The notes under the pieces: model-generated
Database searches by the model: none
Told to the model about the DNA's origin: nothing
Seen by the model: only the letters and a program-made list of their open reading frames with translations
Shown: positions 1 through 64,000 of the stretch, piece after piece
Numbering within the stretch: position 1 is the first letter of the stretch
How the letters are laid out: each line of letters starts with the position of its first letter
Virus record (IMG/VR): IMGVR_UViG_3300037502_002960
Coordinates: 1-64,000 of that record
Origin: a virus
Length of the DNA stretch: 64,000 bases
Reading direction: 5' to 3' (one strand)
Program-made: the position numbers and the translations under genes

Positions 1-1622
1 ACATTATCATACAACGGTGACCAATTATAATCACTCGCTGTATTACTTTCCGTGGCGGTGGTTTTATTCCAAGCTAGACCTAAGTAGCGTTTACCTGTCG
101 GACTGTCACTCATACCACTACCGTTTTCATCATCAGCATACTTTATCCACGTATAAGTCGTTTGACCGTCAGCACCATCTTGACCTGCTACACCATCTTC
201 GCCTTTAATTTTAGACCATGTATAATCTGAATAGGTCGATGATTCCGTCTGCGTTGTCTTATTGTTAGCAATACCAATGTACTCTTTACCATCGGGCGTA
301 TCACTCATACCACTGGTAGGGGTATCAGCGTATTTTACCCACGTGTAAAGGGATTGACCATCAGCTCCAGCAGGACCTTGAACACCTTGAGGACCCGTAT
401 CACCCTTATCACCTTTATCACCAGATACAGAAACAGGGTTTGTATAAGCTGTTCCGCTAGGGTTTGCATATGTAATCTTACTTCTAGTCCATATATACTT
501 TCCTTGTTGCCAAGTTGGTACAGTAGTAGACCAAGAACCCCCAGATAAACTTGTTGGGGATGTCGAATGGTAATATTCTTCAATAATATTTGAAATTGAA
601 CGACCATCGCTTCCGTCTAAGCCATCGCTACCATCTAATCCTTTTGCACCCGTTATATTAACTGGGTCACTATATGTTATAGTCCCATCCTTTGTAACTT
701 TTTTTGTTCTACTCCAAACATAATGGTTTTCCAGCCACTCTGGAGATGTAGTTGACCATCCACTTGTAGGTGGAGTGATAGAGGATAAGTTTACAGCATA
801 TTCTACATCAACGTTAACAATGACGCTTGACACTGACGTGTCTGTATAATCTTTTGCATTTTGTTCCGTTGTAGTCAAATCAGAGGTATACTTTGTTGAA
901 CTTGTTACAGTTGAAATAATTGAATCATCTGTAATTTTCTGTTCAGCATTTGTAATCCTTTGATTTTGGTTTGCCAGTTCACCATCAATTTCATCATTTT
1001 TTTCTTTTATCTTTAGTGCTGTTTTTTCTGATAGGCTTTCAAGTGCAACATAATATTGCAACCAGTAATTTCTAAATGTATCTTTTACTACAGTTATATT
1101 TAAATTGTTGTTTGAACTACTTGTGTCCCAAGGTGAAATTGGTGTTAACCCATCTAAATAAGATTTTAAATCATTATATGTATTTGTTAAAGCTATATAG
1201 GACGTATCGCTTGTTGACAAACCAACATTCAATGCAGATTTTCTAACAGACCAAAACTTACCTTTACTACTAGAGTCTAAAGTCGAAACAGTTGGCAATG
1301 TTGTAGTCACATTGTCCAAAACAAAACCAATAATTTCAGTTAACCTATCCTTTATAATTTGTCTTTCATTAAAATCTATTAAATTATCATTAGCAATATT
1401 TCCCAATGTCTCTTGTATCTCTGTTATCTTCACGCTTAAATCTGGGTCAAGCTCGCCCACTTCAACCCAAGTAGAACCGTTCCACTTTTTAACCATATTT
1501 GGTGTGGTTGAAGAGTCTATCCATATTGTACCATTACTTGGATTAGTAGGTTCAACATCGCTTGCCCAAGCATCATTCAAATCTAACAACGATAAAGAGC
1601 CTGTTGCTATCGTTTGTCCCAT
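1..1622 (-). CDS. Collagen-like phage tail fibre protein (C-terminus outside window)
   Basis: The frame is open from an ATG at 1622 (AAAGGAG upstream) to the left edge without a stop, so at least 540 residues are present and the C-terminus is missing. The first 60 residues resemble fibre/appendage proteins (a Trp-rich N-terminal module with W-I-D-S-S and K-K-W-N-G motifs). A coiled-coil-prone middle follows, then Gly-X-Y collagen-like stretches (G-L-D-G-S-D-G, G-D-K-G-D-K-G-D-T-G-P-Q-G) alternating with a repeated module built around Y-T-W-I/V-K-Y-A-D and G-K-x-Y-x-G-I/L-A. It lies downstream of the paralogous fibre gene and of Tal, so it is probably a distal host-contact fibre. Tail location is inferred from context; fibre identity is well supported, receptor unknown. 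Confidence 0.85.
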   Translation of the reverse strand, partial: MGQTIATGSLSLLDLNDAWASDVEPTNPSNGTIWIDSSTTPNMVKKWNGSTWVEVGELDPDLSVKITEIQETLGNIANDNLIDFNERQIIKDRLTEIIGFVLDNVTTTLPTVSTLDSSSKGKFWSVRKSALNVGLSTSDTSYIALTNTYNDLKSYLDGLTPISPWDTSSSNNNLNITVVKDTFRNYWLQYYVALESLSEKTALKIKEKNDEIDGELANQNQRITNAEQKITDDSIISTVTSSTKYTSDLTTTEQNAKDYTDTSVSSVIVNVDVEYAVNLSSITPPTSGWSTTSPEWLENHYVWSRTKKVTKDGTITYSDPVNITGAKGLDGSDGLDGSDGRSISNIIEEYYHSTSPTSLSGGSWSTTVPTWQQGKYIWTRSKITYANPSGTAYTNPVSVSGDKGDKGDTGPQGVQGPAGADGQSLYTWVKYADTPTSGMSDTPDGKEYIGIANNKTTQTESSTYSDYTWSKIKGEDGVAGQDGADGQTTYTWIKYADDENGSGMSDSPTGKRYLGLAWNKTTATESNTASDYNWSPLYDN

Positions 1623-1643
1623 TATTTAGCACTCCTTTTTCAT

Positions 1644-1676
1644 AATAAAAGAGCCACTTAAAATAGCTCTTTTATT
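1644..1676 (-). terminator. Perfect inverted repeat between the two fibre genes
   Basis: Two perfect 11-bp arms (1644-1654 and 1666-1676, AATAAAAGAGC) surround an 11-nt loop. Read on the minus strand the right half ends in GCTCTTTT, giving a short U-tract. It may partly terminate transcripts from the upstream fibre gene before the next one. Confidence 0.6.
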
Positions 1677-1736
1677 ATTTTCCCTTATTAAATTATACCA
1701 TAATTATTATAATATGTCAAATTATGTGATATTTTA

Positions 1737-3206
1737 TTATTTTGATACATCACAAACTAAACTTGCTCTCACTTCAATATCACTGGCGTTTACAGTGATA
1801 GTTTTTCCTGTTGGGCTACCAAATGCGCTTATTAAAGTATTGGTTGAATTATATAATGACCAAGTATAGGTGTACTCTGTACCGCCACTATCAATTTCAG
1901 CACCGTTTCTGAAAAGTTTTGCTGTAAAATTAGAACTTCCTTGCCCATTTTTAAAAGTGCTAACACCATTAACCACAACAAGTATTGGGTCGCTAACATC
2001 AGTCATCGTGCATACGTCTTGATATTTGTTTCCGTCATATGTAACCACACATTTAAAAGATTCAACACTAGGTATTGCACTTGCAGGTACAGTTAATGTC
2101 TTAGTTGTATATCCAGTTGTTCCTATGTTATAAGTTGAAGTCAACTTTCTCCAACCATTACCACCGTCGATATCTCCACCGCTAGAGGTCGTTGCTGTTG
2201 GGTCTTGGACATACCATTTAAATGCGGTTCCGTTTACCTGTGACGAGCCTTTGTATAACGTAACTTCAGCAGTTAATGTACCTTCTTCATTTTTAATAAT
2301 ATTACCGTTTGGCGTCCAAACCATTGCAACAACAGAATCTTCGCCCTTGTCTCCTTTTGTTTTGTTCCATGTATAGTCGGCAGGAGTTAAGCTATCAGCT
2401 TGAGTAAAATCTACGTACGTACCAATCCAGTCGCCAACATCTTCACCATTATTACCTGTAAAGGTAGAACCACCATCATTAGAGTATTTTATATGCAGAT
2501 AGCTTGTTTGACCATCCGTACCGTTTTCACCAGCAATACCGTCTTCACCTTTAATTAAACTCCAGCTATAAGATGTATTGCTCGTTGGAGCACTAGCTGT
2601 TTGGGTAGTTGCAGTACCAATATATATAGCACCAGCAGGATTTGTTGTCATCCCGCTACCATCAGAGTTTTGACTATATCTTATCCATAGATATGAACTA
2701 GTCCCATCTGCACCATCTTGACCATCAAAGTAATCAGTGCCTTTTACTGGAGTGTAACCATCTTGACCTTTTTCACCATTAGAAACTTTTACAAGTTCAA
2801 TATCTGATTTTGTTGTAATATCAAACCCAGTCGAGGGGTCTGTGTAAACAATTTCACAAACATAAGCCATAGAGTTGTTTGAAGTCAAAACGTTTGAAGA
2901 TATTACTAGATTTGTTCCCAGCGTATAAGTTGAATCACTCACTGTGATTTCCGTTAGAGTTCCACCACCATTTACTTGGTAATACCACTTTATAGATTTT
3001 GCATCACCTATAATATTTGTGTTTGTTCCAGCTATAAAAAGCTGAGGTGTTAAAGTTTGATTACTTACACTGTAGTTTGGTGTGTAACTATTGTCGTTTG
3101 GGTTGTGAATAACTGTTTTTGATTGACTAGCACCTATATAAGAAACTATTTGCTTTGAATCATTTAAGTCTGTAATTGTCATTTGACCAGAACTTACTAT
3201 TGCCAT
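1737..3206 (-). CDS. Tail fibre/appendage protein with Ig-like and collagen-like modules
   Basis: The 489-residue product starts at an ATG with AAAGGAGAG eight bases upstream. Three beta-rich Ig-like segments are visible (about residues 40-130, 290-400 and 405-489), separated by short collagen-like runs (G-E-K-G-Q-D-G; G-A-D-G; G-E-N-G-T-D-G) and two copies of the Y-L-W/H-I-R/K-Y-S module. The C-terminal domain, ending G-K-T-I-T-V-N-A-S-D-I, matches the end of the neighbouring Tal protein (G-N-T-I-T-I-D-G-S-D-I), so this domain has been duplicated within the operon. The protein probably decorates the tail tip or forms a side fibre. Function is inferred from composition and position. Confidence 0.82.
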   Translation of the reverse strand: MAIVSSGQMTITDLNDSKQIVSYIGASQSKTVIHNPNDNSYTPNYSVSNQTLTPQLFIAGTNTNIIGDAKSIKWYYQVNGGGTLTEITVSDSTYTLGTNLVISSNVLTSNNSMAYVCEIVYTDPSTGFDITTKSDIELVKVSNGEKGQDGYTPVKGTDYFDGQDGADGTSSYLWIRYSQNSDGSGMTTNPAGAIYIGTATTQTASAPTSNTSYSWSLIKGEDGIAGENGTDGQTSYLHIKYSNDGGSTFTGNNGEDVGDWIGTYVDFTQADSLTPADYTWNKTKGDKGEDSVVAMVWTPNGNIIKNEEGTLTAEVTLYKGSSQVNGTAFKWYVQDPTATTSSGGDIDGGNGWRKLTSTYNIGTTGYTTKTLTVPASAIPSVESFKCVVTYDGNKYQDVCTMTDVSDPILVVVNGVSTFKNGQGSSNFTAKLFRNGAEIDSGGTEYTYTWSLYNSTNTLISAFGSPTGKTITVNASDIEVRASLVCDVSK

Positions 3207-3221
3207 GTTAACTCTCTCCTT

Positions 3222-5897
3222 TTATTTCACTATATCTATATCACAAGAAAATGTTGCTCTTTTGTCAATGTCACTTCCGTCAATTGTAATCGTATTTCCA
3301 ACTCCCACATGTTCGTTGTTCCAAACTGTATCGACCGTCCCGTCACTGTTAACCTTATTCCATATAAAACTGGTTGTTGGTAATGTGTTGGTAATGTTAT
3401 CCTTTCCCCTGTATACCTTAGCTGTTATAGTTGTATTAATAATATTATTTTTAAATGTAAGACCGTTAGAAGATATTAACTCAACCTTCCAAACAACATC
3501 ATTTTCTACCTCATCTATTCTGCTGTTAGCTTCATCATTCAGAACTTTTGCCTGTTTTTCTATTAATGAATCAATCTCAATTTGCGAGTGAGTAAAGTTA
3601 TTCAAGGCAGTGTCATATTCAGATTTAACTATTAAAGTTGTTTTTGACATGTTTTGAGCATCAAGTAGTGTATATCCATCTTCTTGTAAATTAACATATA
3701 AATAATCATACAGCGATTGGTAGTTATTCTTATAATCAACTACAGATTGAATGCTGTTCCCACCATCTGTAAAAAATGTGTTTAATTTATCAATTGTATA
3801 TGAATATGTTGGCTCATATTGATTATTCCAATAATTTAATAGCGTCCTTTTTTCATATGACGTAACAAAATTATCATCACTAAGCTCTTCGGTAAATCTT
3901 GTTGCGCTCTGCCAATCATCTTTTAAGTTTCCACCAGATGAACTTCTCACAATGAAAGAATCTGCTTCTATAACAACACCGCTATTATCAAATGTGAATG
4001 AGCCATTTTGGTTTGTTATTAAAAGATTTTCCCCAGCAATTACTCTACCAAGCAATCTCTCTGCTACAACGCCATCTGGAGTAATAGCTGTTTGCCAGTT
4101 TTCTCCGCCATCTTTGGACAGTGCCAGCACACCACTTTGCATAATAATTACTTCATTTGGGAAATCTGGGTTTTGTATAATAATACCACGATTTGACATC
4201 TCGACACTGTTATTTACCCCAGCAATAATTTTATTTTTTGTGGCGTCCCAAGCATTTTGTATAATAGAAAGAACATCATTTTCAACTTTGTTAACCTTAT
4301 CCCATTTATGTTTGTTAACCTCTAATACTGTTGTTGCGCTAGTATTTTTGTAAATTACCTGTTGCAACTTTTCCATATCATCTAAGAGTTCTCTAGTGTT
4401 TGCCACGATAAGGTTTGCCGTTCCTTCTTCAAAATCAAACTCTATTTCTACTATAGTAGCCATATAATCAAGGTTCATTTGTGGATATCTTACTTTGATT
4501 CTATCCCCAACAACAAGCTTATCCCAATAATATTGCTCTTCTACAACATTCATAAGGTTGTCCATAGAAACATCTAACACAATCTTTGGCTCTCTTATCT
4601 TTGTAAACTCTCTTAAGCCATCATCATACAATTCTTGTTCATCTATATATCTATCGTCTCTCCACGTTTTTTCAATTATGTAAAACTCAAGTTCCTCAAT
4701 TAATTCTTGGGTAAAATTAGATTCCTTAGAAATTGTATTGTAAAGTGTATCTAATTCTGATACAACAGTATCAATTTCTTGCTGTAGAGTCAAAATTTCA
4801 CCTTTTTTATTGTTTACTTCTTGTTGCTTTAAGTCTCTTTCGGATTCTCTTTGCGTTATCAAGGCTGTATCATTTGTTGATTTTGCAATATCTAGTAAAC
4901 CTAGTATATTTTCTAGTTCTCCTTCTAACAGCATCAAATCGGATTCCAGAACAATCATGCTAGAACGTTTTGTAGCTAAAAGGTTTTGTTTGTCTTTTAT
5001 TGTTTGAGCGTTTTCACCAACAGACTTATTGTGGTCAAGTATAGCATGACACAAGTCATCAGACATATAATAAGAACTTTTTACTACTTCTTTTGTTACC
5101 TCATCTCTTTCAAATGGATACATAAAGTAAGAAAAGTCTTCTATGTATCTTTGCCCTGTAGGATTAACATTGTTTATACTTAGACCGTCGTCACCCTCAA
5201 TGTATAACCTTGTTACCATTTCATCTGTTGTTCTCGTTTTTCTTATGGTTTTTAATAATCTGCCATAGTTAACCGTTAAGCCACGAAACTTACCATAAGC
5301 ATCTGGGTCTTTTAAAGAAACAGACTTATTTTCTGTATCCCAAACAATAAGACCACCGAAAGCTTCAGCAACGTTATTTAGAGACTCCATTCTTGTTGAA
5401 TCTGATGAACTAACATCGTTCATGGAACGATACATATGGTCAAACATTGTATCGACTTCACCCAAAGCAAACTCTGTTCCTGTCAAGACATGTGTTAAAG
5501 CTTGAGTGCCGTTGTACGTCATATCTTCTTCAAAAATAACAGACTCTTTATCTTTAAGGATATTACCATAAGAATAACAAGAAACAGTAAACGTGTCTGT
5601 ATCTCCACCATCTTCCTGTATAGAGTCAACTATAAACCACTCTTTGTAAGCCCCAAAAGTTAGTTTTATCAACATTTTCTCTTTTATTAAATGTGTATCT
5701 TTATTATCTATTAAAATACTCTCTTCGCTATCCACCTTATATGGTATCGAGAATGTCAACTCATTTACTGAACCAAGTTTAAATTTGGCTGAATCAGAAA
5801 ACTTTTCTGTAATAACTCCAATCACAGTTCTATTAGGTTTAGCCAAATGTAACTTGGCATTCTTTATTTTTTTATTATAATCAATATCTACGAACAA
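3222..5897 (-). CDS. Tail-associated (Tal-like) minor structural protein
   Basis: The 891-residue protein begins at TTG with AAAGGGGGAG upstream. Its N-terminal 260 residues look like the Tal/Gp44-like tail-tip hub family (beta-rich, with motifs such as T-F-S-I-P-Y and E-W-F-I-V-D-S-I). A charged coiled coil follows at about residues 285-400, then a region with G-V-L-A-L-S-K-D-G typical of tail-tip proteins. The last 80 residues form an Ig-like domain shared with the downstream fibre protein. Tal proteins close the tail tube and attach fibres. Its place directly after Dit and the tape measure gene supports this. No peptidase motif is obvious here; cell-wall cleavage may instead be supplied by the adjacent papain-like protein. 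Confidence 0.88.
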   Translation of the reverse strand: MFVDIDYNKKIKNAKLHLAKPNRTVIGVITEKFSDSAKFKLGSVNELTFSIPYKVDSEESILIDNKDTHLIKEKMLIKLTFGAYKEWFIVDSIQEDGGDTDTFTVSCYSYGNILKDKESVIFEEDMTYNGTQALTHVLTGTEFALGEVDTMFDHMYRSMNDVSSSDSTRMESLNNVAEAFGGLIVWDTENKSVSLKDPDAYGKFRGLTVNYGRLLKTIRKTRTTDEMVTRLYIEGDDGLSINNVNPTGQRYIEDFSYFMYPFERDEVTKEVVKSSYYMSDDLCHAILDHNKSVGENAQTIKDKQNLLATKRSSMIVLESDLMLLEGELENILGLLDIAKSTNDTALITQRESERDLKQQEVNNKKGEILTLQQEIDTVVSELDTLYNTISKESNFTQELIEELEFYIIEKTWRDDRYIDEQELYDDGLREFTKIREPKIVLDVSMDNLMNVVEEQYYWDKLVVGDRIKVRYPQMNLDYMATIVEIEFDFEEGTANLIVANTRELLDDMEKLQQVIYKNTSATTVLEVNKHKWDKVNKVENDVLSIIQNAWDATKNKIIAGVNNSVEMSNRGIIIQNPDFPNEVIIMQSGVLALSKDGGENWQTAITPDGVVAERLLGRVIAGENLLITNQNGSFTFDNSGVVIEADSFIVRSSSGGNLKDDWQSATRFTEELSDDNFVTSYEKRTLLNYWNNQYEPTYSYTIDKLNTFFTDGGNSIQSVVDYKNNYQSLYDYLYVNLQEDGYTLLDAQNMSKTTLIVKSEYDTALNNFTHSQIEIDSLIEKQAKVLNDEANSRIDEVENDVVWKVELISSNGLTFKNNIINTTITAKVYRGKDNITNTLPTTSFIWNKVNSDGTVDTVWNNEHVGVGNTITIDGSDIDKRATFSCDIDIVK

Positions 5898-5899
5898 TC

Positions 5900-6397
5900 T
5901 TACTCCCCCTTTTTCTCAAAATCGTACGACTCTAATAATTCTTTAGGTGTTACGTTTACCAAATTGTCATAATTTTTTCTTTTTATACCAGACTTGAAAA
6001 GAACTATATCTATCAGTTCACTACATATAAGCCTGTTGTAATTGTTTGAAAAATTTTTAAACTTAATATTGAATATTAACGATAAAGCCAAAGATAATAC
6101 TTGTTTATAGTCATACTTTTTGCCCAATTCTTTATAGGCATTGTCTAATATTCTATATTTATGTTCACTGGATAAATTTTTAATATAATAGATTTCATGT
6201 ATATTATTGTCTATTCTTAGATTTGTTAGCCTAGTATTTACAAACCTATCAGATTCTATTATAACAGCCTCTTTTAACAGTTCGTTATACGCTACAATCA
6301 TACCAACATGAGTATATTCACTTTTTGTCAATTTTGATATAATTAGGGATATGAAAGATTCTTTGTTTTTTTTAAAAAAAACTACACTTCCTATCAT
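5900..6397 (-). CDS. Permuted papain-like (YiiX/NlpC-P60 type) hydrolase
   Basis: The 165-residue protein carries the hallmarks of circularly permuted papain-fold amidases and peptidases: T-H30-V-G near the N-terminus, an acidic residue E48 after a beta strand, and the nucleophile motif I-C125-S-E-L. In this family Cys and His form the catalytic pair. The ATG start is preceded by AAGGGGTG. The gene sits between Dit and Tal, a position where tail phages often place a wall-degrading enzyme, so a role in local peptidoglycan or wall-polymer processing during entry is a reasonable inference. A lipid or acyl-transfer substrate is also possible for this fold. Family assignment is fairly firm, substrate unknown. 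Confidence 0.72.
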   Translation of the reverse strand: MIGSVVFFKKNKESFISLIISKLTKSEYTHVGMIVAYNELLKEAVIIESDRFVNTRLTNLRIDNNIHEIYYIKNLSSEHKYRILDNAYKELGKKYDYKQVLSLALSLIFNIKFKNFSNNYNRLICSELIDIVLFKSGIKRKNYDNLVNVTPKELLESYDFEKKGE

Positions 6398-6459
6398 TTT
6401 TTCACCCCTTATTAGTAATATTATACCATTAATTTTAATTTATGTCAAATATTACAATA

Positions 6460-7233
6460 TTAAAATCTATATTTTTCTCTGTATCTGAAAGTTATTTCAC
6501 AAGTTCCCTCTATAAAAAAGTCGTTATTGCCAACCTTCATTTCTAGGTCGTGAAAATCACCAATGATATTGTCATATCTATAAACACCAACAATATCAGT
6601 CTCTATCATTTCTTTTTCTGAATTTATATATATGTCTTCTTGGTCTGTTAGGTCTCTAATTTCAAAAATTTCAGAATCTTTAGTAATAGTTATATTGCCT
6701 ATACCGATTTTCTTTATAGATAATTCTGGGTATACAGACGTGTGCCCATCGTTCATAATCGATATCGTATATCCGTTAACATTTGTACTTAGGTCATAAG
6801 GTTCTGTAATCACTAGTGGTGATTCAAATTTTGATGATTTTGTTCTCATCGTAATTTGTAAATAACCCTCTTTTAAACCATTGTGAACAATTCTTGAATC
6901 ACCTACAGGCATACAGTGCATTATTTTGTCTGGGCTATTCTTCATACTCATCGGTCTATAATACCCCTTGTACAACCATCTGATTATGTTATCAAGTTTG
7001 AAATTATCAAAACCTTTATCAAAAGCTAAGTACATTTCAAATTCTCTTGGTGATTCATCTAGGCTGTGAAACATAGGTTCATCAGAACCTTTTACAGATG
7101 TTTCGTTTATTGCTATCCCAGAAACAAATTGTTCATCATACATTCCACTACCAATCATCACATTCTTTATGCCATAATCTTCAGAATATTCACCATCATA
7201 AAAGAATCCTATACTGTCATTAATAGTTCCCAT
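6460..7233 (-). CDS. Distal tail protein (Dit-like)
   Basis: The 257-residue protein starts with a short beta segment (F-F-Y-D-G-E-Y-S-E-D-Y-G-I) characteristic of siphophage Dit or phage tail component proteins, followed by alternating strands and the typical E-F-x-M/L-x-L-A-F-x-K segment near residue 85. Dit forms the hexameric ring joining the tail tube to the Tal hub. It is encoded immediately downstream of the tape measure gene, the canonical Dit position, and has a good ribosome-binding site (AAAGGGGTG, 7 nt before ATG). Confidence 0.87.
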   Translation of the reverse strand: MGTINDSIGFFYDGEYSEDYGIKNVMIGSGMYDEQFVSGIAINETSVKGSDEPMFHSLDESPREFEMYLAFDKGFDNFKLDNIIRWLYKGYYRPMSMKNSPDKIMHCMPVGDSRIVHNGLKEGYLQITMRTKSSKFESPLVITEPYDLSTNVNGYTISIMNDGHTSVYPELSIKKIGIGNITITKDSEIFEIRDLTDQEDIYINSEKEMIETDIVGVYRYDNIIGDFHDLEMKVGNNDFFIEGTCEITFRYREKYRF

Positions 7234-7264
7234 TTCTTCACCCCTTTAAAAAGAAGGAGCGGAA

Positions 7265-10200
7265 TTATCTCCCGCTCTTTTTAACCTCTTTGAGTATTTC
7301 TCTTGCGATATTTTTCTCGCTCTTTTTATCTGCACCATGCACATTAACAATAATGTCACCATATGTTACCGTAGAAATCGAACCTGCTGTCTGAAGTTTA
7401 TCCATGTGATTTGATGTTGAAACCTTAGGCAGTATGTTCTTAACTTTATCCATAATCTTTGCCGTGTCTAGTATGTTTTTAGTTTGATTTTCGTTTAAAA
7501 CAAGTTCTTTCTTATGTAACATAGCAATTCTGCCATCATCTCCAGCCCATTCGCCTGTGTAACCTCCACTCCTAAATGGAATTAAGAGTTTCTTACCAAC
7601 TTGTAATCTTCTAGGGTCTATCTTCGAGTTGGCTTCGGCTATTTTCTTCCATTGCAAAGAGTTACCATAGTATTTATTGGCTAAATCCCACATAGTATCA
7701 CCCTTTTTAATAGTATGGTATCTAGGTGATGGAGCAGGCTTAGGTTTACTAGAACTGCTTGAGCCACTAGAGCCAGTAGAGGATTTTGCTGTTGTTTGAG
7801 ACGGTTTTGAAGCTGTTGAACCAGAACCAGTGTAAGCTTTGTATTTGACTTCTTCAGCATCTCTTATGTTTTTAAGAATTCCTTCGAGTTCAAATGTTAA
7901 ATTTTTAACGTCCAAGTTGAACATGTTTTCAAACTCTTTCTTAATTTCACTAGAAAGATTAGCAAAGTTCTCACCAATACTATTGAAATTACCGTTAGCC
8001 ATCTCTTCTAATCTTTGATTCATAGTTTCTAATTCACCATTTAATGTTGAGAAGTTACCCTGGATAAACTGATTTCTCATTTCGCTCCAACGCTGTTCAT
8101 CGTTTATCATTTTCTCATAGAAAGCATTTACTGCAATTGATTCCTGTTCTAGCTTTTCTAACTTACTGTTGTAAGACGCTTCTTCAAAAGCTTTTTCTGT
8201 TTCAAATTTAGCAATTTGCTCTTCTCTTTGAGTGTTTATAGACTGTATGAAAAGCTCATCTTGTCTATTTTTTGTCATATCAACAATTTCTGCGTTTAAA
8301 TTTGTTAATTCTGTTTGCATTTCTGCAAGCTTTTTGCGCCCCTCTAAAGATGTATCACGAGATAAAATGGAGATTTTATTTGTTAAATCGGCTTTCTTTG
8401 CGTTCTTTTCGTTAAGTTGTTCTTTAAATTCTTCTTCATTTTTCTCTTGGTCAATTTTCTTAAGTTTTTCATCATAGACGGCATTTATTTTACTAATTTC
8501 TTCATCGTACTTATCCATCTTACTTTTATGAGCTTTTTCAAGCTCTTTTCTTTCAAAGTCGATTGCTTGTTGAGCCATAGTTTGCATTTGACTGTAATAA
8601 CTTTTAAGCTTTTCAATACCTCTATCAGCCACAGAGCCTCTGACATCTAAAATGTTTTTCTCTGCATTTAGTACAGAAATAGTTATATCTTCTAGCGACT
8701 CTTTTGCGTCTCTAAGTTTTTCCTCGACGTTTTTAGCCTCTTTAGATGATTTTCCATATTTTTTGACGGCATCATTATACATTTTTTGTAAATCACTAAC
8801 CATGTTCTTTGTGGTCGCCTGTTCTTTTCTAAGACTATTGGCTCTTTCTCCCAACAAGCTTAGTTCTTTTTTAATGTTATCTGGGTCAACAAGTCCAGCT
8901 ACCTCAATCTCGAATTCAATGTCATCTGTTTTGTCCTTGATGCCAGTTACAATTTTTTCATAATTTGTTGTGATTTCTGCAACCCAATCCTCGAACATCT
9001 GCGTTGTCTTTTCTTTAATTGAGTTGGTTACATCAATGACTTCTTTTTCTAAACTTTGAATTTTGCTAATATTTGATTCGTATTCTCTCATCAAATCATT
9101 ATATTTATCCCTTTGAGCTTTGGTGTGTTTACTTGTATTCTTAAGCGATGATAATTGTCTCTCTATAGCTTTTTGTCTGTTTTTAGTGTTAGACAAATCT
9201 TTCTTTTGAACGGCTAATAATCTTTGTTCTTCCGTAACAACCTGTTTAAGAGCGTTTCTGTATTTTAATGTTCCTTCGGTCATCGCATTCATTCTTGCTT
9301 CTATTTTACCTATATTACTATTTAGTGCACTAGCTTGTCTTTCCTCTTTATTGTAAGTAAATAAATCGGACAGCTCGTCTGCATAGGCAGAGAATTGGTA
9401 ATCACCATCTAAGTTTGTACCACCAACATAGACTGATTGTGATATAGTACCACTTGTTCCAGAACCTCCAGAACCACTAGTACCACTCTCACCGCTCAAA
9501 GCTCCTACAGAACCAGATTCTTGACCTATTCCACGTCCCATAAAGAAGTTTCTTATGCCACCAAATACCCCAGTTGAAGGTGTAGATGGGACTCTGTTTC
9601 CAGCAGATATAGCCCTGTTAGCTTTGGTAATATAAGTATCTAACGTTGACATAGCGTTTCTAGCTGATGTATTCATATTTATCACAGCAGTTTTAGCATC
9701 GTTTGCTGAACGTCTTATTTTATCTATGACATTTACCTGCTGTTTATGCTTGGTTATCATAGAGTTTGTATTTCTAGATACTCCAGATTTCATATCTTCA
9801 AAAGATTTTGAGCTTTTATCAGCCATATCATTGAATTTATCTCTAAAATTAACAATCTTCTCTACGTCAAGCTTTTCCAAAGATTTTTTAAGGTCTTTTA
9901 CTTTATCATCAGCCTTTTCAACTGAATCTTTAAGTTTGTCGATACCTTTTCTGTCAATTCTACTAGCTAAATTTTTAATATCTTTGAGAGCATCTTCTAA
10001 ATCATTTACAGCACTTTGTGCATTAATAGCACTCTCTCTTAATTCATCTATATCTCCTTTTGAATCAGAAAACAGCGAAGCAACAGAATCTAGAATGTTG
10101 CTAAACATATCTTTTAATGCCGTACCAATTTCCTCTAGTTTGCTAACTTTACCTTCTATTTGACCAAAAGTTCTATCTAAATCTTCTAGAGAAAGTTTTG

Positions 10201-13200
10201 TAGCGGTTAAATCACCTAGAACTTTTTCAACATCATAATTCATTGCCAATTCTAACTCTTCTTCGCCAACAGTTCTTATGTTTTCTTTTACATCGTCTAC
10301 TCCAACATTTAGGTCTTCTAGTTCTCCTCCTAAATCTTGAATAAATGTTATCTCACCATCTCTCATAAAGGCTAACTTTAGATTGCCTGCGTCTGTCTTT
10401 ACAACCTCTATTTTACCATTTACTTTTTCTAACTGTTCTTCCATGGCTGTCAATAGGGGATTTTCTGAGCCATCAGCCATAACTAGCTTGAAATTACCAG
10501 CTTCGTCTTGGACAAATTTCAAATCCTCATCTATTCTTGCTAGCTGATTTTTAAGAGTGTTAAAATAAACCATCTCGTCTTCGGTGTTTCCACTTTCAAT
10601 AAAAGTATTAAGCTTGGTGTTTAAATCTTCAACAGACGATTTAAGCTCATCAGTCTTTTCTTTACTTTTGTCTTTTGCTTCATTGTTTTTCTCAATTTCT
10701 TCCGTGTTTATTTTAATTTCATCAGTATCAGCATTTATACTTAATTCAATATCGTATTCTTCTGCTAGCGCTTCAATTTGATTAAATTGCTTTCTAGCAT
10801 CTTCTGTTAACTTGCCTTCTTCGTCAAACTGTGGTGACCAAGATTCCATCAAGGTAAACATTTCTCTTAACCCACTAATGTTGTCCTCTACATAATCATC
10901 TGTTACACCAAAGAATACAGCTAGTTCTCTTACAGAGTCTTGCCAAGCTGTTGTATTTTCTTTATTTAACTGTCTTAATGCAACCAACATTTCTAGGTGT
11001 TCTTTTATGTTTTTAGTTTCTTCTGAATTAAATCCAAATAAAGCTTCGCTTACTTCTATAGCTTGAACGGTCTTTTCGATATAGTCGTCTAAGCTTTCGT
11101 TTAGTTCACCATCTACTTCTTTGGCTAACATGTCGGCTCTAAGAGCTTGGTTACCCATCTCATTAGTTAGGTTTACAGCCAACCTTTCGGCTTCGCCACT
11201 TGTAAATCCAAGTTTCTCTAAGTCTCCAGTTAAATCATCAAAACTTCCGATACTGTTTTCGGAAACCATATTAGTAACTTCTAATAAGCCGTCCATAGAC
11301 TTTGTAATTCTGTCTATGTTTTCTTGTTCATCGTCACCGTCAAATTCAAAGAAGCTGTCTGGTAAGTTGTTATAAACAGATGTCAATGTATCATTAAATT
11401 TCTTTAAATCTTCATCATCTGTAATTTTATCAGTGTATTCTCTCGTTTTTTCAGATAAATGTTTACCAAATTCTTCCCCAGTGGTTACTAATCTGGCTAC
11501 AGCACTATTGAAAGCTTCTTCTCTTTCCTCTACTGTCAAATCTTCGTTTCTTGCTATTTCCCTAAGTATTCCACTATTACTAGAAATTAAAGTTTCCACA
11601 GCATTTACACTATTTGCAGACATTTGACCTAGGTGACCACTAGCTTCTAATGAAGATAAGGTTACACTTCTTGCCAAATCAGCAGAATCTTGTAAAAGAG
11701 ATTCAAGTTCTTGTTGAGCAACAATAGCCTCAATTGTACGTTTTTGGACACCTTCGCCAGTATCCCAAGTTACCTCTTGGGTGTAACCATAGCTACCAGT
11801 TACATTAATTGTTTCTGTCTGTCCGTCCATCTCTTTTAATCTGTCAATAGTGTTGTAAAGCTCATCTATTTTACTAACACTGTTCTCAATATTGTCGTAT
11901 AATTCTTTAACATCTTGTTCATATTGTTCTAGTGTTAGATTTGCGTATGCCTCAGATAACTCTTCCGCATATTTTACATTATCTTTCAATGCGCTGGCTT
12001 CTCTTAAATGGGCTTGACCCTTTTCGTCAACGAATTTTACCATATTAGGCATTCTGTCCGCTAGCTCATTGTTTATTTCAAGATATTCTTCGTACTCATC
12101 CGTACCTTCTTGAATTAAACCACGCTGAACTCTACCGTTTAAAGTGTTGTACTTGTCAACCAGAGAATCTAGTCCGCCCTCAGTATTTCTATAGCTGTCA
12201 ACAAGCTTATCGTTAGACTCTTTTACTTTTCTCTGTATTTCTCTTTGTTCTTCGAGCTTACCAACAAAAAACTCTACAGCTTTACCGACAGCAAAGAATG
12301 TGGCGCTTAAAGCCAATGATGCTCCTAAGGAAACTAATCCTGCACCTAAACCTTTTAATAAACCTTTTGTTTTTGCTCCAGCCATTTGACCTAACGACAT
12401 TGTTACTTGGTCTACACTTGCTTTAGCTTTTTCCATACCTTTTAAATCTTTTGTGACATCTTTTAAAGACACTCTAAATCCTTTAAACGTACTAATAGCG
12501 TTAAATATTGATGTTCTCATAGATGTTGATGCCCCAGCGACCCCGCCTAAAAGACCTATAACTAGAGGTAAAACACCATTATTTTCAACAAATTTTATAC
12601 CAACATTTCCTAGTGTTGTCAAACCATCAATAATTAAGTTTAAACTACTACTTAACACCGCATCACCGATAGCTAAAGAGAACTCAGTAAAAATGTTTTT
12701 AAGTTTGTTTATTTTTGCTTCAAATGACTCCATGTAGGCTTCGTTTTCTCTAATAGCAGAACCTTGAGATGTTAGAGCGCTTGATGTAGCCTCTGTAGCA
12801 ATATGCCAGTTGTTCATTAATGCTAAGAATCTTGATAGTTGGTATCTACCAGCCGCCTTTACACCAATATTTTGCTTTTCAGCATCAGTAAGTGTATGCC
12901 AAGTTTCACCAAGGTCTTCCAAAATATCTTGGGCTTCTCTAGCTTCACCTGCACTATCTTTTACAGCAACACCAACATTATTTAATGCACTTTCTGCACC
13001 TTCCATTGTTGTCAATCTTGAATAGATTGTCTTTAAAGAGTTACCCAGAACTTCACCTGTTTCACCAGTTAATGTTGAAATAGCTGTAATATGCCCTAAA
13101 CTTTCTTCCATTTCTACACCAAAAGTTTTTGCTACTGATGCAGATTTTGACATACCTTTTGCTAACTGTTGCGTTGAAACGGCAAAGTTGTTGTCAACTT

Positions 13201-15487
13201 CGTTCATTGAGTCAACGATTCTTACAGATTCTTCTGCAGAAATGTTAAAGGCATTCATAGTTGAAATTAGCGCTTGACCAGAATCTTGTGCAGATAAATC
13301 AGATACGTTAGCCATTAATGTTGCAGTATTTGTAATTGCTAACAATTGTGATTCATTAAAGTCTCCAAAAGTACGAGCAAAATCATTCATTGTTTGCATT
13401 ACATCATGAACATTATTACCTAGCTCTTTAGATAGCTCCATAGTACTAGTAAAGATGTTATCTGGGTCTAAATCCTCAGATAAAACACGTCTAAGCTCTG
13501 TCATAGCTTTATCTACTTTAAGAATTTCTCTTGTCATATTTCTTACAGAACGTAATGTACCATAGAATAGTGTCATTGCACTCATCCAGACAGGCACACG
13601 AGCCATAGCAATTTTGAGCTGTTCCATAACGCCTAAGTTTCTATTTACGTTATGTTCAATGGCTGAACCAGATTGAGCTAATTTTTTAGCATTTCTGTCT
13701 AATTGCAGGTTATATGTTTCAATTTCTTTTCCTTTACCAGCCATCTTAACACCAATTTTATCAATCGTTCTACCAAACTTATCTTGTTCAGTAGTTAAGC
13801 TGATTGTTTCTACTTTACCTTTGTAAAGTTGACCGATGTATTTTTTAAGCGTGTCAACATCTTTAGCATTAACAGCATTAGAGATATTATTATATTTATA
13901 AATATCTAAGGCGGTTGCCTGTGTTTTTTTACCAGATAAATCTATTAGGATTTTTTCGTTCTCTATTCTTTTTCTCATTTCAGAGTTATACTTTTGTGTT
14001 TGTAGTCGTAATCTTTCTAATAATGCTCTAGCTGAATTTCCGCCATCTTTATTTGCTTGACCAACAACTACTTTTATTTGTTTTTCTAGCTCTAATCTTT
14101 CTTGTGCTGATGAACTGTAAACTCTAGTATACCTATCAAGCTCTTTTAAAAGCTGATTTTCAAGTTTCATTGACTGAACTCTGTTTGTTCTAAAGTCAGT
14201 TCTTTTTACTATAGCCTGTAATTGCTCTTCAACTTTAAGGTAATCTCTACCAGTTTTAGCATTATTCGCCATTGCTCTAGCTTGCTCAAGTAATCTTTTA
14301 GTTTTACCATCATCAGCATAAGAATTTTTTTCTAGAGAATTAATTCTTTTGAAGATATCCAATCTTCTCTTTTTTTCACTAATGACTTCTTTTTCAGATT
14401 TTACGTAATCATTATTACTGTTTACAATTTTATCTATTTCATTTCGATACTTTTTAACATTGGCTGTATCACTAGACTTTATTGCATTTTTAAGATTTTC
14501 TAAATCTTGTATACTGGCTTTAATAGAGCTGTCATAACTTTTGTCACCAGTTAAATCCGATTGCATTTTTCTCTGGCTTTTTGTTATTGATAATATTAAC
14601 TTCTCTCTATCAATATAATCATTATTTGTTTTTGAGATTTGAGATTGTAAAATATTTTCCTCTTTAATCTGTAATCTAAGACCCTCTACAGCCTTTTGAG
14701 TAATAGTCCCAGAGTTAACTTTTTTCTCAAGTTCTTCATATTGTTTTAATAGATTACTTTTACCTAATCCATCATCCATTTTGTCGATGTCTGAGTACAT
14801 TTTTCTTAAGGCTGTACCAGCTCTGTCAACATTTTTTTCTAAAGTATTAATTGTCTGTTGATTGATAGGTGAAAAACTATTCTTTTCAGAATCCCACTCA
14901 TATCTAATTTTTTGTACAACACCGTTTGCTTGTTGCAATTGTGCAACGAAACCTTGTAGATTTCCTTCTGCATCTTTAAACTCATGTGTACTAAACAATC
15001 CTTTACCAAATGTTTCATTCATAGCTGTTTTTACTTGGTTTATACCTTGAACCATTTTACCAGCATCAAAACCAGCAAACATACCTGTTTTACTACCTGT
15101 TTTGCCAGCACCAGACAAAGTTTTGTTCATTTTTTCTACTTGCGTACCATACTTTTTATTAAAGTCACCTACAGTCTTATAAATATCTTGTAGTTGTTTT
15201 TTAATATTACTTGCCGAACCAGCTACATCAATATCTACTTTAATTTTAAGCGGTTTAAAAGTTTTAGATGACTCCATTTTTGTCTTTAAAGCTCTTACTT
15301 CTCTATTTAGTTTAGATATAGTTGCATCTAACTCTACAGCAAGCTTTAAAGGGTTTTTTTCTAATGATGTTGACATCTCTTTAATTTGCTTTTTAATCTT
15401 TGGTAAGCTACCTTTTTTATCCAATTCTGCTCTAAGTTTCACAACCTCAGATTTCAAAAGCATACTTAAATCATTGTTACCTGCCAA
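7265..15487 (-). CDS. Tape measure protein with TP901 core and C-terminal LysM
   Basis: This is the longest gene in the window, about 2740 residues. A GTG at 15496 is possible, but GAGGGG is correctly spaced for the in-frame TTG at 15487. The N-terminal 600 residues are helical and Lys/Glu-rich coiled coil. The TP901-type tape-measure core (V-W-M-S-A-M-T-L-F-Y-G through the T-G-E-T-G-E region) lies near residues 630-880. Hydrophobic segments near residues 970 and 1050 are the usual membrane-active part. Long coiled coils follow, a Ser/Gly-rich linker, and a LysM domain near residues 2590-2640 (I-K-K-G-D-T-M-W-D-L-A...L-L-I-P). Tape measure length sets tail length, at roughly 1.5 angstroms per residue, so a tail around 400 nm is expected. 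LysM suggests peptidoglycan contact during DNA entry. Confidence 0.95.
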   Translation of the reverse strand: MAGNNDLSMLLKSEVVKLRAELDKKGSLPKIKKQIKEMSTSLEKNPLKLAVELDATISKLNREVRALKTKMESSKTFKPLKIKVDIDVAGSASNIKKQLQDIYKTVGDFNKKYGTQVEKMNKTLSGAGKTGSKTGMFAGFDAGKMVQGINQVKTAMNETFGKGLFSTHEFKDAEGNLQGFVAQLQQANGVVQKIRYEWDSEKNSFSPINQQTINTLEKNVDRAGTALRKMYSDIDKMDDGLGKSNLLKQYEELEKKVNSGTITQKAVEGLRLQIKEENILQSQISKTNNDYIDREKLILSITKSQRKMQSDLTGDKSYDSSIKASIQDLENLKNAIKSSDTANVKKYRNEIDKIVNSNNDYVKSEKEVISEKKRRLDIFKRINSLEKNSYADDGKTKRLLEQARAMANNAKTGRDYLKVEEQLQAIVKRTDFRTNRVQSMKLENQLLKELDRYTRVYSSSAQERLELEKQIKVVVGQANKDGGNSARALLERLRLQTQKYNSEMRKRIENEKILIDLSGKKTQATALDIYKYNNISNAVNAKDVDTLKKYIGQLYKGKVETISLTTEQDKFGRTIDKIGVKMAGKGKEIETYNLQLDRNAKKLAQSGSAIEHNVNRNLGVMEQLKIAMARVPVWMSAMTLFYGTLRSVRNMTREILKVDKAMTELRRVLSEDLDPDNIFTSTMELSKELGNNVHDVMQTMNDFARTFGDFNESQLLAITNTATLMANVSDLSAQDSGQALISTMNAFNISAEESVRIVDSMNEVDNNFAVSTQQLAKGMSKSASVAKTFGVEMEESLGHITAISTLTGETGEVLGNSLKTIYSRLTTMEGAESALNNVGVAVKDSAGEAREAQDILEDLGETWHTLTDAEKQNIGVKAAGRYQLSRFLALMNNWHIATEATSSALTSQGSAIRENEAYMESFEAKINKLKNIFTEFSLAIGDAVLSSSLNLIIDGLTTLGNVGIKFVENNGVLPLVIGLLGGVAGASTSMRTSIFNAISTFKGFRVSLKDVTKDLKGMEKAKASVDQVTMSLGQMAGAKTKGLLKGLGAGLVSLGASLALSATFFAVGKAVEFFVGKLEEQREIQRKVKESNDKLVDSYRNTEGGLDSLVDKYNTLNGRVQRGLIQEGTDEYEEYLEINNELADRMPNMVKFVDEKGQAHLREASALKDNVKYAEELSEAYANLTLEQYEQDVKELYDNIENSVSKIDELYNTIDRLKEMDGQTETINVTGSYGYTQEVTWDTGEGVQKRTIEAIVAQQELESLLQDSADLARSVTLSSLEASGHLGQMSANSVNAVETLISSNSGILREIARNEDLTVEEREEAFNSAVARLVTTGEEFGKHLSEKTREYTDKITDDEDLKKFNDTLTSVYNNLPDSFFEFDGDDEQENIDRITKSMDGLLEVTNMVSENSIGSFDDLTGDLEKLGFTSGEAERLAVNLTNEMGNQALRADMLAKEVDGELNESLDDYIEKTVQAIEVSEALFGFNSEETKNIKEHLEMLVALRQLNKENTTAWQDSVRELAVFFGVTDDYVEDNISGLREMFTLMESWSPQFDEEGKLTEDARKQFNQIEALAEEYDIELSINADTDEIKINTEEIEKNNEAKDKSKEKTDELKSSVEDLNTKLNTFIESGNTEDEMVYFNTLKNQLARIDEDLKFVQDEAGNFKLVMADGSENPLLTAMEEQLEKVNGKIEVVKTDAGNLKLAFMRDGEITFIQDLGGELEDLNVGVDDVKENIRTVGEEELELAMNYDVEKVLGDLTATKLSLEDLDRTFGQIEGKVSKLEEIGTALKDMFSNILDSVASLFSDSKGDIDELRESAINAQSAVNDLEDALKDIKNLASRIDRKGIDKLKDSVEKADDKVKDLKKSLEKLDVEKIVNFRDKFNDMADKSSKSFEDMKSGVSRNTNSMITKHKQQVNVIDKIRRSANDAKTAVINMNTSARNAMSTLDTYITKANRAISAGNRVPSTPSTGVFGGIRNFFMGRGIGQESGSVGALSGESGTSGSGGSGTSGTISQSVYVGGTNLDGDYQFSAYADELSDLFTYNKEERQASALNSNIGKIEARMNAMTEGTLKYRNALKQVVTEEQRLLAVQKKDLSNTKNRQKAIERQLSSLKNTSKHTKAQRDKYNDLMREYESNISKIQSLEKEVIDVTNSIKEKTTQMFEDWVAEITTNYEKIVTGIKDKTDDIEFEIEVAGLVDPDNIKKELSLLGERANSLRKEQATTKNMVSDLQKMYNDAVKKYGKSSKEAKNVEEKLRDAKESLEDITISVLNAEKNILDVRGSVADRGIEKLKSYYSQMQTMAQQAIDFERKELEKAHKSKMDKYDEEISKINAVYDEKLKKIDQEKNEEEFKEQLNEKNAKKADLTNKISILSRDTSLEGRKKLAEMQTELTNLNAEIVDMTKNRQDELFIQSINTQREEQIAKFETEKAFEEASYNSKLEKLEQESIAVNAFYEKMINDEQRWSEMRNQFIQGNFSTLNGELETMNQRLEEMANGNFNSIGENFANLSSEIKKEFENMFNLDVKNLTFELEGILKNIRDAEEVKYKAYTGSGSTASKPSQTTAKSSTGSSGSSSSSKPKPAPSPRYHTIKKGDTMWDLANKYYGNSLQWKKIAEANSKIDPRRLQVGKKLLIPFRSGGYTGEWAGDDGRIAMLHKKELVLNENQTKNILDTAKIMDKVKNILPKVSTSNHMDKLQTAGSISTVTYGDIIVNVHGADKKSEKNIAREILKEVKKSGR

Positions 15488-15528
15488 ATAAATCACCCCT
15501 CATATACTAGTTTCTTGACACTAAAAAT

Positions 15529-15560
15529 AAAACAGCCAAGAAACTATGCTTGGCTGTTTT
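15529..15560 (-). terminator. Intrinsic terminator between recombinase and tape measure genes
   Basis: A perfect 12-bp stem (AAAACAGCCAAG with its complement) with an 8-nt loop overlaps the recombinase stop codon. On the minus strand it is followed by GTTTTATTTTT. It should reduce read-through into the tape measure gene, so that gene may have its own promoter or need antitermination. Confidence 0.82.
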
Positions 15561-16549
15561 TAAAATAAATCGTCTAAATCATCGTCATTATCTCTTACAA
15601 TATAAATTTCTGTTGTTGTAGAACTTTCATGTCCTAATAAAGCCTGTACAGCCTTAATGTCTTTACCTTCTTCAACAACACTATTAGTTGCTCTACTACT
15701 TCTGAATAAGTGGGGATGAACTGGTCTTCCACCTAGAATTTCGCTAAACTGTTTGCACCACAAGTTAAACGCATTTGCTGAAACTTGCTTGTATCCATCA
15801 CTCATTTTTCTTGCAAAAACAAAGTCACATTCATCTTTCACACCAGAATTTTCTCTATATTCTAACCATCTTTTTATTGCCTTCATTGCTTTTTCGTCAA
15901 AGGCAAACTTTCTTTCTTTACCTTGTGCTCCCCTACCCTTGGCTCTGATTTTATGTGTTATATAAAAATTCTTATCTTTACCGTTCTTGTCTTTAGCTTT
16001 TTCATAATGAATAACTTCTTTTAATAATTGCCTAGATTCTTCTCTCCGACAACCTGTGCTATAAACAAACCTAATCCACGCTACCTTTTGCCATTCGCCC
16101 ATTTTTTCTAACTCAGAGACCAATGTTTCTATCTCTTTTGTTGATAAAGGTTGTTTTTCTTTGACAGCGTTTTTTGCCACGTTAGGGATAGCCTTTGTAA
16201 AAATATTCCTAAAAGTAGGGTGTTCATCATTATAATAAACTTCAATAAAACCACATAAACTTGATACAGCAGAACGCTTAAACTTAATCGCACTAGAGCT
16301 TAATCCTTTTTTAATCAAAAAATTCTGATATTTTAAAGCATCTCTAGGTTTTAAATCTGTTATATCTTTGTTCTTAGCATTATCATGAACCCACTTTGCA
16401 AAAATCTTTAAACCAGATTCATATTGTTTTAGTGTCTGTTTAGATAGGTGCTCTTGTGATAGGAATTCTTCGATTAATTCTTTGTTGTATTCATTTACAC
16501 TATTTTCCCAAAATTCTTGTGTTACCTCTTCTATTTTTTTAAATCCCAT
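15560..16549 (-). CDS. Tyrosine recombinase/integrase inside the tail operon
   Basis: The 329-residue protein has an N-terminal SAM-like arm-binding domain (about residues 15-110) and a catalytic domain with the complete active site: R168/R169 in S-T-G-C-R-R-E-E, a lysine in the K-G-R-G beta hairpin, H280-x-x-R283, H307 in L-L-G-H-E-S-S, and Y316. It therefore looks catalytically competent. It is transcribed with late genes, between tail chaperones and the tape measure gene, far from any visible attachment site. SPbeta places a comparable gene (YomM) in the same region while integrating with a serine recombinase. By analogy it may not be the prophage integrase; dimer resolution or another late DNA step is possible. 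Confidence 0.9.
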   Translation of the reverse strand: MGFKKIEEVTQEFWENSVNEYNKELIEEFLSQEHLSKQTLKQYESGLKIFAKWVHDNAKNKDITDLKPRDALKYQNFLIKKGLSSSAIKFKRSAVSSLCGFIEVYYNDEHPTFRNIFTKAIPNVAKNAVKEKQPLSTKEIETLVSELEKMGEWQKVAWIRFVYSTGCRREESRQLLKEVIHYEKAKDKNGKDKNFYITHKIRAKGRGAQGKERKFAFDEKAMKAIKRWLEYRENSGVKDECDFVFARKMSDGYKQVSANAFNLWCKQFSEILGGRPVHPHLFRSSRATNSVVEEGKDIKAVQALLGHESSTTTEIYIVRDNDDDLDDLF

Positions 16550-16564
16550 TTTAACTCACCATCT

Positions 16565-17038
16565 TTATGATTTTTTCTCAAGTTCTAAACTTATTCCTTT
16601 TGGTGCAAACTTCATAAACTCATCCATGACTCTAGGGATATATTTTGTACCATCAAAATAAGTAAACCTATACACTTCTTTGCCGATTTTTCTTTCTAAT
16701 TTTTTAGAGTGCCAACCATAACTTATTAGAATTATGGCGTGACCTTTACTGCCACCTTTGAAAATAGATGGGTGATATGCTAAACTGTCATCATATTCAA
16801 GTCTTATACCGTAATATCTCTGGTCAATTCTGAAAGGTTTACCTAATTTAATTGATTTTTGAGCATCTCTTGTTCTAATATACTGTTTAGGCTGGTAACT
16901 ATTCATGTCTTGTCTCCAAAGTTTTACAGCTATATATTTTAATCTTCTAGCCTCTTGTTGTAAGGTTTTTAAAGCTTGGTCTTCACTCATACCAGTTAGC
17001 TGACTTTGTAAGCCTTGACTTAAATTATTCTTTGCCAT
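16565..17038 (-). CDS. Unknown tail-operon protein
   Basis: The 157-residue basic protein is not recognised. It has an amphipathic N-terminal helix (Q-L-T-G-M-S-E-D-Q-A-L-K), a positively charged middle and several aromatic beta strands (Q-R-Y-Y-G-I-R-L-E-Y, I-I-L-I-S-Y-G-W-H). Its ATG overlaps the end of the upstream gene by 14 nt, so the two are probably translationally coupled. Position just before the recombinase and tape measure genes fits a tail-completion or second chaperone-like role, but nothing in the sequence proves that. Confidence 0.7.
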   Translation of the reverse strand: MAKNNLSQGLQSQLTGMSEDQALKTLQQEARRLKYIAVKLWRQDMNSYQPKQYIRTRDAQKSIKLGKPFRIDQRYYGIRLEYDDSLAYHPSIFKGGSKGHAIILISYGWHSKKLERKIGKEVYRFTYFDGTKYIPRVMDEFMKFAPKGISLELEKKS

Positions 17039-17528
17039 CTTTGAACACTTCTAGTGCTTGAACATTATCAATTTTTGAAAGAATTTCATCTGACTCTTTT
17101 TCAGCCTCAGTGATATTTTCATTCATTCTATCAATTGATAATTTAAGCAATTCATAAATTTTAGTTACTTCATCTTCTGGCAATACAGAAATGATTTTAC
17201 CAAATAATCCTAAGTCAATTAAAACTGACATTGTGTCTAGTGCATCGTCAATATCTTCTGGAATGTCTAAATTAGTAAATTCTCTAATAATTAATAATGT
17301 AGAGTATGAAGTTGCTAAATCTAAAATTTCTGGTCTTGAACCTGCTTCATTAAAGAATTCGACCAAACTATCTAAAACATTGTGCTGTTTTGTTTGTCTA
17401 AAATGTTTGTCTACTTTAATTTTATATTCTTGACCGTTTACCTCAAGTTTATGTTCTTCTGTCTCGTTTAATTTCTTATTTTGCTTTTTTAACTCCGCTA
17501 AAGTTAAATTTTTCATTTTTTCTGCCAT
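17025..17528 (-). CDS. Putative tail assembly chaperone-like protein
   Basis: The 167-residue acidic, mostly helical protein (for example D-L-A-T-S-Y-S-T-L-L-I-I-R-E-F and V-L-P-E-D-E-V-T-K-I-Y-E-L-L) has the size, composition and gene position (between tail tube and tape measure) of siphophage tail assembly chaperones. A GGGGATAAT site precedes the ATG. No classical A/G-rich slippery heptamer is visible in the overlap with the next gene, so a lambda G/GT-type frameshift is not supported. Assignment rests on context. Confidence 0.6.
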   Translation of the reverse strand: MAEKMKNLTLAELKKQNKKLNETEEHKLEVNGQEYKIKVDKHFRQTKQHNVLDSLVEFFNEAGSRPEILDLATSYSTLLIIREFTNLDIPEDIDDALDTMSVLIDLGLFGKIISVLPEDEVTKIYELLKLSIDRMNENITEAEKESDEILSKIDNVQALEVFKDGKE

Positions 17529-17615
17529 TTTATTATCCCCTTTTCATCATTTTGCACAAATTTTTACACTATTTTATATTATTTTAGTGTAAAGTGCACA
17601 GTTTTTTACTAAAAA

Positions 17616-17649
17616 TTTTAGATAAAATTGTTCTTTTATTTATCTAAAA
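17616..17649. repeat. 11-bp inverted repeat in the tail-tube/chaperone intergenic gap
   Basis: Arms TTTTAGATAAA (17616-17626) and TTTATCTAAAA (17639-17649) form a hairpin in the 238-bp gap 17529-17766. The gap also holds the terminator at 17696-17720 and AT-rich DNA that may supply a promoter for the downstream operon, although no consensus promoter is clear. Confidence 0.5.
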
Positions 17650-17695
17650 TATAAGCTATAATATAATTGTAACCCATATTTTAAACAAAAAAATC

Positions 17696-17720
17696 GGGCA
17701 AACATATGTTATGTTTGCCC
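17696..17720 (-). terminator. Intrinsic terminator after the tail tube gene
   Basis: A perfect 10-bp stem (GGGCAAACAT and complement) with a 5-nt loop is followed on the minus strand by CGATTTTTTT. It lies 47 bp beyond the tail tube stop codon and should reduce transcription into the chaperone-tape measure part. Confidence 0.85.
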
Positions 17721-17766
17721 TTATAAAAAATCATACTTGTCCCTATGTATCTCCTTTTTTCTCTAA

Positions 17767-18522
17767 TTACATAGTGATGATATCGTATAATTTGTTTGTA
17801 GTTGGGTCAACCAACACATCTAAGTTAAAATCAAATACAGAAACGTTTTCTACGTCCATTGTAAGTGAGAATGCAGATTGTAATTTAGCTTGTGGAATAA
17901 CAAACTGCATCTTGCGTAATTGACCATATTGGTCTTTACCTAATGTATCACCAACAACACGATATGTAGCAGGGAATGCGCTCGCTGAGAAAGTAATCTT
18001 AGAAGCATTTTCATCCATTAATTGATACTCATAGAAAGCCATTACTGTGTCACCAGCTACAGCGCCTGCTGTAATATCAACTTCACCACCAAGGTTTGCG
18101 CCCACAGTAACCTCAACCGCAGGGTCGATTACACCGTTTTTAACTAACATTACATTGATATTTTCTGCTGTTGCCTCCGCTAAAGTAATTGTATAACCGT
18201 TTGTTGCATCGCCTGCAACAGTAAGTGTTTCACGACCTACAACTGTAATACCTGCTGAACCATCTTGAACTGCGTTACCACTTAACATAGCAAGTGAAAC
18301 GTCAGAAAGTAAAGCGTCTTGCATAGTTAATGTCGCTCTACGACCATAATCCCAAGACATAAGCCTTGCTCCACCTTGACCGCCTGTTGCCTCAGCGCTC
18401 TCTGATTCATTTTCGATTGTTGACACTTTTAATGTATCAAAAAATAGTTGTGGTTTTCCTGTACTTACGTCAAAGAAGATAACATTTGCTACCTCTTTTA
18501 AACCATATCTTTTATTTGCCAT
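17767..18522 (-). CDS. Major tail tube protein
   Basis: The 251-residue protein has AGGAGG upstream of its ATG and is followed by a strong terminator, as expected for an abundant structural protein. Its N-terminal (Y-G-L-K-E-V-A-N-V-I-F-F-D) and W-D-Y-G-R-R-A-T-L-T-M-Q-D-A-L segments resemble phage tail tube or major tail proteins. The Ala/Gly/Val/Thr-rich middle (residues 95-160) looks like an inserted surface domain. Its GC content is slightly higher than its neighbours', as seen for highly expressed genes here. Position between connector genes and the tape measure gene supports the call. Confidence 0.8.
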   Translation of the reverse strand: MANKRYGLKEVANVIFFDVSTGKPQLFFDTLKVSTIENESESAEATGGQGGARLMSWDYGRRATLTMQDALLSDVSLAMLSGNAVQDGSAGITVVGRETLTVAGDATNGYTITLAEATAENINVMLVKNGVIDPAVEVTVGANLGGEVDITAGAVAGDTVMAFYEYQLMDENASKITFSASAFPATYRVVGDTLGKDQYGQLRKMQFVIPQAKLQSAFSLTMDVENVSVFDFNLDVLVDPTTNKLYDIITM

Positions 18523-18570
18523 TTTTTAAATTCCTCCTGTTTATATTAAAAAATTATATGATAAAGCAGA

Positions 18571-19434
18571 TTATCCTCTGCTAGACCAGTGAGTTAATTC
18601 GACATCTTTTGCTCCTGCCATCATAGCTTTTATACTAATATCATAACCATCAATCATCTCTAACCTATTATATTCGTCATAGATTTGATAGATTGTGAAA
18701 TTCCACACATTAAGTTTGTTCATCGTATTACTTTTTGTGGTAACCGAGCTTACAATGTCAGAAAAGTCTTTGTCATCTTTTTCATCTTCATTTTGCATTT
18801 TCTTTCTATCTTGAACTTTTTTGTTCATATCCTTCATGTGTTGCTGTAACTTTTTAACTTCTTCGTCTTCTGATTCTACCTCTTTTTCATCTTCATAAGA
18901 TGGGGAATCTATGTAGTTTTGTAGTTTTACAATTTTTACAATATTATCAAAATTGTCTCTATTTATAACAATAATATCTTCTTCTTTTGCAGATTCTAAT
19001 TTTTCTTCGTTGTAATCAAAAAACTCTATACCGTTTTTATCTACTTTTCTCTCAATTATTCCTAGAGAATCAAAGTTAACGGCTATTGTTTTTTTGTCAA
19101 TAAAGAATAAATCCTCTGTTTGTAAAATAATAGACAAAGAGTTTAATAAATCGTATTTCATCATTTCTCCACCGAATGTCGTATAAAAGTCAAATAATTT
19201 TAAATCATCATAATTGTCTAAAATTATTTTCTTTTTATCTTCATCGAAAACAGAATCAAGTAAATCATCAAAAGACAAGGATAAAAGCTGAACACTAGAC
19301 ATATACTTTGTATAACCTATAGACTCTATTTCACCAAGTGTTAAAGGTTTGATATTTATATTGTCTACTTTCATTAATGAACCCTTTAAAAGAGACATTT
19401 TTAAATCTATAACCTTCATTTCTTTAAAATCCAT
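18571..19434 (-). CDS. Unknown protein between connectors and tail tube
   Basis: The 287-residue protein is acidic with a Lys/Glu-rich coiled coil at about residues 175-225 (E-V-E-S-E-D-E-E-V-K-K-L). It ends with the segment Y-D-I-S-I-K-A-M-M-A-G-A-K followed by H-W-S-S. I have the impression that such an ending recurs in phage proteins near tail genes, but I cannot name the family with certainty. It overlaps the TAATCATGG junction with the upstream gene, so the two are coupled. A chaperone or scaffold role in head-tail joining is possible. Confidence 0.65.
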   Translation of the reverse strand: MDFKEMKVIDLKMSLLKGSLMKVDNINIKPLTLGEIESIGYTKYMSSVQLLSLSFDDLLDSVFDEDKKKIILDNYDDLKLFDFYTTFGGEMMKYDLLNSLSIILQTEDLFFIDKKTIAVNFDSLGIIERKVDKNGIEFFDYNEEKLESAKEEDIIVINRDNFDNIVKIVKLQNYIDSPSYEDEKEVESEDEEVKKLQQHMKDMNKKVQDRKKMQNEDEKDDKDFSDIVSSVTTKSNTMNKLNVWNFTIYQIYDEYNRLEMIDGYDISIKAMMAGAKDVELTHWSSRG

Positions 19435-19436
19435 GA

Positions 19437-20024
19437 TTAAAACAGCCTTTTAGACTTTTCAACCTCAATATCGGTTGGTGTCGTCTCTGGTGAGAAATAA
19501 TCAGAAAATAGTCTTATGGCATCAAACTTGGAATTTACTGAAAGATGCTGGAAACCGTTAAACGGCATAGTTATAATTGGATTGCCAGAACGTCTACCAA
19601 TTGTATTTACTATTTCTTCCATAATCTCATAAGGTCTAATAAACTCTTTTTTATAACTTTCATCCCAAGCCAGCCACAAATTTTTCGACACAATTATATC
19701 AATTACAAATGAAGATTCTCTAATTCTTTCACCGTCTAATTCTCCAGTAGAATAATAAGCTCTAATCATACTCTTATCTTCTATTGTTGCTTCTGGGTCG
19801 AAAGGTGTAGGAGAAATTCTACAGAAAGAATCGGATTGTTTGATAATTTGAATATTTTTTTTCTCCATATTATCTTGAAAGCTATTAAAACCATCTGGTC
19901 TACTAGCAATGTCAAAGTTGCTAGAGTCTTTGTCTATGATTAGTAGACTTACCAGCCTGTCATTATATCTAAGCTGATTCATAACCTTTACAACTTCATT
20001 TGACATATTACTTATTTTAGCCAT
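19437..20024 (-). CDS. Unknown head-tail region protein
   Basis: The 195-residue protein is best started at the ATG at 20024, correctly spaced from GGAGG, rather than at the GTG six bases earlier. It contains P-I-I-T-M-P-F-N-G-F and R-L-F-S-D-Y-F motifs and alternates helices and strands, without a recognised domain. It overlaps the upstream gene by one base (TAATG), so translation is coupled. Size and place suit a tail completion protein or neck component. Confidence 0.65.
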   Translation of the reverse strand: MAKISNMSNEVVKVMNQLRYNDRLVSLLIIDKDSSNFDIASRPDGFNSFQDNMEKKNIQIIKQSDSFCRISPTPFDPEATIEDKSMIRAYYSTGELDGERIRESSFVIDIIVSKNLWLAWDESYKKEFIRPYEIMEEIVNTIGRRSGNPIITMPFNGFQHLSVNSKFDAIRLFSDYFSPETTPTDIEVEKSKRLF

Positions 20025-20773
20025 TACCACAATCCTCCTTCTGTCTCTGTAATGATATCTGTATCATCTGTATCGTAATTATTATGTGCGTAACCATTGA
20101 CGAAATCATCTTGAGTATTTTCTGTAGTTATTTTTAATGTACATTGAATAAGACCGTTGCTATTTGAATCAATGTTGGTTATATCATCTATACCAACAAT
20201 CTCATACACTTTACTATTAAAAATGAATCTAAAATTTAAATTAAAGTTTCTTGTCAAGTCATTACTTTCAAAAGTTAAAAACATCTGACCCATCGGCAAC
20301 CTAACATCATATTTGTTCCACTCAATGTCATTCTTGCTTTGCTTAGACTTAGAGCCTAAGTCAGTTGCAGAAACGATACATTTTATATCATGCTTTACGC
20401 CATCTTTGTCAACCCATCTTAATCTTTGATTTATTTTTAGCGCTAACATTTTTAAACTTGTTGATGCGTTACCACCATATTTATCTATTAACATATACCA
20501 CTCATCGTCTATAAGAACATTCATACCTATTTCCAATGTCTCCATAGGTCTAAGTATTACCTCTCTTAAAGTACCAAGTCTCTCAACTTCAACAACTCTA
20601 GCGTCAATTTCAGTAATTTCTATATGAGTTAAAGAGTCAACTTGTAGCCTCCTAAAAGTTGGAGATGAAGAAAAGTTCTCATTGATAAAGTTAATAGTAT
20701 TTTCTTGATAAACGTCGCCAACATTATCTCCACTTCTACCTAGCCTTCTTGAATACTTGTCTAGATATGACAC
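20024..20773 (-). CDS. Unknown head-tail connector-region protein
   Basis: The 249-residue protein starts with a Tyr/Arg-rich segment (Y-L-D-K-Y-S-R-R-L-G-R-S-G-D) and is mainly beta, with repeated Y-E-I-V-G-I-D-D and M-L-I-D-K-Y-G segments typical of connector or neck proteins. The preceding gene ends TAG-ATG two bases upstream. No family is recognised; a neck or stopper function is inferred only from its place between capsid and tail genes. Confidence 0.65.
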   Translation of the reverse strand: MSYLDKYSRRLGRSGDNVGDVYQENTINFINENFSSSPTFRRLQVDSLTHIEITEIDARVVEVERLGTLREVILRPMETLEIGMNVLIDDEWYMLIDKYGGNASTSLKMLALKINQRLRWVDKDGVKHDIKCIVSATDLGSKSKQSKNDIEWNKYDVRLPMGQMFLTFESNDLTRNFNLNFRFIFNSKVYEIVGIDDITNIDSNSNGLIQCTLKITTENTQDDFVNGYAHNNYDTDDTDIITETEGGLW

Positions 20774-20775
20774 AT

Positions 20776-21090
20776 CTAAACACCTTCAATCTTATTTAGC
20801 ATTGTTTTGATAATATTTATAGATTTAAAAACTTCTCTTTTAATTATTTTCTTCTCGCTATTGGTTTTGGCAACCTCTTTCTTTATTGACTCTAATGTTG
20901 ATAATAAAGAAATGTACTCAGATGAGCTTTCCATATTCACAACGTTTTCTAAACCATATAGTTCAAATATGAGAGATTCTACGTATGTGTCAACACCTTC
21001 GTTGTTCTCTTCATATAATGGTAAAACTTTAAATACACTATTTATTAGGGTGTCAAGATACCCAACTAATCTTTCGTTGTTAGAAATCAT
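20776..21090 (-). CDS. Small helical unknown protein, connector region
   Basis: The 104-residue protein is almost entirely helical (L-V-G-Y-L-D-T-L-I-N-S-V; L-E-S-I-K-K-E-V-A-K-T-N-S). It overlaps the end of the upstream gene by 4 nt (ATGA) and ends in TAG. No domain is recognised. It could be a small connector or an assembly accessory protein. Confidence 0.6.
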   Translation of the reverse strand: MISNNERLVGYLDTLINSVFKVLPLYEENNEGVDTYVESLIFELYGLENVVNMESSSEYISLLSTLESIKKEVAKTNSEKKIIKREVFKSINIIKTMLNKIEGV

Positions 21091-21665
21091 TGCCCCATCT
21101 CCATATATGTGTATTCTGTTATAAGTTTTTTTGACTCTTTTTGCAAGAGCCTATATAGTAAGTTTAGTTCTCTTAGCTGATTTGCCTGAGAGTATATTTT
21201 AAAATCTTTATCACTCAATGATTGTTTTATTACTTCTGTTGATAGCACCTGAGGCTTCATATATTCTACAAGCATTAAATGTGTTAAGATTGCCATTTCA
21301 AATTCTGTTAAACTATTAGGTATAATAGCGTTTTCTATAGTGTATAGACCATTTTGATAAGATATGTCAGATTCTAGAACATCGTATTTATTAATAAGCT
21401 CTGTTTTATTCTCTACAGTATCGCTATCATATTTTTCTTTTACGGTCTTTTTTACACCAAAATAGTGACCGATTTCATCTTCTAGTAAATCAAGGTTATT
21501 TTTACATTTATAAAATTTTGGTTTTGCCTTTTTATAATATGTCAGTAAATCCTCTTTTACACCAGTTGGGTCGGTCTGTATACTTTGTAATAGTTTGTAA
21601 TCAGATAAGCTAGACAGAAAATAGTCATACAATTCATCTAAATATGTTCTTTCCATCTTGGACAC
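21087..21665 (-). CDS. Unknown connector-region protein
   Basis: The 192-residue helical protein (Y-L-D-E-L-Y-D-Y-F-L-S-S-L; F-E-M-A-I-L-T-H-L-M-L-V-E-Y) is unrecognised. Its length and position two genes after the major capsid protein are what one expects of a head-tail connector (adaptor) protein, but the motifs do not prove it. It is coupled to the 104-residue downstream gene by a 4-nt overlap. Confidence 0.62.
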   Translation of the reverse strand: MSKMERTYLDELYDYFLSSLSDYKLLQSIQTDPTGVKEDLLTYYKKAKPKFYKCKNNLDLLEDEIGHYFGVKKTVKEKYDSDTVENKTELINKYDVLESDISYQNGLYTIENAIIPNSLTEFEMAILTHLMLVEYMKPQVLSTEVIKQSLSDKDFKIYSQANQLRELNLLYRLLQKESKKLITEYTYMEMGQ

Positions 21666-21671
21666 CTCTTA

Positions 21672-22355
21672 TCAGTCATTTTTAATTTTAATTACATCTT
21701 CTAAGGGTGCGTTATCCTCTAATGAAAAACCAAATAACTGCTGGATTGTGTTAATCTTTTTAACACTGTCTAATTTACCATTAGTATACATTTCCTTAGC
21801 TTTTTCAATAAACGCCTGTTTTGCACCTTTAGGCATATTTTTTACAAAAACTTCGATTTCTTCTGGAGATTTAGAAATGATTTCTTCTACATTTTGTGGT
21901 GTCACAATATTTTTATAAATTTCAGTCAACTCAAATTCATCTTGAATGTGTGGATTCAGAACAATTAACCAGCCGTCTTTAAAGACTTTTGGGCTTCTGT
22001 TTCTAATATTTAATAGTTCACCATATGGAATTTTAGTTGTTTGACCAAAATCTGTCATTCTCCAAACACGACCAGTCATATCTGACCTGTGGACTAATGT
22101 TCCGCTTAAACCGTTCATAACAACAATTAGGTCATCGTCTTTAAATTTAAAAGCTTTTGTCTCAACAACAACTGTCTTTTCAATTTCTTTTCTTTCTTCT
22201 GCTTCTTTTAAATCTTTATCTTCCTGCTCAACCATCTCTTCTAGTTTAGCATTTGTATAAATTTTTCCATTTTCGTCTTTTAAGTCTTCTTTGTCATAGC
22301 CATATTCTTCAATTAAAAGTTTTACTAATTCTTTTTTAGATAATTTTTTAACCAT
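21672..22355 (-). CDS. Unknown protein downstream of the major capsid gene
   Basis: The 227-residue protein has an N-terminal basic/acidic helical segment resembling small DNA- or protein-binding domains (K-K-L-S-K-K-E-L-V-K-L-L-I-E-E-Y-G-Y), then a beta domain with L-V-H-R-S-D-M-T-G-R-V-W and G-W-L-I-V-L-N-P-H. Its start has AAAAAGGGG upstream. It may be a capsid accessory or head completion protein. The function is not visible. Confidence 0.65.
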   Translation of the reverse strand: MVKKLSKKELVKLLIEEYGYDKEDLKDENGKIYTNAKLEEMVEQEDKDLKEAEERKEIEKTVVVETKAFKFKDDDLIVVMNGLSGTLVHRSDMTGRVWRMTDFGQTTKIPYGELLNIRNRSPKVFKDGWLIVLNPHIQDEFELTEIYKNIVTPQNVEEIISKSPEEIEVFVKNMPKGAKQAFIEKAKEMYTNGKLDSVKKINTIQQLFGFSLEDNAPLEDVIKIKND

Positions 22356-22382
22356 TATTACTACCCCTTTTTCTCATTTTTA

Positions 22383-22404
22383 AGGGGTTGATTTCTCAAC
22401 CCCT
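22383..22404 (-). terminator. Hairpin after the major capsid gene
   Basis: A 9-bp GC-rich stem (AGGGGTTGA and complement) with a TTTC loop follows the capsid gene on the minus strand. The U-tract is weak (TTAAAAA), so partial attenuation, raising capsid over downstream proteins, is more likely than full termination. Confidence 0.65.
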
Positions 22405-22424
22405 ATTTGTTATAATATTATTTA

Positions 22425-23423
22425 TTAAGCACCAAATTTAACGAAACCGAATGCTTTAGAAGTTACAACGGCAATACCAAACTTGTTAGATACAAAGTAT
22501 TCTTGCATCATGTCAGATGAAGTTCCACCTTGATTATCTTGGATAATTGCGTCACCTTCGTTAACAACTTTAACCATTTTGTCTGCATTTTGTGGTAATA
22601 ATAATACAAAGTCATTACCAATTGAGAATTCGTCAGTACCATATTTATGGGTTTGAGCGATTTCACGTAGTTCGATACTAGCAATTTTGCCATAGTATCC
22701 TAAGTCGTTCTTAGTATCAACCATAGCATCAGTTGTAGCGTCTGGAGCTAGCTTACGTAAAGCAAGTTTAGTACCGTGGATTGCCACTTTTTCACCAGTA
22801 CGAGCCTCAATATGCATAGCCAATTCAATAATTTCTTCCTCTGTAGGAACAGTTGTTGCAGTAAAGTGATATGTACCATTGTACTCACCATATGATTGCA
22901 TTACAGCAATAGCAATACGTTCGTTAAGGTCTTTCTTGAACGACTTTGCAATTCCTTCGATGAAATCAGCCCAGTCAACACGACCTGCTAAGAAGCGGTG
23001 GAAATCTTCTCCAACTTTAATAGCATATGTATCAAGAGATACTGAGAACTCTTGTCCATCACGTAAACGTTGTCTACGGATATTACTATTTCCATCAGAA
23101 ACGAGAGCGACACGGAATAAGTTGTTTGCAGGAACTTTAAATAAGTTTTCATCGCCCCATGCTAAGTTACGATATTCTGCGAAAGCCTCTAAATCGTTTG
23201 AAAGGTCTTCTTGAACAGTTTCGTTGATAATTTCTTCAAGAATTTCAAAGATTTCTACCTTATGTTTACGGAAAGTTTTACGGTCAATCTTACCGTTTCC
23301 TTCTAGTGAGAATTCCATTAATTCTGCGAAAGCCTTACGAAGTGCATCGTTAGCTTCATTTGTTGAATAGTTTTGTACTCTGCCTTTTGCTAAATCGACA
23401 GCTAATTTAATCATTTCATTCAT
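22425..23423 (-). CDS. Major capsid protein (HK97-like)
   Basis: The 332-residue protein has an N-terminal charged helix (N-Y-S-T-N-E-A-N-D-A-L-R-K-A-F) and beta segments with E-F-S-V-S-L-D-T-Y-A-I-K-V and the A-I-H-G-T-K-L-A-L-R-K-L region seen in HK97-fold capsid proteins of Bacillus-type phages. It is followed by an attenuator hairpin, preceded by a decoration-protein gene and a protease-scaffold gene, and shows the more GC-rich codons of an abundantly expressed gene. GGGAGG sits upstream of the ATG. Confidence 0.85.
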   Translation of the reverse strand: MNEMIKLAVDLAKGRVQNYSTNEANDALRKAFAELMEFSLEGNGKIDRKTFRKHKVEIFEILEEIINETVQEDLSNDLEAFAEYRNLAWGDENLFKVPANNLFRVALVSDGNSNIRRQRLRDGQEFSVSLDTYAIKVGEDFHRFLAGRVDWADFIEGIAKSFKKDLNERIAIAVMQSYGEYNGTYHFTATTVPTEEEIIELAMHIEARTGEKVAIHGTKLALRKLAPDATTDAMVDTKNDLGYYGKIASIELREIAQTHKYGTDEFSIGNDFVLLLPQNADKMVKVVNEGDAIIQDNQGGTSSDMMQEYFVSNKFGIAVVTSKAFGFVKFGA

Positions 23424-23452
23424 TTCAAATTTTCCTCCCTATTTTTGGTTAA

Positions 23453-23959
23453 TTACCGTACAACTTGTACAGCATATGAATCAGTATTTAAGTCTAGTTC
23501 TCTAGTCGCATCTTCGATTACTTTGAAAGCAATTTTTGCAGTATCTGCATCAGCTGGTAAAGTTGGCACACCTAGCTTACCAGCAGTTTTAACAGTTAAA
23601 AGATCACCTTTAGCTGGTACACCATCAAATAAATCAGCAGTTAAAGTAATGATATCACCATCTGCTAAGCGATAAGCACGAGCAGTTTTACCAGCTTCAA
23701 TTAGATAGTCTGCTAATTTATACTTTCTTTCATCAGCCATAACCTCTGGGTTGTGGACTAAAAGAACCTCTTCTGCCATATCTGCTTCAACAGCAAGAGT
23801 ACCATATTTTACCTCTGCCTCACCTGCAACTAAATCACCAAGCTTTACAAATACACCATTAGTAGTTTCTACAGCAGTGCTACCATCATTAGTGACAATA
23901 ACTGATTCTAAATTACCGTTATAACCAGATAAAACTCTATCTTTACGTACAATAGCCAT
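23453..23959 (-). CDS. Capsid decoration/stabilisation protein
   Basis: The 168-residue protein is small, Ala/Val/Asp-rich and beta-like (V-L-S-G-Y-N-G-N-L-E-S-V-I-V; G-D-I-I-T-L-T-A-D-L-F). It lies between the protease-scaffold and the major capsid gene, the usual place for head decoration proteins. Codon usage matches the major capsid gene, consistent with high copy number. The call rests on position and composition. Confidence 0.7.
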   Translation of the reverse strand: MAIVRKDRVLSGYNGNLESVIVTNDGSTAVETTNGVFVKLGDLVAGEAEVKYGTLAVEADMAEEVLLVHNPEVMADERKYKLADYLIEAGKTARAYRLADGDIITLTADLFDGVPAKGDLLTVKTAGKLGVPTLPADADTAKIAFKVIEDATRELDLNTDSYAVQVVR

Positions 23960-23986
23960 TTTTAAATTCCTCCATTTTTATAATTA

Positions 23987-25549
23987 TTATTTATTTCTAT
24001 ATTTTTCAACTAAACCACCATAAGGTGTTTCGTCTACTTTATCTTTGCTGAAACTTAACTTAATAGTTTCTTTTTCTTTCTTTGTAAAATTCTTTTTGCT
24101 AGCAACTTTTTTACCTAAAATTGCATAACATTTTTCTTCAATTTCTTCTAAAGAAAATTCATGAACATTAATATCTTTTACATCTTCTTCGTTTAACTGG
24201 AATTTTTCAAAGATATCTTTCGAGTTAGATTCATGCTCATCTTTTAACTTATCAAGTTTAAACTCTTTTAACTCTTCATTTTCTTCTTTTAAAGATTCGT
24301 ATGTAGAGCGCATTAAACTTAAAGCATCTTTTTCTTCTTTTGTTAAATACTCAGCGAATACCTCACCTAAGTTTTCTACAAGTTCTGCTTTTTCATTTAC
24401 AATCTGATAAGCAATCTTATAATGCTTGTTTTCGCTATAGTTATAAGCAACAAAGGTTTTTTCAAACACTTCTGTTACATACATATCACCGTAGCCTAAT
24501 TCTTCAATTAAACCATAAAGTGATGAACGAATATCTTCATGAGACATTTCAAAAAACACTGTAAATACCTTGTCTTCTTTTTCTTCATCTTCTGTATTTT
24601 CGTCAATAACTTCTTCTAAAGTTTCTTCTGTTACTTCATCATGATTTTCTTCATCTTCGGTCTCAGTATCAACTTTATCTTCAGTTACGACTACAGTCTC
24701 TTCTTGAGATTCTTCTTGTTCAACTTGTTCAACTTTATCTTCTGCTAAAATTTCATCTTCTGAATCATCTTCAACATCGGTATCAAAAGCTTCTTTCACA
24801 GCAACTTCCAAATCTTCATCGTTTAATGATTCAAAGTCAATATTTTTTGCTGTTAAATCTTCTTTTGAAATAGAATATTTTTCTAACAATTCTTCAAGCA
24901 ATTTACTATCCCCTTTCTCTTCTGATAAGGAAGTTTTTAACTCATAAATCATATGAGAAAACTCTTTCTTAAATTCATTTTTATTCAAAGAGTAACCAGT
25001 TATACTAGCATCTTCAAAGGCTGGCTCAACATTGTCGCCCAAAATACATAATGCTGAAAAATTGAAACCATCAATAATATAAGTGTCTTTTTCATCAGAC
25101 CATTTTCCATCTGTGATTTCAATCTCCATTGACTGACCTTTGCCATTTTCAATAATGTCATAAGCTTCTTCGTATCTACCAGTCCACAAGTAACACCCAT
25201 GGATTGTCAAATACTCTCTTGTGACACCATCGTCACCTTTAACTTCTTCCCATTCATATGTAGCTGATTCTGGAACAACACCGTATGGCTTTGTTGTATG
25301 AATATATTTGTATGTATCAATATCAATTTTGCCACCGTGACCTTTATAGTCTTCTGATTCAACAGAGTATTCTCCAACAATCGGAATATTTTTTAACGTG
25401 GGAAGAGCTTTTTCGACCGCATTTTTTGTAATGTAAGATGCGTTTCTATTCTGTCCAGTATACATAACTCTTACTTTGCAGGTAGAGAAAAGTGGATTAA
25501 TCGCTTTAACATCACTAATATTTGCTTTAAACTCTAAAATTTTATCCAT
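23987..25549 (-). CDS. Fused prohead protease (XkdF-like) and scaffold
   Basis: The 520-residue product is best started at the ATG at 25549, with GGGGGTGGAG well placed; a TTG lies 24 nt earlier. Residues 1-200 resemble the XkdF-type capsid maturation protease: V-G-E-Y with a nearby H-G-G, G-Q-S-M-E-I-E-I, and a Ser in F-N-F-S-A-L-C-I-L-G-D-N-V. Residues 210-520 are extremely acidic and coiled-coil prone (E-E-S-Q-E-E; E-D-E-E-N-H-D-E), as expected of a scaffold. Such fusions allow the protease to remove the scaffold during maturation. It lies between portal and capsid genes. Exact catalytic residues need alignment. Confidence 0.8.
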   Translation of the reverse strand: MDKILEFKANISDVKAINPLFSTCKVRVMYTGQNRNASYITKNAVEKALPTLKNIPIVGEYSVESEDYKGHGGKIDIDTYKYIHTTKPYGVVPESATYEWEEVKGDDGVTREYLTIHGCYLWTGRYEEAYDIIENGKGQSMEIEITDGKWSDEKDTYIIDGFNFSALCILGDNVEPAFEDASITGYSLNKNEFKKEFSHMIYELKTSLSEEKGDSKLLEELLEKYSISKEDLTAKNIDFESLNDEDLEVAVKEAFDTDVEDDSEDEILAEDKVEQVEQEESQEETVVVTEDKVDTETEDEENHDEVTEETLEEVIDENTEDEEKEDKVFTVFFEMSHEDIRSSLYGLIEELGYGDMYVTEVFEKTFVAYNYSENKHYKIAYQIVNEKAELVENLGEVFAEYLTKEEKDALSLMRSTYESLKEENEELKEFKLDKLKDEHESNSKDIFEKFQLNEEDVKDINVHEFSLEEIEEKCYAILGKKVASKKNFTKKEKETIKLSFSKDKVDETPYGGLVEKYRNK

Positions 25550-25585
25550 TTTTACTTCTCCACCCCCTTTCAAAATTTAGTTAAG

Positions 25586-27079
25586 CTATTTATCTCTAGC
25601 TCTAGCACCCTCATCGCCAATATCCTCAACCTCAGATTCTGGTCTACCTTCTGATTCTTCAATACCATCAGAACCCATGGTGTGACTACTAGCCAAAGGA
25701 ATTAAATTATGATGCAATTCAAACACATCATTTTCAAGTGTAATTAAATTTGTAAGTTCAATAGGGCTTAAACCTAATACAGCACCGATATGGCTTTTAA
25801 CTGGAATACCGTATTGAGCTGATTCAAGATACATCTTATGTTTCTCTTTTTCATTAAATCTAGTAACATCTAAAATATCTACACTAAACATAAGATTTTT
25901 AAAATTAAACTTAAGGTATCTGTTTAACCATCTTTCAATCTGGTTTAATACATCAAAAACAATATTTTCATCTGTCTTAATAGACATTTGTAAACCTTGT
26001 GATGTAGATTTATCTGCATTAAATAGTAATTGAGAAGTACCATTTCCAGACCAGAAGTCTCTTTCAGCTTTTGCGACACCATCACTGTCAGCCCTATCTT
26101 TGTCAAACTTAACTGTATCAATTGGCATAGGTGAAGTGATAACCCCAACATTATCTGGAACCGTTTCTGATGCTAAATTGTGGAAATACATCATTGTATC
26201 CATATCAATCATAAAGTCGTTGTTATCTTCAGAATCTTTTCTCATAGGAAGTTCTTGAGTAATTAACATATAATTACTAATCTCTTCTTTATTTTTTCTT
26301 AATCTCTTGAATCCTTCCATATCAAAAATTGCATCAAAACTTCCAGCAAACGGTGGAAATGTTTCTAACATAGACTCATTGATTTTAATACAAATAGTAT
26401 TCTGAGAATCAAGTTCAACCCAACTACCTAATCTTCTATCATTTACTTTTCTGTTTTTCCATAAGATATATTTCTGTTGAACCTCTTCTGCCCAACTAGA
26501 AAGTTCATCTTCATTACCAGAAAAATGTTCCATATTTATACTAAAACTATAAACACCATCTTCAACAGAAGTTATCTTTGCGATTGAGCTGTCAATTTTT
26601 TGTATATAAAAATCATTCTTTGTTTTATGTACATAGCCAAAAAACACATCTTCGACAAAAGCTACATTTAATAGCTTGGTAAATTCGTGTTTTATATTTA
26701 AAACTTTTAAGAATTCTGCAACTTGATTATATTGCTTTAAAATCTTAGTTTTATCTATACCTGCCAAACTAACAGATGGTACTAATACATGCGCAAAGGT
26801 TGGCATTTCTGCAAAGTGCCTAACCAATCTTTGATATTGTGGGCTTTTTGCATATAATAATTTTGATACATCAACTAGTTTTTTCTGATTTTTTTCTAGT
26901 TTAAATCCTTCTAAAAATGTCTGAATATCACTTTGCTTATATTTGGAAAGTAAAGATTTGCTGTTCAAATCCCTTGATAAATCATTAATAACTAACTTAG
27001 CAAAATCTTCTCTTTTAAAAGACATAGAATTTCTTCTGATATTATCAACATTCCTCACGTCTCTATCATTAGTCGTCAT
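25586..27079 (-). CDS. Portal protein
   Basis: The 497-residue protein lies directly downstream of the large terminase gene. It contains segments typical of phage portal proteins: a helical N-terminal wing with Y-Q-R-L-V-R-H-F-A-E-M-P, a central stretch with L-P-M-R-K-D and N-V-G-V-I-T-S-P-M-P-I, and S-G-N-G-T-S-Q-L-L-F-N-A-D-K-S-T-S-Q-G before the clip/stem region. Twelve copies would form the DNA entry vertex and dock the terminase. It stops at TAG, followed four codons later by TAA-rich DNA. Confidence 0.88.
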   Translation of the reverse strand: MTTNDRDVRNVDNIRRNSMSFKREDFAKLVINDLSRDLNSKSLLSKYKQSDIQTFLEGFKLEKNQKKLVDVSKLLYAKSPQYQRLVRHFAEMPTFAHVLVPSVSLAGIDKTKILKQYNQVAEFLKVLNIKHEFTKLLNVAFVEDVFFGYVHKTKNDFYIQKIDSSIAKITSVEDGVYSFSINMEHFSGNEDELSSWAEEVQQKYILWKNRKVNDRRLGSWVELDSQNTICIKINESMLETFPPFAGSFDAIFDMEGFKRLRKNKEEISNYMLITQELPMRKDSEDNNDFMIDMDTMMYFHNLASETVPDNVGVITSPMPIDTVKFDKDRADSDGVAKAERDFWSGNGTSQLLFNADKSTSQGLQMSIKTDENIVFDVLNQIERWLNRYLKFNFKNLMFSVDILDVTRFNEKEKHKMYLESAQYGIPVKSHIGAVLGLSPIELTNLITLENDVFELHHNLIPLASSHTMGSDGIEESEGRPESEVEDIGDEGARARDK

Positions 27080-27094
27080 TCATATCACCCCTAT

Positions 27095-29120
27095 CTATTC
27101 GAAAGTTCTATATTTTGGTTTTTTAACTGCAACATAACCTGTTGCATTAAACTTAGGTCTATTTTTCTTGCGCTGATTTTTCTTTTCTTCAAGGTATATA
27201 TAGTAGAGTCCGTATGAAACTGCAGAATATCTATCCTTTTCCATTTGGCTTGATACACGCTTGACTCTAGTTTTATTGCCCTGTGCTTCGAATGTCAAGT
27301 TCATAACTTCATCAACGAATAATGATGTTTCCACGTGTGGAATCAATTGTTGTGCAAGTTTTTCAGAATCTTTTTCTTTACTCTCTTCTTTTATGACATT
27401 TTCACTAACAAGTAATTTTAGGTCATGGTTTGAAATGGTAGCCATAAAGTGGTTATGTATATCTGATGCACTTGTCTCTTTTGTGTTAGACATGACATTA
27501 AATATAAGTGGTAGTGAATTTGGTTGTTTATATTTATCATAACTGCTATCATTAACAACAGAATATGAAGGAAATCTGTCTTCTTTTACAAGATAGTCTA
27601 TCAAACCTCTACCTAAACCATTACCATCGACTACAACCATAGATGCATTATATTTGCTAACAAGTTCTTTAACGTAAATTGATTGTTTTTCAAAGTGCAT
27701 ATTGCCTTTATATGTATGTATATTAACTAGGTGTTTAATATAAGTCCCATTACCTCTTGCTGTAAGTTTAAATACAGCAATTGCTGTTGTTGCTGTCTTT
27801 TTCTTTTCTGAACGTGCAACGTCAACAGACAATACGTATTTTACATCAGATTTAACTTTTAAAGCTTCTAACTCTGATTTCACCAATACTCTTGATTTTT
27901 CCAAGTCTTTTAGTTGAACCAAGCTGTTCTCGCTTGAACCAGTCCACACACTCATATATTCTCTCAATTTGTTATCGTGAGGGCTTTTTATCTCTCACTT
28001 CTAGGAGTTTCCCCCATTATACCTTGTTAATTCAAGGCTAGTTCAGCATACATTTTCACCTTCGTACGTTAGTATGTTAAGGTGTTGGACGCTCTTGGCA
28101 GAATTATATTCTAATTTAATAGTTTCATCTGCTATGCGTTACGATACTACATATTTTTTATGATATATAGTTATCTCGGTATTACCATATCTAATTAATA
28201 TTAAAGTTAGGTTTCACCGATATCGCCCAATAATAATTCTGAATATTTCTAATCAGAACGCCAAAAAATTTAGCATATTGAAGTGGACTCATTGACGGGT
28301 CATTTTTTACCTCTTCTATGTAAGCTGGGTCTAGTTGCTCAAACATAACTGGTAAAGTCCAATCATTACCAATCACAAAAGCTGATTTGCCCATAGCCAT
28401 TTCTGTCATAACGCTAAATAATTGTTCCCAAGCATACGACTGTTTTGAACTTGCCGTAGTAACGTAGCTCAATTGTTTATGGATATCATATTTTGAAACT
28501 TTACCATCTGCACCCTTACGGTTGTTTGCTAGTAATGGTAATAGTACCTCACCGATAATTTCTCTGTGTTTTTCCATACTAACAATCTCTTCAAAACTAA
28601 GTCCGTGTCTTCTGAGACCACGTGAACCTTGACTCGCAACAACAATATCTAAGATACTGCCGTTCCAAAACGTAAGCCTTGTAAAGTCTTTTGCAAAAGT
28701 ATGTTTTTTAACTTCGCCTTTTAACAAGGGAATAAAATTCCAAATAGCCTCTATATTAGCTTGACTGATTTGGGCGGCTTGGTCTTTTTGTGGCGCAACC
28801 AAAGATAATTTAATTCCTGGATAAAATATACATTTAAGATACATACTTAAAATATTTAGGAAAGATTTACTCGTTCCCCTAGTAGATGTGATGTACTAAT
28901 AAACCTTCTTGTATCTCGCCATAATTCTTAAAAATAATCTCTGAAAAGGGTAAAGTTCAAAAGAACCGTCTTTAGGCTTTATATAGTCTATAAATAAATC
29001 TGGGTAGTATTGAAAAAACGCTAACATATTTGCAAATATTGGTAGCATATCTTCAACGTTTTTAACATTAGTTCCTTGAACATTCTCTAATTCAGACCAT
29101 GGTTTCCACTTAGAAGTCAT
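27095..29120 (-). CDS. terL: Large terminase, split by a group I intron and an in-frame UAG
   Basis: Exon 1 (29120-28272) begins at an ATG with a perfect GGAGGTGAT and encodes the ATPase domain; exon 2 (27964-27095) encodes the nuclease domain (V-L-S-V-D-V-A-R, V-V-D-G-N-G-L-G-R-G). Removing 27965-28271 joins S-P-L-Q-Y-A to R-E-Y-M-S-V-W-T-G in frame, giving about 572 codons. In exon 1 the frame is broken only by a TAG at 28896-28898, eight codons before the Walker A-like R-G-T-S-K-S. No start codon lies between TAG and the Walker motif, so an active motor needs read-through, suppression or a sequencing error. Walker B-like acidic residues lie in L-S-F-E-E-I-V. The protein packages DNA through the portal. 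Confidence 0.85.
27965..28271 (-). ncRNA. ORF-less group I intron in the large terminase gene
   Basis: The boundaries obey the group I rule: exon 1 ends in U (ATGCT) and the intron ends in G. P1 forms between exon ATGCT and intron GGCGT, with a U-G pair at the splice site; P10 forms between the intron TTTTTT and exon 2 AGAGAA. Inside, CGGTGAAACC and GGTAATACCG give P4/P5, GCGATA/TATCGT gives P3, and GTAG with CTAT in GATGAAACTAT is a plausible P7. The intron in the tRNA-Arg gene shares the same P4/P5 signature. It is 307 nt and encodes no endonuclease. Confidence 0.82.
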
Positions 29121-29158
29121 TGTGCATCACCTCCGTTTCAAGGAAAGCGGTTTTTGAA

Positions 29159-30151
29159 TTAATCATCTAAATCACCGTCTTCACCAGAATCGTTCAATCC
29201 AAGCTCATCTTCATAATCTTCATCAATTTCAACTGGTGTTAAATCTTCTTTATAAAACTCTTCCAACTCATCTTTCATCTCTTCTGGAATGTCTCTAAGA
29301 ATCTCTTTACCAACCAATCTATGATAATAATTAGACAACGCAATCATCATGCCATCAACAATATCTCTTTCAAACTCTACTGGCGGTGGTTGTCTCCAAC
29401 CTCTTTTTTCAACTTCCTCCCATATCTGAGAAAAGCTTCTTATACCAGTAGCATCATCAATGCCTTTTCTATCAACAGGTCTAAAGCCTGCTGACTTCAT
29501 CATATCTTCATATGTTTTACTAATTTTACTATAGTCTGTCCACTCTTTACCTCTTCTTAGCCTGTCTCTATCGACAGACAGATAAGCTAACTGCATTAAC
29601 ATATCAATGTGTGTAGGTGTGTGTATTTCATGAGTAGACCTCATATCTTGATAGAATTTCTCTAATTGCAAGTATTCTTTTTGATTATAACCTGTACCCC
29701 ATTTATCAACCATTTCATCTGAGTATTCTATAATCTTTCCTGTAGTAGTTTCTATTGTATTCGGTGGATTTACCGACGATAAATCAACATTGCCACTATC
29801 TTGTATTCCATCGCTATTCATAAAAGTTTTACCTTTATATTGATGAAGTGAACCAACCATACTAAGGTAACTACCAATAGGATTCCTTTTTTCCTTATTT
29901 TTCATTACTTTATCCCATTCTTCTTGATAGAATGGTTTATCTATTTGTCTTAAAAATCCGATTACCTCTTCCAAGTTTTCATAATCTATGCTCTCTCTGA
30001 CGCAATCTCGACAAATATCAAGTCTACCGTCTGGGAATAGAGGGCTATCAACTTTATAAAAAGTGCTTTCTGGTTTTTCTTTGCCACACTTTCCTTTGCA
30101 AAGTTTTTTTGGAACAGGACTGGATTTCTTTTCTATCTTCCTAGGTTTCAA
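29159..30151 (-). CDS. Putative small terminase subunit with zinc motif
   Basis: The 330-residue protein lies 38 bp upstream of the large terminase gene. Near the N-terminus C-K-G-K-C-G-K and C-R-D-C form a likely zinc knuckle (residues 18-50). The middle is helical with M-L-M-Q-L-A-Y-L-S-V-D-R, and the C-terminus is very acidic (E-D-Y-E-D-E-L-G-L). Its place and zinc motif suggest DNA recognition during packaging, as a small terminase would do. It is longer than most small terminases, so a different packaging accessory is possible. Confidence 0.6.
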   Translation of the reverse strand: MKPRKIEKKSSPVPKKLCKGKCGKEKPESTFYKVDSPLFPDGRLDICRDCVRESIDYENLEEVIGFLRQIDKPFYQEEWDKVMKNKEKRNPIGSYLSMVGSLHQYKGKTFMNSDGIQDSGNVDLSSVNPPNTIETTTGKIIEYSDEMVDKWGTGYNQKEYLQLEKFYQDMRSTHEIHTPTHIDMLMQLAYLSVDRDRLRRGKEWTDYSKISKTYEDMMKSAGFRPVDRKGIDDATGIRSFSQIWEEVEKRGWRQPPPVEFERDIVDGMMIALSNYYHRLVGKEILRDIPEEMKDELEEFYKEDLTPVEIDEDYEDELGLNDSGEDGDLDD

Positions 30152-30260
30152 AAATAAAACCTCCTGTCTAATACTAATGTTAATAAAAGAAAATTACTCC
30201 CTCATATAATAGTGCTTTACTGAGGTGTTTTTTCACCCTCTTTTATTAACTTTTTTTATT

Positions 30261-30280
30261 TATAGGTATTTTTACCTATA
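30261..30280. repeat. 8-bp hairpin upstream of the small terminase gene
   Basis: TATAGGTA and TACCTATA flank a TTTT loop. A second imperfect GAGGTG/CACCCTC hairpin lies just left (about 30215-30235). Together with the terminator at 30287-30315 these fill the 156-bp gap. Confidence 0.5.
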
Positions 30281-30286
30281 AAAATA

Positions 30287-30315
30287 AACTTTAACAAGCA
30301 CAACCTGTTAAAGTT
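30287..30315 (-). terminator. Terminator after the metallophosphoesterase gene
   Basis: A 10-bp stem (AACTTTAACA and TGTTAAAGTT) with a 9-nt loop overlaps the stop codon at 30308 and is followed on the minus strand by TATTTTTA. It partly separates the phosphoesterase gene from the packaging genes. Confidence 0.7.
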
Positions 30316-31525
30316 CAATTCTTATAGGGAGTATTCTGTCTTCTTCAAAAACAACAATTGATTGTGATGGTTTAGTATCATATCCAAGTTGAATACTGTA
30401 GTCTGTTGAACCTTGTAAACAACCACACCCTAATGTCATTCTACCGTGATTCTCTTCGTTGAAGCTCATATGATGAAAATGACCATAAATCAATAAATCA
30501 TAAAATTCATTATCTGACGAAATAAATTTATTAATTTTTTCTTTTGAAGTCTTTTTTAATAAATCACCGTGAACAGTTTTTACTTTTCTACCATTTACAT
30601 CAAAAGACATATCAAAATTACTATTCTTTTTATCAATAATTTTAATGTTTGGATTGCCGATTAAACTAATAAATGACTTGACGCTTGCATCAATAATATT
30701 TTCTGCACTATCACCAGAAATTGTTACAGCCTTATCATACATTCTTGAATGGTTACCAAGAACACTTCCAAGATATTCAACATCTAGCTCTTCTGCTAAA
30801 GTAAGGAGAAAAGAATTAACTATTTCTGTAGCCTTAACAATCTGTTCACTAAATGTAAATTCAATATCGTATGATTGTGTTGGTCTCATGTATCCACCCT
30901 CAACTAAATCGCCAACACCAATTACTTTAACTTTATTCACGTTAAATAATTTACAGTAATGAAACACCTCATTAGCATATTTCTCTACTCTTTTTTTTGC
31001 AATCTCATAATCATAACTATCTGTTTTTAATCCAATGTGCCAATCTGTCATAGGTACAACAATTTCATTTTCTGTAGTAACAAAATTATGTTTCTTGAAT
31101 TTTTCAAACTTTACATCTTTAAAATTATCAACCACCTCTTCAATAAAAAGAGTTTTGTCTATTACGTTTCTTTTAACTTTATTTAGCTCTCTGAATTGAT
31201 TTTGTGCGTTTCTTTTTGCGTAACTAAGTTCACCAACTAATTCTTTTATCGACTCTAGCTTGTTGTCGGAAACCATATCTACATACTTTGCCACTTCTGG
31301 TAATTCGCCAATAGATTTTTGATACCTTTTAATCAATTGTCTATATGTTTCACATCTATCAGAATTATCATAACCTTCTTTTTCCATCATCTTTTTATGT
31401 AAAGACCAATTACATTTACCACTTGGTGAAGCTTTTTGTAATTCTTTTTTGATTTTTACAGCAACATTTAAATGCTCTTCTGTTACAGTAATCTCTTCAC
31501 CTTTTTTATTTATATAACTTCTCAA
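30308..31525 (-). CDS. Calcineurin-like metallophosphoesterase
   Basis: The 405-residue protein has an N-terminal helical region (residues 1-150) and a C-terminal metallophosphoesterase domain with all family motifs: D-W-H-I-G near residue 166, G-D-L-V-E-G, G-N-H-S-R, H-G-D and Y-G-H-F-H-H. These coordinate two metals for phosphoester hydrolysis. The N-terminal half could bind DNA or a partner (K-A-S-P-S-G-K-C-N-W). It is read ahead of packaging genes. A similar gene sits near the packaging genes of SPbeta by my recollection. The substrate, perhaps nucleic acid ends, is unknown. Confidence 0.85.
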   Translation of the reverse strand: MRSYINKKGEEITVTEEHLNVAVKIKKELQKASPSGKCNWSLHKKMMEKEGYDNSDRCETYRQLIKRYQKSIGELPEVAKYVDMVSDNKLESIKELVGELSYAKRNAQNQFRELNKVKRNVIDKTLFIEEVVDNFKDVKFEKFKKHNFVTTENEIVVPMTDWHIGLKTDSYDYEIAKKRVEKYANEVFHYCKLFNVNKVKVIGVGDLVEGGYMRPTQSYDIEFTFSEQIVKATEIVNSFLLTLAEELDVEYLGSVLGNHSRMYDKAVTISGDSAENIIDASVKSFISLIGNPNIKIIDKKNSNFDMSFDVNGRKVKTVHGDLLKKTSKEKINKFISSDNEFYDLLIYGHFHHMSFNEENHGRMTLGCGCLQGSTDYSIQLGYDTKPSQSIVVFEEDRILPIRIEL

Positions 31526-31577
31526 AAACTATCACCTCAAATGTTCAGAATATTCAGAATATTTTAATTAAAAAAAA

Positions 31578-31799
31578 TTAATCTGAATCAGTTTCCAACT
31601 CTTCTTCTTCAACTTCTTTTTCAATCTCTTGAGTAATCTTAATATCTAATTTAATCTCTTTGTATTCAAATCTTTTAAGAAATTCAAGAATATCTACAGC
31701 TACAGTTTCTGCACTATCCTTATCAATCTTTTCATGAATGAGAAGTTGTTCAGCATCTAATAATCCCTGTGTATTTAATGTGCTACTAATTTTAGCCAT
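31578..31799 (-). CDS. Small acidic unknown protein
   Basis: The 73-residue protein is helical with an acidic tail (E-K-E-V-E-E-E-E-L-E-T-D). An AAAGGAGTTTT site precedes the ATG. It sits between the RNA region and the phosphoesterase gene. No domain is recognised; acidic small proteins in phages often bind host proteins or mimic DNA, but nothing here proves that. Confidence 0.6.
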   Translation of the reverse strand: MAKISSTLNTQGLLDAEQLLIHEKIDKDSAETVAVDILEFLKRFEYKEIKLDIKITQEIEKEVEEEELETDSD

Positions 31800-31835
31800 A
31801 ATAAAACTCCTTTTTTAATATTTTAACACCAAAAA

Positions 31836-32318
31836 GAATTTAGCGAGGGATTGCACCCTCGTTTTAAATTATAAACGCTTGTTTCGGTCACATTGGAATA
31901 TAATATTCTTGGTAGGTAGCTATCCTATCCTCCATATCATACTTTTTGCCCAAAAGTAGGGGTTTCACCTACAACACTCACATGGTTGCTAGAATTAAAA
32001 TATCAGCTCTCTACTGTATGTAATATAGTTAAAGCAGATTTATGCAAGTGTACTCAGTGCCGTCTTATAGTCTGTCACCAGACGTCAACTGCTTAAGTCT
32101 TTTAAGTTGTGGCGTGGAATTACTATTATTAACCACTCTTTGTCCTCCACTATCAACCCGACATCACTGATACCATAAGCTTACTTTATAATTTAAAAAT
32201 ATCTTATCTCATCGCTTTCTAGCTGTGACCATTGCTTAACCTTTTCAGATTTAATTTTTCAATGGTTGAGACAGATTACCTTATCGACTACCAATCGATT
32301 ACTCAGTCAGCTAAATTC
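31836..32318 (-). ncRNA. Structured RNA stretch with tRNA-like ends
   Basis: No gene is seen in this stretch. The two ends are complementary over 8 bp (GAATTTAG at the 5' end, CTAAATTC at the 3' end), and the 3' side carries a T-arm-like hairpin (CGAGGG-TGCAAT-CCCTCG). The 5' side has a T-G-A-C/G-T-C-G D-stem-like pair. Between them are several stems (CCATTG/CAATGG, GTCTG-GTGA-CAGAC, GTAGG-TGAAACC-CCTAC, GAATAT/ATATTC). It could be a degenerate tRNA interrupted by an intron, or part of a larger phage ncRNA. Class not assigned. Confidence 0.45.
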
Positions 32319-32352
32319 TTTTTAGTGTTAAAAATAAAATTTAGGTAATTTG

Positions 32353-32393
32353 TGCAGGGAGCTGGATTTGAACCAGACTTTATGTTCCCTGCA
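32353..32393 (-). ncRNA. 41-nt tRNA minihelix-like element
   Basis: An 8-bp acceptor-like stem (TGCAGGGA/TCCCTGCA) encloses only an 8-nt linker and a T-arm with an exact TTCAAAT loop (stem of 4 bp plus one mismatch). The D and anticodon arms are absent. It starts 9 nt after the tRNA-Arg gene. It is either a deletion remnant of a tRNA or a minimal tRNA-like RNA. Confidence 0.6.
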
Positions 32394-32402
32394 TAATACA
32401 AG

Positions 32403-32711
32403 CGCCCCATAGATGATTCGAACATCTGACCCACGCTTTAGCTTACCAACTACAGTTTTCACTGCCACGTAGTGTTTGTGGTCTGGACTATAACTTCATC
32501 ATTTCAGATGCGACACGTTTAGTCTCTACGGAATCTCAACCAATAGTTTTACCTGCATAAGCCATTCAAACTATCTTGTTTCCTCGGTATTGCCATCAGC
32601 ATTATCTGTTAAGGTTTCACCGATACGGTGTCGTGCATTTCATAAGTTATTTTTCCCTATGAAAGCTCCTATAACTGAAGAGCGTTGCTCTATCCACTGA
32701 GCTAATGGGGC
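32403..32711 (-). tRNA. tRNA-Arg(UCU) interrupted by a group I intron
   Basis: Exon 1 (32711-32678) gives acceptor GCCCCAT, D-arm GCTC-AGTGGATA-GAGC and anticodon stem ACGCT; exon 2 (32441-32403) gives the matching AGCGT, variable GGGTC, T-arm AGATG-TTCGAAT-CATCT, acceptor ATGGGGC and discriminator G. Joined, they form a 73-nt canonical cloverleaf with anticodon loop CTTCTAA, that is UCU, which reads AGA. AGA is abundant in this AT-rich phage. CCA is not encoded, so the host must add it. The intron splits the anticodon after its first base. Confidence 0.93.
32442..32677 (-). ncRNA. Group I intron in the tRNA-Arg anticodon loop
   Basis: The 236-nt intron starts after a U and ends with G. Canonical core elements are visible: P4/P5 CGGTGAAACC and GGCAATACCG, P3 CGACAC/GTGTCG, R element AGAGACTAAACG, P8 CATC/GATG, and S element AAGTTATAGTCC, with P7 GACTA/TAGTC. 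It is ORF-less. Self-splicing is expected and would be required to make the tRNA. Confidence 0.92.
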
Positions 32712-33060
32712 TTGATAAATTAATGCTATCTCGACTCAAAAAGCTACTTATGCCCCTTATCAAAGTTAAGTCAAGTATAGCCCTCTGCCTACTTAACTAG
32801 TATTTCAGCAGAAGTTTTTTGTGGCATCTTGTTTTAGCGACGCATCGCTTGATAAACTTGTGGTCAACAGTTTTAATCTTTAAAAATTACCCTACAGAAT
32901 AAACTGTAGTCCTAATCAGTAAAAACAAAACCTACACAAGAGCTTATGACCTATCTTGGTACGCTACTTATTGTAAGCGTGACAGGTACTATTTGAGCCA
33001 GACCTCTTATTAGTCGCATATCTGGTGGCGACAAATATTTGATATATATATTAACATAAG
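32712..33060 (-). ncRNA. Structured non-coding stretch upstream of tRNA-Arg
   Basis: There is no convincing gene in this stretch. Many stems appear on the minus strand: GTCGC/GCGAC, CCAGA/TCTGG, ACCTGTC/GATAGGT enclosing ACGCT/AGCGT, CTACAG-TTTATT-CTGTAG, AGCGA-TGCG-TCGCT and GTTAAGT/ACTTGAC. No tRNA cloverleaf or group I core is recognised. Large ornate RNAs near phage tRNAs (GOLLD, ROOL) are known, but membership cannot be tested by eye. Confidence 0.4.
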
Positions 33061-33077
33061 TTAATTTATATAAAAAA

Positions 33078-33257
33078 TCAAGATTCTTTTGGGTTTCTGT
33101 CTAAACTTAAAACCATATAGTTTGAATTCCAAAAATTATATCTTTTTGAATTTAAACTATCTTCTTCTAGCCCTGTATCATAACTGTATGAACCTTTATA
33201 AGTTACACAGTCATTATAGAATGGTGTTTTTGCAGAGCCTTCTGTATCTTTTCTTAA
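33078..33257 (-). pseudogene. Orphan coding fragment next to the GIY-YIG gene
   Basis: An open frame of 59 codons without a start codon reads like real protein (F-Y-N-D-C-V-T-Y-K-G-S-Y; W-N-S-N-Y-M-V-L-S-L) and stops at TGA. It begins at the stop codon of the GIY-YIG gene in another frame, so it may be the C-terminal exon or remnant of a gene invaded by the endonuclease, or the product of a frameshift. The original gene is not recognised. Confidence 0.4.
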
Positions 33258-33466
33258 ATTGATTCTTCATATTCACCCAAGGATTCATATTCAAAATTGT
33301 CTTCTCCATATTTTCTAATTGCGGAGTAAAGTGGTCGATTTTCACATCTCTTTTTTCTACTGTCAATCAAATGTTGTTTAAATCTTTTTTCTACAGTTGA
33401 GAATGTTTTTCCTACATATTCTTTGCCATTAATCAAGTTTTTTATAACATAGATTGTTCCTTTCAA
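33254..33466 (-). CDS. Truncated GIY-YIG homing endonuclease
   Basis: The 70-residue product begins at TTG behind GGAGG and carries the GIY-YIG signature, here I-Y-V-I...E-Y-V-G-K-T, plus R-F-K-Q-H and A-I-R-K-Y-G-E-D-N-F. GIY-YIG nucleases usually exceed 90 residues and carry a DNA-binding C-terminus. This one stops directly after the core (G-E-Y-E-E-S), lacking the usual Glu-containing helix end and any DNA-binding domain. It lies among intron-containing tRNAs, so it is probably a decaying intron-associated or free-standing homing nuclease. Confidence 0.75.
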   Translation of the reverse strand: MKGTIYVIKNLINGKEYVGKTFSTVEKRFKQHLIDSRKKRCENRPLYSAIRKYGEDNFEYESLGEYEESI

Positions 33467-33538
33467 AAAAATTCCTCCGTTTTTAATTATATATGGATGG
33501 TTTTGAATACCAGAATCTCACCTTTAGATGATACTTTA

Positions 33539-33613
33539 TGGTGGACTTGGAGAATCCCGACATCTCAACCTTTCCCTTATGAGGGGAATGCTCTTCCTTT
33601 GAGCTACAAGTCC
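33539..33613 (-). tRNA. tRNA with CAU anticodon (Met or Ile-k2CAU), encoded CCA
   Basis: The 75-nt gene has acceptor GGACTTG/CAAGTCC, discriminator A and an encoded CCA, D-arm GCTC/GAGC and anticodon arm TT-CCC with loop CTCATAA. The T-arm is atypical: loop GTCGGGA lacks the usual A58 and the stem has a mismatch. It is therefore probably a tRNA-Met-like gene that may be weakly functional. Elongator Met versus lysidine-modified Ile cannot be separated here. Confidence 0.8.
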
Positions 33614-33676
33614 AGAATAGCCATGAGCAACATGGCATAATCTAACCGATAAGTCGGTCGTTTACTTTATTATTCC
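33614..33676 (-). ncRNA. 63-nt tRNA-like element without a D-arm
   Basis: A 6-bp acceptor-like stem (GGAATA/TATTCT) encloses a 6-bp hairpin with tetraloop CTTA (GACCGA/TCGGTT) and a T-arm-like hairpin GCCAT-GTTGCTC-ATGGC. No D-arm or 7-nt anticodon loop exists. It abuts the tRNA-Met 5' end exactly. It may be a remnant or a spacer hairpin used in tRNA processing. Confidence 0.4.
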
Positions 33677-33703
33677 TTGTAGAATAACACGATTAATCGT
33701 CTG

Positions 33704-33788
33704 AGTGTGGTGCAATGGGTCGAACATTGCAACTCAACATCTATAGGCTAGCCATAATGTTGCGCTTTTCCAATTAAGCTAACCACAC
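33704..33788 (-). tRNA. tRNA-like gene with an enlarged anticodon arm
   Basis: Acceptor GTGTGGT/ACCACAC, D-arm GCTT-AATTGGAA-AAGC and T-arm CAATG-TTCGACC-CATTG are standard, so this derives from a tRNA. The anticodon stem CAACA/TGTTG, however, encloses 18 nt instead of 7, including the palindrome GGCTAGCC. An extra base also precedes the 3' acceptor strand. The total is 85 nt. No intron boundary fits. The decoding identity cannot be assigned; it may be a pseudo-tRNA. Confidence 0.6.
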
Positions 33789-33804
33789 ATAATTATGATG
33801 TCCG

Positions 33805-33840
33805 CCCACTTTAATCAACTTTTAAATAACAGAAAGTGGG
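33805..33840. repeat. Hairpin at the upstream edge of the RNA cluster
   Basis: CCCACTTT and AAAGTGGG close a 20-nt AT-rich loop. A second hairpin (ATAGTGA-TTTC-TCACTAT, 33871-33888) lies between it and the PhoH gene. Both may be processing or termination signals at the start of the RNA cluster. Confidence 0.5.
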
Positions 33841-33943
33841 GAGACACCAAGAAATAAGTTAACTCATTCAATAGTGATTTCTCACTATAAATAACATTAT
33901 ATCATAATATTTTATTTTTGTCAAGCATTTTGAAACATTATTT

Positions 33944-35131
33944 TTAAATATCCCCAAAAATTCTACTTGCTTCACTTCTAACGTCAATATCCAGTACTAC
34001 AATGCCAACATTCTTATTACCTTTAAGAGATTCTACGGCATGTTTTAATCCATTGTCTTTAGTGTACTTATACTCTGACTGATTAATATCACCACTAAAA
34101 GCAATAACAGAATTTTTTGCAATTCTTGTACCAACAAGTTTAATTTGTTTGATATCTAAATCTTCTGCCTCATCAACAAACATAAATGTGTCTTCAAAGC
34201 TCATGCCTTTAATATAAAAAGGAATCTCTTTATCCAAAACACCTCTCTGTTCTAGGTAAAAAGCTTCTTGTTCACCGCCATCAAGGTGCTGAACAATTGG
34301 TTTAAAGAAACCGTTTGTTTTTTCTCCTTTATCACCAGATAAGAACCCAATTTCCTCTCCACTGCCAATAGGATTTCTGATTACCATAATTTTAGACTGT
34401 TCACCTTTATCTAAAACAGAATGTAGTGCAACTTTTGTTGTTAAGAATGTTTTACCACTTCCATATGTACCTAGAATAAATTTAATTGGAATATCTTTGT
34501 TATTTAATAAGTCTAATGCGCACTCCTGTAAATCATTCTCTGGATTGATATGTTTAGATTTGTCATCCCATCTAGGTAATTTTAGTTTTACATGTTCTTC
34601 ACCATTCCATCTGTACTTGTCAACAGTTTCTTTATTTAAATTCCTAACAATCAAATACTGATTTACTAGTAGTTCATATTTATTATGATTTAAGTTTGAA
34701 TAAAATTCTGCCATTTCTTTGTCATCCATATCAACAAACTTGTAACCGCCATAAATATCATATAAAGATTCGTTTTCAACAAAAGCCATTTCAACACCAT
34801 ATTGCTTACACTTTTGTCTCAACAGTCTATCATTTGTAATCATCCCATAGCCTTTTTCGATTGCAATATTTAAAATAATATTATCAACATAATCTCCGTC
34901 AAGACCATCTTTTTCTTCAAACTTATAATCATTAATATCTTCAAACTCATACTCGTTTTCGTCTAATATACGTTTTAGATTTCTGATATTCCATTGTAGC
35001 GTACTATCAGATTTTCTTGTTCTCTCAAGATGTTCAATCTCTCTGTTAATATCAGATGGAATAACACAATCGTATTCTTTAATTACCTCTGGGTTTTTTA
35101 ACAAAACATTAGTATCAATAATATATTTCAT
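33944..35131 (-). CDS. PIN-PhoH protein (ATPase with RNase domain)
   Basis: The 395-residue protein is best started at the ATG at 35131 (AGGAGA eight bases upstream). Residues 1-125 form a PIN domain with I-I-D-T-N-V and later conserved acidic residues (D-Y-V-D-N, T-N-D-R). Residues 190-395 form the PhoH P-loop ATPase with G-T-Y-G-S-G-K-T and F-V-D-E-A-E-D. PIN-PhoH fusions are proposed to unwind and cut RNA in bacteria. In a phage the protein may act on host or phage transcripts. It begins immediately downstream of the HU-like gene. Confidence 0.9.
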   Translation of the reverse strand: MKYIIDTNVLLKNPEVIKEYDCVIPSDINREIEHLERTRKSDSTLQWNIRNLKRILDENEYEFEDINDYKFEEKDGLDGDYVDNIILNIAIEKGYGMITNDRLLRQKCKQYGVEMAFVENESLYDIYGGYKFVDMDDKEMAEFYSNLNHNKYELLVNQYLIVRNLNKETVDKYRWNGEEHVKLKLPRWDDKSKHINPENDLQECALDLLNNKDIPIKFILGTYGSGKTFLTTKVALHSVLDKGEQSKIMVIRNPIGSGEEIGFLSGDKGEKTNGFFKPIVQHLDGGEQEAFYLEQRGVLDKEIPFYIKGMSFEDTFMFVDEAEDLDIKQIKLVGTRIAKNSVIAFSGDINQSEYKYTKDNGLKHAVESLKGNKNVGIVVLDIDVRSEASRIFGDI

Positions 35132-35141
35132 AAACAGTCTC

Positions 35142-35459
35142 CTATTCGTCAAACTCTCTTATATTTTTAAGACCTTCTTTAAGTTTCTTAGATGGTTCAA
35201 CAGACAACTTGTAATATTCATCTGTTTTCATATGCTCTTTTGTTATTGGGTTCATTATTTTTCTACTTTTAACTTTTTTAGTTGATAGAGAGAAAAGTTT
35301 AGTGTATTTGACTTTCTCACCAATCATAAGAGCTGTAATTATTTTTTCAGCTAAGACCTCAAGGATTAGGGCAACTTCTCCTTTTCTTATTCTAAGTTCA
35401 CGAACCCTGTCGTCACTCCAAACTTCGTGAACAAGTTCAGATAATTTCAATTTAATCAC
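35142..35459 (-). CDS. HU/IHF-like DNA-binding protein
   Basis: About 102-105 residues. GTG at 35459 abuts the previous stop, but AGGTGAT is correctly spaced for TTG at 35450. The second half fits the HU fold: basic beta arm S-R-K-I-M-N-P-I-T-K-E and terminal helix P-S-K-K-L-K-E-G-L-K. HU-like proteins bend DNA and can aid replication, recombination or packaging. SPbeta encodes an HU homologue (YonN) beside its late operon, which matches this position. Confidence 0.8.
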   Translation of the reverse strand: MIKLKLSELVHEVWSDDRVRELRIRKGEVALILEVLAEKIITALMIGEKVKYTKLFSLSTKKVKSRKIMNPITKEHMKTDEYYKLSVEPSKKLKEGLKNIREFDE

Positions 35460-35729
35460 CTACTTTTCTAACACATGAATTAATTCTGAATTTATCTGTT
35501 CTAAATCTTCATCATAAAATTCTAATTGATATTTGTCGTTTACAACAACGAAAATCTTGTCCATTAAACTTTCGTTTGTAAAGTCTTTTGTTTCTGTAGA
35601 TTTTCTAAAAACCTTATACTTAGACAGTGATTCATTTATTTTAAAAACTTTGTCCATAAAAGTAAATTCATTATCAATATTAACTACACACCATGTTTTA
35701 GCATTTTTATTAAAATTATTCTTCATCAT
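35460..35729 (-). CDS. Small unknown protein in the sigma-PhoH operon
   Basis: The 89-residue protein is alpha/beta with W-C-V-V-N-I-D-N-E-F-T-F-M and V-V-V-N-D-K-Y-Q-L-E-F. It overlaps the upstream gene by 14 nt and stops at TAG directly before the HU-like gene. The family is not recognised. Coupled translation with both neighbours suggests a shared early or middle role. Confidence 0.6.
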   Translation of the reverse strand: MMKNNFNKNAKTWCVVNIDNEFTFMDKVFKINESLSKYKVFRKSTETKDFTNESLMDKIFVVVNDKYQLEFYDEDLEQINSELIHVLEK

Positions 35730-36054
35730 AGCTTACCTCACCGAAAATCATTGTGGTTTGAGTTTTACTTAAATTTGAAAACGGTATTTCTTTTGAACCA
35801 TTTTTTAACCTATTAAGCTTGTTTCTACTCATAATATCTTTATCTTCAATCGTTTCACTAACATCTTCTTCCCTATGCCAAACTAAAAAATTAGCCATTC
35901 CCTCTAGCATATATCTTACCGAGTTGCCATCCCAATTATTATGTATTTCATCTTTCCAAATTTCAAGTATCTTTTCTACTAATTCAACTTTTTCAGACAA
36001 CTCAAGATTTTTATCTAAAAAAATCTTATTGCCATCTGGTAATTTAAGATTCAT
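35716..36054 (-). CDS. Unknown protein next to the sigma-like gene
   Basis: The 112-residue protein begins L-K-L-P-D-G-N-K-I-F-L-D, has a central helix E-L-V-E-K-I-L-E-I-W-K-D-E-I and N-W-D-G-N-S-V-R-Y. It overlaps the sigma-like gene by 11 nt, so the two are probably made together. This suggests a transcription-related partner, but no motif establishes it. Confidence 0.6.
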   Translation of the reverse strand: MNLKLPDGNKIFLDKNLELSEKVELVEKILEIWKDEIHNNWDGNSVRYMLEGMANFLVWHREEDVSETIEDKDIMSRNKLNRLKNGSKEIPFSNLSKTQTTMIFGEVSYDEE

Positions 36055-36493
36055 CTTTGTCCACCCCGTGTTTTATGTAACCGCATTTATACATGGATTC
36101 TTTCCACATTTCATTATTTTTTGAAACTATTTTTTCAACTATCTTATCAAAATATTTATATATCCCTTGTTTACTAATCTTTTTTGTAATATTATATATA
36201 TCCGACAACGTGTGACCCTCGAACATCATATTTATAATCATGCGTTCGTTGTCATTAAATTTGCATCTTTTTATCGTATCCTCAAGAGAAACATAAAGCG
36301 CTATAACCTCTTGGTTTAGTTCTGAAATAGAACCTGCCTCATCAATACTAATCGCTATATTATCTATTCTTGGGTATGTTTTGTCAATACTTTCTCTATG
36401 TTTTATCAAATATTTTACTACATTGTGGTCGGATAATGTAAGAAGGTAATAATCTCTTTCTTTAGCTTTAATATCTATTGAGACAGAACCCAT
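36044..36493 (-). CDS. Sigma region 4/HTH-like regulator, first gene of the leftward operon
   Basis: The 149-residue protein is helical with a C-terminal segment (F-N-D-N-E-R-M-I-I-N-M-M-F-E-G-H-T-L-S-D) resembling sigma-factor region 4 or a LuxR-like helix-turn-helix. It follows directly after an early-type promoter (36524-36552) facing left. Early expression of a DNA-binding regulator at the head of the leftward arm makes it a candidate late-gene activator. The family call is based on pattern only; a generic HTH protein is the alternative. Confidence 0.6.
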   Translation of the reverse strand: MGSVSIDIKAKERDYYLLTLSDHNVVKYLIKHRESIDKTYPRIDNIAISIDEAGSISELNQEVIALYVSLEDTIKRCKFNDNERMIINMMFEGHTLSDIYNITKKISKQGIYKYFDKIVEKIVSKNNEMWKESMYKCGYIKHGVDKDES

Positions 36494-36523
36494 TTAAACA
36501 CCGCCCTTAATTATTATATATTA

Positions 36524-36552
36524 AGTATATCATTATTTTTTACTTTTGTCAA
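36524..36552 (-). promoter_or_regulatory. Early-type promoter, leftward
   Basis: TTGACA (36552-36547), 17 bp, TATACT (36529-36524) with TG before the -10. It starts the leftward sigma-like operon and is divergent from the 36598 promoter. Confidence 0.88.
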
Positions 36553-36597
36553 GTAAAAAATATACAATATTTCAAATATTCTGAATATTTTTTACCT

Positions 36598-36626
36598 TTG
36601 ACATAAATAAAAAATGATGTTATAAT
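36598..36626 (+). promoter_or_regulatory. Early-type promoter, rightward
   Basis: Perfect TTGACA, 17 bp, TATAAT, with the recurrent ATGTTATAAT ending. It drives the winged-helix gene. A partial inverted-repeat arm (GCAGGTAG at about 36631) follows the start point. Confidence 0.92.
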
Positions 36627-36665
36627 CTTAGCAGGTAGTTAAAAAATAGACTTGGTGGTGAAATA

Positions 36666-37484
36666 TTGATTGAAATTTTGCATGAGATAAAGAGAATGTA
36701 TGGCGAGGCTTACATACAAGTACCAAATAAGATTTTCAAAAATATATCTTCTGTTACAAATGATTCTAGACAAAACTCATTTTGCTTTTCATATATAACT
36801 TTGTTAGGATTTCTGTATAAATATACTGCTTACGTAAATCCAAATTTAAATACATATGTACAGGCAAAAGATATAAAGACTTTATTGGGCTACAGTGAAA
36901 AAACAAAGACAATCAACAGGTTAATAAAGGAAAACGGTATTCTAGAGGACAAAGGTTTTATAAAAACAACAAAAAAGATACCTGTATACGTAAGTTATAG
37001 TGATGATGAAATAAACGGTTATAAAATTATAGAGTTTACAACATTAGATAATATAAAAAACAGAGAAGAATACGATATGTTTAAAAAAATTATAAAAAAC
37101 AGAAACTACAAAATTCAAGAACCGATATATCTTTTTAATGTTGACGGGAAACACGGTACTCTCTATGACTACTCTAACACATTTAAAATAAATATATCTG
37201 AGTTTATTAAATTTATCGAAAACAAAGAAATGGGTAACATGGACATTATGTTTTATTATTATATTAAAAGTCAAACACAGAACAAAAACCATAGAGTTGC
37301 CCCAATATCAATATCATTACTAGAAAAGAATATTGGTTTTTCTAATTCTTCAATCTACAAAACAATAACAAAACTAGAAAAGCTAAATTTAATTTCGGTT
37401 ACAAAGAAAGGTTGGCAAAACATAAAAGATGGTAATAACCCAGAGCCAAATGATTTTTTCTTGAGTTACTTTTTAAGCAGGTAG
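36666..37484 (+). CDS. Winged-helix protein, candidate replication initiator or regulator
   Basis: The 272-residue protein starts at TTG behind GGTGGTGAAA. Residues 1-110 contain a first winged-helix-like domain (V-Q-A-K-D-I-K-T-L-L-G-Y-S), and residues 180-255 a second (I-S-I-S-L-L-E-K-N-I-G-F-S-N-S-S-I-Y; K-L-E-K-L-N-L-I-S-V). Two such domains are typical of plasmid/phage initiators of the RepA-N/DnaD type. Its last codons and stop lie inside the left arm of the first long inverted repeat, so protein and DNA element may work as initiator and origin. A transcription regulator is the alternative. Confidence 0.6.
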   Translation: MIEILHEIKRMYGEAYIQVPNKIFKNISSVTNDSRQNSFCFSYITLLGFLYKYTAYVNPNLNTYVQAKDIKTLLGYSEKTKTINRLIKENGILEDKGFIKTTKKIPVYVSYSDDEINGYKIIEFTTLDNIKNREEYDMFKKIIKNRNYKIQEPIYLFNVDGKHGTLYDYSNTFKINISEFIKFIENKEMGNMDIMFYYYIKSQTQNKNHRVAPISISLLEKNIGFSNSSIYKTITKLEKLNLISVTKKGWQNIKDGNNPEPNDFFLSYFLSR

Positions 37485-37610
37485 CTAAAGTAGAGAAATA
37501 TAATATATTATCTATTAACTAATATATATTTAATTTAGATATATATAATATTAAGATATATATTAAGTGTATTATATTTCTCTGTTTAAGCTACCTCCTA
37601 AAAAAGTAAC
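37465..37610. repeat. Long inverted repeat element, copy 1
   Basis: Left arm AGGTAGC(T/A)-type sequence 37479-37507 and right arm 37569-37596 are near-perfect complements (few mismatches), extended outward by GTTACTTTTT/AAAAAGTAAC. The arms contain GAGAAATATAATA. About 60 bp of A/T-only DNA separates them. The left end overlaps the stop codon of the winged-helix gene. Confidence 0.88.
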
Positions 37611-37789
37611 TCTTATTTTTTATTATTTACCACATAAGCAATACTATATGTTAGTGCTGGTTTTGTTTTATTCTTATAACGTATATGAGGACAAAAATAA
37701 GGCTATTCTAGGCTGTTTAAAACGTTGTTTAATGTATTTTATCGTTGGATATTTAAAAACGCCTTAAACGGCTTTATTTTAATTCTCAC
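37611..37789. other. Gap between inverted repeat copies, no gene supported
   Basis: This 179-bp stretch has AT-rich DNA and a short AACGCCTTAAACGGC-like near-palindrome at about 37755-37775. A 66-codon open frame (37567-37767) begins inside the repeat arm and lacks a ribosome-binding site, so it is not accepted. Confidence 0.5.
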
Positions 37790-37929
37790 AAGCAGGTAGC
37801 TAAAGTAGAGAAATATAATATATTTAATATATATATAACACTATATTAAATATATATCTAAATGTATTATATTAATATATATATAGTATATTATATTTCT
37901 CTACTTTAGCTACCTCCTTAGAAAGTAAC
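37790..37929. repeat. Long inverted repeat element, copy 2
   Basis: Left arm 37794-37822 and right arm 37887-37915 are perfectly complementary over 29 bp; an A/T-only spacer of 64 bp separates them. It lies 145 bp upstream of the promoter of the recombinase-like gene. The spacer differs from copies 1 and 3, so selection acts on the arms. Confidence 0.92.
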
Positions 37930-38074
37930 TTAAAATCCTTTTAAAACTGTTTTTAATTAATCTTGATAAATCATACTAAGAAGATATTAAAACGTCACTA
38001 CAGGCTTTATTTTAGCTCTCAAGCACATTTAAATGTCTCAGACAATGTAAAAATAAATATTTGTATTATTTTTC

Positions 38075-38103
38075 TTGACAAAAACAGAAAAGTATAATAT
38101 AAT
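38075..38103 (+). promoter_or_regulatory. Early-type promoter of the recombinase-like gene
   Basis: TTGACA, 17 bp, TATAAT. An extra TATAAT-like hexamer overlaps at 38093, and the AGGAG ribosome site follows at 38120. Confidence 0.85.
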
Positions 38104-38133
38104 AAAGTTATAATAACTTAGGAGATGATATCT

Positions 38134-39144
38134 GTGGAAGAAAAAGTTGTCCAGTTTAATTCAGATAACGATAAAAATGTTTTTGGTTGTATAGAAACTT
38201 TTTTAAAGAGGGTTTCGCAAAATAGTGAAAATACAAGAGTGTCATATGAAAGAGCCATTAGAGAATTTTTCAAAACAATGAGAAATAAAAGTATTGAGGA
38301 TTTAGTAGAAAAAGATTTAATTTTTACAAAACCTCAAATTGAAAGATACCAAACAAATCTAAGAGATAAGGTTAAATCTACAACTGTAAACAATAAAATA
38401 TCTGCTATTAAAAAATGTTATACAAAACTCGAAGACTATGGATTTGATGTAAAGGCAAGCTGGTTTAATGTTGAAAGGTATAATGAGTTTGATAAAGAAT
38501 CTTATGATGCACTGACTCATCAAGAAGTTGTAGACATTATTAATTATATTTCTACAACGAGAAAAGGTATAGAAAAATCCCTTTTAATTAGAATGGCGTA
38601 TGCAACAGCATTTAGAAAGCAATCCCTACTAGATTTAAAATGGTCAGACCTAGAAAATATCGATGGTCAATGGTTTATAAAAACTTTGGGTAAAGGTAAT
38701 AAATGGGATTATAAAAAAATATCTGATGAGCTGTATAAAGATTTGATTGAAATGAAAGATAATATGAAAAAAGATAGAGAGAATATTTTTGAGATAACAG
38801 TGAAAACACTAAACAGAATGATGAATCAAGTTAGAGATAATTTTGATTTTGGTTCAAGGAATATTGTTTTTCACTCATTCAAAAAATCTAGCATTAAAGA
38901 GGTTGCTCTATTAACAAATTATGATTTAAAAGCTATGCAAAGACAAGGTAATCATTCAAATATTTCAACGACATTAAATGACTATATGTCTGAAAAATCT
39001 ATGGATGAACTTGTAGTGGTTGACACTAATTCAAAAATAGACCTATCTGTTTTTGACAGTATGTCTAAAGAGGATTTGTTAAATATGATTAAATCTTCTG
39101 ATAGAACAACTCAAATAAAACTTTTAAATACTATGAAATCTTAG
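38134..39144 (+). CDS. Degenerate tyrosine recombinase-like DNA-binding protein
   Basis: The AGGAG site abuts an ATG at 38125, so the correctly spaced GTG at 38134 is the likely start (336 residues). Residues 15-110 look like a SAM-like core-binding domain; the C-terminal half has the recombinase fold. Active-site residues, numbered from GTG: R161 (A-T-A-F-R-K-Q), K in T-L-G-K-G-N-K, H247, H274 and Y284 remain, but the second arginine of H-x-x-R is Lys250 (H-S-F-K). Loss of this arginine normally abolishes or cripples strand cleavage. SPbeta MrpR (YopR) is a known repressor with a recombinase fold and no activity. The adjacent inverted repeats make the same role plausible here. Confidence 0.8.
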   Translation: MEEKVVQFNSDNDKNVFGCIETFLKRVSQNSENTRVSYERAIREFFKTMRNKSIEDLVEKDLIFTKPQIERYQTNLRDKVKSTTVNNKISAIKKCYTKLEDYGFDVKASWFNVERYNEFDKESYDALTHQEVVDIINYISTTRKGIEKSLLIRMAYATAFRKQSLLDLKWSDLENIDGQWFIKTLGKGNKWDYKKISDELYKDLIEMKDNMKKDRENIFEITVKTLNRMMNQVRDNFDFGSRNIVFHSFKKSSIKEVALLTNYDLKAMQRQGNHSNISTTLNDYMSEKSMDELVVVDTNSKIDLSVFDSMSKEDLLNMIKSSDRTTQIKLLNTMKS

Positions 39145-39153
39145 AATTTTTTG

Positions 39154-39182
39154 TTGACAGGCAAAAATAATAATGATATAAT
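39154..39182 (+). promoter_or_regulatory. Early-type promoter of the helicase gene
   Basis: TTGACA, 17 bp, TATAAT, with AATAATGA before the -10. Confidence 0.9.
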
Positions 39183-39213
39183 AGTATTAAAATAAAAGGG
39201 GCGGTGAAAGTTA

Positions 39214-41436
39214 TTGGATAAACATGAAATTAAAGTAAAACCAACCAGACAACTATTTTTTAATGATGATTCAATGTTTGGCATATTTGCCTGTAATGTT
39301 ATAGGTGGAGATGAAAACATAGAACTGAATGATTACTATAATATCAGTGTGAAAGGCAATATGCCTAAATTAGAAATCAATAATGAATATACTATGGTTG
39401 TTGAAAAAGACAGTAGAAGTAATTACAAAGGTAGCTACGCTCTAATTGAACTAAAGAAGGATAAACCAATTGAAATATCTGAGCAAAAAAGCTTTTTAGA
39501 GGCTCTATTGACAGAAAAGCAGGTTGAGAATATTTACAGCTTCTATAAAGAGACTGATGATGTTATTGGTATGATTGAAAAAGACACTTTTGATTATGAC
39601 CAAGTTAAAGGAATTGGTGAAAAAACAGTAGAAAAAATCAAAGAAAAAATTAAGTCAAATATGGGTCTAAGTGACCTGTTAATCTTTGCAACGAAATATG
39701 GCATATCTAACAAGATGATAGCAAACCTTATAAGAAACAATGACCCATATTATGTTATGGAACAAATCAAAAAGAATGTTTATTTCCTAACAAAGTTTGA
39801 TGGATTTGGGTTTTTGAAAGCCGATGAAATAGCAAAAAATATTGGTTTTGATATGTCATCAATTGAGCGTATTAATGCTTGTGTTGAATATGTTATTTCA
39901 GAGGAAGTTTCAAGTGGTAATTCTTGGATTCAAGACAAAGATTTAATTAATAAAGTTGTTGATTTAACAGACTTGTCAAGAGATTGGATTATAAAAAATC
40001 TTGATGAAATAAAGGTTAAAAACGAATATATTGTGCTTGATAAAGATAGATATGCAAAAAAATCAGTCTATGAGGCAGAAAAATACGTAGCTGAAAGATT
40101 AAAAGGTATCTGTCAGAAACAAGAAGAGAAAATTGTTAGAAACAATATTTTCACAGATGATGAGATAAAAAATTACCTTGATGAATACTGTAAAGAAAAT
40201 AATGTAAAACTTGACCAAAAACAAATTGAATTCTTTTATGAATTCAATAATAATAATGTTATGGCTCTTATTGGTAACGCAGGTATGGGTAAATCATTCT
40301 TGATTGGAATTTTAATTAATTTGATTGAGAAGAAAGAAGGAATTAGTTATTCTCTTATGACCCCAACAGGTAAGAGCGCAAAAGTTTTGAGCGGATACAC
40401 AAAAAGAGAAGCAAAAACAATACACAGAGAAATAGGTTATGGTCACGGGAGTGAAAATTCAGAATATAAAAACCCTGTAAACAATGACATTATAGTTGTT
40501 GACGAGGTTTCAATGTGTGATGTGTTTTTAATGAAAAACCTATTAAGTGCTATCACAAAAAACGATGCAAAAATTCTTTTTGTTGGTGACGATGAACAGT
40601 TACCGTCAGTTTCTGTTGGTAGATTTATGTATGATATGATTGAGAGTGGTGTTGTGCCTGTCTTAAGATTAAGAAAAGTGTTTAGACAAAGTGAAGGCGG
40701 AATGCTTGATATTGCCACTAAGACAAGACAAGGAATTTCTTTCTTAGGAAATTATGATAGTGGGAGAAAGGTCTTTGGTAAAGATTGTGTGTTTTGGTTG
40801 GTAGACCAAGAGCACATGAAGAGTGGCTTGATATACAATTATAAAAATGTTATCAAAAAATTTGACCCCAAAGATGTATTGATTCTAACACCAACAAACA
40901 AGGGTAATCTAGGCACTGTTGAATTAAACAAAGAAATTCAGTCTATAGTTAATCCTCCTGCACAAAATAAAAAAGAGTTTAAGGTTGGTAAAAAAGAAGA
41001 CCCTAAAATCTATCGTGTTGGTGATATGGTGATGAACTTATCAAATAAATATGACATTGAAACTGAAAGTGGTATCGCAGATATATTCAACGGTGACACT
41101 GGTGAAATATTAGATATTAATCTAGAAGAAAAAGTTATGATTATATTAATAGACGGAATGAAAGTTTTATTTCCTTTGTCAGATGTTTATAATGATTTAT
41201 CTCATGCTTGGGCAACAACCATACATAAATCACAAGGTAGTGGATATGATGTTGTTATTTCTGTAATTGATAAGTCATCTACATTCCAGTTAAATAAAAA
41301 TTTACTTTATACTGGTTTGACTCGTGCTAAAAAATACAAACTAGTATTAACACAACCATATACCTTCAATAGTGCGTTGAAAAAATCCTCAAGCCTAGAT
41401 AGAAAAAGTTTTTTAAAAGAGTTTTTAACAAATTAG
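39214..41436 (+). CDS. RecD2-like SF1 helicase
   Basis: The 740-residue protein starts at TTG behind GGCGGTGAAA. The N-terminal third includes a helix-hairpin-helix-like segment (V-K-G-I-G-E-K-T-V-E-K-I) and further helical DNA-binding repeats as in RecD2. The helicase core has Walker A G-N-A-G-M-G-K-S-F (about residue 355), Walker B I-I-V-V-D-E-V-S-M, a Q-G-I-S segment and C-terminal motif VI region W-A-T-T-I-H-K-S-Q-G-S-G-Y and L-T-R-A-K. It should unwind DNA 5' to 3' in replication or recombination. Its own promoter places it early. Confidence 0.92.
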   Translation: MDKHEIKVKPTRQLFFNDDSMFGIFACNVIGGDENIELNDYYNISVKGNMPKLEINNEYTMVVEKDSRSNYKGSYALIELKKDKPIEISEQKSFLEALLTEKQVENIYSFYKETDDVIGMIEKDTFDYDQVKGIGEKTVEKIKEKIKSNMGLSDLLIFATKYGISNKMIANLIRNNDPYYVMEQIKKNVYFLTKFDGFGFLKADEIAKNIGFDMSSIERINACVEYVISEEVSSGNSWIQDKDLINKVVDLTDLSRDWIIKNLDEIKVKNEYIVLDKDRYAKKSVYEAEKYVAERLKGICQKQEEKIVRNNIFTDDEIKNYLDEYCKENNVKLDQKQIEFFYEFNNNNVMALIGNAGMGKSFLIGILINLIEKKEGISYSLMTPTGKSAKVLSGYTKREAKTIHREIGYGHGSENSEYKNPVNNDIIVVDEVSMCDVFLMKNLLSAITKNDAKILFVGDDEQLPSVSVGRFMYDMIESGVVPVLRLRKVFRQSEGGMLDIATKTRQGISFLGNYDSGRKVFGKDCVFWLVDQEHMKSGLIYNYKNVIKKFDPKDVLILTPTNKGNLGTVELNKEIQSIVNPPAQNKKEFKVGKKEDPKIYRVGDMVMNLSNKYDIETESGIADIFNGDTGEILDINLEEKVMIILIDGMKVLFPLSDVYNDLSHAWATTIHKSQGSGYDVVISVIDKSSTFQLNKNLLYTGLTRAKKYKLVLTQPYTFNSALKKSSSLDRKSFLKEFLTN

Positions 41437-41446
41437 TTAAAAGCTC

Positions 41447-41475
41447 TTGACAAAAACAAAAAATAATGATATAAT
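41447..41475 (+). promoter_or_regulatory. Early-type promoter
   Basis: CTTGACAAAAAC start, 17-bp spacer, TATAAT preceded by ATGA. It drives the 310-residue unknown gene at 41503. Confidence 0.92.
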
Positions 41476-41502
41476 ATATTTATATAAATTAGGAGGTATT
41501 CT

Positions 41503-42435
41503 ATGGTAAAACCAATTGTATATGATATTAAAAATGATAATGCTGGTATTTTTGACAGCATTGTATTCAAAGATGGTGAGTTTTATGTTTTAGCCAATTT
41601 TCAAGGTGGCTTAAACTATGTAAAAGAATCTGAGACAAATATTATTGAACCAATTTTTATAGACCATCCAAAAGTAGGAAACGTTTATAATGGTGATATT
41701 TTCAAAGATGATGAAGAAAACCCAGTATTCTCTATTGAGTTTAGCGAATTAGATGATACAAAATTAAAGTTAGTGGAATATCTTAATAATGGTGGAAAAG
41801 ATGAAACAGACATTGATAAAGATACTGCTGTAGAAATTATTAGTGGAGGTAAATTACTAGGAAACATTTATTTAAAAGACAATCCAGAAAGTTACTTGAA
41901 AGAGATTAACAGTGTTTATACACCTAATTTTAAAATTAAAGTTGTTAAGCACGGGAAAGAGATTATGTATGCTTGCAATAATGTACGAGACGAAGTAATT
42001 GATTTAATTTCTGTTTCATTTATTGGTTTTGACATGGTTGATGAACAATACGTCCGTATTACATACGACCACAATGAATATCAACAGTTAGTTGAAAAGG
42101 ATTTTATTAAAGATTTAACAGATGCTGAAGCTTTTGGGGAATTGGAGAAAATTCTTTACGGAGATACAAGCAAAGGGTGTGATTCTGAAGAAGATTTATG
42201 CTCTGATATTTATATTGATGATAGTAATGGGGTAAAAGGTTTTGACTCTTTTACTGGCAAATTTGAGATTGATGGAGAAGATGTAGCAACTTTTGATTTT
42301 TCAAATATGTCAATCGATGCTGATAAAATTACAATCACTTCTGATGAAGTCTTAACAGTTGGAAACAGTAAGCCTAAAAAATGTGAAAAATGTCTCAGAG
42401 AATATAAAAATTGCATGTGTGATTTATGGGACTAA
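41503..42435 (+). CDS. Unknown protein with a C-terminal zinc knuckle
   Basis: The 310-residue acidic protein has AGGAGG upstream of ATG. It has beta-rich segments (F-Y-V-L-A-N-F-Q-G-G; F-K-I-K-V-V-K-H-G-K) and ends with C-E-K-C-L-R-E-Y-K-N-C-M-C, which could bind one zinc. It is strongly promoted and first in an early operon with the following genes. No family recognised; a host-takeover or nucleic-acid-binding role is possible. Confidence 0.75.
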   Translation: MVKPIVYDIKNDNAGIFDSIVFKDGEFYVLANFQGGLNYVKESETNIIEPIFIDHPKVGNVYNGDIFKDDEENPVFSIEFSELDDTKLKLVEYLNNGGKDETDIDKDTAVEIISGGKLLGNIYLKDNPESYLKEINSVYTPNFKIKVVKHGKEIMYACNNVRDEVIDLISVSFIGFDMVDEQYVRITYDHNEYQQLVEKDFIKDLTDAEAFGELEKILYGDTSKGCDSEEDLCSDIYIDDSNGVKGFDSFTGKFEIDGEDVATFDFSNMSIDADKITITSDEVLTVGNSKPKKCEKCLREYKNCMCDLWD

Positions 42436-42446
42436 AGGAGGATAAT

Positions 42447-42692
42447 ATGAATAATACACAAGAGTTTTTTGATGCGGTACAGTCATTTACAGAATCTTAC
42501 GATGGTACAGAATTAGTTGTTAGAGTTAAAAATGGTGAGCCAATTAGTTTGTTTTTATCTATTGACCACTTTGGAACGATGAAAGTAGAGCCAACATTAG
42601 AGGGTCTATCTGAAATCAATGATAAAATGGTGCATATTGAAAAAGATGTTAACAAAATTAAAAAAGCAATGAAAGATGCTAAAAATTTATAA
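42447..42692 (+). CDS. Small unknown early protein
   Basis: The 81-residue protein starts at ATG 42447 behind AAAGGAGG; an upstream ATG in frame lacks a ribosome site. It is acidic with a C-terminal helix (K-M-V-H-I-E-K-D-V-N-K-I-K-K-A-M). It follows the 310-residue gene by 11 nt. Function unknown. Confidence 0.7.
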   Translation: MNNTQEFFDAVQSFTESYDGTELVVRVKNGEPISLFLSIDHFGTMKVEPTLEGLSEINDKMVHIEKDVNKIKKAMKDAKNL

Positions 42693-42701
42693 ACAGTAAA
42701 A

Positions 42702-42726
42702 TTAGCCTACTAATATAGTAGGCTAA
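42702..42726 (+). terminator. Strong hairpin without U-tract
   Basis: An 11-bp perfect stem TTAGCCTACTA with a 3-nt loop follows the stop codon. AAGTCTT rather than a U-run follows, so it may protect mRNA 3' ends or serve as an operator rather than terminate fully. Confidence 0.6.
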
Positions 42727-42750
42727 AAGTCTTACAAAAGAGGTGGTATT

Positions 42751-43155
42751 TTGTCAGAATTAAAAGTTGGAAGTTATGTTGTTGTTAATAACCCTAGTTG
42801 TTTGAATTATGGTTTAAAAGGTTTTGTTACAGAAGTATTTGAAGATTATGTGTATCCTGTGAATATAGAGTTTGATGATGAGTCAAAAGAAGATAACAAG
42901 TATAGAGAAAGCGAGAATTTATACCTATTATCTGAAGTAAAAGTTTTGCAAGATGCAGATTCTGCAGATTCTGAAGAGTCGGAACAAGGCAAAAAAGCGC
43001 CTAATATTTATGAAAGAATTGACTATATTATAAAAGAGATAGCAAACCTTGATACAAAAATCGAGAATAAAGCATATGCAGTTAAAAACCTAAAAAGTGC
43101 TCAGAATTGGCTTTACAGAGAAGAGTTTTTTAAGGATGTAGAAGATGAACAATAA
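42751..43155 (+). CDS. Small KOW/SH3-like unknown protein
   Basis: The 134-residue protein starts at TTG behind GAGGTGG. Residues 1-60 resemble an SH3/KOW-type barrel (V-G-S-Y-V-V-V-N-N-P; L-K-G-F-V-T-E-V-F), a Ser/Glu linker follows, then a helical tail (E-R-I-D-Y-I-I-K-E-I-A-N-L-D-T-K). It overlaps the next gene by 11 nt. Function unknown. Confidence 0.7.
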   Translation: MSELKVGSYVVVNNPSCLNYGLKGFVTEVFEDYVYPVNIEFDDESKEDNKYRESENLYLLSEVKVLQDADSADSEESEQGKKAPNIYERIDYIIKEIANLDTKIENKAYAVKNLKSAQNWLYREEFFKDVEDEQ

Positions 43156-43498
43156 AGAAGATAAAAAGTTTAAAAAGTCTATAAAAAAAATATCAAAAAA
43201 TCCAACAATTAACTATAAAGTATGGGAAATGTTTGTGGACATAGGTTTTTATAAATATGTTATGTCATTAACAGATAGCTCAGAAGACCTAGATACAGTT
43301 ATATCTTTTATTGAAAGAGTTTTTGACACAGTAGATGTAAATAAAACTATTGAACTAGCTAAAAAAATAGAAGATATGAATGAAGATGAGATTGTAAGTG
43401 AGTCTTTCAAACATGTTCCAGACAAAGATTTGTCTAGATACATTATGTTATTAGAGTATATGTCTATGAAAATAGGTGAAAGAAATGAAAACAGCTAA
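43145..43498 (+). CDS. Helical unknown early protein
   Basis: The 117-residue all-helical protein (F-I-E-R-V-F-D-T-V-D-V-N-K; S-R-Y-I-M-L-L-E-Y-M-S-M-K) overlaps the SH3-like gene upstream and a 19-codon frame downstream. No motif recognised. Confidence 0.65.
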   Translation: MNNKEDKKFKKSIKKISKNPTINYKVWEMFVDIGFYKYVMSLTDSSEDLDTVISFIERVFDTVDVNKTIELAKKIEDMNEDEIVSESFKHVPDKDLSRYIMLLEYMSMKIGERNENS

Positions 43499-43544
43499 AA
43501 CATTATATAGAAGAATAGTGATATTTTTATCTAAATTCATTTAA
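43485..43544 (+). CDS. Possible 19-residue basic amphipathic peptide
   Basis: ATG overlaps the end of the upstream gene. The peptide is basic then hydrophobic (L-Y-R-R-I-V-I-F-L-S-K-F-I) and is followed two bases later by a terminator. Small membrane-active peptides of this kind occur in phages, but it could be fortuitous. Confidence 0.3.
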   Translation: MKTAKTLYRRIVIFLSKFI

Positions 43545-43546
43545 GG

Positions 43547-43573
43547 CAGATTAGTTAATTAATCTGTCTTTTT
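43547..43573 (+). terminator. Intrinsic terminator
   Basis: A 7-bp stem CAGATTA/TAATCTG with a 6-nt loop is followed by TCTTTTT. It ends the 41.5-43.5 kb operon just before the next promoter. Confidence 0.85.
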
Positions 43574-43576
43574 CTA

Positions 43577-43605
43577 TTGACAAAAATAAAAAATAATGCT
43601 ATAAT
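43577..43605 (+). promoter_or_regulatory. Early-type promoter
   Basis: TTGACAAAAAT, 17-bp spacer, TATAAT after ATGC. It lies directly beyond the terminator and drives the exonuclease gene at 43626. Confidence 0.92.
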
Positions 43606-43613
43606 ATAAATAG

Positions 43614-44155
<542 letters not shown>

Positions 44156-44156
<1 letters not shown>

Positions 44157-44452
44157 TGACTGTTACCTTAGAGACTAAAGATAGAAAAACTTTAATATTA
44201 AAAGAAAATAGATGCTATTCTACGTATGAAGAAAAAGATAATGGTGAGATAGTTAATATTTTGAATTTATCTTTATACTTTTCTACCTATCAGATGGCAA
44301 GTATTATAAGAAAAGGTGTCAGTCTAAAAGATTTTTGCAGAGAAACAAAGGTTGTTCACCTAAAGGTAGGAGAAAAGGTTAAATCTTTTATTGTTGGGGA
44401 TTTAATTGATATTGATTATAAAGAAAATACGGTTAGGTGGGAGATAGAATAA
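44156..44452 (+). CDS. Small unknown protein
   Basis: The 98-residue protein starts at ATG 44156, overlapping the exonuclease stop; GTG one codon earlier is also possible. It is beta-rich with L-Y-F-S-T-Y-Q-M-A-S-I-I and G-E-K-V-K-S-F-I-V-G-D. It overlaps the phosphodiesterase start by one base. No domain recognised. Confidence 0.65.
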
Positions 44453-45018
44453 TGGAATATATTACTTCTGATTTACATTTTGGTCATAAAAATATTTGTG
44501 GCGAGAACGGTTTTTGTACAACAAGAAAACATTTTAAAGATGTTGATGAGATGAATGAAGCAATTATTGAAAACTGGAATAAAAAGGTTAATAAAAATGA
44601 TAAGGTTTATGTATTAGGTGATTTATGTATGAACATGAAACCAAATGACCTCTTTGAAACTATGAATCAGTTAAAAGGTGAGATTTGGTTGGTTAAAGGA
44701 AACCATGATAATAATAGAATCTTTAAAGCATTAGTTAATGGAAATCCAGAAAAGTTTAAACTAATTCCTATGGGGGATATTGTAAAAAGAAATGGAATTC
44801 AATATTATTTGACACACTATCCGCAAGGTTTAGGTGAAAAAAGACGTAAAATTAGAAACTTATGCGGACACATTCACGAAGAAATTGCTAGAGACCCTAA
44901 TGTTATGAACGTTGGTATTGATTCACCAGAGATTGATACAAAGAACTTTGGTGAACCAGTTGAGTTACAACATGCAATGGATTTATTGGATGAAAAGTTT
45001 AAAAAATCTATTGAATAA
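44452..45018 (+). CDS. Calcineurin-like phosphodiesterase
   Basis: The 188-residue protein is started at ATG 44452, seven bases after GGTGGGAG. It has the full metallophosphoesterase set: T-S-D-L-H-F-G-H, G-D-L-C, G-N-H-D, T-H-Y-P and C-G-H-I-H. It belongs to the compact single-domain phosphodiesterases, often found in phages, which hydrolyse cyclic nucleotides or nucleic acid ends. It is made with the exonuclease, so nucleic acid processing is a reasonable guess. Confidence 0.87.
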   Translation: MEYITSDLHFGHKNICGENGFCTTRKHFKDVDEMNEAIIENWNKKVNKNDKVYVLGDLCMNMKPNDLFETMNQLKGEIWLVKGNHDNNRIFKALVNGNPEKFKLIPMGDIVKRNGIQYYLTHYPQGLGEKRRKIRNLCGHIHEEIARDPNVMNVGIDSPEIDTKNFGEPVELQHAMDLLDEKFKKSIE

Positions 45019-45035
45019 ACAAGGAGTGTAAAGTT

Positions 45036-45200
45036 TTGGAAAATTTTAAAATTAAATATTATAGATTACTAGAAGATTGGGCAGATTTAAAGTCTGATTA
45101 TAAAGATACAGTCGAGGCTCTAAAGGAAACTGAACAAATCTTAAATGATTATGAAGAAGCTTTTTATTTTAATGAATTTTCAGAAAAAGATAATGAGTAG
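45036..45200 (+). CDS. 54-residue unknown protein
   Basis: TTG start with AAGGAGTG, correctly spaced. The product is acidic and coiled-coil-like (Y-R-L-L-E-D-W-A-D-L-K-S-D-Y-K; A-L-K-E-T-E-Q-I-L-N-D-Y-E-E). It ends at TAG; the next frame continues in phase one codon later. Confidence 0.65.
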   Translation: MENFKIKYYRLLEDWADLKSDYKDTVEALKETEQILNDYEEAFYFNEFSEKDNE

Positions 45201-45203
45201 ATT

Positions 45204-45383
45204 ATGATTATTATTGATGGAAAAGAGTATAAAAAGTTTAATGAAATAGTTGATTTTTTCGAGAAAAAGTATGATTTTTCGTGTATTTATTGGAAAAATG
45301 CAGTAAAAACAGGTGACTTTCATACAATTTTTGATTTTTTAGTTAAAAATGGAGTAAAAGAGAATATTGAATTAAAATATTGA
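45204..45383 (+). CDS. 59-residue unknown protein, in phase with the preceding gene
   Basis: The ATG is one codon after the upstream TAG, in the same frame, and lacks a clear ribosome site. The product (D-G-K-E-Y-K-K-F-N-E-I-V-D-F-F; W-K-N-A-V-K-T-G-D-F-H) looks genuine. It may be expressed by reinitiation or by read-through of the UAG as a fusion. Confidence 0.55.
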   Translation: MIIIDGKEYKKFNEIVDFFEKKYDFSCIYWKNAVKTGDFHTIFDFLVKNGVKENIELKY

Positions 45384-45422
45384 GTTAAAATAGGGTTAAA
45401 AATAAATTAATAGGAGAATAAT

Positions 45423-45842
45423 ATGAAATATAAAGAATTTAAAAATATTTTACCAAACTATGTGTTTAAGTTAGAATATTTGGCAAATCAAAATATCATT
45501 GTTGTTTCTGACGCTACTAATACGGGTTTAACTTATGGTGTAGTAGGGACAAATAATATGTATGACGTTAGAACCTATAATTTACACAGGTTGTATAAAG
45601 ATTATGCAGAAATTCTTTACTCAGCATTGGTTAAACTTGCAGAGACACCTGTTGGTGAGCGTGGCAATTGGGAAACACTATACTATATTAAATATCCTTT
45701 TGTCAATTCGGATGAAGTTGTGTACGCTGGTAAAGGCGATGACCTAGTTTATAAAAAAGAGTATGCAAGTAAATTCACATATGATGAAGTTAAAAATAAA
45801 AGAAGCGAGTTATTACCGTTTTTAGTTGAAGCTTTAGGTTAA
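45423..45842 (+). CDS. Unknown early protein
   Basis: The 139-residue protein starts at ATG behind TAGGAG. Segments include N-Y-V-F-K-L-E-Y-L-A and L-V-K-L-A-E-T-P-V-G-E-R-G-N-W. No family recognised. Confidence 0.7.
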   Translation: MKYKEFKNILPNYVFKLEYLANQNIIVVSDATNTGLTYGVVGTNNMYDVRTYNLHRLYKDYAEILYSALVKLAETPVGERGNWETLYYIKYPFVNSDEVVYAGKGDDLVYKKEYASKFTYDEVKNKRSELLPFLVEALG

Positions 45843-45868
45843 TCTTTATAAAAAGGTTGGTGAAATTA

Positions 45869-46372
45869 TTGGGAAAAATTGATAAAGAGGCAAGATTGAA
45901 GAATTTAGATAATGAAATTGTTGATTTATTAAATAGTGTTGGTGAGGTTGACATATATCAAAGCGGTTATAAAAAGGGAATTTATGATACACTAGATATT
46001 GTAAGAATATATATTAATAAAGAGTTAGAATTAATTAAAGACACCCAAAGAAATTTTGGTGTAGGTCAAACTGTTTGGGTACAAAATATCAAGTTTAATG
46101 GAGAAGATAGTGATGGATTGGCTCTTTTAGATGCTTTAGAGTGTGTTGTTGTTGAAAGTGACGATGAAACAGCTAAAATCCAGAGAGTAGAGAATAGTAA
46201 TATGGAATTTGATGTTTATCAAAAGACAGGCTATTTAGTTAATATGCCTGGTATCAAGGTGTGGTCAGACATTAATGATTTTAGAAAATTTAAAGAATAC
46301 TATAAAGAATACTTTAAGGCACAAAAACTTTTAAAAGAAGCAAAGGACTCCATAGATAAATTAATAAAATAA
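45869..46372 (+). CDS. Unknown early protein
   Basis: The 167-residue protein uses the TTG at 45869 (GGTGAAATTATTG pattern), not the TTG 12 bases earlier inside the ribosome site. It has an N-terminal helix, a central beta segment (V-W-V-Q-N-I-K-F; C-V-V-V-E-S-D-D) and a Lys-rich C-terminal helix. No domain recognised. Confidence 0.68.
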   Translation: MGKIDKEARLKNLDNEIVDLLNSVGEVDIYQSGYKKGIYDTLDIVRIYINKELELIKDTQRNFGVGQTVWVQNIKFNGEDSDGLALLDALECVVVESDDETAKIQRVENSNMEFDVYQKTGYLVNMPGIKVWSDINDFRKFKEYYKEYFKAQKLLKEAKDSIDKLIK

Positions 46373-46389
46373 TAATCGAGGTGAAAATA

Positions 46390-46560
46390 TTGTCAAAAGG
46401 TAACGGGTTTATAAGTAGAATTTTATGTAAACATAAGAGAATAAAGGTTGAAAAGGTCAAGTCAATGTTTAAAAATACTTATATGGAGCATTATGTATGC
46501 GAAAAGTGTGGCAAACACATTAAAACAGTATATAAGGATAAGAAGAAAGAAACAGATTAA
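46390..46560 (+). CDS. 56-residue zinc-knuckle protein
   Basis: TTG start with GAGGTGAAAATA. The protein is very basic with C-x-H-K near residue 14 and C-E-K-C-G-K-H near residue 40, which could bind one zinc. A nucleic-acid-binding role is plausible but unproven. Confidence 0.65.
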   Translation: MSKGNGFISRILCKHKRIKVEKVKSMFKNTYMEHYVCEKCGKHIKTVYKDKKKETD

Positions 46561-46586
46561 GGATAACCATATTGGTTATCCTTTTT
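46561..46586 (+). terminator. Intrinsic terminator
   Basis: A perfect 9-bp stem GGATAACCA with a 3-nt loop is followed by TTTTTAT. It separates this operon from the 46590 promoter. Confidence 0.9.
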
Positions 46587-46589
46587 ATA

Positions 46590-46618
46590 TTGACTTTTGT
46601 ATGTTTTTGTGGTATAAT
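46590..46618 (+). promoter_or_regulatory. Early-type promoter, variant -35
   Basis: TTGACT, 17 bp, TATAAT after TGG. It drives the 46660-48119 operon. Confidence 0.85.
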
Positions 46619-46659
46619 TGAGTTAGGTAAAATATATAAAAACTAAGGAGATGTTTAAG

Positions 46660-46875
46660 ATGGAAGAAAAAGAAAATGCTGTTGTTTATAAAACTGATGA
46701 AGGAAAAGGTTTATTTGTGCCAGAGGGTAAGAGTGGTTTGATTTTGGACGATATTGATAAAAAATTGGATAAAGTTGATGAGGATATACTTGAAATGCGT
46801 AAAACATTAGAGAAAATGCTATTAAAAACAGACAATCTTTTATCAAAATTAGAGTATAAAGCTGGTGATGAGTAA
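46660..46875 (+). CDS. Small coiled-coil unknown protein
   Basis: The 71-residue protein is started at ATG 46660, 7 nt from AAGGAG; the ATG nine bases earlier abuts the ribosome site. The second half is a heptad-like coiled coil (I-D-K-K-L-D-K-V-D-E-D-I-L-E-M-R). It overlaps the next gene by 8 nt. Confidence 0.7.
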   Translation: MEEKENAVVYKTDEGKGLFVPEGKSGLILDDIDKKLDKVDEDILEMRKTLEKMLLKTDNLLSKLEYKAGDE

Positions 46876-47617
46876 TATGTGTAATGGTTATAATTGTATA
46901 GATAAGAATGGTGTCAGACAAGAAACAGTTGATTTGAATTTAAATGTTAAAATTAAGAAAGATTTAAAGGATACAGAGGTAGTTTGCAGTGAGTGTAAAG
47001 GGCTTGGTATTGTAATTTCTGATAATAATTATACTGTCATTGATGATTTTAATAATTTATCTAACTACAAAAACCCTAGCTTAATCTTCTGTACAAGCTG
47101 TTATAACGGTGTCCAAAATAAGTGTGAACACTGTGGTAAGGTAAACGGAAGAAGTAAGATGTGTAGCTGTGATGGCTATAAGAAAGAGTTGTCAGAAAAG
47201 ATAGAAAAACGTGAACAGGATAAATGGGACAAGGCTGAAAAATTTAATGTTGTTGATTTGAGAGATAGTGGTTATGACAACATGGTTTATTTAAATGATT
47301 ATGATGATTATTTTGATGACATTGATAGTTTAATTGATTACTTACATGATGAGATTGAGGATGGGCAAACTAGTAAAGAAGATGTAACAGATATGAAAGT
47401 TTATTTTACAAAAAAGATTGGTGTAAATCTTGATGCTCATAGTATTATGGAATATGCTTGTGAAGAATTGCATGAGGATGCATTTGAAAGAATTGATAAG
47501 TTAGATTTATTACAGGATGAATTAGATATTTTTGTTGAAAAATATTGTAGTGGTGCTACTACATACATACCAGATTATAGCAAGGCTGTTGTTTTAAAAT
47601 ATTATGATTTAATTTAA
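46868..47617 (+). CDS. Zinc-ribbon-rich unknown protein
   Basis: The 249-residue protein has two zinc-binding clusters in residues 40-105: C-S-E-C-K-G with C-T-S-C, and C-E-H-C-G with C-S-C, resembling DnaJ-type zinc fingers. The C-terminal 140 residues are acidic and helical (D-D-Y-F-D-D-I-D-S-L-I-D-Y-L). A chaperone-like or nucleic-acid partner role is possible. GTG at 46865, ATG 46868 and ATG 46877 are all possible starts; 46868 is preferred. Confidence 0.7.
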   Translation: MSNMCNGYNCIDKNGVRQETVDLNLNVKIKKDLKDTEVVCSECKGLGIVISDNNYTVIDDFNNLSNYKNPSLIFCTSCYNGVQNKCEHCGKVNGRSKMCSCDGYKKELSEKIEKREQDKWDKAEKFNVVDLRDSGYDNMVYLNDYDDYFDDIDSLIDYLHDEIEDGQTSKEDVTDMKVYFTKKIGVNLDAHSIMEYACEELHEDAFERIDKLDLLQDELDIFVEKYCSGATTYIPDYSKAVVLKYYDLI

Positions 47618-47654
47618 AAATGAAAACACGAGGTGAAAATATGGAGGTAAAAAT

Positions 47655-48119
47655 ATGAAAGAAAACGTTAAAAACGATACAAGTAGGATAGGATTCAAAG
47701 AGCTTAGTGAATTACTTGGTGAAAGTAAGGATAAGATTATGGATTCTGAATACTTAGATAGGTTAAGGGATGTCTTACATGATGAGGTTGTGGGTAAAGA
47801 AGAAGAAAGTATTAGGATTTATAAACTTATTGAGAAAGCAAAAGACGATTTGACTAATAGGGGTTTAGAATATTCTTATATTTGGTATAACTTATTTTTC
47901 TATGGTGCTGGAATTCATGGAAAAATGGGTATTGGTGAAAAAAGAGAAACTTTTAGACAAGATAGTGAGATGTCTAGGTTAATGTGGATGCAGTGGTTAG
48001 CTAGTGGGTATGTTAGTATATATGAAAAAGGTGAGATGCATATGCTTAATGCATGGGTTAATGTTGCTGACGAACAGTTAAAAGAGTTTGGGAAATTGTA
48101 TAGATATATGCTTGAGTAG
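47655..48119 (+). CDS. Unknown early protein, last of its operon
   Basis: The 154-residue helical protein begins at ATG 47655 behind GGAGG. A five-codon leader (ATG at 47638-47641 region through ATATGA) overlaps its start and may couple translation. W-Y-N-L-F-F-Y-G-A-G-I-H-G-K-M and L-M-W-M-Q-W-L-A-S are conspicuous aromatic segments. No family recognised. A terminator follows. Confidence 0.68.
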   Translation: MKENVKNDTSRIGFKELSELLGESKDKIMDSEYLDRLRDVLHDEVVGKEEESIRIYKLIEKAKDDLTNRGLEYSYIWYNLFFYGAGIHGKMGIGEKRETFRQDSEMSRLMWMQWLASGYVSIYEKGEMHMLNAWVNVADEQLKEFGKLYRYMLE

Positions 48120-48127
48120 TTAATGTG

Positions 48128-48160
48128 AGTCTCAGTTTTTATACTGAGGCTTATTTTTTT
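48128..48160 (+). terminator. Intrinsic terminator ending the rightward early operon
   Basis: A 9-bp stem AGTCTCAGT/ACTGAGGCT (one G-U pair) with a 6-nt loop is followed by TATTTTTTT. Confidence 0.92.
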
Positions 48161-49435
48161 GGTCAATTTTAATATAGGTATGGTGGTTTGGGTAGTGATT
48201 TATTTGAAAAGTAAAAAATATACCCCCTCCCATGCGTGAATCTGGGTATATGTAAATTTTGTGGCACTATATGTAGATTGAGTATTTTTTAATGACCGTA
48301 CATATTGAGGATATTTAGTAATTTTTGGGTGACATTATAGTGTTTAAAAGGGCTAGAAACGTTGGTGTTAAAGGATTTTTGGTAGTTGGTGGTGGTGATA
48401 TTATGGTCAAGTTATGGTTTGGGTGAAAATTTTCAATCGTATGGAAGAGATTTTAGGGGTGGGAAATTATATAATATGGAAGATTAGGTTGGGTTAAGGT
48501 TGGATTGGGGTGAGAGGTTGTGAAAGGCTGATGTAGATAGGGTTTGAGGGTGTTTTAGGTGTGGATAAACAGGTGGATTTAGGGTTTTTTTATGTAGATT
48601 TAGGGTGGATTTAAGGTTAATGTGGAGTGATTTTGAGGTTGTATTTTTGCGTGGACGAGGTTTGATTATGGGTGATTGGGTGTGTTATGGAGGTGATTTA
48701 GGGTGATGGATGTTGACAAGAGATTGAGATAATAGGGTTAATAGAGGGGATTTTAGACGATGTTGAAAAAAGAGTGGGAAATGGGTTTTACGGATGGAAA
48801 AGGGTGTAAATGGGTGAGATTGGGGTGGGATATGGAGAAAATGGGATAGAGGTGAAAATGAACACGGAGTGTGGGAGTTGGAGTGCTATACACATTTTGA
48901 GAACTGGATTGGAAGAAAATGGTAAAAAACTACCCCTATAAGGTACGTTATAGGGACTCCCACCTGGTAGAATATGGCAGGGATAAATGGAAAATTGTGG
49001 TAACCTTGATTGGAAGATTACGGTATTTTACTGTAAGATTATACCAAAGTTTATATCTGTAAAATATGGTAAACCTTCCCACAATCGCCACCTATTGTTA
49101 ACACGGCTTGTTTGGTCTTAGACTTCCAACTACCCTTAGTAACCTCCCTTCCCTCTCTCACTAAATAACTTATAGTAACCTACTTACTTTTTGTAACCAA
49201 CCTGAACCAACCCCACAACCTCCAACCCTAAAAAAAGGACCAATTCACCACCTACCAATTTTACCAAAAATTCCCAAACTAAAAAATCCTGATCCCCTGA
49301 TCCCTACTCTCTCAGACCCTCACCAAGTGAAACGAACAATACAACTATACATCTTTTAATGTTTCATTCTCTCTAATCGCCTTCTAGCAACATCACCAGG
49401 ACAACCAACCAACCAGCCTATATAACTAAGCATAT
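48161..49435. other. Long gene-free region with opposed extreme strand skew
   Basis: No gene is supported over about 1.27 kb. From about 48160 to 48880 the plus strand is rich in G and T with almost no C (many 60-base lines hold one or two C). From about 49080 to 49435 it is the reverse, rich in C and A with few G. GATTTAGGG-like words recur (near 48570, 48597, 48700). The switch lies near 48900-49050, between converging transcription units. Confidence 0.75.
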
Positions 49436-49468
49436 AAAAAAACCTAGCGACCATAGTCACCAGGTTTT
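49436..49468 (-). terminator. Terminator of the leftward RadC operon
   Basis: On the minus strand AACCT-G-GTGAC and GTCGC-T-AGGTT form an imperfect stem with a TATG loop, followed by TTTTTTT. Confidence 0.8.
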
Positions 49469-49475
49469 CATCTTA

Positions 49476-50681
49476 TTAGTGGTTATGCGCTTCACATGTT
49501 AACCCTAATACCTTGTTTAATAGCTTAGTGTTCAATCTAATTCTTACAACGTTGTGATATTCATCTATATCATATTCTTCATTATAAGCTGTTACTCTGC
49601 TTTCAAACTCTATCTTCTCTTCTACGTCCTCTTCATATTCAATATAAACATAATACGAACCCGAACCATCGCACATTGGACAGGACACGTCCCGATAATC
49701 GTATTCCTCAGTTATGGGGTTCTCAAAATCTAACTCAATCTCTCCGTCCCCCTCGCACAACGGGCAATCTATTTCCACGTCATCGCTAAATGTTACATAG
49801 CTTGTAACATAATCAGTATATGAAGTATAATAACCACCGTCGAAATCATTTGTTATAACTTCACTCTCACTTAAGCGACCGCTTACCTCTTTCCCAAATA
49901 CTCTTTTATTTAATTCCTGGATTAATTCTAACCCTCTCTCTAATGTTTGAGTGTTTTCATTCTTTCCATAGAGCTTTGTGGGTACTAATATATTAAATCC
50001 TTCATAGTTAACCTCTTTCATAATAACCCTTGCCATAAAACTATCACTTATATTGTCAATGCTTTTCACGTCTTCCAGGTTCTCATGTAAGAAAGCCACG
50101 TATAAAGAAGTATCATAGACCGAACCGATTAAGCGCTGATTGTATCTATCTCCTCCATGATATGTTTTTTGACATGATGACCAGCTCCCGTCATTATAGT
50201 TAGTCATTCCAGCGACTACGTGAGGCATAGCAGATATAGTTATATATGCATCGCCTTCAATCTTTTCAATTGAACTGTACCAATCTAAAACCGTCTGATT
50301 AATACCCATTTTATTTAACTTCTTGGATAACTTCGTCCCGTTTTCTAATCGATTATTTATAAAGTTATCATAAGTTAAAGAGTTTAAAAACTCTTTAACT
50401 TCTTTCACTTTATCGAACTTTTTCTTTTTCTCGTCTTCACTATCGTATAATCTAGCATAATCTAAGACCCCGATTATTAATTCTTTAAAGGTGTTAAACT
50501 CTTTTAATAACTGAGTTTTAACTTTATAAGTGCCTTCACCAATATGAACCCGTTCCCGATATTCAAAATCGAACATATCACCAGCTTCTAACATAGAGAC
50601 CATCTCATCATATGAATCATTGAAAGAGATACACTCTTTCATAATATCACCTAAAAACTCAACTTTTTTACTGTTTGTCAT
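49476..50681 (-). CDS. Unknown protein with DnaJ-type zinc fingers
   Basis: The 401-residue acidic protein has C-P-L-C-E-G-D-G and C-P-M-C-D-G-S-G near residues 300-340, a CxxCxGxG pair as in DnaJ. The N-terminal 280 residues are helical and not recognised (T-Y-H-G-G-D-R-Y-N-Q-R-L-I-G-S-V-Y). It is encoded opposite to all neighbouring early genes, with a somewhat higher GC content, in a cluster with RadC. This suggests acquisition from a plasmid or another phage. Function unknown. Confidence 0.75.
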   Translation of the reverse strand: MTNSKKVEFLGDIMKECISFNDSYDEMVSMLEAGDMFDFEYRERVHIGEGTYKVKTQLLKEFNTFKELIIGVLDYARLYDSEDEKKKKFDKVKEVKEFLNSLTYDNFINNRLENGTKLSKKLNKMGINQTVLDWYSSIEKIEGDAYITISAMPHVVAGMTNYNDGSWSSCQKTYHGGDRYNQRLIGSVYDTSLYVAFLHENLEDVKSIDNISDSFMARVIMKEVNYEGFNILVPTKLYGKNENTQTLERGLELIQELNKRVFGKEVSGRLSESEVITNDFDGGYYTSYTDYVTSYVTFSDDVEIDCPLCEGDGEIELDFENPITEEYDYRDVSCPMCDGSGSYYVYIEYEEDVEEKIEFESRVTAYNEEYDIDEYHNVVRIRLNTKLLNKVLGLTCEAHNH

Positions 50682-50760
50682 TTTAAAAACTCCCTTTCGT
50701 TTTTTCCATTTTTTTGGTAAATTTTTTTAACCGCTTTTTCTAATCCCCAAACTTAAAATT

Positions 50761-51237
50761 TTATAGGTACCCTTTTTCCTTTAATGAAAGATAACTATTA
50801 CTAGCAATGTCTCCTGGTACAATTAAAGAGTCTAATAATTGAATCCCTACCAACTCCCCAACTTGCTTGAGTCTTTCAGTTACCCTTATATCTTCTTGAG
50901 ACGGTGCGCAATCCCCACTAGGATGATTATGAGCAACTATGAAACTAGTTGCATTTCCAACAACCAAGGACTTAAACACTTCTCTTGGGTGGACTATTGA
51001 ACTATTTACCGTTCCGATTGATACCGTTTCAATAAAATTCACTTTGTTCTTGGTATCAAGACCGAGAACGATAAATTGTTCCCTATCTGAACCCTCTAAA
51101 TATTGATTAATTATTTTTGCGCATGATTCTGGACTCTTTACAATATTGTTCTCGTACCATTCGATTGACTCTCTTACTAACTTCACTCTTACACTTTCGA
51201 TTTTTTTCTTGCCTTTGTTAACGTTCATTTTAAGCAC
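50761..51237 (-). CDS. RadC-like JAMM/MPN-domain protein
   Basis: The 158-residue protein consists of the JAMM fold: E70 before the active centre, and A-H103-N-H105-P-S-G-D109 with following S-Q-E-D, the metal-binding signature of RadC/DUF2466 proteins. The helix-hairpin-helix N-terminus of chromosomal RadC is missing, as usual in phage and plasmid forms. Such proteins are often carried by mobile elements near anti-restriction genes, but their biochemical role is unresolved. An ATG at 51228 is an alternative start closer to a ribosome site. Confidence 0.87.
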   Translation of the reverse strand: MLKMNVNKGKKKIESVRVKLVRESIEWYENNIVKSPESCAKIINQYLEGSDREQFIVLGLDTKNKVNFIETVSIGTVNSSIVHPREVFKSLVVGNATSFIVAHNHPSGDCAPSQEDIRVTERLKQVGELVGIQLLDSLIVPGDIASNSYLSLKEKGYL

Positions 51238-51275
51238 GTCCTTTTTTAGTATTTTAGATAATTAATATTATAATA

Positions 51276-51581
51276 TTAATTGTTAACCCACTCACTGATA
51301 GCTTGAGCAGGATTTTTTTCAAGCTCTTCTTGTCTCTCCTTCCACTCTTTAACCTCTTCATTTTTTACCATTGTTAACGTATATTGACCGTTGTCAATGG
51401 TTATTCTATGTTTAATATCTTTATGAATATTTAAATCGGTTACACGCTTTAAATACTCTACTGTTTCATAGTATTCAATAGCTACAATGTAACGACTATA
51501 TCCAATCGTTAAACCTGCTAAAATTGAAGCTATAAACCCGTATACCAAAACATGTTGACCGAACTTTTTTAACTTTCCCAT
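51276..51581 (-). CDS. Small membrane-anchored unknown protein
   Basis: The 101-residue protein has one N-terminal transmembrane segment (V-L-V-Y-G-F-I-A-S-I-L-A-G-L-T-I-G-Y, residues 11-28) and a charged soluble tail (E-E-V-K-E-W-K-E-R-Q-E-E-L-E). AAAGGAAT precedes its ATG. It is read with the RadC-like gene. Function unknown. Confidence 0.7.
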   Translation of the reverse strand: MGKLKKFGQHVLVYGFIASILAGLTIGYSRYIVAIEYYETVEYLKRVTDLNIHKDIKHRITIDNGQYTLTMVKNEEVKEWKERQEELEKNPAQAISEWVNN

Positions 51582-51768
51582 TTTCTACCATTCCTTTCAA
51601 CTTCCATTTTTTGGAAAGAGTCTGTTTCTTTTGTTTCCCTCTTTCGTTACACTCATCATAGCATTGTATAAGGACTCTTGTCAAACGACCAACCGCAAAC
51701 CCTACAGCCCCAAGGGATACAGCTACTGTAAAAAATTTACATTGTATGAAATCGGTTGCACTATACAT
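51496..51768 (-). CDS. Doubtful small membrane protein overlapping the next gene
   Basis: A 90-codon frame begins with a hydrophobic segment (T-V-A-V-S-L-G-A-V-G-F-A-V-G) and a basic stretch, but its last 28 codons overlap the downstream gene in another frame and the start lacks a clear ribosome site. It may be a real short protein or chance. Confidence 0.35.
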   Translation of the reverse strand: MYSATDFIQCKFFTVAVSLGAVGFAVGRLTRVLIQCYDECNERGKQKKQTLSKKWKLKGMVENGKVKKVRSTCFGIRVYSFNFSRFNDWI

Positions 51769-51779
51769 AGTTATTCACT

Positions 51780-52733
51780 GTTTATTCACTTTTTAGCACA
51801 CCTGTCCCCACGAAAAACTGTATGCAAACGGTTGCGCACTAGGGGTATAAATTAAAAAAACTTTTGTGTGAACGAAAATAAAATAAACCGCTTCAACCCT
51901 ACAGCCCCAACGGCTCCAGGACTTGCGACCTTGTGAAATAAAAAATACTTTCATGAAACACTGTGCAACAATGATTTTTTTTATGTATATTGATGCATAT
52001 TCATACTATAAGCGCTTTCAAGAAGGTATACCCCTCCAGGTACTGAAAACCCTACAGCGCCAAGGGATTGAAGCACTTTTACCATTTTATGTATAATGTA
52101 TATCTGTGAATATTCATTGAATAACCATACGGGGTATTTTGATCCCTTTTCTTCTATATAATAGTGAAAAATCGTAACGAAACCAAGCCGAAAAACGCTA
52201 TATAATAGAAGAAACTCGGTAAGGACTTTTTACCCATAAAAACGCTGCCTTTATCGTGACTATATTCCCACATGAAACGCTGCGTTTTCTAGTTCAATAG
52301 TCACGCGCGTTTTAAAGCCGTTTTAAACCCCTCTGAGACGTTTTAAGCCTTCAAGGTACAAACACCTTAAGCAACCTTGTTTATACCCCTTTTCAAAAGT
52401 ACCCCACGGGGTATATACCCTAACGGGGTATATGTATTTTACTTGTGAACTTGACAAAATCGAAAAAGTGTGAACCCTTACTCTCCCAAGGGATACAGCC
52501 GTTTTTTAAAATAAAAAGTTTGTGAAAAATTTCGATACCCTAGGTGGTATATAAAAAAATGTACCTATACCCCTAGGGGTATCATATGGTTAAAAAATGT
52601 AAAAAATGGTATATTTTTTTAAAATTGTAAAAAAATAACTATCCATATAAGTTTACATTATTTTACTGTAAAAAAATAACTTATATATAAGTTTCCAATA
52701 TTTACCAATTTTAAAAAAGTTATTTTTTACCAA
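51780..52733. repeat. Gene-free region with clustered short motifs
   Basis: No gene is supported. Two motif families recur. CCCTACAGCsCCAA (near 51703, 51895, 52050, with a partial CCCAAGGGATACAGCC near 52488). TATACCCC or its complement GGGGTATA (near 51841, 52028, 52131, 52387, 52407-52436 as a back-to-back pair, 52540, 52568). CGTGACTAT/ATAGTCACG (near 52256 and 52308) also form an inverted repeat. These could be operator or iteron sites. Confidence 0.6.
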
Positions 52734-53290
52734 ATGAATTTTCAGACAATTCAGATAATTAAGAATATTCAAATAATTTTAAATTTTCAGAAAATTCATA
52801 ATAGTCAGAAAATTCAAAAAAATAAGATAATTCTAAATATTTTAAATTGTTAGAATATTCAGATAATTCAAACAATTATGACTATTCTTAATATTCTAAA
52901 TTTTCTGAAAATTCAAAAAATTCTGAAAATTCAAAAAATTCTGAAAATTAAGAATAGTCAGACAATTCTAAATTTTCAAACAATTATGAAAATTCAAACA
53001 ATTCATAATATTCATATAATTAAAAATTTTCAGATAATTCTAAATAATCTAAATTTTCAGATAATCCAAACAATTCATAATATTCTAAATAATCAGATAA
53101 TTCAAAAAATTCATAATTTTCTGATAATTCTAGCAGACCAAAAATGATCCATTTTTAATTATCAGAAAATTCATAATATTCAAACAATTCAGAAAATTCA
53201 ATTAATTAAATATTCAGAAAATTCAGATAATATAGCAAGTTTTCAGATAATTCATAATATTCAGACAATTCAGAATTTTCAAAAAATTCA
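52734..53290. repeat. Phased array of degenerate 9-bp repeats
   Basis: From 52742 to 53128 the sequence divides into 43 consecutive 9-bp units without a single indel, most matching TCAGAwAAT and a few recurring variants (TCATAATAT, TCAAACAAT, TCTAAATTT, TCTGAAAAT, TAAGAATAT). After a 33-bp break about 14 more units follow to 53290 with small phase changes. It is almost purely AT. One plus-strand frame from ATG 52734 is open except for one TAG and would encode a tripeptide repeat. Confidence 0.92.
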
Positions 53291-53564
53291 GCCCTGCGAA
53301 GCTTATTTTTAAATAATAAAATAAATAATAAATAAAAAATTAAATATAGATTCTCACCCCCTTATTAACAGCGAGCCTAAAATATTACGGGTGATTTTTG
53401 AAAATCAAAAAAATTTTTTGAAATTTTTTAAAAATTTGCTTCTATTATTAACAGAAACCCTAAAAAATTACGGGCAATTTTTGAAAGTTAAAAAATTTTT
53501 AAATTTTTCTTTCCTATATAATATAGAAGAAAAAAATATTTTTAAATTTTATACATATAATCTG
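53291..53564. repeat. Gene-free stretch with two ATTACGGG elements
   Basis: Two copies of a roughly 50-bp element (near 53362-53417 and 53443-53497) share ATTAACAG, CCTAAAA, ATTACGGG and TTTTTGAAA, followed by A/T runs. A third, diverged copy lies near 63535-63590. No gene is supported. Confidence 0.7.
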
Positions 53565-53593
53565 TTGACAAAAGACAAAGATAATGATATAAT
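53565..53593 (+). promoter_or_regulatory. Early-type promoter
   Basis: TTGACAAAAGAC, 17-bp spacer, TATAAT after ATGA. It drives the gene at 53627. Confidence 0.93.
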
Positions 53594-53626
53594 AGGTTTA
53601 TAATAAAAAAACAAGGAGATGTTAAC

Positions 53627-53896
53627 ATGAAAAACATTGATGTAATTAAAGCTTTTGTAAATGGAGCAGGTAAAGGAAAAAATAAAAGACTTTCTATTAA
53701 AGGTAATAAACTGTTCGACTACAATACTATTATTTGTGAAAAAACTAATAAAGGGTACAACTTAAATAAAACAAAATACAGTAAATCAACAAGTGCCGTT
53801 CAAAGTATGTTGTCAAAAGAAATTGACTCAAATAACATTAATGGAAAAGTTACCTTGTTTGATAATGTAGAAATCAATTCAAGCGATTTAAAATAA
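53627..53896 (+). CDS. Small basic unknown early protein
   Basis: The 89-residue protein starts at ATG behind AAGGAGATG. It is basic, with K-G-K-N-K-R-L-S-I-K-G-N and S-T-S-A-V-Q-S-M-L segments of a possible small nucleic-acid-binding or inhibitor protein. No family is assigned. Confidence 0.72.
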   Translation: MKNIDVIKAFVNGAGKGKNKRLSIKGNKLFDYNTIICEKTNKGYNLNKTKYSKSTSAVQSMLSKEIDSNNINGKVTLFDNVEINSSDLK

Positions 53897-53948
53897 CTAA
53901 GGATGAAATATAGTAAAACAAAAATCAAATAGATTGGTGGACGACAAT

Positions 53949-54257
53949 ATGGAATCAAATAATTATATTATTGAAAGAAATATTAAATCAAGAGAAGACC
54001 TTTTAAATGGTATAAAATTATTACTTGAATCATATGTAAAAAGAACGAATGAATCTGGAGATGACAAATTAATCAATCACTTCTTAGAATTAATTCAACA
54101 TAGATATGATAACTTCATTGTAAGACATGAATATGTGGACGGTAATGGGCAACATGAGCCTTTAAAGGTTACAAAAATATCATATCTTATTGACCATGTA
54201 TTCACTATTAAAAAAGATATAGACACTGACAAGATTGTACTTGAATCATACATTTAA
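53949..54257 (+). CDS. Small unknown early protein
   Basis: The 102-residue protein is started at ATG 53949, spaced from GGTGG; an ATG-like start 15 bases earlier is not better supported. It is helical then beta (I-K-L-L-L-E-S-Y-V-K-R; H-R-Y-D-N-F-I-V-R-H-E-Y-V-D-G). No domain recognised. Confidence 0.65.
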   Translation: MESNNYIIERNIKSREDLLNGIKLLLESYVKRTNESGDDKLINHFLELIQHRYDNFIVRHEYVDGNGQHEPLKVTKISYLIDHVFTIKKDIDTDKIVLESYI

Positions 54258-54890
54258 AAGTTGTAAAAGGTTTCAAGCTAATAAATAAATCAAAATTCTT
54301 TTATACCTTTTATATGCATATTATATTATAGTTTTTATGCACAAACAAATATATATAGTGCACTACAAACCTATATATGCACACATAATATGCATAATAC
54401 TATATATGGTATGATAAAAACATATATACACTATATATAGATTAAATCCATGAATATAAACCATTTTTACCCATATATAGACGAATTTTTACTACACATA
54501 CTACATGTAGTGTCTACATATAGGTTATACATACTACATATGGACATTTTAGCCAATTTTTGCTTAATAAAATTAACCTTTTATAAAATATATAAATTTT
54601 AGGTAAAATATATCCTAAAATTTATATAAAAGTATATATACTAATTCGTCGCCAGAAAACGGTTCGAGTTTCTACAGACTCTTATAAAACTGGTTATGTA
54701 TACCCCTATATTACCTATATGTGTGCCCAAAACCGTTTCAATTTCTACGGGTCGCCCAATTTTCTGATTGACCCCACCCCCTAAAAGGGTTTGAGTTTTT
54801 AAAACCGTTTCAAAATTATGAACCTATATGAAGCCAGAAAAGGGTTTGAAATTTTAAAATCAATTTGGAAAATAAAAACGATATACCCCG
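54258..54890. other. Gene-free region with repeats
   Basis: No gene is supported in this 633-bp stretch. The first half is rich in alternating TATATA and palindromic words such as TACATGTA. The second half has GCCAGAAAA(C/G)GGTT(T/C)GA copies near 54650 and 54833, a truncated one near 54785, and inverted AAAACCGTTTCAA copies near 54730 and 54800. Confidence 0.6.
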
Positions 54891-54919
54891 TTGACAAAAC
54901 TAAAGATAAATGGTATAAT
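54891..54919 (+). promoter_or_regulatory. Early-type promoter
   Basis: TTGACAAAAC, 17-bp spacer, TATAAT after ATGG. It drives the 47-residue membrane protein gene. Confidence 0.92.
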
Positions 54920-54952
54920 TAAATCAATAAATTAGAAAGGTTGTGAAAATAA

Positions 54953-55096
54953 ATGTGGACATGGTTTTGGTTTGTATTATGTATGATTCAAATGCCTTTA
55001 ACAATGCTATTATTACATAGTTTAATTCTTGTTAAAAAGAAATATAACTATGAACAAGAATTTAAAAGAGCTATTGATAATCATATAAAAAAATAA
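54953..55096 (+). CDS. 47-residue single-pass membrane protein
   Basis: ATG follows AAAGGTTGTGAA. The product starts with a very hydrophobic Trp-rich segment (W-T-W-F-W-F-V-L-C-M-I and L-T-M-L-L-L-H-S-L-I-L-V) followed by a basic tail, typical of small phage membrane proteins that inhibit host processes or superinfecting phages. The function is not visible. Confidence 0.7.
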   Translation: MWTWFWFVLCMIQMPLTMLLLHSLILVKKKYNYEQEFKRAIDNHIKK

Positions 55097-55123
55097 AAAC
55101 AAAAATTTTTATTAAAGAGACTG

Positions 55124-55152
55124 TTGACAAACGATTAAAATAATGATATAAT
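55124..55152 (+). promoter_or_regulatory. Early-type promoter
   Basis: TTGACAAACGAT, 17-bp spacer, TATAAT after ATGA. It drives the gene at 55185. Confidence 0.93.
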
Positions 55153-55184
55153 TATATTATAGAAAAGGAAAGGGAGTTATTAAA

Positions 55185-55508
55185 ATGAACGAATTAAAAG
55201 TGTATAAAAACTTAAGTCAAAATGTAAAGAATGAAATTGAAGAGAATTTAGAATTCATTTTTGAAAAATATGAATCAGTAGAATCATTAATTGAGCAAGG
55301 TGAAATTAGATTATTTAATAGAAGTCAATTAATTGAATTTCTATTCTTTGACGATAGCAATAGTGATAAAGAGGCATTGCTAGAATTGTTAAACACAACA
55401 GATACACAAATTCAAGGATACAATGATGGATTAGATTATATCGTTCACAATAATTACGACAACGTTTTTGAATTATCAAATGGCATGTATTTGTTTGTAT
55501 GGCACTAA
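55185..55508 (+). CDS. Small acidic unknown protein
   Basis: The 107-residue acidic protein (E-I-E-E-N-L-E-F-I-F-E-K-Y-E-S-V; D-N-V-F-E-L-S-N-G-M-Y-L-F-V) has AAAGGGAG upstream. Acidic small early proteins can be DNA mimics, but no fold is recognised. A hairpin (ACAAG...CTTGT, 55519-55550) follows. Confidence 0.68.
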   Translation: MNELKVYKNLSQNVKNEIEENLEFIFEKYESVESLIEQGEIRLFNRSQLIEFLFFDDSNSDKEALLELLNTTDTQIQGYNDGLDYIVHNNYDNVFELSNGMYLFVWH

Positions 55509-55621
55509 GATTGAATTCTACAAGTGCAGGCGATTCAATTATCGCTTGTACAAAGGACTATTCAATTCAATTAAAGAAAATGATTTGATTATGAAGACAG
55601 TCTAAAAAGGAGATGAACAGA

Positions 55622-55825
55622 ATGGAAAAATTATACGCAGTTCATTTAGTAGATTTAAAAGATAATGGTCAAACGGGTTTTGATTTCTTTGAGTATGAAG
55701 AGGATGCAGATAAGCAATTAGAAAAAATCAATAGTGACATCAAAAAATATAATAAAGAATCTGAGTTTAAAGCTGTCAAAAGACTGGTTGACTATGACTC
55801 AAAAAGAAACGCAGTAAATATTTAA
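55622..55825 (+). CDS. 67-residue unknown protein
   Basis: ATG 55622 is spaced correctly from AAAGGAG; the ATG at 55613 is not. The product (Y-A-V-H-L-V-D-L-K-D-N-G; D-K-Q-L-E-K-I-N-S-D-I-K) is alpha/beta. It is followed by a coupled 56-residue gene. Confidence 0.65.
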   Translation: MEKLYAVHLVDLKDNGQTGFDFFEYEEDADKQLEKINSDIKKYNKESEFKAVKRLVDYDSKRNAVNI

Positions 55826-55839
55826 AGGAGGTTGAAAAA

Positions 55840-56010
55840 ATGAAAGAGATTAAAACAATTTTAAAAGGAATTGAAAAAGATTTATTAGGTAGTAAGAGAC
55901 AACTTGAGAAAACTGAATATGGTTCAAAAGAATATTATTTCATTAAAGGAAGAATCTCTCAAGCAGAAAATACGATTGCTAAAATTGAAATGGTTTTGGA
56001 AGGAGAATAA
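55840..56010 (+). CDS. 56-residue coiled-coil protein
   Basis: ATG with AAAGGAGG upstream. The product is a charged helix (I-L-K-G-I-E-K-D-L-L-G-S-K-R-Q-L-E-K). It ends with GGAGAATAA, whose GGAG serves the next gene. Confidence 0.68.
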   Translation: MKEIKTILKGIEKDLLGSKRQLEKTEYGSKEYYFIKGRISQAENTIAKIEMVLEGE

Positions 56011-56013
56011 AAT

Positions 56014-56403
56014 ATGGGTGTATACAAGTTCGAAAATACAGACGTATCAAAAATGCAGGAACGAGCTACAGAATTACTAAGTCAAAACGAATTAATCTCT
56101 TTATCAGTAAGTTATCTGGTAAAACATTCCTACAAACACTTAGAGGGGAAAGATTTAAAAAATGGTAATTTGCAGTCAGAAAACACTTTAAGAGAATGGA
56201 AAACAAAAAATAAAAAGTATGACTACTATATAAAAAGAGTTATTTTGAATGATGTTATTGTTAATGCTAGAAAAGATTTTGAAAATATGAATCAAAGAGA
56301 ATGTTTGGGGTACAGTGAATTTGACATTGAATGTATTGTTACTGAAATATCGGTTAATGCAAAGATTTTTATTGACATACTTAATAATAGCGATAAAGTC
56401 TGA
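56014..56403 (+). CDS. Unknown early protein
   Basis: The 129-residue protein has helical segments (E-L-I-S-L-S-V-S-Y-L-V-K-H-S-Y; Y-Y-I-K-R-V-I-L-N-D-V-I-V-N). The GGAG of the upstream gene is its ribosome site. A 13-bp perfect hairpin covers the stop codon. Confidence 0.68.
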   Translation: MGVYKFENTDVSKMQERATELLSQNELISLSVSYLVKHSYKHLEGKDLKNGNLQSENTLREWKTKNKKYDYYIKRVILNDVIVNARKDFENMNQRECLGYSEFDIECIVTEISVNAKIFIDILNNSDKV

Positions 56404-56424
56404 TAATAAAAATCAGACTTTATC
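56392..56424 (+). terminator. 13-bp perfect hairpin at the end of the gene
   Basis: GATAAAGTCTGAT and its complement flank AATAAAA. No U-tract follows on the plus strand, so it may be an mRNA-stabilising or weak termination signal. Confidence 0.6.
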
Positions 56425-56434
56425 AAAAAGTCCA

Positions 56435-56463
56435 TTGACAAAAGATTATATAAATGTTATAAT
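56435..56463 (+). promoter_or_regulatory. Early-type promoter
   Basis: TTGACAAAAGAT, 17-bp spacer, TATAAT after ATGT. It drives the gene at 56497. Confidence 0.93.
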
Positions 56464-56496
56464 AAATATATAAAATTTTAGATTGGAGATATTAAT

Positions 56497-56763
56497 ATGG
56501 AAATTAAACAACATGAAAACTTTACTAAAAAAGGCGGAATGATTGCCGAGGGTATTGTAAAAGAAATTATAAGAAAAGGTATTCCAACACGTATCTCTAC
56601 TACATGGAAAGATTATGGTCAAGGATTATCTTGGGACGCTATATTGGTTTATTCGCACTCACTAAAAAGTGATTATCAACTATTAACACCTAAAGAATTT
56701 GAAAAAATTAATGACGGCTCAATCACAGATGAAGAGATTGAAAATATTATTGATAAATGTTAA
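56497..56763 (+). CDS. Small unknown early protein
   Basis: The 88-residue protein (K-K-G-G-M-I-A-E-G-I-V-K-E-I; T-W-K-D-Y-G-Q-G-L-S-W-D) follows GGAGA. No domain recognised. The following gene starts 24 bases later. Confidence 0.68.
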   Translation: MEIKQHENFTKKGGMIAEGIVKEIIRKGIPTRISTTWKDYGQGLSWDAILVYSHSLKSDYQLLTPKEFEKINDGSITDEEIENIIDKC

Positions 56764-56786
56764 AAAATAAAAAGGAGAGATTGACT

Positions 56787-57116
56787 ATGGTTAGCTATGA
56801 AAGAAAATTAGAAATTTTAGAAGAGAATGGTCGTATTAATTATGAAACGTATACTTACTTGAAATACTTTGACACTAACACTTGTGGAGTTAACGGTATG
56901 AAAGAATTGATTAAAACGTGTAATGAAAATGGTATTGAAGTATATGCAAGTGGATATATTGCGGTAAAACAAGATTACAACGAATTGACAAAACTATACA
57001 ATGTAGATGAACGCAATGTAATTTGCTTAGGCACTTACTATGGTGAATCATTATTGGACGATGATGGCGATGAATCAATCATTGAAGACGATAGAATTTA
57101 TCTGATTGTAAAATAA
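56787..57116 (+). CDS. Unknown early protein
   Basis: The 109-residue protein is started at ATG 56787, spaced from AAAGGAGAG. It has an N-terminal helix-turn-helix-like stretch (L-E-I-L-E-E-N-G-R-I-N-Y-E-T), then alpha/beta segments and an acidic D-D-D-G-D-E stretch. Not recognised. Confidence 0.65.
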   Translation: MVSYERKLEILEENGRINYETYTYLKYFDTNTCGVNGMKELIKTCNENGIEVYASGYIAVKQDYNELTKLYNVDERNVICLGTYYGESLLDDDGDESIIEDDRIYLIVK

Positions 57117-57137
57117 AAACGCAAAGGAGAAGGTAAA

Positions 57138-57356
57138 ATGAGGGCTACAGGAAACTATTTTAACTTTAAACATATAAACAATGAAGACAGAGTTTATATT
57201 GCTACAGAATTGATTTCTGATGATAATGAAGTATGTTATCTTGTATCATGGGAGGCTATACGAGAGGGCGAATTTATTGATAGAGTTAATACAGTAAATT
57301 ATTCAAAAGAGAGTGTCGAAGACTCTTTAAAATATGAAATGTGGATTAAGCTATGA
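57138..57356 (+). CDS. 72-residue unknown protein
   Basis: ATG with AAAGGAG upstream. The product is beta-rich (G-N-Y-F-N-F-K-H-I; C-Y-L-V-S-W-E-A-I). It overlaps a 29-codon frame at its stop (ATGATGG). Confidence 0.62.
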   Translation: MRATGNYFNFKHINNEDRVYIATELISDDNEVCYLVSWEAIREGEFIDRVNTVNYSKESVEDSLKYEMWIKL

Positions 57357-57442
57357 TGGACAAAAATATAATGAACCCTATTTGCAAATTTAAATCAAAA
57401 ATAAATAATGTGGCAGAAGATATTACCTATGGTTTTATTTAA
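57353..57442 (+). CDS. Possible 29-residue peptide
   Basis: The ATG overlaps the upstream stop codon. The peptide (D-K-N-I-M-N-P-I-C-K-F-K-S-K) has no recognisable features. It could be real by coupling or could be chance. Confidence 0.25.
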   Translation: MMDKNIMNPICKFKSKINNVAEDITYGFI

Positions 57443-57560
57443 GAAAAATGAAAGTAATTATCTCATTATGTGGGTTGCAGGAGATGCAGTTTGCCAAGAA
57501 AGTATACCTAAGAAAGAATTTTCAAAAAACATAAAAAGTGGTATGTTTAAAATATTATAA
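57408..57560 (+). CDS. Possible 50-residue protein
   Basis: The frame from ATG 57408 (or ATG 57429, 43 residues) encodes L-F-K-K-N-E-S-N-Y-L-I-M-W-V-A-G, a beta-like sequence similar in style to the neighbouring small proteins. No clear ribosome site, so expression may depend on coupling with the preceding frames. Confidence 0.4.
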   Translation: MWQKILPMVLFKKNESNYLIMWVAGDAVCQESIPKKEFSKNIKSGMFKIL

Positions 57561-57578
57561 TTATTTTTATAAAATCTA

Positions 57579-57607
57579 TTGACAAAAGCCTATATGTCTG
57601 TTATAAT
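57579..57607 (+). promoter_or_regulatory. Early-type promoter
   Basis: TTGACAAAAGCC, 17-bp spacer, TATAAT after CTGT. It drives the 59-residue gene. Confidence 0.92.
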
Positions 57608-57640
57608 ATTGTTATAGCAAACATATAGGAGGTTTTATTA

Positions 57641-57820
57641 ATGGAAAAAACATTATTAAAAGCAGGACAAAAGGTTAAAGTTTTTACAAAGATTGATATT
57701 GTTTTTGAAGGTTCAGTTTTAAATAATTTGTATAGCTCAAGTGAAAAGCTATCAATAACTAGTGACAATAGTGTTTATAGATTTTCAAAAAATCAAGTAT
57801 CAAAAATTGAATTACTATAA
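57641..57820 (+). CDS. 59-residue small beta protein
   Basis: ATG behind TAGGAGG. The product (G-Q-K-V-K-V-F-T-K-I-D-I-V-F-E-G-S-V-L) is strand-rich, like an SH3/Sm-type barrel. Strong promoter and ribosome site make it a confident gene despite its size. Function unknown. Confidence 0.75.
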   Translation: MEKTLLKAGQKVKVFTKIDIVFEGSVLNNLYSSSEKLSITSDNSVYRFSKNQVSKIELL

Positions 57821-57855
57821 AGTTATAAAAATAATATTTTTTATTCTACAATCGC

Positions 57856-57884
57856 TTGACAAAAGACTTATTACATGATATAAT
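57856..57884 (+). promoter_or_regulatory. Early-type promoter (CGCTTGACAAAAGACTTA subgroup)
   Basis: TTGACA, 17 bp, TATAAT. It shares CGCTTGACAAAAGACTTA with the promoters at 59667 and 60263. Confidence 0.93.
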
Positions 57885-57943
57885 AAGATTATAGAGTTAA
57901 GATAAACAATTTGTTCAAGAAAATATGAAAAGGGGTTGTTAAA

Positions 57944-58603
57944 ATGGAAGGAAAAATTTACAAGCAGATTGAAAATGGTAACAAAAAAGAGGTTATTAAA
58001 GCAATGATTGAACCTAGTTATGATTTTGTAGGAAAGAAATATGAGTATAATTTTGATTTTGAGAATGGCATTTCAGTCATTCATCCAGATGAAGATTTTG
58101 CAATGCCAGTTATTAACATTGAAAGCTTCATGGATGAATTACTTGAGTTTGATGAATTTACAGATGAGGTAAACAAATGGTTGTTTGAAATAAGAAATGA
58201 GTATCTAGAAGCAAAAACAATTGACATTGTTAAAAGAAAATTCGATGAAGTAAATACAAATGGGTATTTAACAACAAGTGGCTATACGTACAATTTCGAC
58301 AATGACTTGTCAAGAGATTTCTTATACGATATTTTTGAATATGATGGTGAATCATACGTGCTTATTAGTGTGCATTATGGTGCTGATGCAAGGGGTGGAT
58401 TTGGCGACACAGTGTGTTTTAAAATTAGAGATATTGATTATTTCTATGATGTACAGATAACATATTATGACACAGAAACAGATATGGACATGACCTATTC
58501 AGACTTTGAAGAGGTTGCGGTATACGATAAGGAAACTGATACATGGACTAATAAAGAAAATGGTAATGAGATTAATTTATACAATGTAGCTTGTGGATTT
58601 TAA
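57944..58603 (+). CDS. Acidic unknown early protein
   Basis: The 219-residue protein is strongly acidic with aromatic-rich segments (Y-E-Y-N-F-D-F-E-N-G; V-L-I-S-V-H-Y-G-A-D-A-R-G-G-F-G-D-T). Its C-terminal half is beta-rich with many Tyr and Asp. AAAGGGGTTG precedes the ATG. No family assigned; DNA mimicry is possible. Confidence 0.72.
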   Translation: MEGKIYKQIENGNKKEVIKAMIEPSYDFVGKKYEYNFDFENGISVIHPDEDFAMPVINIESFMDELLEFDEFTDEVNKWLFEIRNEYLEAKTIDIVKRKFDEVNTNGYLTTSGYTYNFDNDLSRDFLYDIFEYDGESYVLISVHYGADARGGFGDTVCFKIRDIDYFYDVQITYYDTETDMDMTYSDFEEVAVYDKETDTWTNKENGNEINLYNVACGF

Positions 58604-58635
58604 AAAAATAATTAATTATAGCATGGTATAGTCTA

Positions 58636-58664
58636 TTGACAAGAGATTTTAACTATGCTATAAT
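58636..58664 (+). promoter_or_regulatory. Early-type promoter
   Basis: TTGACAAGAG, 17-bp spacer, TATAAT after ATGC. It drives the gene at 58681; the -10 lies only 17 bp from the start codon. Confidence 0.9.
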
Positions 58665-58680
58665 TAAAGGGGTGAAAATA

Positions 58681-58989
58681 TTGATTGATTTCAAAACCAA
58701 TGAATACTTAGAGGATTTCTCTCTAGCAAAAGATTTAAATGAATCTATATATATGGATTATTATGGAAATATGATTTTTGGTGATTTTGATATGGGAATT
58801 AGAGGTTTAGACCATAACTGTTTGATTGATGATGACAAAGAGAATTCGTTAATATTCTTGCATAATAATGGTGTTGTTAGGGTTGTACCAGAAGCATATG
58901 TTGTGCTAGTTTCTACGAGTCAATCATTATCAAAAATTCAAAAAGAAATAATTGAAGACAATGGATATAAAATTGAAGAATATATTTGA
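58681..58989 (+). CDS. Unknown early protein
   Basis: TTG at 58681 follows AAGGGGTGAAAATA, the recurrent TTG-start context of this phage; the frame upstream is promoter DNA. The 102-residue product contains G-N-M-I-F-G-D-F-D-M-G and V-R-V-V-P-E-A-Y-V-V-L-V. Its 5' leader is very short. Function unknown. Confidence 0.68.
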   Translation: MIDFKTNEYLEDFSLAKDLNESIYMDYYGNMIFGDFDMGIRGLDHNCLIDDDKENSLIFLHNNGVVRVVPEAYVVLVSTSQSLSKIQKEIIEDNGYKIEEYI

Positions 58990-59011
58990 CAAAACAGAAG
59001 GAGAATATAAC

Positions 59012-59164
59012 ATGAAAAACGTAAAATTAAATATGAACAGAACTTGGGGAAGAATCGAAAAAGATTTTGCAAAAACATGGGAGTTAAAAAGTTATAATCA
59101 AGGTGTAAAATCTTTAAATTTTGGCGGAAAAATTGAGGTAGGTGTAAAAAAACGTGTCAAATAA
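59012..59164 (+). CDS. 50-residue basic protein
   Basis: ATG 59012 is spaced from AAGGAG. The product is basic with W-G-R-I-E-K-D-F-A-K-T-W and ends K-K-R-V-K, possibly nucleic acid-binding. It overlaps the next gene by 11 nt. Confidence 0.65.
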   Translation: MKNVKLNMNRTWGRIEKDFAKTWELKSYNQGVKSLNFGGKIEVGVKKRVK

Positions 59165-59615
59165 AACAAAGTTTAATAAATTCAAGAATGATATGAGAGT
59201 GAATATGATTGCTGATAAAATTTTTAAGTATGAGATTATTAAATATCTTAATTTTGAAATTGAAGAGAATATTAATTTTGACTTAGAGACATATGGATTA
59301 AAAAACTTAAAATTTTCTATTGAATTTAACGAAAAAAATATGAATTATAAAGGAAAACTAATTGATAACGGTTATCAAGGAGGTTCAAGAAAGTATTGCT
59401 CACTTCTTAAAGATTACTATTATGATAACAACTTTATATCAATTGACCACGACCTATACCTGGAGTTGTTACAAGGGGAAGGTGTTGTTAATCAGAAATC
59501 ATATGATAGGGTCATCAGAAAGGCTCTAGCAGTGATTGAAGAGGGTTTATCGGTTATTGCATTCGACAGTAATAATATAGTTGAATACTATGAAGATTCG
59601 TTACGTCAATTTTAA
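59154..59615 (+). CDS. Unknown early protein
   Basis: The 153-residue protein starts at GTG overlapping the 50-residue gene. It has N-F-E-I-E-E-N-I-N-F-D-L-E-T and a C-terminal helix A-L-A-V-I-E-E-G-L-S-V-I. Not recognised. A hairpin follows. Confidence 0.65.
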   Translation: MSNKTKFNKFKNDMRVNMIADKIFKYEIIKYLNFEIEENINFDLETYGLKNLKFSIEFNEKNMNYKGKLIDNGYQGGSRKYCSLLKDYYYDNNFISIDHDLYLELLQGEGVVNQKSYDRVIRKALAVIEEGLSVIAFDSNNIVEYYEDSLRQF

Positions 59616-59620
59616 AAAAT

Positions 59621-59646
59621 ACACCAACTATAAATTTAGTTGGTGT
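59621..59646. terminator. 10-bp hairpin after the gene
   Basis: ACACCAACTA and its complement flank TAAATT. T-runs occur on the minus strand side, A-runs on the plus, so direction is uncertain. Confidence 0.5.
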
Positions 59647-59666
59647 AAAAATATTTTATAAATCGC

Positions 59667-59695
59667 TTGACAAAAGACTTATTATGTGTTATAAT
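59667..59695 (+). promoter_or_regulatory. Early-type promoter (CGCTTGACAAAAGACTTA subgroup)
   Basis: TTGACA, 17 bp, TATAAT. It drives the gene at 59725. Confidence 0.93.
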
Positions 59696-59724
59696 TAATA
59701 TATAAAGTAAAGGAGGAGTTATTA

Positions 59725-60207
59725 ATGGAAAAGACATTAATCAAATTGGTAAATAATAAGGTTACAGACAACTTTATTAACGTTAGTTCGGATGGCACAA
59801 GTTTTTGTTATATGGAAAGAAAGAAATTCAGAAGTGTTGAAGACATTAAAAAAGATGTAAAAAGAATTAGAAAAGATTTGAAAGATAAAGGAATTAAATT
59901 AGGAAAAACAGACACCTTATCAATTTTAAATGATAAAGACTATAAGTTGCTTTATGAAAAATCTATAGAAAAGTATAACAAATTATTTGATGAACTTATT
60001 ACTCTTTGGGAGCAAAAATTAGAAGAAGGTATATATTATGGTTGTTCAGATGATGAATTTTTGAATAGTAAAATACTCCCTTTACAGAATGAAATAAATT
60101 CAATGTTTAATAGAAATAAAGTTTTTTATAAATACCTAAATATAGAAAATAAAATTGTTGATTTAAAATACACAAATAAAGACTATTTATTAAAATTCTA
60201 CATTTAA
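59725..60207 (+). CDS. Unknown early protein
   Basis: The 160-residue protein has AAAGGAGG upstream. It is helical and Lys-rich (E-D-I-K-K-D-V-K-R-I-R-K-D-L-K), with W-E-Q-K-L-E-E-G-I-Y-Y-G. No domain recognised. It ends before a 14-bp hairpin. Confidence 0.7.
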   Translation: MEKTLIKLVNNKVTDNFINVSSDGTSFCYMERKKFRSVEDIKKDVKRIRKDLKDKGIKLGKTDTLSILNDKDYKLLYEKSIEKYNKLFDELITLWEQKLEEGIYYGCSDDEFLNSKILPLQNEINSMFNRNKVFYKYLNIENKIVDLKYTNKDYLLKFYI

Positions 60208-60232
60208 ATGATATATTGGTTGATATGACTAT

Positions 60233-60264
60233 AAGCGACTATTGAATAATTTCAATAGTCGCTT
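60233..60264 (+). terminator. 14-bp perfect hairpin fused to a promoter
   Basis: AAGCGACTATTGAA and its complement flank TAAT; the last bases (GCTT) run directly into the -35 TTGACA at 60263. It may terminate upstream transcription or act as an operator over the -35. Confidence 0.7.
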
Positions 60265-60291
60265 GACAAAAGACTTAAATTATGTTATAAT
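60263..60291 (+). promoter_or_regulatory. Early-type promoter (CGCTTGACAAAAGACTTA subgroup)
   Basis: TTGACA, 17 bp, TATAAT. It drives the metallopeptidase gene. Confidence 0.93.
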
Positions 60292-60343
60292 ATAAATATA
60301 GAGAGGTGATACTATTATAAAAACACAAAAAGGAGATGGGAAA

Positions 60344-61369
60344 ATGTTAAAACAGATAGATAAAGATGTAAAATATATGGAAAAAAGATTTTTTGAACTA
60401 TTAGATATTCATGGGGTTAGTGGTGACGAGGGTAGAGTAAGAGATTACCTTATCAAAGAACTTGCTCAAACAGTTGATAAAATTAAAGTTGATAATTACG
60501 GAAACCTACTTGCAGAAAAGAAATTTAATGGTGGTAAAGGTTCGGTAGTAATGTTATCTTCACACATGGATACAGTTAGAGGCGTTTTAAATGATAGAAA
60601 AGTAATCAAAGATAATAAGGGTAATATTCATTCTAACAAAGGTGCTTTGGGTGCAGATGATAGAGCAGGTATCGCAATCATTTTAGCAACTTATAAAAAG
60701 TTATTAAAAGAAAATGATTTTACTGGTACGGTTAAGTTTGCATTTAGCAGAGAAGAAGAAATTGGTTGTGTTGGTTCAAGTAAGATTGATAAAAATTTCT
60801 ACAAAGACGTTGATTTAGCCATTGTGGTAGATAGACGTGGGAATAGTGATATTGTAGGTGGTTGTTACAGTGCATTCTGTAGTAATGCTGTAGGAGATTT
60901 TATGGAGCATGTAGCTAAGTGTAATAATTTAGATTTTAGAATGGTAGAGGGCGGTATTTCTGATGCAGTGACGTTTTCAGAAAACGGAATCAATTCTGTA
61001 AACATTAGCGCAGGATACTATAATGAACACACAGATAAAGAATATGCAAGTATTTATGATATGGAGAAAAGTTTAGACCTTTTGATGGGAACTTTTGACA
61101 TGGTTAACACCTATAAAGAAGCTTTTGGTAGTGTACCAAAAGATGGAAATGATTGGGTTGGAAAAAAATATAGTTCAGCCTACTTTGAAGATGATTATTA
61201 TAATTACTACGATGATATGTGGTATGAAGAGTCAGACCCTAACGGTGAAGTATTCGCTTATGGTGACGGTAATAACATTTATATCGAGCAAGGAGACCAA
61301 CTAATAACATTAAACAAAAGCACGTTAGATTCTATTGTAACACAAATTTATATAGGGGCTGATAAATAA
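60344..61369 (+). CDS. M20/M42-type zinc aminopeptidase-like protein
   Basis: The 341-residue protein shows the dizinc peptidase signature: S-S-H74-M-D76-T, L-G-A-D105-D-R-A-G, S-R-E137-E-E-I-G, V-V-D163-R-R-G and Y-N-E-H229-T-D. These match the ligands and catalytic Glu of M20/M28/M42 (PepT-like) peptidases. The insert domain is short, and an acidic Tyr-rich C-terminal tail (D-D-Y-Y-N-Y-Y-D-D) of about 80 residues is added. It would act in the cytoplasm on peptides. Early expression in a phage is unusual; it could supply amino acids or destroy a signal or defence peptide. AAAGGAG is well spaced from ATG. Confidence 0.87.
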   Translation: MLKQIDKDVKYMEKRFFELLDIHGVSGDEGRVRDYLIKELAQTVDKIKVDNYGNLLAEKKFNGGKGSVVMLSSHMDTVRGVLNDRKVIKDNKGNIHSNKGALGADDRAGIAIILATYKKLLKENDFTGTVKFAFSREEEIGCVGSSKIDKNFYKDVDLAIVVDRRGNSDIVGGCYSAFCSNAVGDFMEHVAKCNNLDFRMVEGGISDAVTFSENGINSVNISAGYYNEHTDKEYASIYDMEKSLDLLMGTFDMVNTYKEAFGSVPKDGNDWVGKKYSSAYFEDDYYNYYDDMWYEESDPNGEVFAYGDGNNIYIEQGDQLITLNKSTLDSIVTQIYIGADK

Positions 61370-61665
61370 TGAAAACAAAAAAGACGTTAAAAAGAACAAA
61401 AATGGTAAAAATTAAAGACTTTAACTTATATTATTTTGGAGAAATGATAAAAACAAAAAACGATGATTACATGATTTATTTGAGAGGTGTAAAGCCTTGT
61501 ATCGGAGGATTCACAGGGTTTTATCTAGGCGACTTTAACCACGACTTTATCAAAAGGATTGACTTTATGTTAAGAGAGATTAGTCACAGTGATATCGCTA
61601 AACTAGATAGAAACACACTTGTATATATCGATAGTAAAAACAAAAAAATCTATGCTTTAAAATAA
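61369..61665 (+). CDS. Small basic unknown protein
   Basis: The 98-residue protein starts in the peptidase stop codon (TAATG), so it is coupled to it. It is basic (K-T-K-K-T-L-K-R-T-K-M-V-K) then alpha/beta (C-I-G-G-F-T-G-F-Y-L-G-D-F). A functional link with the peptidase is suggested by coupling only. Confidence 0.65.
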   Translation: MKTKKTLKRTKMVKIKDFNLYYFGEMIKTKNDDYMIYLRGVKPCIGGFTGFYLGDFNHDFIKRIDFMLREISHSDIAKLDRNTLVYIDSKNKKIYALK

Positions 61666-61673
61666 AGGGTTAA

Positions 61674-61810
61674 TTTTACTTTCTGAGCAGGTAGCTTAAA
61701 CAGAGAAATATAATATACTTAATAATAATATATAAATTAAATAAATAATATATTAAGACATATATAGTATATTATATTTCTCTACTTTGACTACCTTCTA
61801 AAAAAGTAAA
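61674..61810. repeat. Long inverted repeat element, copy 3
   Basis: The left arm beginning AGGTAGCTTAAACAG at 61689 and the right arm ending CTTTGACTACCT near 61797 match copies 1 and 2, with the same outer TTTTACTTT/AAAAAGTAAAA extension. It sits 20-40 bp upstream of the promoter for the SprT-like gene and downstream of the peptidase operon. Confidence 0.88.
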
Positions 61811-61828
61811 AATAATTATCATAATCTA

Positions 61829-61857
61829 TTGACAAAAGTATAAAATAATGATATACT
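61829..61857 (+). promoter_or_regulatory. Early-type promoter beside repeat copy 3
   Basis: TTGACAAAAGTA, 17-bp spacer, TATACT after ATGA. It drives the SprT-like gene. Confidence 0.9.
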
Positions 61858-61886
61858 ATATATATAATAACATAAGAGGTGATAAC

Positions 61887-62363
61887 ATGGATTTTGAAAC
61901 AATTAACCGTGAAGCTAGAAACTTTTTGATTGAAGAGTATAACTTGTATTTACCGTTCGACGTAGAAATTAATGGAAGGCTAACAAGAACTTTTGGTAGG
62001 TTTGTTCACAGAGAAAGAGAGGCTCTAAAAGTTGAACTATCTAGACATTTTGTTGAAAATAACAAAAGAGAAGCAGTTTTAGATGTTTTAAAGCATGAAC
62101 TTATTCATTTTGCAATGTTTGTAAAAGGAAAACAGCACGAAGATGGAAGTAGAGATTTTGAAAGAGAATTAGAAAGACTTGGAGTAGTTAGCCAGAAAAA
62201 TGTTCACAAATACGATTTTAAAGTTAAACCAAAAAACTATAATATTTACGGTTGTTCAAAGTGTAAAAAAACAATAAAAAGAATTAAAAAGTTAGATACA
62301 AATAAATGGATGTGCAGTTGTGGTGGTAATCTTATTCACAACGGAAAGACTAAGGAGGTTTAA
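61887..62363 (+). CDS. SprT-like zinc metalloprotease
   Basis: ATG 61887 follows AGAGGTG. The 158-residue protein has the SprT motif L-K-H70-E-L-I-H74-F with a third His at 84, and a C-terminal zinc ribbon C-S-K-C...C-S-C. This matches the SprT/Spartan family, whose members degrade proteins crosslinked to DNA. In a phage it could clear protein roadblocks such as covalent terminal or repair intermediates. The promoter abuts the third inverted repeat, suggesting repression by the same regulator. Confidence 0.88.
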   Translation: MDFETINREARNFLIEEYNLYLPFDVEINGRLTRTFGRFVHREREALKVELSRHFVENNKREAVLDVLKHELIHFAMFVKGKQHEDGSRDFERELERLGVVSQKNVHKYDFKVKPKNYNIYGCSKCKKTIKRIKKLDTNKWMCSCGGNLIHNGKTKEV

Positions 62364-62368
62364 TAGAA

Positions 62369-62812
62369 ATGATTAAGACAAAGTATTGGGAAATGAGACA
62401 AAAGGACTTGGGAAGATTTTGTGGTAACAGAAAACATTACTCACAAATGAGTGACTTTGAAACAAAAAAGATTGATAGAAAGTTGAAAAGGTTTGAGGAT
62501 TGGGAAATCCTCAAACATGCCAAAGACAGATTAAAAGAAAAAAATATTGGGTGTAAATATGACGATATTGTATCAACTATTTATAATTGTGATATAATTG
62601 AGTATAAGATTGACTATAATAAGTTTAAAGAGTGTTATGAAGAAAGAGTTGTTGTTAGGGGTCGTTCGTTGGTAAATGGTTCTTATAACCTAAACGTGGT
62701 GTTTAATATCACAACAGGAAGTGTAGTTACAGTTTGGGTGAATCATGTAAAAGATAATCATAAGACATTAGATTTCAGCATCTACAATAAAAGAATGAGA
62801 GTTTTTGCATAA
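62369..62812 (+). CDS. DUF4258/RelE-like fold protein (tentative)
   Basis: The 147-residue protein follows AAGGAGG and the SprT-like gene by 5 nt. Residues 45-145 resemble the compact alpha-then-beta DUF4258/BECR-type fold: K-H-A-K-D-R-L-K-E-K-N-I, Y-D-D-I-V, V-V-R-G-R-S-L, L-N-V-V-F-N-I and V-V-T-V-W-V. Such folds include RNase toxins. Catalytic residues are not certain, so toxin activity is not claimed. Confidence 0.55.
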   Translation: MIKTKYWEMRQKDLGRFCGNRKHYSQMSDFETKKIDRKLKRFEDWEILKHAKDRLKEKNIGCKYDDIVSTIYNCDIIEYKIDYNKFKECYEERVVVRGRSLVNGSYNLNVVFNITTGSVVTVWVNHVKDNHKTLDFSIYNKRMRVFA

Positions 62813-62830
62813 CTAAAAGGGGGATTTAAA

Positions 62831-63499
62831 TTGTTAGGTTTAAATGAGGTAGAGGCTTTATTAGGAAAGATTGAAGGTCATATTGAGTCGATTAGTACAG
62901 ATAAGTATTATCACACAAAGAATTTTAAGAGTGACACAGGGGATGAATATAATGTGGTAGTGTTTCATAATATTGATGCCTACACGGACTTTTTAGATGT
63001 GATAGAAGGTATCGTTGGTAACGATTTTGATTCACTGTTTGAGTATTTTGGTGAACACGTTTATGATTTAGACCTTGGTAATAAGAAAGAAGAGATGCAA
63101 GATTTGTTGTATGATATATTTGGTAATGCATATATCAAAGAAGATTTAATCGAGTGCGATTCATGCGGTTCTGTATACTCACCATTCGGTGCAGGTATTA
63201 AAATCAATGATAAGAGCCTATGCCTATCTTGTGTAGCCCCAGAGGACAAAAAAGAGCTACTAGAAACATTCGTTAATAACTATAAAAATGTTAATACCTA
63301 TTTCACAGATGAAGAGTTGGTTGAGCTTGGTTTTGTAAAGGTTAGTAACGTAGATTTTGTTTATCGTGGTGTTGATTTTGACGTAGACCCAGAAGAGGTT
63401 TTAAAGGTTATTAATCAAAAATATGACAAGGTTATTTTTTCATTAGAATACTATGAAGAAGGTCATGTTGAGTATAGTGTGTGGGCGAAAGTGGATTAA
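62831..63499 (+). CDS. Unknown protein with a zinc knuckle
   Basis: The 222-residue protein starts at TTG after GGGGG. Residues 1-100 are acidic and alpha/beta (E-Y-N-V-V-V-F-H-N-I-D-A-Y). Residues 110-140 hold C-D-S-C-G...C-L-S-C, a zinc ribbon resembling rubredoxin-like knuckles. The C-terminus is beta-rich. No family assigned. Confidence 0.68.
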   Translation: MLGLNEVEALLGKIEGHIESISTDKYYHTKNFKSDTGDEYNVVVFHNIDAYTDFLDVIEGIVGNDFDSLFEYFGEHVYDLDLGNKKEEMQDLLYDIFGNAYIKEDLIECDSCGSVYSPFGAGIKINDKSLCLSCVAPEDKKELLETFVNNYKNVNTYFTDEELVELGFVKVSNVDFVYRGVDFDVDPEEVLKVINQKYDKVIFSLEYYEEGHVEYSVWAKVD

Positions 63500-63638
63500 A
63501 CAAAAATAGTCTATACTGTATTTGGTTTTCATATACTGTATAACAGAAACGGTCAAATATTACGGGCAAAAATAGGAAAAATTTTAAAAATTTTTAAGAA
63601 AAATATTTATAAAAGTGAAAAACAAGGGGGAAAACGCA
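63500..63638. other. Short gap with a third ATTACGGG element
   Basis: CAGAAACGG, ATATTACGGGCAAAAAT and TTTTAAAAATTTTT resemble the two copies near 53.4 kb. A TATACTG/CAGTATA-type palindrome is seen at its left. No gene is supported. Confidence 0.5.
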
Positions 63639-64000
63639 GTGAAAACACGAAAAAAGCGTGATAAAAACAGACTTTTAACAACATTGGCGGTCTTGTTTTT
63701 TAGTGGTCTAGTTATTTCGATAATTGGATATGCAGTTGTTAACAATTTAGATTCATATAAAACTGAAAGTTATATTGAAAAAAGGTTTGAACAGTTAGAA
63801 TTGGCATACAAAGACTCTAAAAAAGATGATTTATCAAAAGAGGTTTTTGAAGATGATTATAAGCAAACAGTAGACGAGGTATTAGATGAAAACTTGGATG
63901 ATGGCGTTGTACAGGTTGAAAATGTTCAAGTAATCAACAACGAGCTTTTTAGATATGATTTATCAGATAAAGAAGTTGAGTTTATCAAAGTGTATCAAAA
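63639..64000 (+). CDS. Membrane-anchored protein, cut by the window end
   Basis: GTG start with AAGGGGG. After a basic start (K-T-R-K-K-R-D-K-N-R) there is one transmembrane helix (T-T-L-A-V-L-F-F-S-G-L-V-I-S-I-I-G-Y, residues 13-30), then an acidic helical ectodomain running off the window. Probably a type II membrane protein or uncleaved signal anchor. Function unknown; the C-terminus is missing. Confidence 0.7.
   Translation, partial: MKTRKKRDKNRLLTTLAVLFFSGLVISIIGYAVVNNLDSYKTESYIEKRFEQLELAYKDSKKDDLSKEVFEDDYKQTVDEVLDENLDDGVVQVENVQVINNELFRYDLSDKEVEFIKVYQ

What the first reader, a model, noticed from the sequence alone, without database searches (positions are those of the whole stretch)
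52734..53290. 43 consecutive 9-bp units without an indel
Units diverge in sequence yet keep strict 9-bp phase for 387 bp, then continue for about 14 more after a 33-bp break. A small set of unit variants (TCAGAwAAT, TCATAATAT, TCAAACAAT, TCTAAATTT, TCTGAAAAT) recurs in varied order. Point divergence without length change implies selection for phase, either by a polymerising DNA-binding protein (initiator, partition or silencing) or by coding constraint. The location beside motif clusters and a strand-skew region makes an origin or centromere-like site plausible.
Basis: seen in the sequence. Interest (0 to 1): 0.82.

Follow-up and report, generated by a model that had tools for sequence, protein, structure and literature searches.

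The report
Phage array of CodY-like binding sites
A virus that probably infects Bacillus-type bacteria carries, between two sets of oppositely transcribed genes, a run of about 50 overlapping copies of the DNA sequence that the host's nutrient-sensing regulator CodY recognises, spaced exactly as CodY dimers pack on DNA, which suggests that the virus reads or soaks up its host's nutritional signal.

Summary
The array is real. The 43 in-phase 15-mers of 52737-53129 average 3.8 mismatches to the published CodY box AATTTTCWGAAAATT; the other eight phases average 8 or more. The window array holds 2 perfect, 8 at <=1, 16 at <=2 and 25 at <=3 mismatches; 500 shuffles never exceed 1, 2, 3 and 6. Of all 16,384 W-centred palindromic 15-mers, the CodY consensus scores first. 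CodY operators overlap by 6 nt, a 9-bp step, and cooperativity depends on it (PMC10415144), which explains the strict phase. Similar CodY-like arrays lie in divergent intergenic regions of Staphylococcus/Mammaliicoccus Sextaecviruses and of Bacillus phage P59, whose virion genes are different; no phage tested encodes CodY. Best reading: a host-CodY operator array that couples phage early transcription to GTP/branched-chain amino acid status, or titrates CodY, or both. CodY binding is predicted, not shown. Against: the array is directional, absent from the nearest cousins, and the host is inferred. I found no description of CodY box arrays in phages in the papers searched.

The parts
52734..53129 (+). 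Block 1: 43 units of 9 bp (consensus TTCWRAHWW) in one unbroken phase = 43 overlapping CodY-type 15-mers at 9-bp steps
   Evidence: mean 3.77 mismatches to AATTTTCWGAAAATT in phase, >=7.98 in the other 8 phases; 18 of 43 with <=3 mismatches
52782..52796 (+). Perfect CodY box AATTTTCAGAAAATT
52899..52913 (+). Perfect CodY box AATTTTCTGAAAATT
52737..52751 (+). AATTTTCAGACAATT, the same 15-mer as the predicted CodY site of the Streptococcus salivarius codY promoter
   Evidence: PMC5966866
53130..53156 (.). Break in the array
53157..53290 (+). Block 2: about 10-13 further units in three sub-blocks (two phase shifts), with sites of 1 mismatch at 53157, 53209 and 53274
53355..53500 (+). Two direct repeats of about 85-95 bp (TTATTAACAG..CCTAAAA.ATTACGGG..ATTTTTGAAA) between array and rightward promoter; Sextaecviruses have two copies of a different element at the same place
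53565..53593 (+). Sigma-A promoter, 12 of 12 (TTGACA-17-TATAAT with TG), of the first rightward gene; about 275 bp from the array end
51655..51684 (-). Leftward sigma-A-like promoter (11 of 12), at or near the first leftward genes
31540..31563 (-). Overlapping pair of CodY-like sites (9-bp step, 2 mismatches each) just upstream of the gene at 30308-31525
36575..36589 (+). CodY-like site AATATTCTGAATATT abutting a TTGACA-17-TATAAT promoter upstream of the gene at 36666 (read by eye)

Best explanation
The array is a string of about 50 overlapping CodY boxes. In nutrient-rich cells, host CodY loaded with GTP and/or branched-chain amino acids would bind the strong sites, and cross-dimer contacts at 9-bp steps would extend binding along the weaker ones into a nucleoprotein filament over the divergent early control region. 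This would make phage early transcription respond to host nutrition. Because sites multiply as phage DNA replicates, the array would also titrate CodY and could derepress amino-acid uptake and synthesis genes. Shown here: the sequence match, the phase, the gene context, the recurrence in phages with different virion genes, and the absence of a phage CodY. Inferred: that CodY binds, the direction of the effect, and the balance between regulation and titration.
For: Counts versus shuffles. In-phase fit 3.77 versus >=7.98 mismatches. The CodY consensus is first of 16,384 palindromes, and first of the 896 that are A/T-only but for one C/G pair. Exact 15-mers of the array or of its relatives are listed as CodY sites elsewhere: AATTTTCAGACAATT, AATATTCAGAAAATT and AATATTCTGACAATT in S. 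salivarius (predicted upstream of genes in its CodY regulon table), AATTTTCAGAATATT in the pneumococcal ami promoter. Known geometry: 6-nt overlap, cooperativity lost with longer steps, sites with up to 5 mismatches functional, three dimers on ureA, longer oligomers proposed. Recurrence: Sextaecviruses F1, PG-2021_4 and DH5; Bacillus phage P59 with 44 sites versus 0 for the reversed pattern, clustered in early intergenic gaps; virus contigs G001 (49 versus 0), G005 (26 versus 0), L027, L166/L168. The period-9 pattern hits 27 viral stretches, the period-10 control 2; about half of the 27 lie inside long open frames and are not arrays. These phages have different portal/terminase genes (G000 shares with F1 mainly weak replication-protein similarity, with P59 mainly tail-fibre similarity) and none of G000, F1, P59, G001, G003 encodes a CodY HTH, so a shared host protein is the simplest binder. 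G000's cousins infect Bacillus and relatives.
Against: No binding data. The array is directional: of 43 units, 21 keep only the C of TCWGA and 6 only the G; a purely palindromic operator predicts symmetry. The host, and its CodY, is inferred from cousins. The array is absent from those cousins (vB_BcoS-136, FADO, PJN02, 2S-4) and from Sextaecviruses of S. epidermidis, S. hyicus and S. chromogenes, whose hosts should have CodY. A small similar run (L019) lies in a phage whose rIIA protein resembles those of Gram-negative phages. The array is 275 bp from the nearest strong promoter. The palindrome test is partly forced by base composition.
Confidence: 0.66

Rival explanations
1. CodY decoy: the array's main job is to soak up host CodY as phage copies accumulate, derepressing host nutrient acquisition, with no direct effect on phage promoters.
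For: The number of sites (about 50) far exceeds known operators (2-3 overlapping); the strong rightward promoter is 275 bp away from the array; artificial decoy arrays titrate regulators in E. coli (PMC7826281, abstract).
Against: In P59 and at G000 36575 the sites sit next to promoters, and in G001 they are spread over about 12 kb, which looks like operators; many units are weak sites.
Confidence: 0.3
2. Iteron-like replication origin: a phage initiator binds the 9-bp units as direct repeats and opens the A+T-rich DNA.
For: A+T-rich (82%), directional repeats, divergent genes on either side, replication genes downstream on the right.
Against: No Rep or HTH domain in the flanking gene products scanned; DnaA boxes at chance level and none in the array; skew follows gene direction; unit and step match CodY's published site; the array is absent at the same place in related Sextaecviruses, which still must replicate.
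Confidence: 0.13
3. Operator array of a phage-encoded regulator whose motif happens to resemble CodY's.
For: Directionality; the separate palindrome cluster ATACCCCTAGGGGTAT beside it suggests that other regulators act here.
Against: Same motif and step in phages with different virion genes and no CodY HTH; exact identity of several sites to published CodY sites.
Confidence: 0.12
4. Partition centromere (parS or tubC type).
For: Arrays of short repeats load partition proteins; CodY and TubR dock their recognition helices similarly (PMC10415144).
Against: No ParA-type ATPase or tubulin-like GTPase in the 83-kb record, though the record may be a fragment.
Confidence: 0.03
5. Coding repeat: the 9-bp phase is three codons of a repetitive protein.
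For: One + frame of block 1 has a single stop in 132 codons.
Against: It does have a stop, lacks a ribosome-binding site, and is open because CWR-AHW-WTT contains no stop codon; first, second and third codon positions all vary; related arrays have other spacings.
Confidence: 0.02

Closest known systems
Overlapping CodY operators of Bacillota (hutP, ureA and others; PMC10415144, PMC4608796)
   Same: 15-nt AATTTTCWGAAAATT-like sites, 6-nt overlap (9-bp step), many imperfect sites beside a few strong ones, in intergenic DNA
   Different: Chromosomal operators usually have 2 (up to 3) overlapping sites; here 43 without a break plus about 10 more, on a phage; many units keep only the C half
Artificial transcription-factor decoy arrays (PMC7826281)
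   Same: Copies of a regulator's binding site that could titrate it
   Different: Natural, viral, and with overlapping sites; titration not shown
Iteron origins of plasmids and phages
   Same: Tandem, directional, A+T-rich repeats
   Different: Unit matches a host regulator's site, no Rep-like gene product found beside it, no DnaA boxes in it

Membership tests
CodY operator (overlapping type) | 15-nt sites close to AATTTTCWGAAAATT (functional sites have up to 5 mismatches) | tested here: met
   2/8/16/25 sites at <=0/1/2/3 mismatches versus shuffle maxima 1/2/3/6; first of 16,384 palindromes
CodY operator (overlapping type) | Neighbouring sites overlap by 6 nt (9-bp step) | tested here: met
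   all sites of block 1 in one phase of 9
CodY operator (overlapping type) | Palindromic core TCWGA kept on both sides | tested here: inconclusive
   13 of 43 units keep both C and G, 21 only C, 6 only G; Sextaecvirus arrays keep TCAGA more often
CodY operator (overlapping type) | Host encodes CodY | tested here: inconclusive
   host unknown; nearest phages infect Bacillus, Rosselomorea and Lactococcus; that these have CodY is general knowledge (B. subtilis and L. lactis rang as controls for the CodY HTH)
CodY operator (overlapping type) | GTP/BCAA-dependent CodY binding and effect on transcription | not testable with these tools
   needs EMSA/footprint and codY-null infection
Iteron replication origin | Initiator (Rep) gene beside the repeats | tested here: not met
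   no such domain in the flanking gene products scanned; an HTH_36 protein lies 16 kb away
Iteron replication origin | DnaA boxes near the repeats | tested here: not met
   4 in 64 kb, chance level, none in the array; nearest at 54335
Par/Tub partition site | Partition NTPase encoded by the same replicon | tested here: not met
   no AAA_31 or tubulin domain in the 83,359-bp record, which may be incomplete

The most novel reading that the evidence does not exclude
Several phage lineages of Bacillota have independently built long CodY-site arrays into their early control regions, using the host's master nutrient sensor, loaded as a cooperative filament, as a viral nutrient sensor and/or disarming it by titration.
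Probability: 0.45. Interest if true: 0.82.

Novelty: new variant of a known kind. Interest (0 to 1): 0.66.

Why it matters
If CodY binds, this would be a direct physical link between a host's GTP/amino-acid status and a phage's early programme, and a natural test bed for CodY polymerisation well beyond the three dimers seen so far. It gives a checkable reason why some phages of Staphylococcus and Bacillus should behave differently in rich and poor medium, and in codY-null hosts.

Tried and rejected
Coding repeat. RNA element (Rfam, none). Plasmid relatives of the array (none). Close relatives of the portal and of the 401-aa protein in IMG/VR (none confirmed). The genome-contig scan with the array pattern gave mainly scattered hits with few sites, not Bacillota-specific, so it says nothing about CodY. 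Searches of 395 Bacilli and 395 Bacteroidia genomes for four strong units found them only in the two seed genomes, which came from that pattern scan; the Bacilli sample was dominated by small genomes, so it is weak evidence that chromosomes lack such arrays. Looser pattern scans returned some simple repeats or coding sequence (L163, L165, L167), set aside. No report on CodY arrays in phages was found in open-access papers.

Full report
Observation. The region 52734-53129 is 43 units of 9 bp in one phase, followed by a break and about 10-13 more units to 53290 in three sub-blocks. Self-match at shift 9 is 0.613 against 0.364 +/- 0.023 in shuffles, with similar peaks at all multiples of 9 to at least 54. 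The unit read from the array is T T C W R A H W W. The array also matches its own reverse complement at 68%, as an array of near-palindromes would.

What the unit is. The CodY consensus AATTTTCWGAAAATT, overlapped with itself by 6 nt, gives the 9-bp unit TTCWGAAWW. In block 1 the 43 in-phase 15-mers have on average 3.77 mismatches to the CodY consensus; the other eight phases have 7.98 to 12.2 and not one 15-mer with <=3. Over the whole array there are 2 perfect sites, 8 with <=1, 16 with <=2 and 25 with <=3; shuffles of the same DNA give means of 0.01, 0.04, 0.18 and 1.3 and maxima of 1, 2, 3 and 6. Among all 16,384 palindromes X7-W-X7' the CodY consensus is first; among the 896 that are A/T-only but for one C/G pair it is also first, so a cautious chance figure is about 1 in 1000 before the coincidence of step length is counted (my estimate). 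PMC10415144 reports that CodY operators typically consist of two such sites overlapping by 6 nt, that two dimers touch across the shared half-site, that cooperativity is completely lost when the overlap falls to 4 nt and affinity falls already at 5 nt, that sites with five mismatches matter, that ureA takes three dimers, and that longer oligomers are expected. That accounts for a phase kept through sequence divergence. Individual array sites are identical to predicted CodY sites in the CodY regulon table of S. salivarius (PMC5966866); a 15-mer of the Sextaecvirus and P59 arrays is the pneumococcal ami CodY site (PMC4406557).

Genomic context. The record is an 83,359-bp linear IMG/VR contig. 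Its portal, RecD-like helicase and 401-aa protein are closest to Bacillus phages vB_BcoS-136, FADO, PJN02 and 2S-4. The array lies between leftward genes (RadC and others) and rightward early genes; by my reading of their sequences, SSB-, RecA-like, helicase-, primase- and RecJ-like products follow on the right. Rightward, two direct repeats and then a perfect sigma-A promoter follow. To the left, 52028-52582 holds all four window matches to ATACCCCNNGGGGTAT, probably another operator cluster. Two smaller CodY-like sites stand near other genes: a 9-bp-step pair at 31540/31549 and a site abutting a promoter at 36575.

Relatives. A distant search found the same kind of array in Sextaecviruses: in F1 it lies in the divergent intergenic region between genes 52 and 53, upstream of the sigma-like, thioredoxin, SSB and RecA-like genes; PG-2021_4, TPWB06 and DH5 have it too. 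The S. epidermidis, S. hyicus and S. chromogenes phages CF9, BE22, PMBT8 and PT1-1 do not, so it is gained and lost. Bacillus phage P59 has 44 sites against 0 for the reversed pattern; in the terminal repeat they form two clusters, one between divergent genes 025 and 027 (annotated gene 026 overlies it), with sigma-A-like promoters on either side by my reading. Virus contigs G001, G002, G003, G005, L027 and L166/L168 hold further arrays or clusters. G000 shares few proteins with F1 or P59 and none of the phages tested encodes CodY. A binder common to all is most simply a host protein.

Specificity controls. A period-10 version of the scan pattern hit 2 viral stretches, the period-9 version 27, about half of which lie in long open frames. 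A version with C and G swapped in the core hit 5, against 12 for the looser period-9 pattern, a modest excess. Locally, counts at <=3 mismatches in Sextaecvirus flanks are mostly no higher than for a core-swapped control, so only the clustering, the low-mismatch sites and the phase are informative there.

How it probably works. CodY, active in rich conditions, would nucleate on the strong sites and spread by cross-dimer contacts. Whether this represses, activates or insulates the divergent early promoters is open; sites beside promoters in P59 and at 36575 argue for regulation, the sheer number of sites for titration as well.

What does not fit. The asymmetry of C over G within the core, the absence of the array in cousins and a small similar run in a phage with Gram-negative-like rIIA (L019) keep the confidence at about two thirds. 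The host of this virus is inferred, and no binding has been shown.

Noticed in passing
window 52028-52582: All four window matches to the palindrome ATACCCCNNGGGGTAT (<=3 mismatches, 0.6 expected) lie in the intergenic DNA left of the array: a probable second operator cluster.
   Followed up: partly
window 53355-53500; L004:6205-6350: Two ~85-bp direct repeats between array and rightward promoter; Sextaecviruses have two copies of a different element (CTCATGATAAGAAAAA..AAATCGTGGGGG) at the same place.
   Followed up: partly
window 52626-52703: Two tandem ~40-bp repeats (TGTAAAAAAATAACTATACATATAAGTTTACAATATTTTAC) directly left of the array.
   Followed up: no
L160 / MT151604.1 9792-10307 and 12102-12365: Bacillus phage P59 carries two clusters of CodY-like sites inside its 13.3-kb terminal repeat.
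   Followed up: partly
L007 (G001, 38.6-kb virus contig): 49 CodY-like sites against 0 for the reversed pattern, spread over about the first 13 kb.
   Followed up: partly
L005 (PQ358086.1): TPWB06 is recorded as an Arcanobacterium phage, yet its early region is about 96% identical to Mammaliicoccus phage PG-2021_4; the host label may be wrong.
   Followed up: partly
L159, genome 72986-74435: Gene product that looks like a TnpB/OrfB-type transposon protein inside the phage's rightward genes (judged by eye).
   Followed up: no
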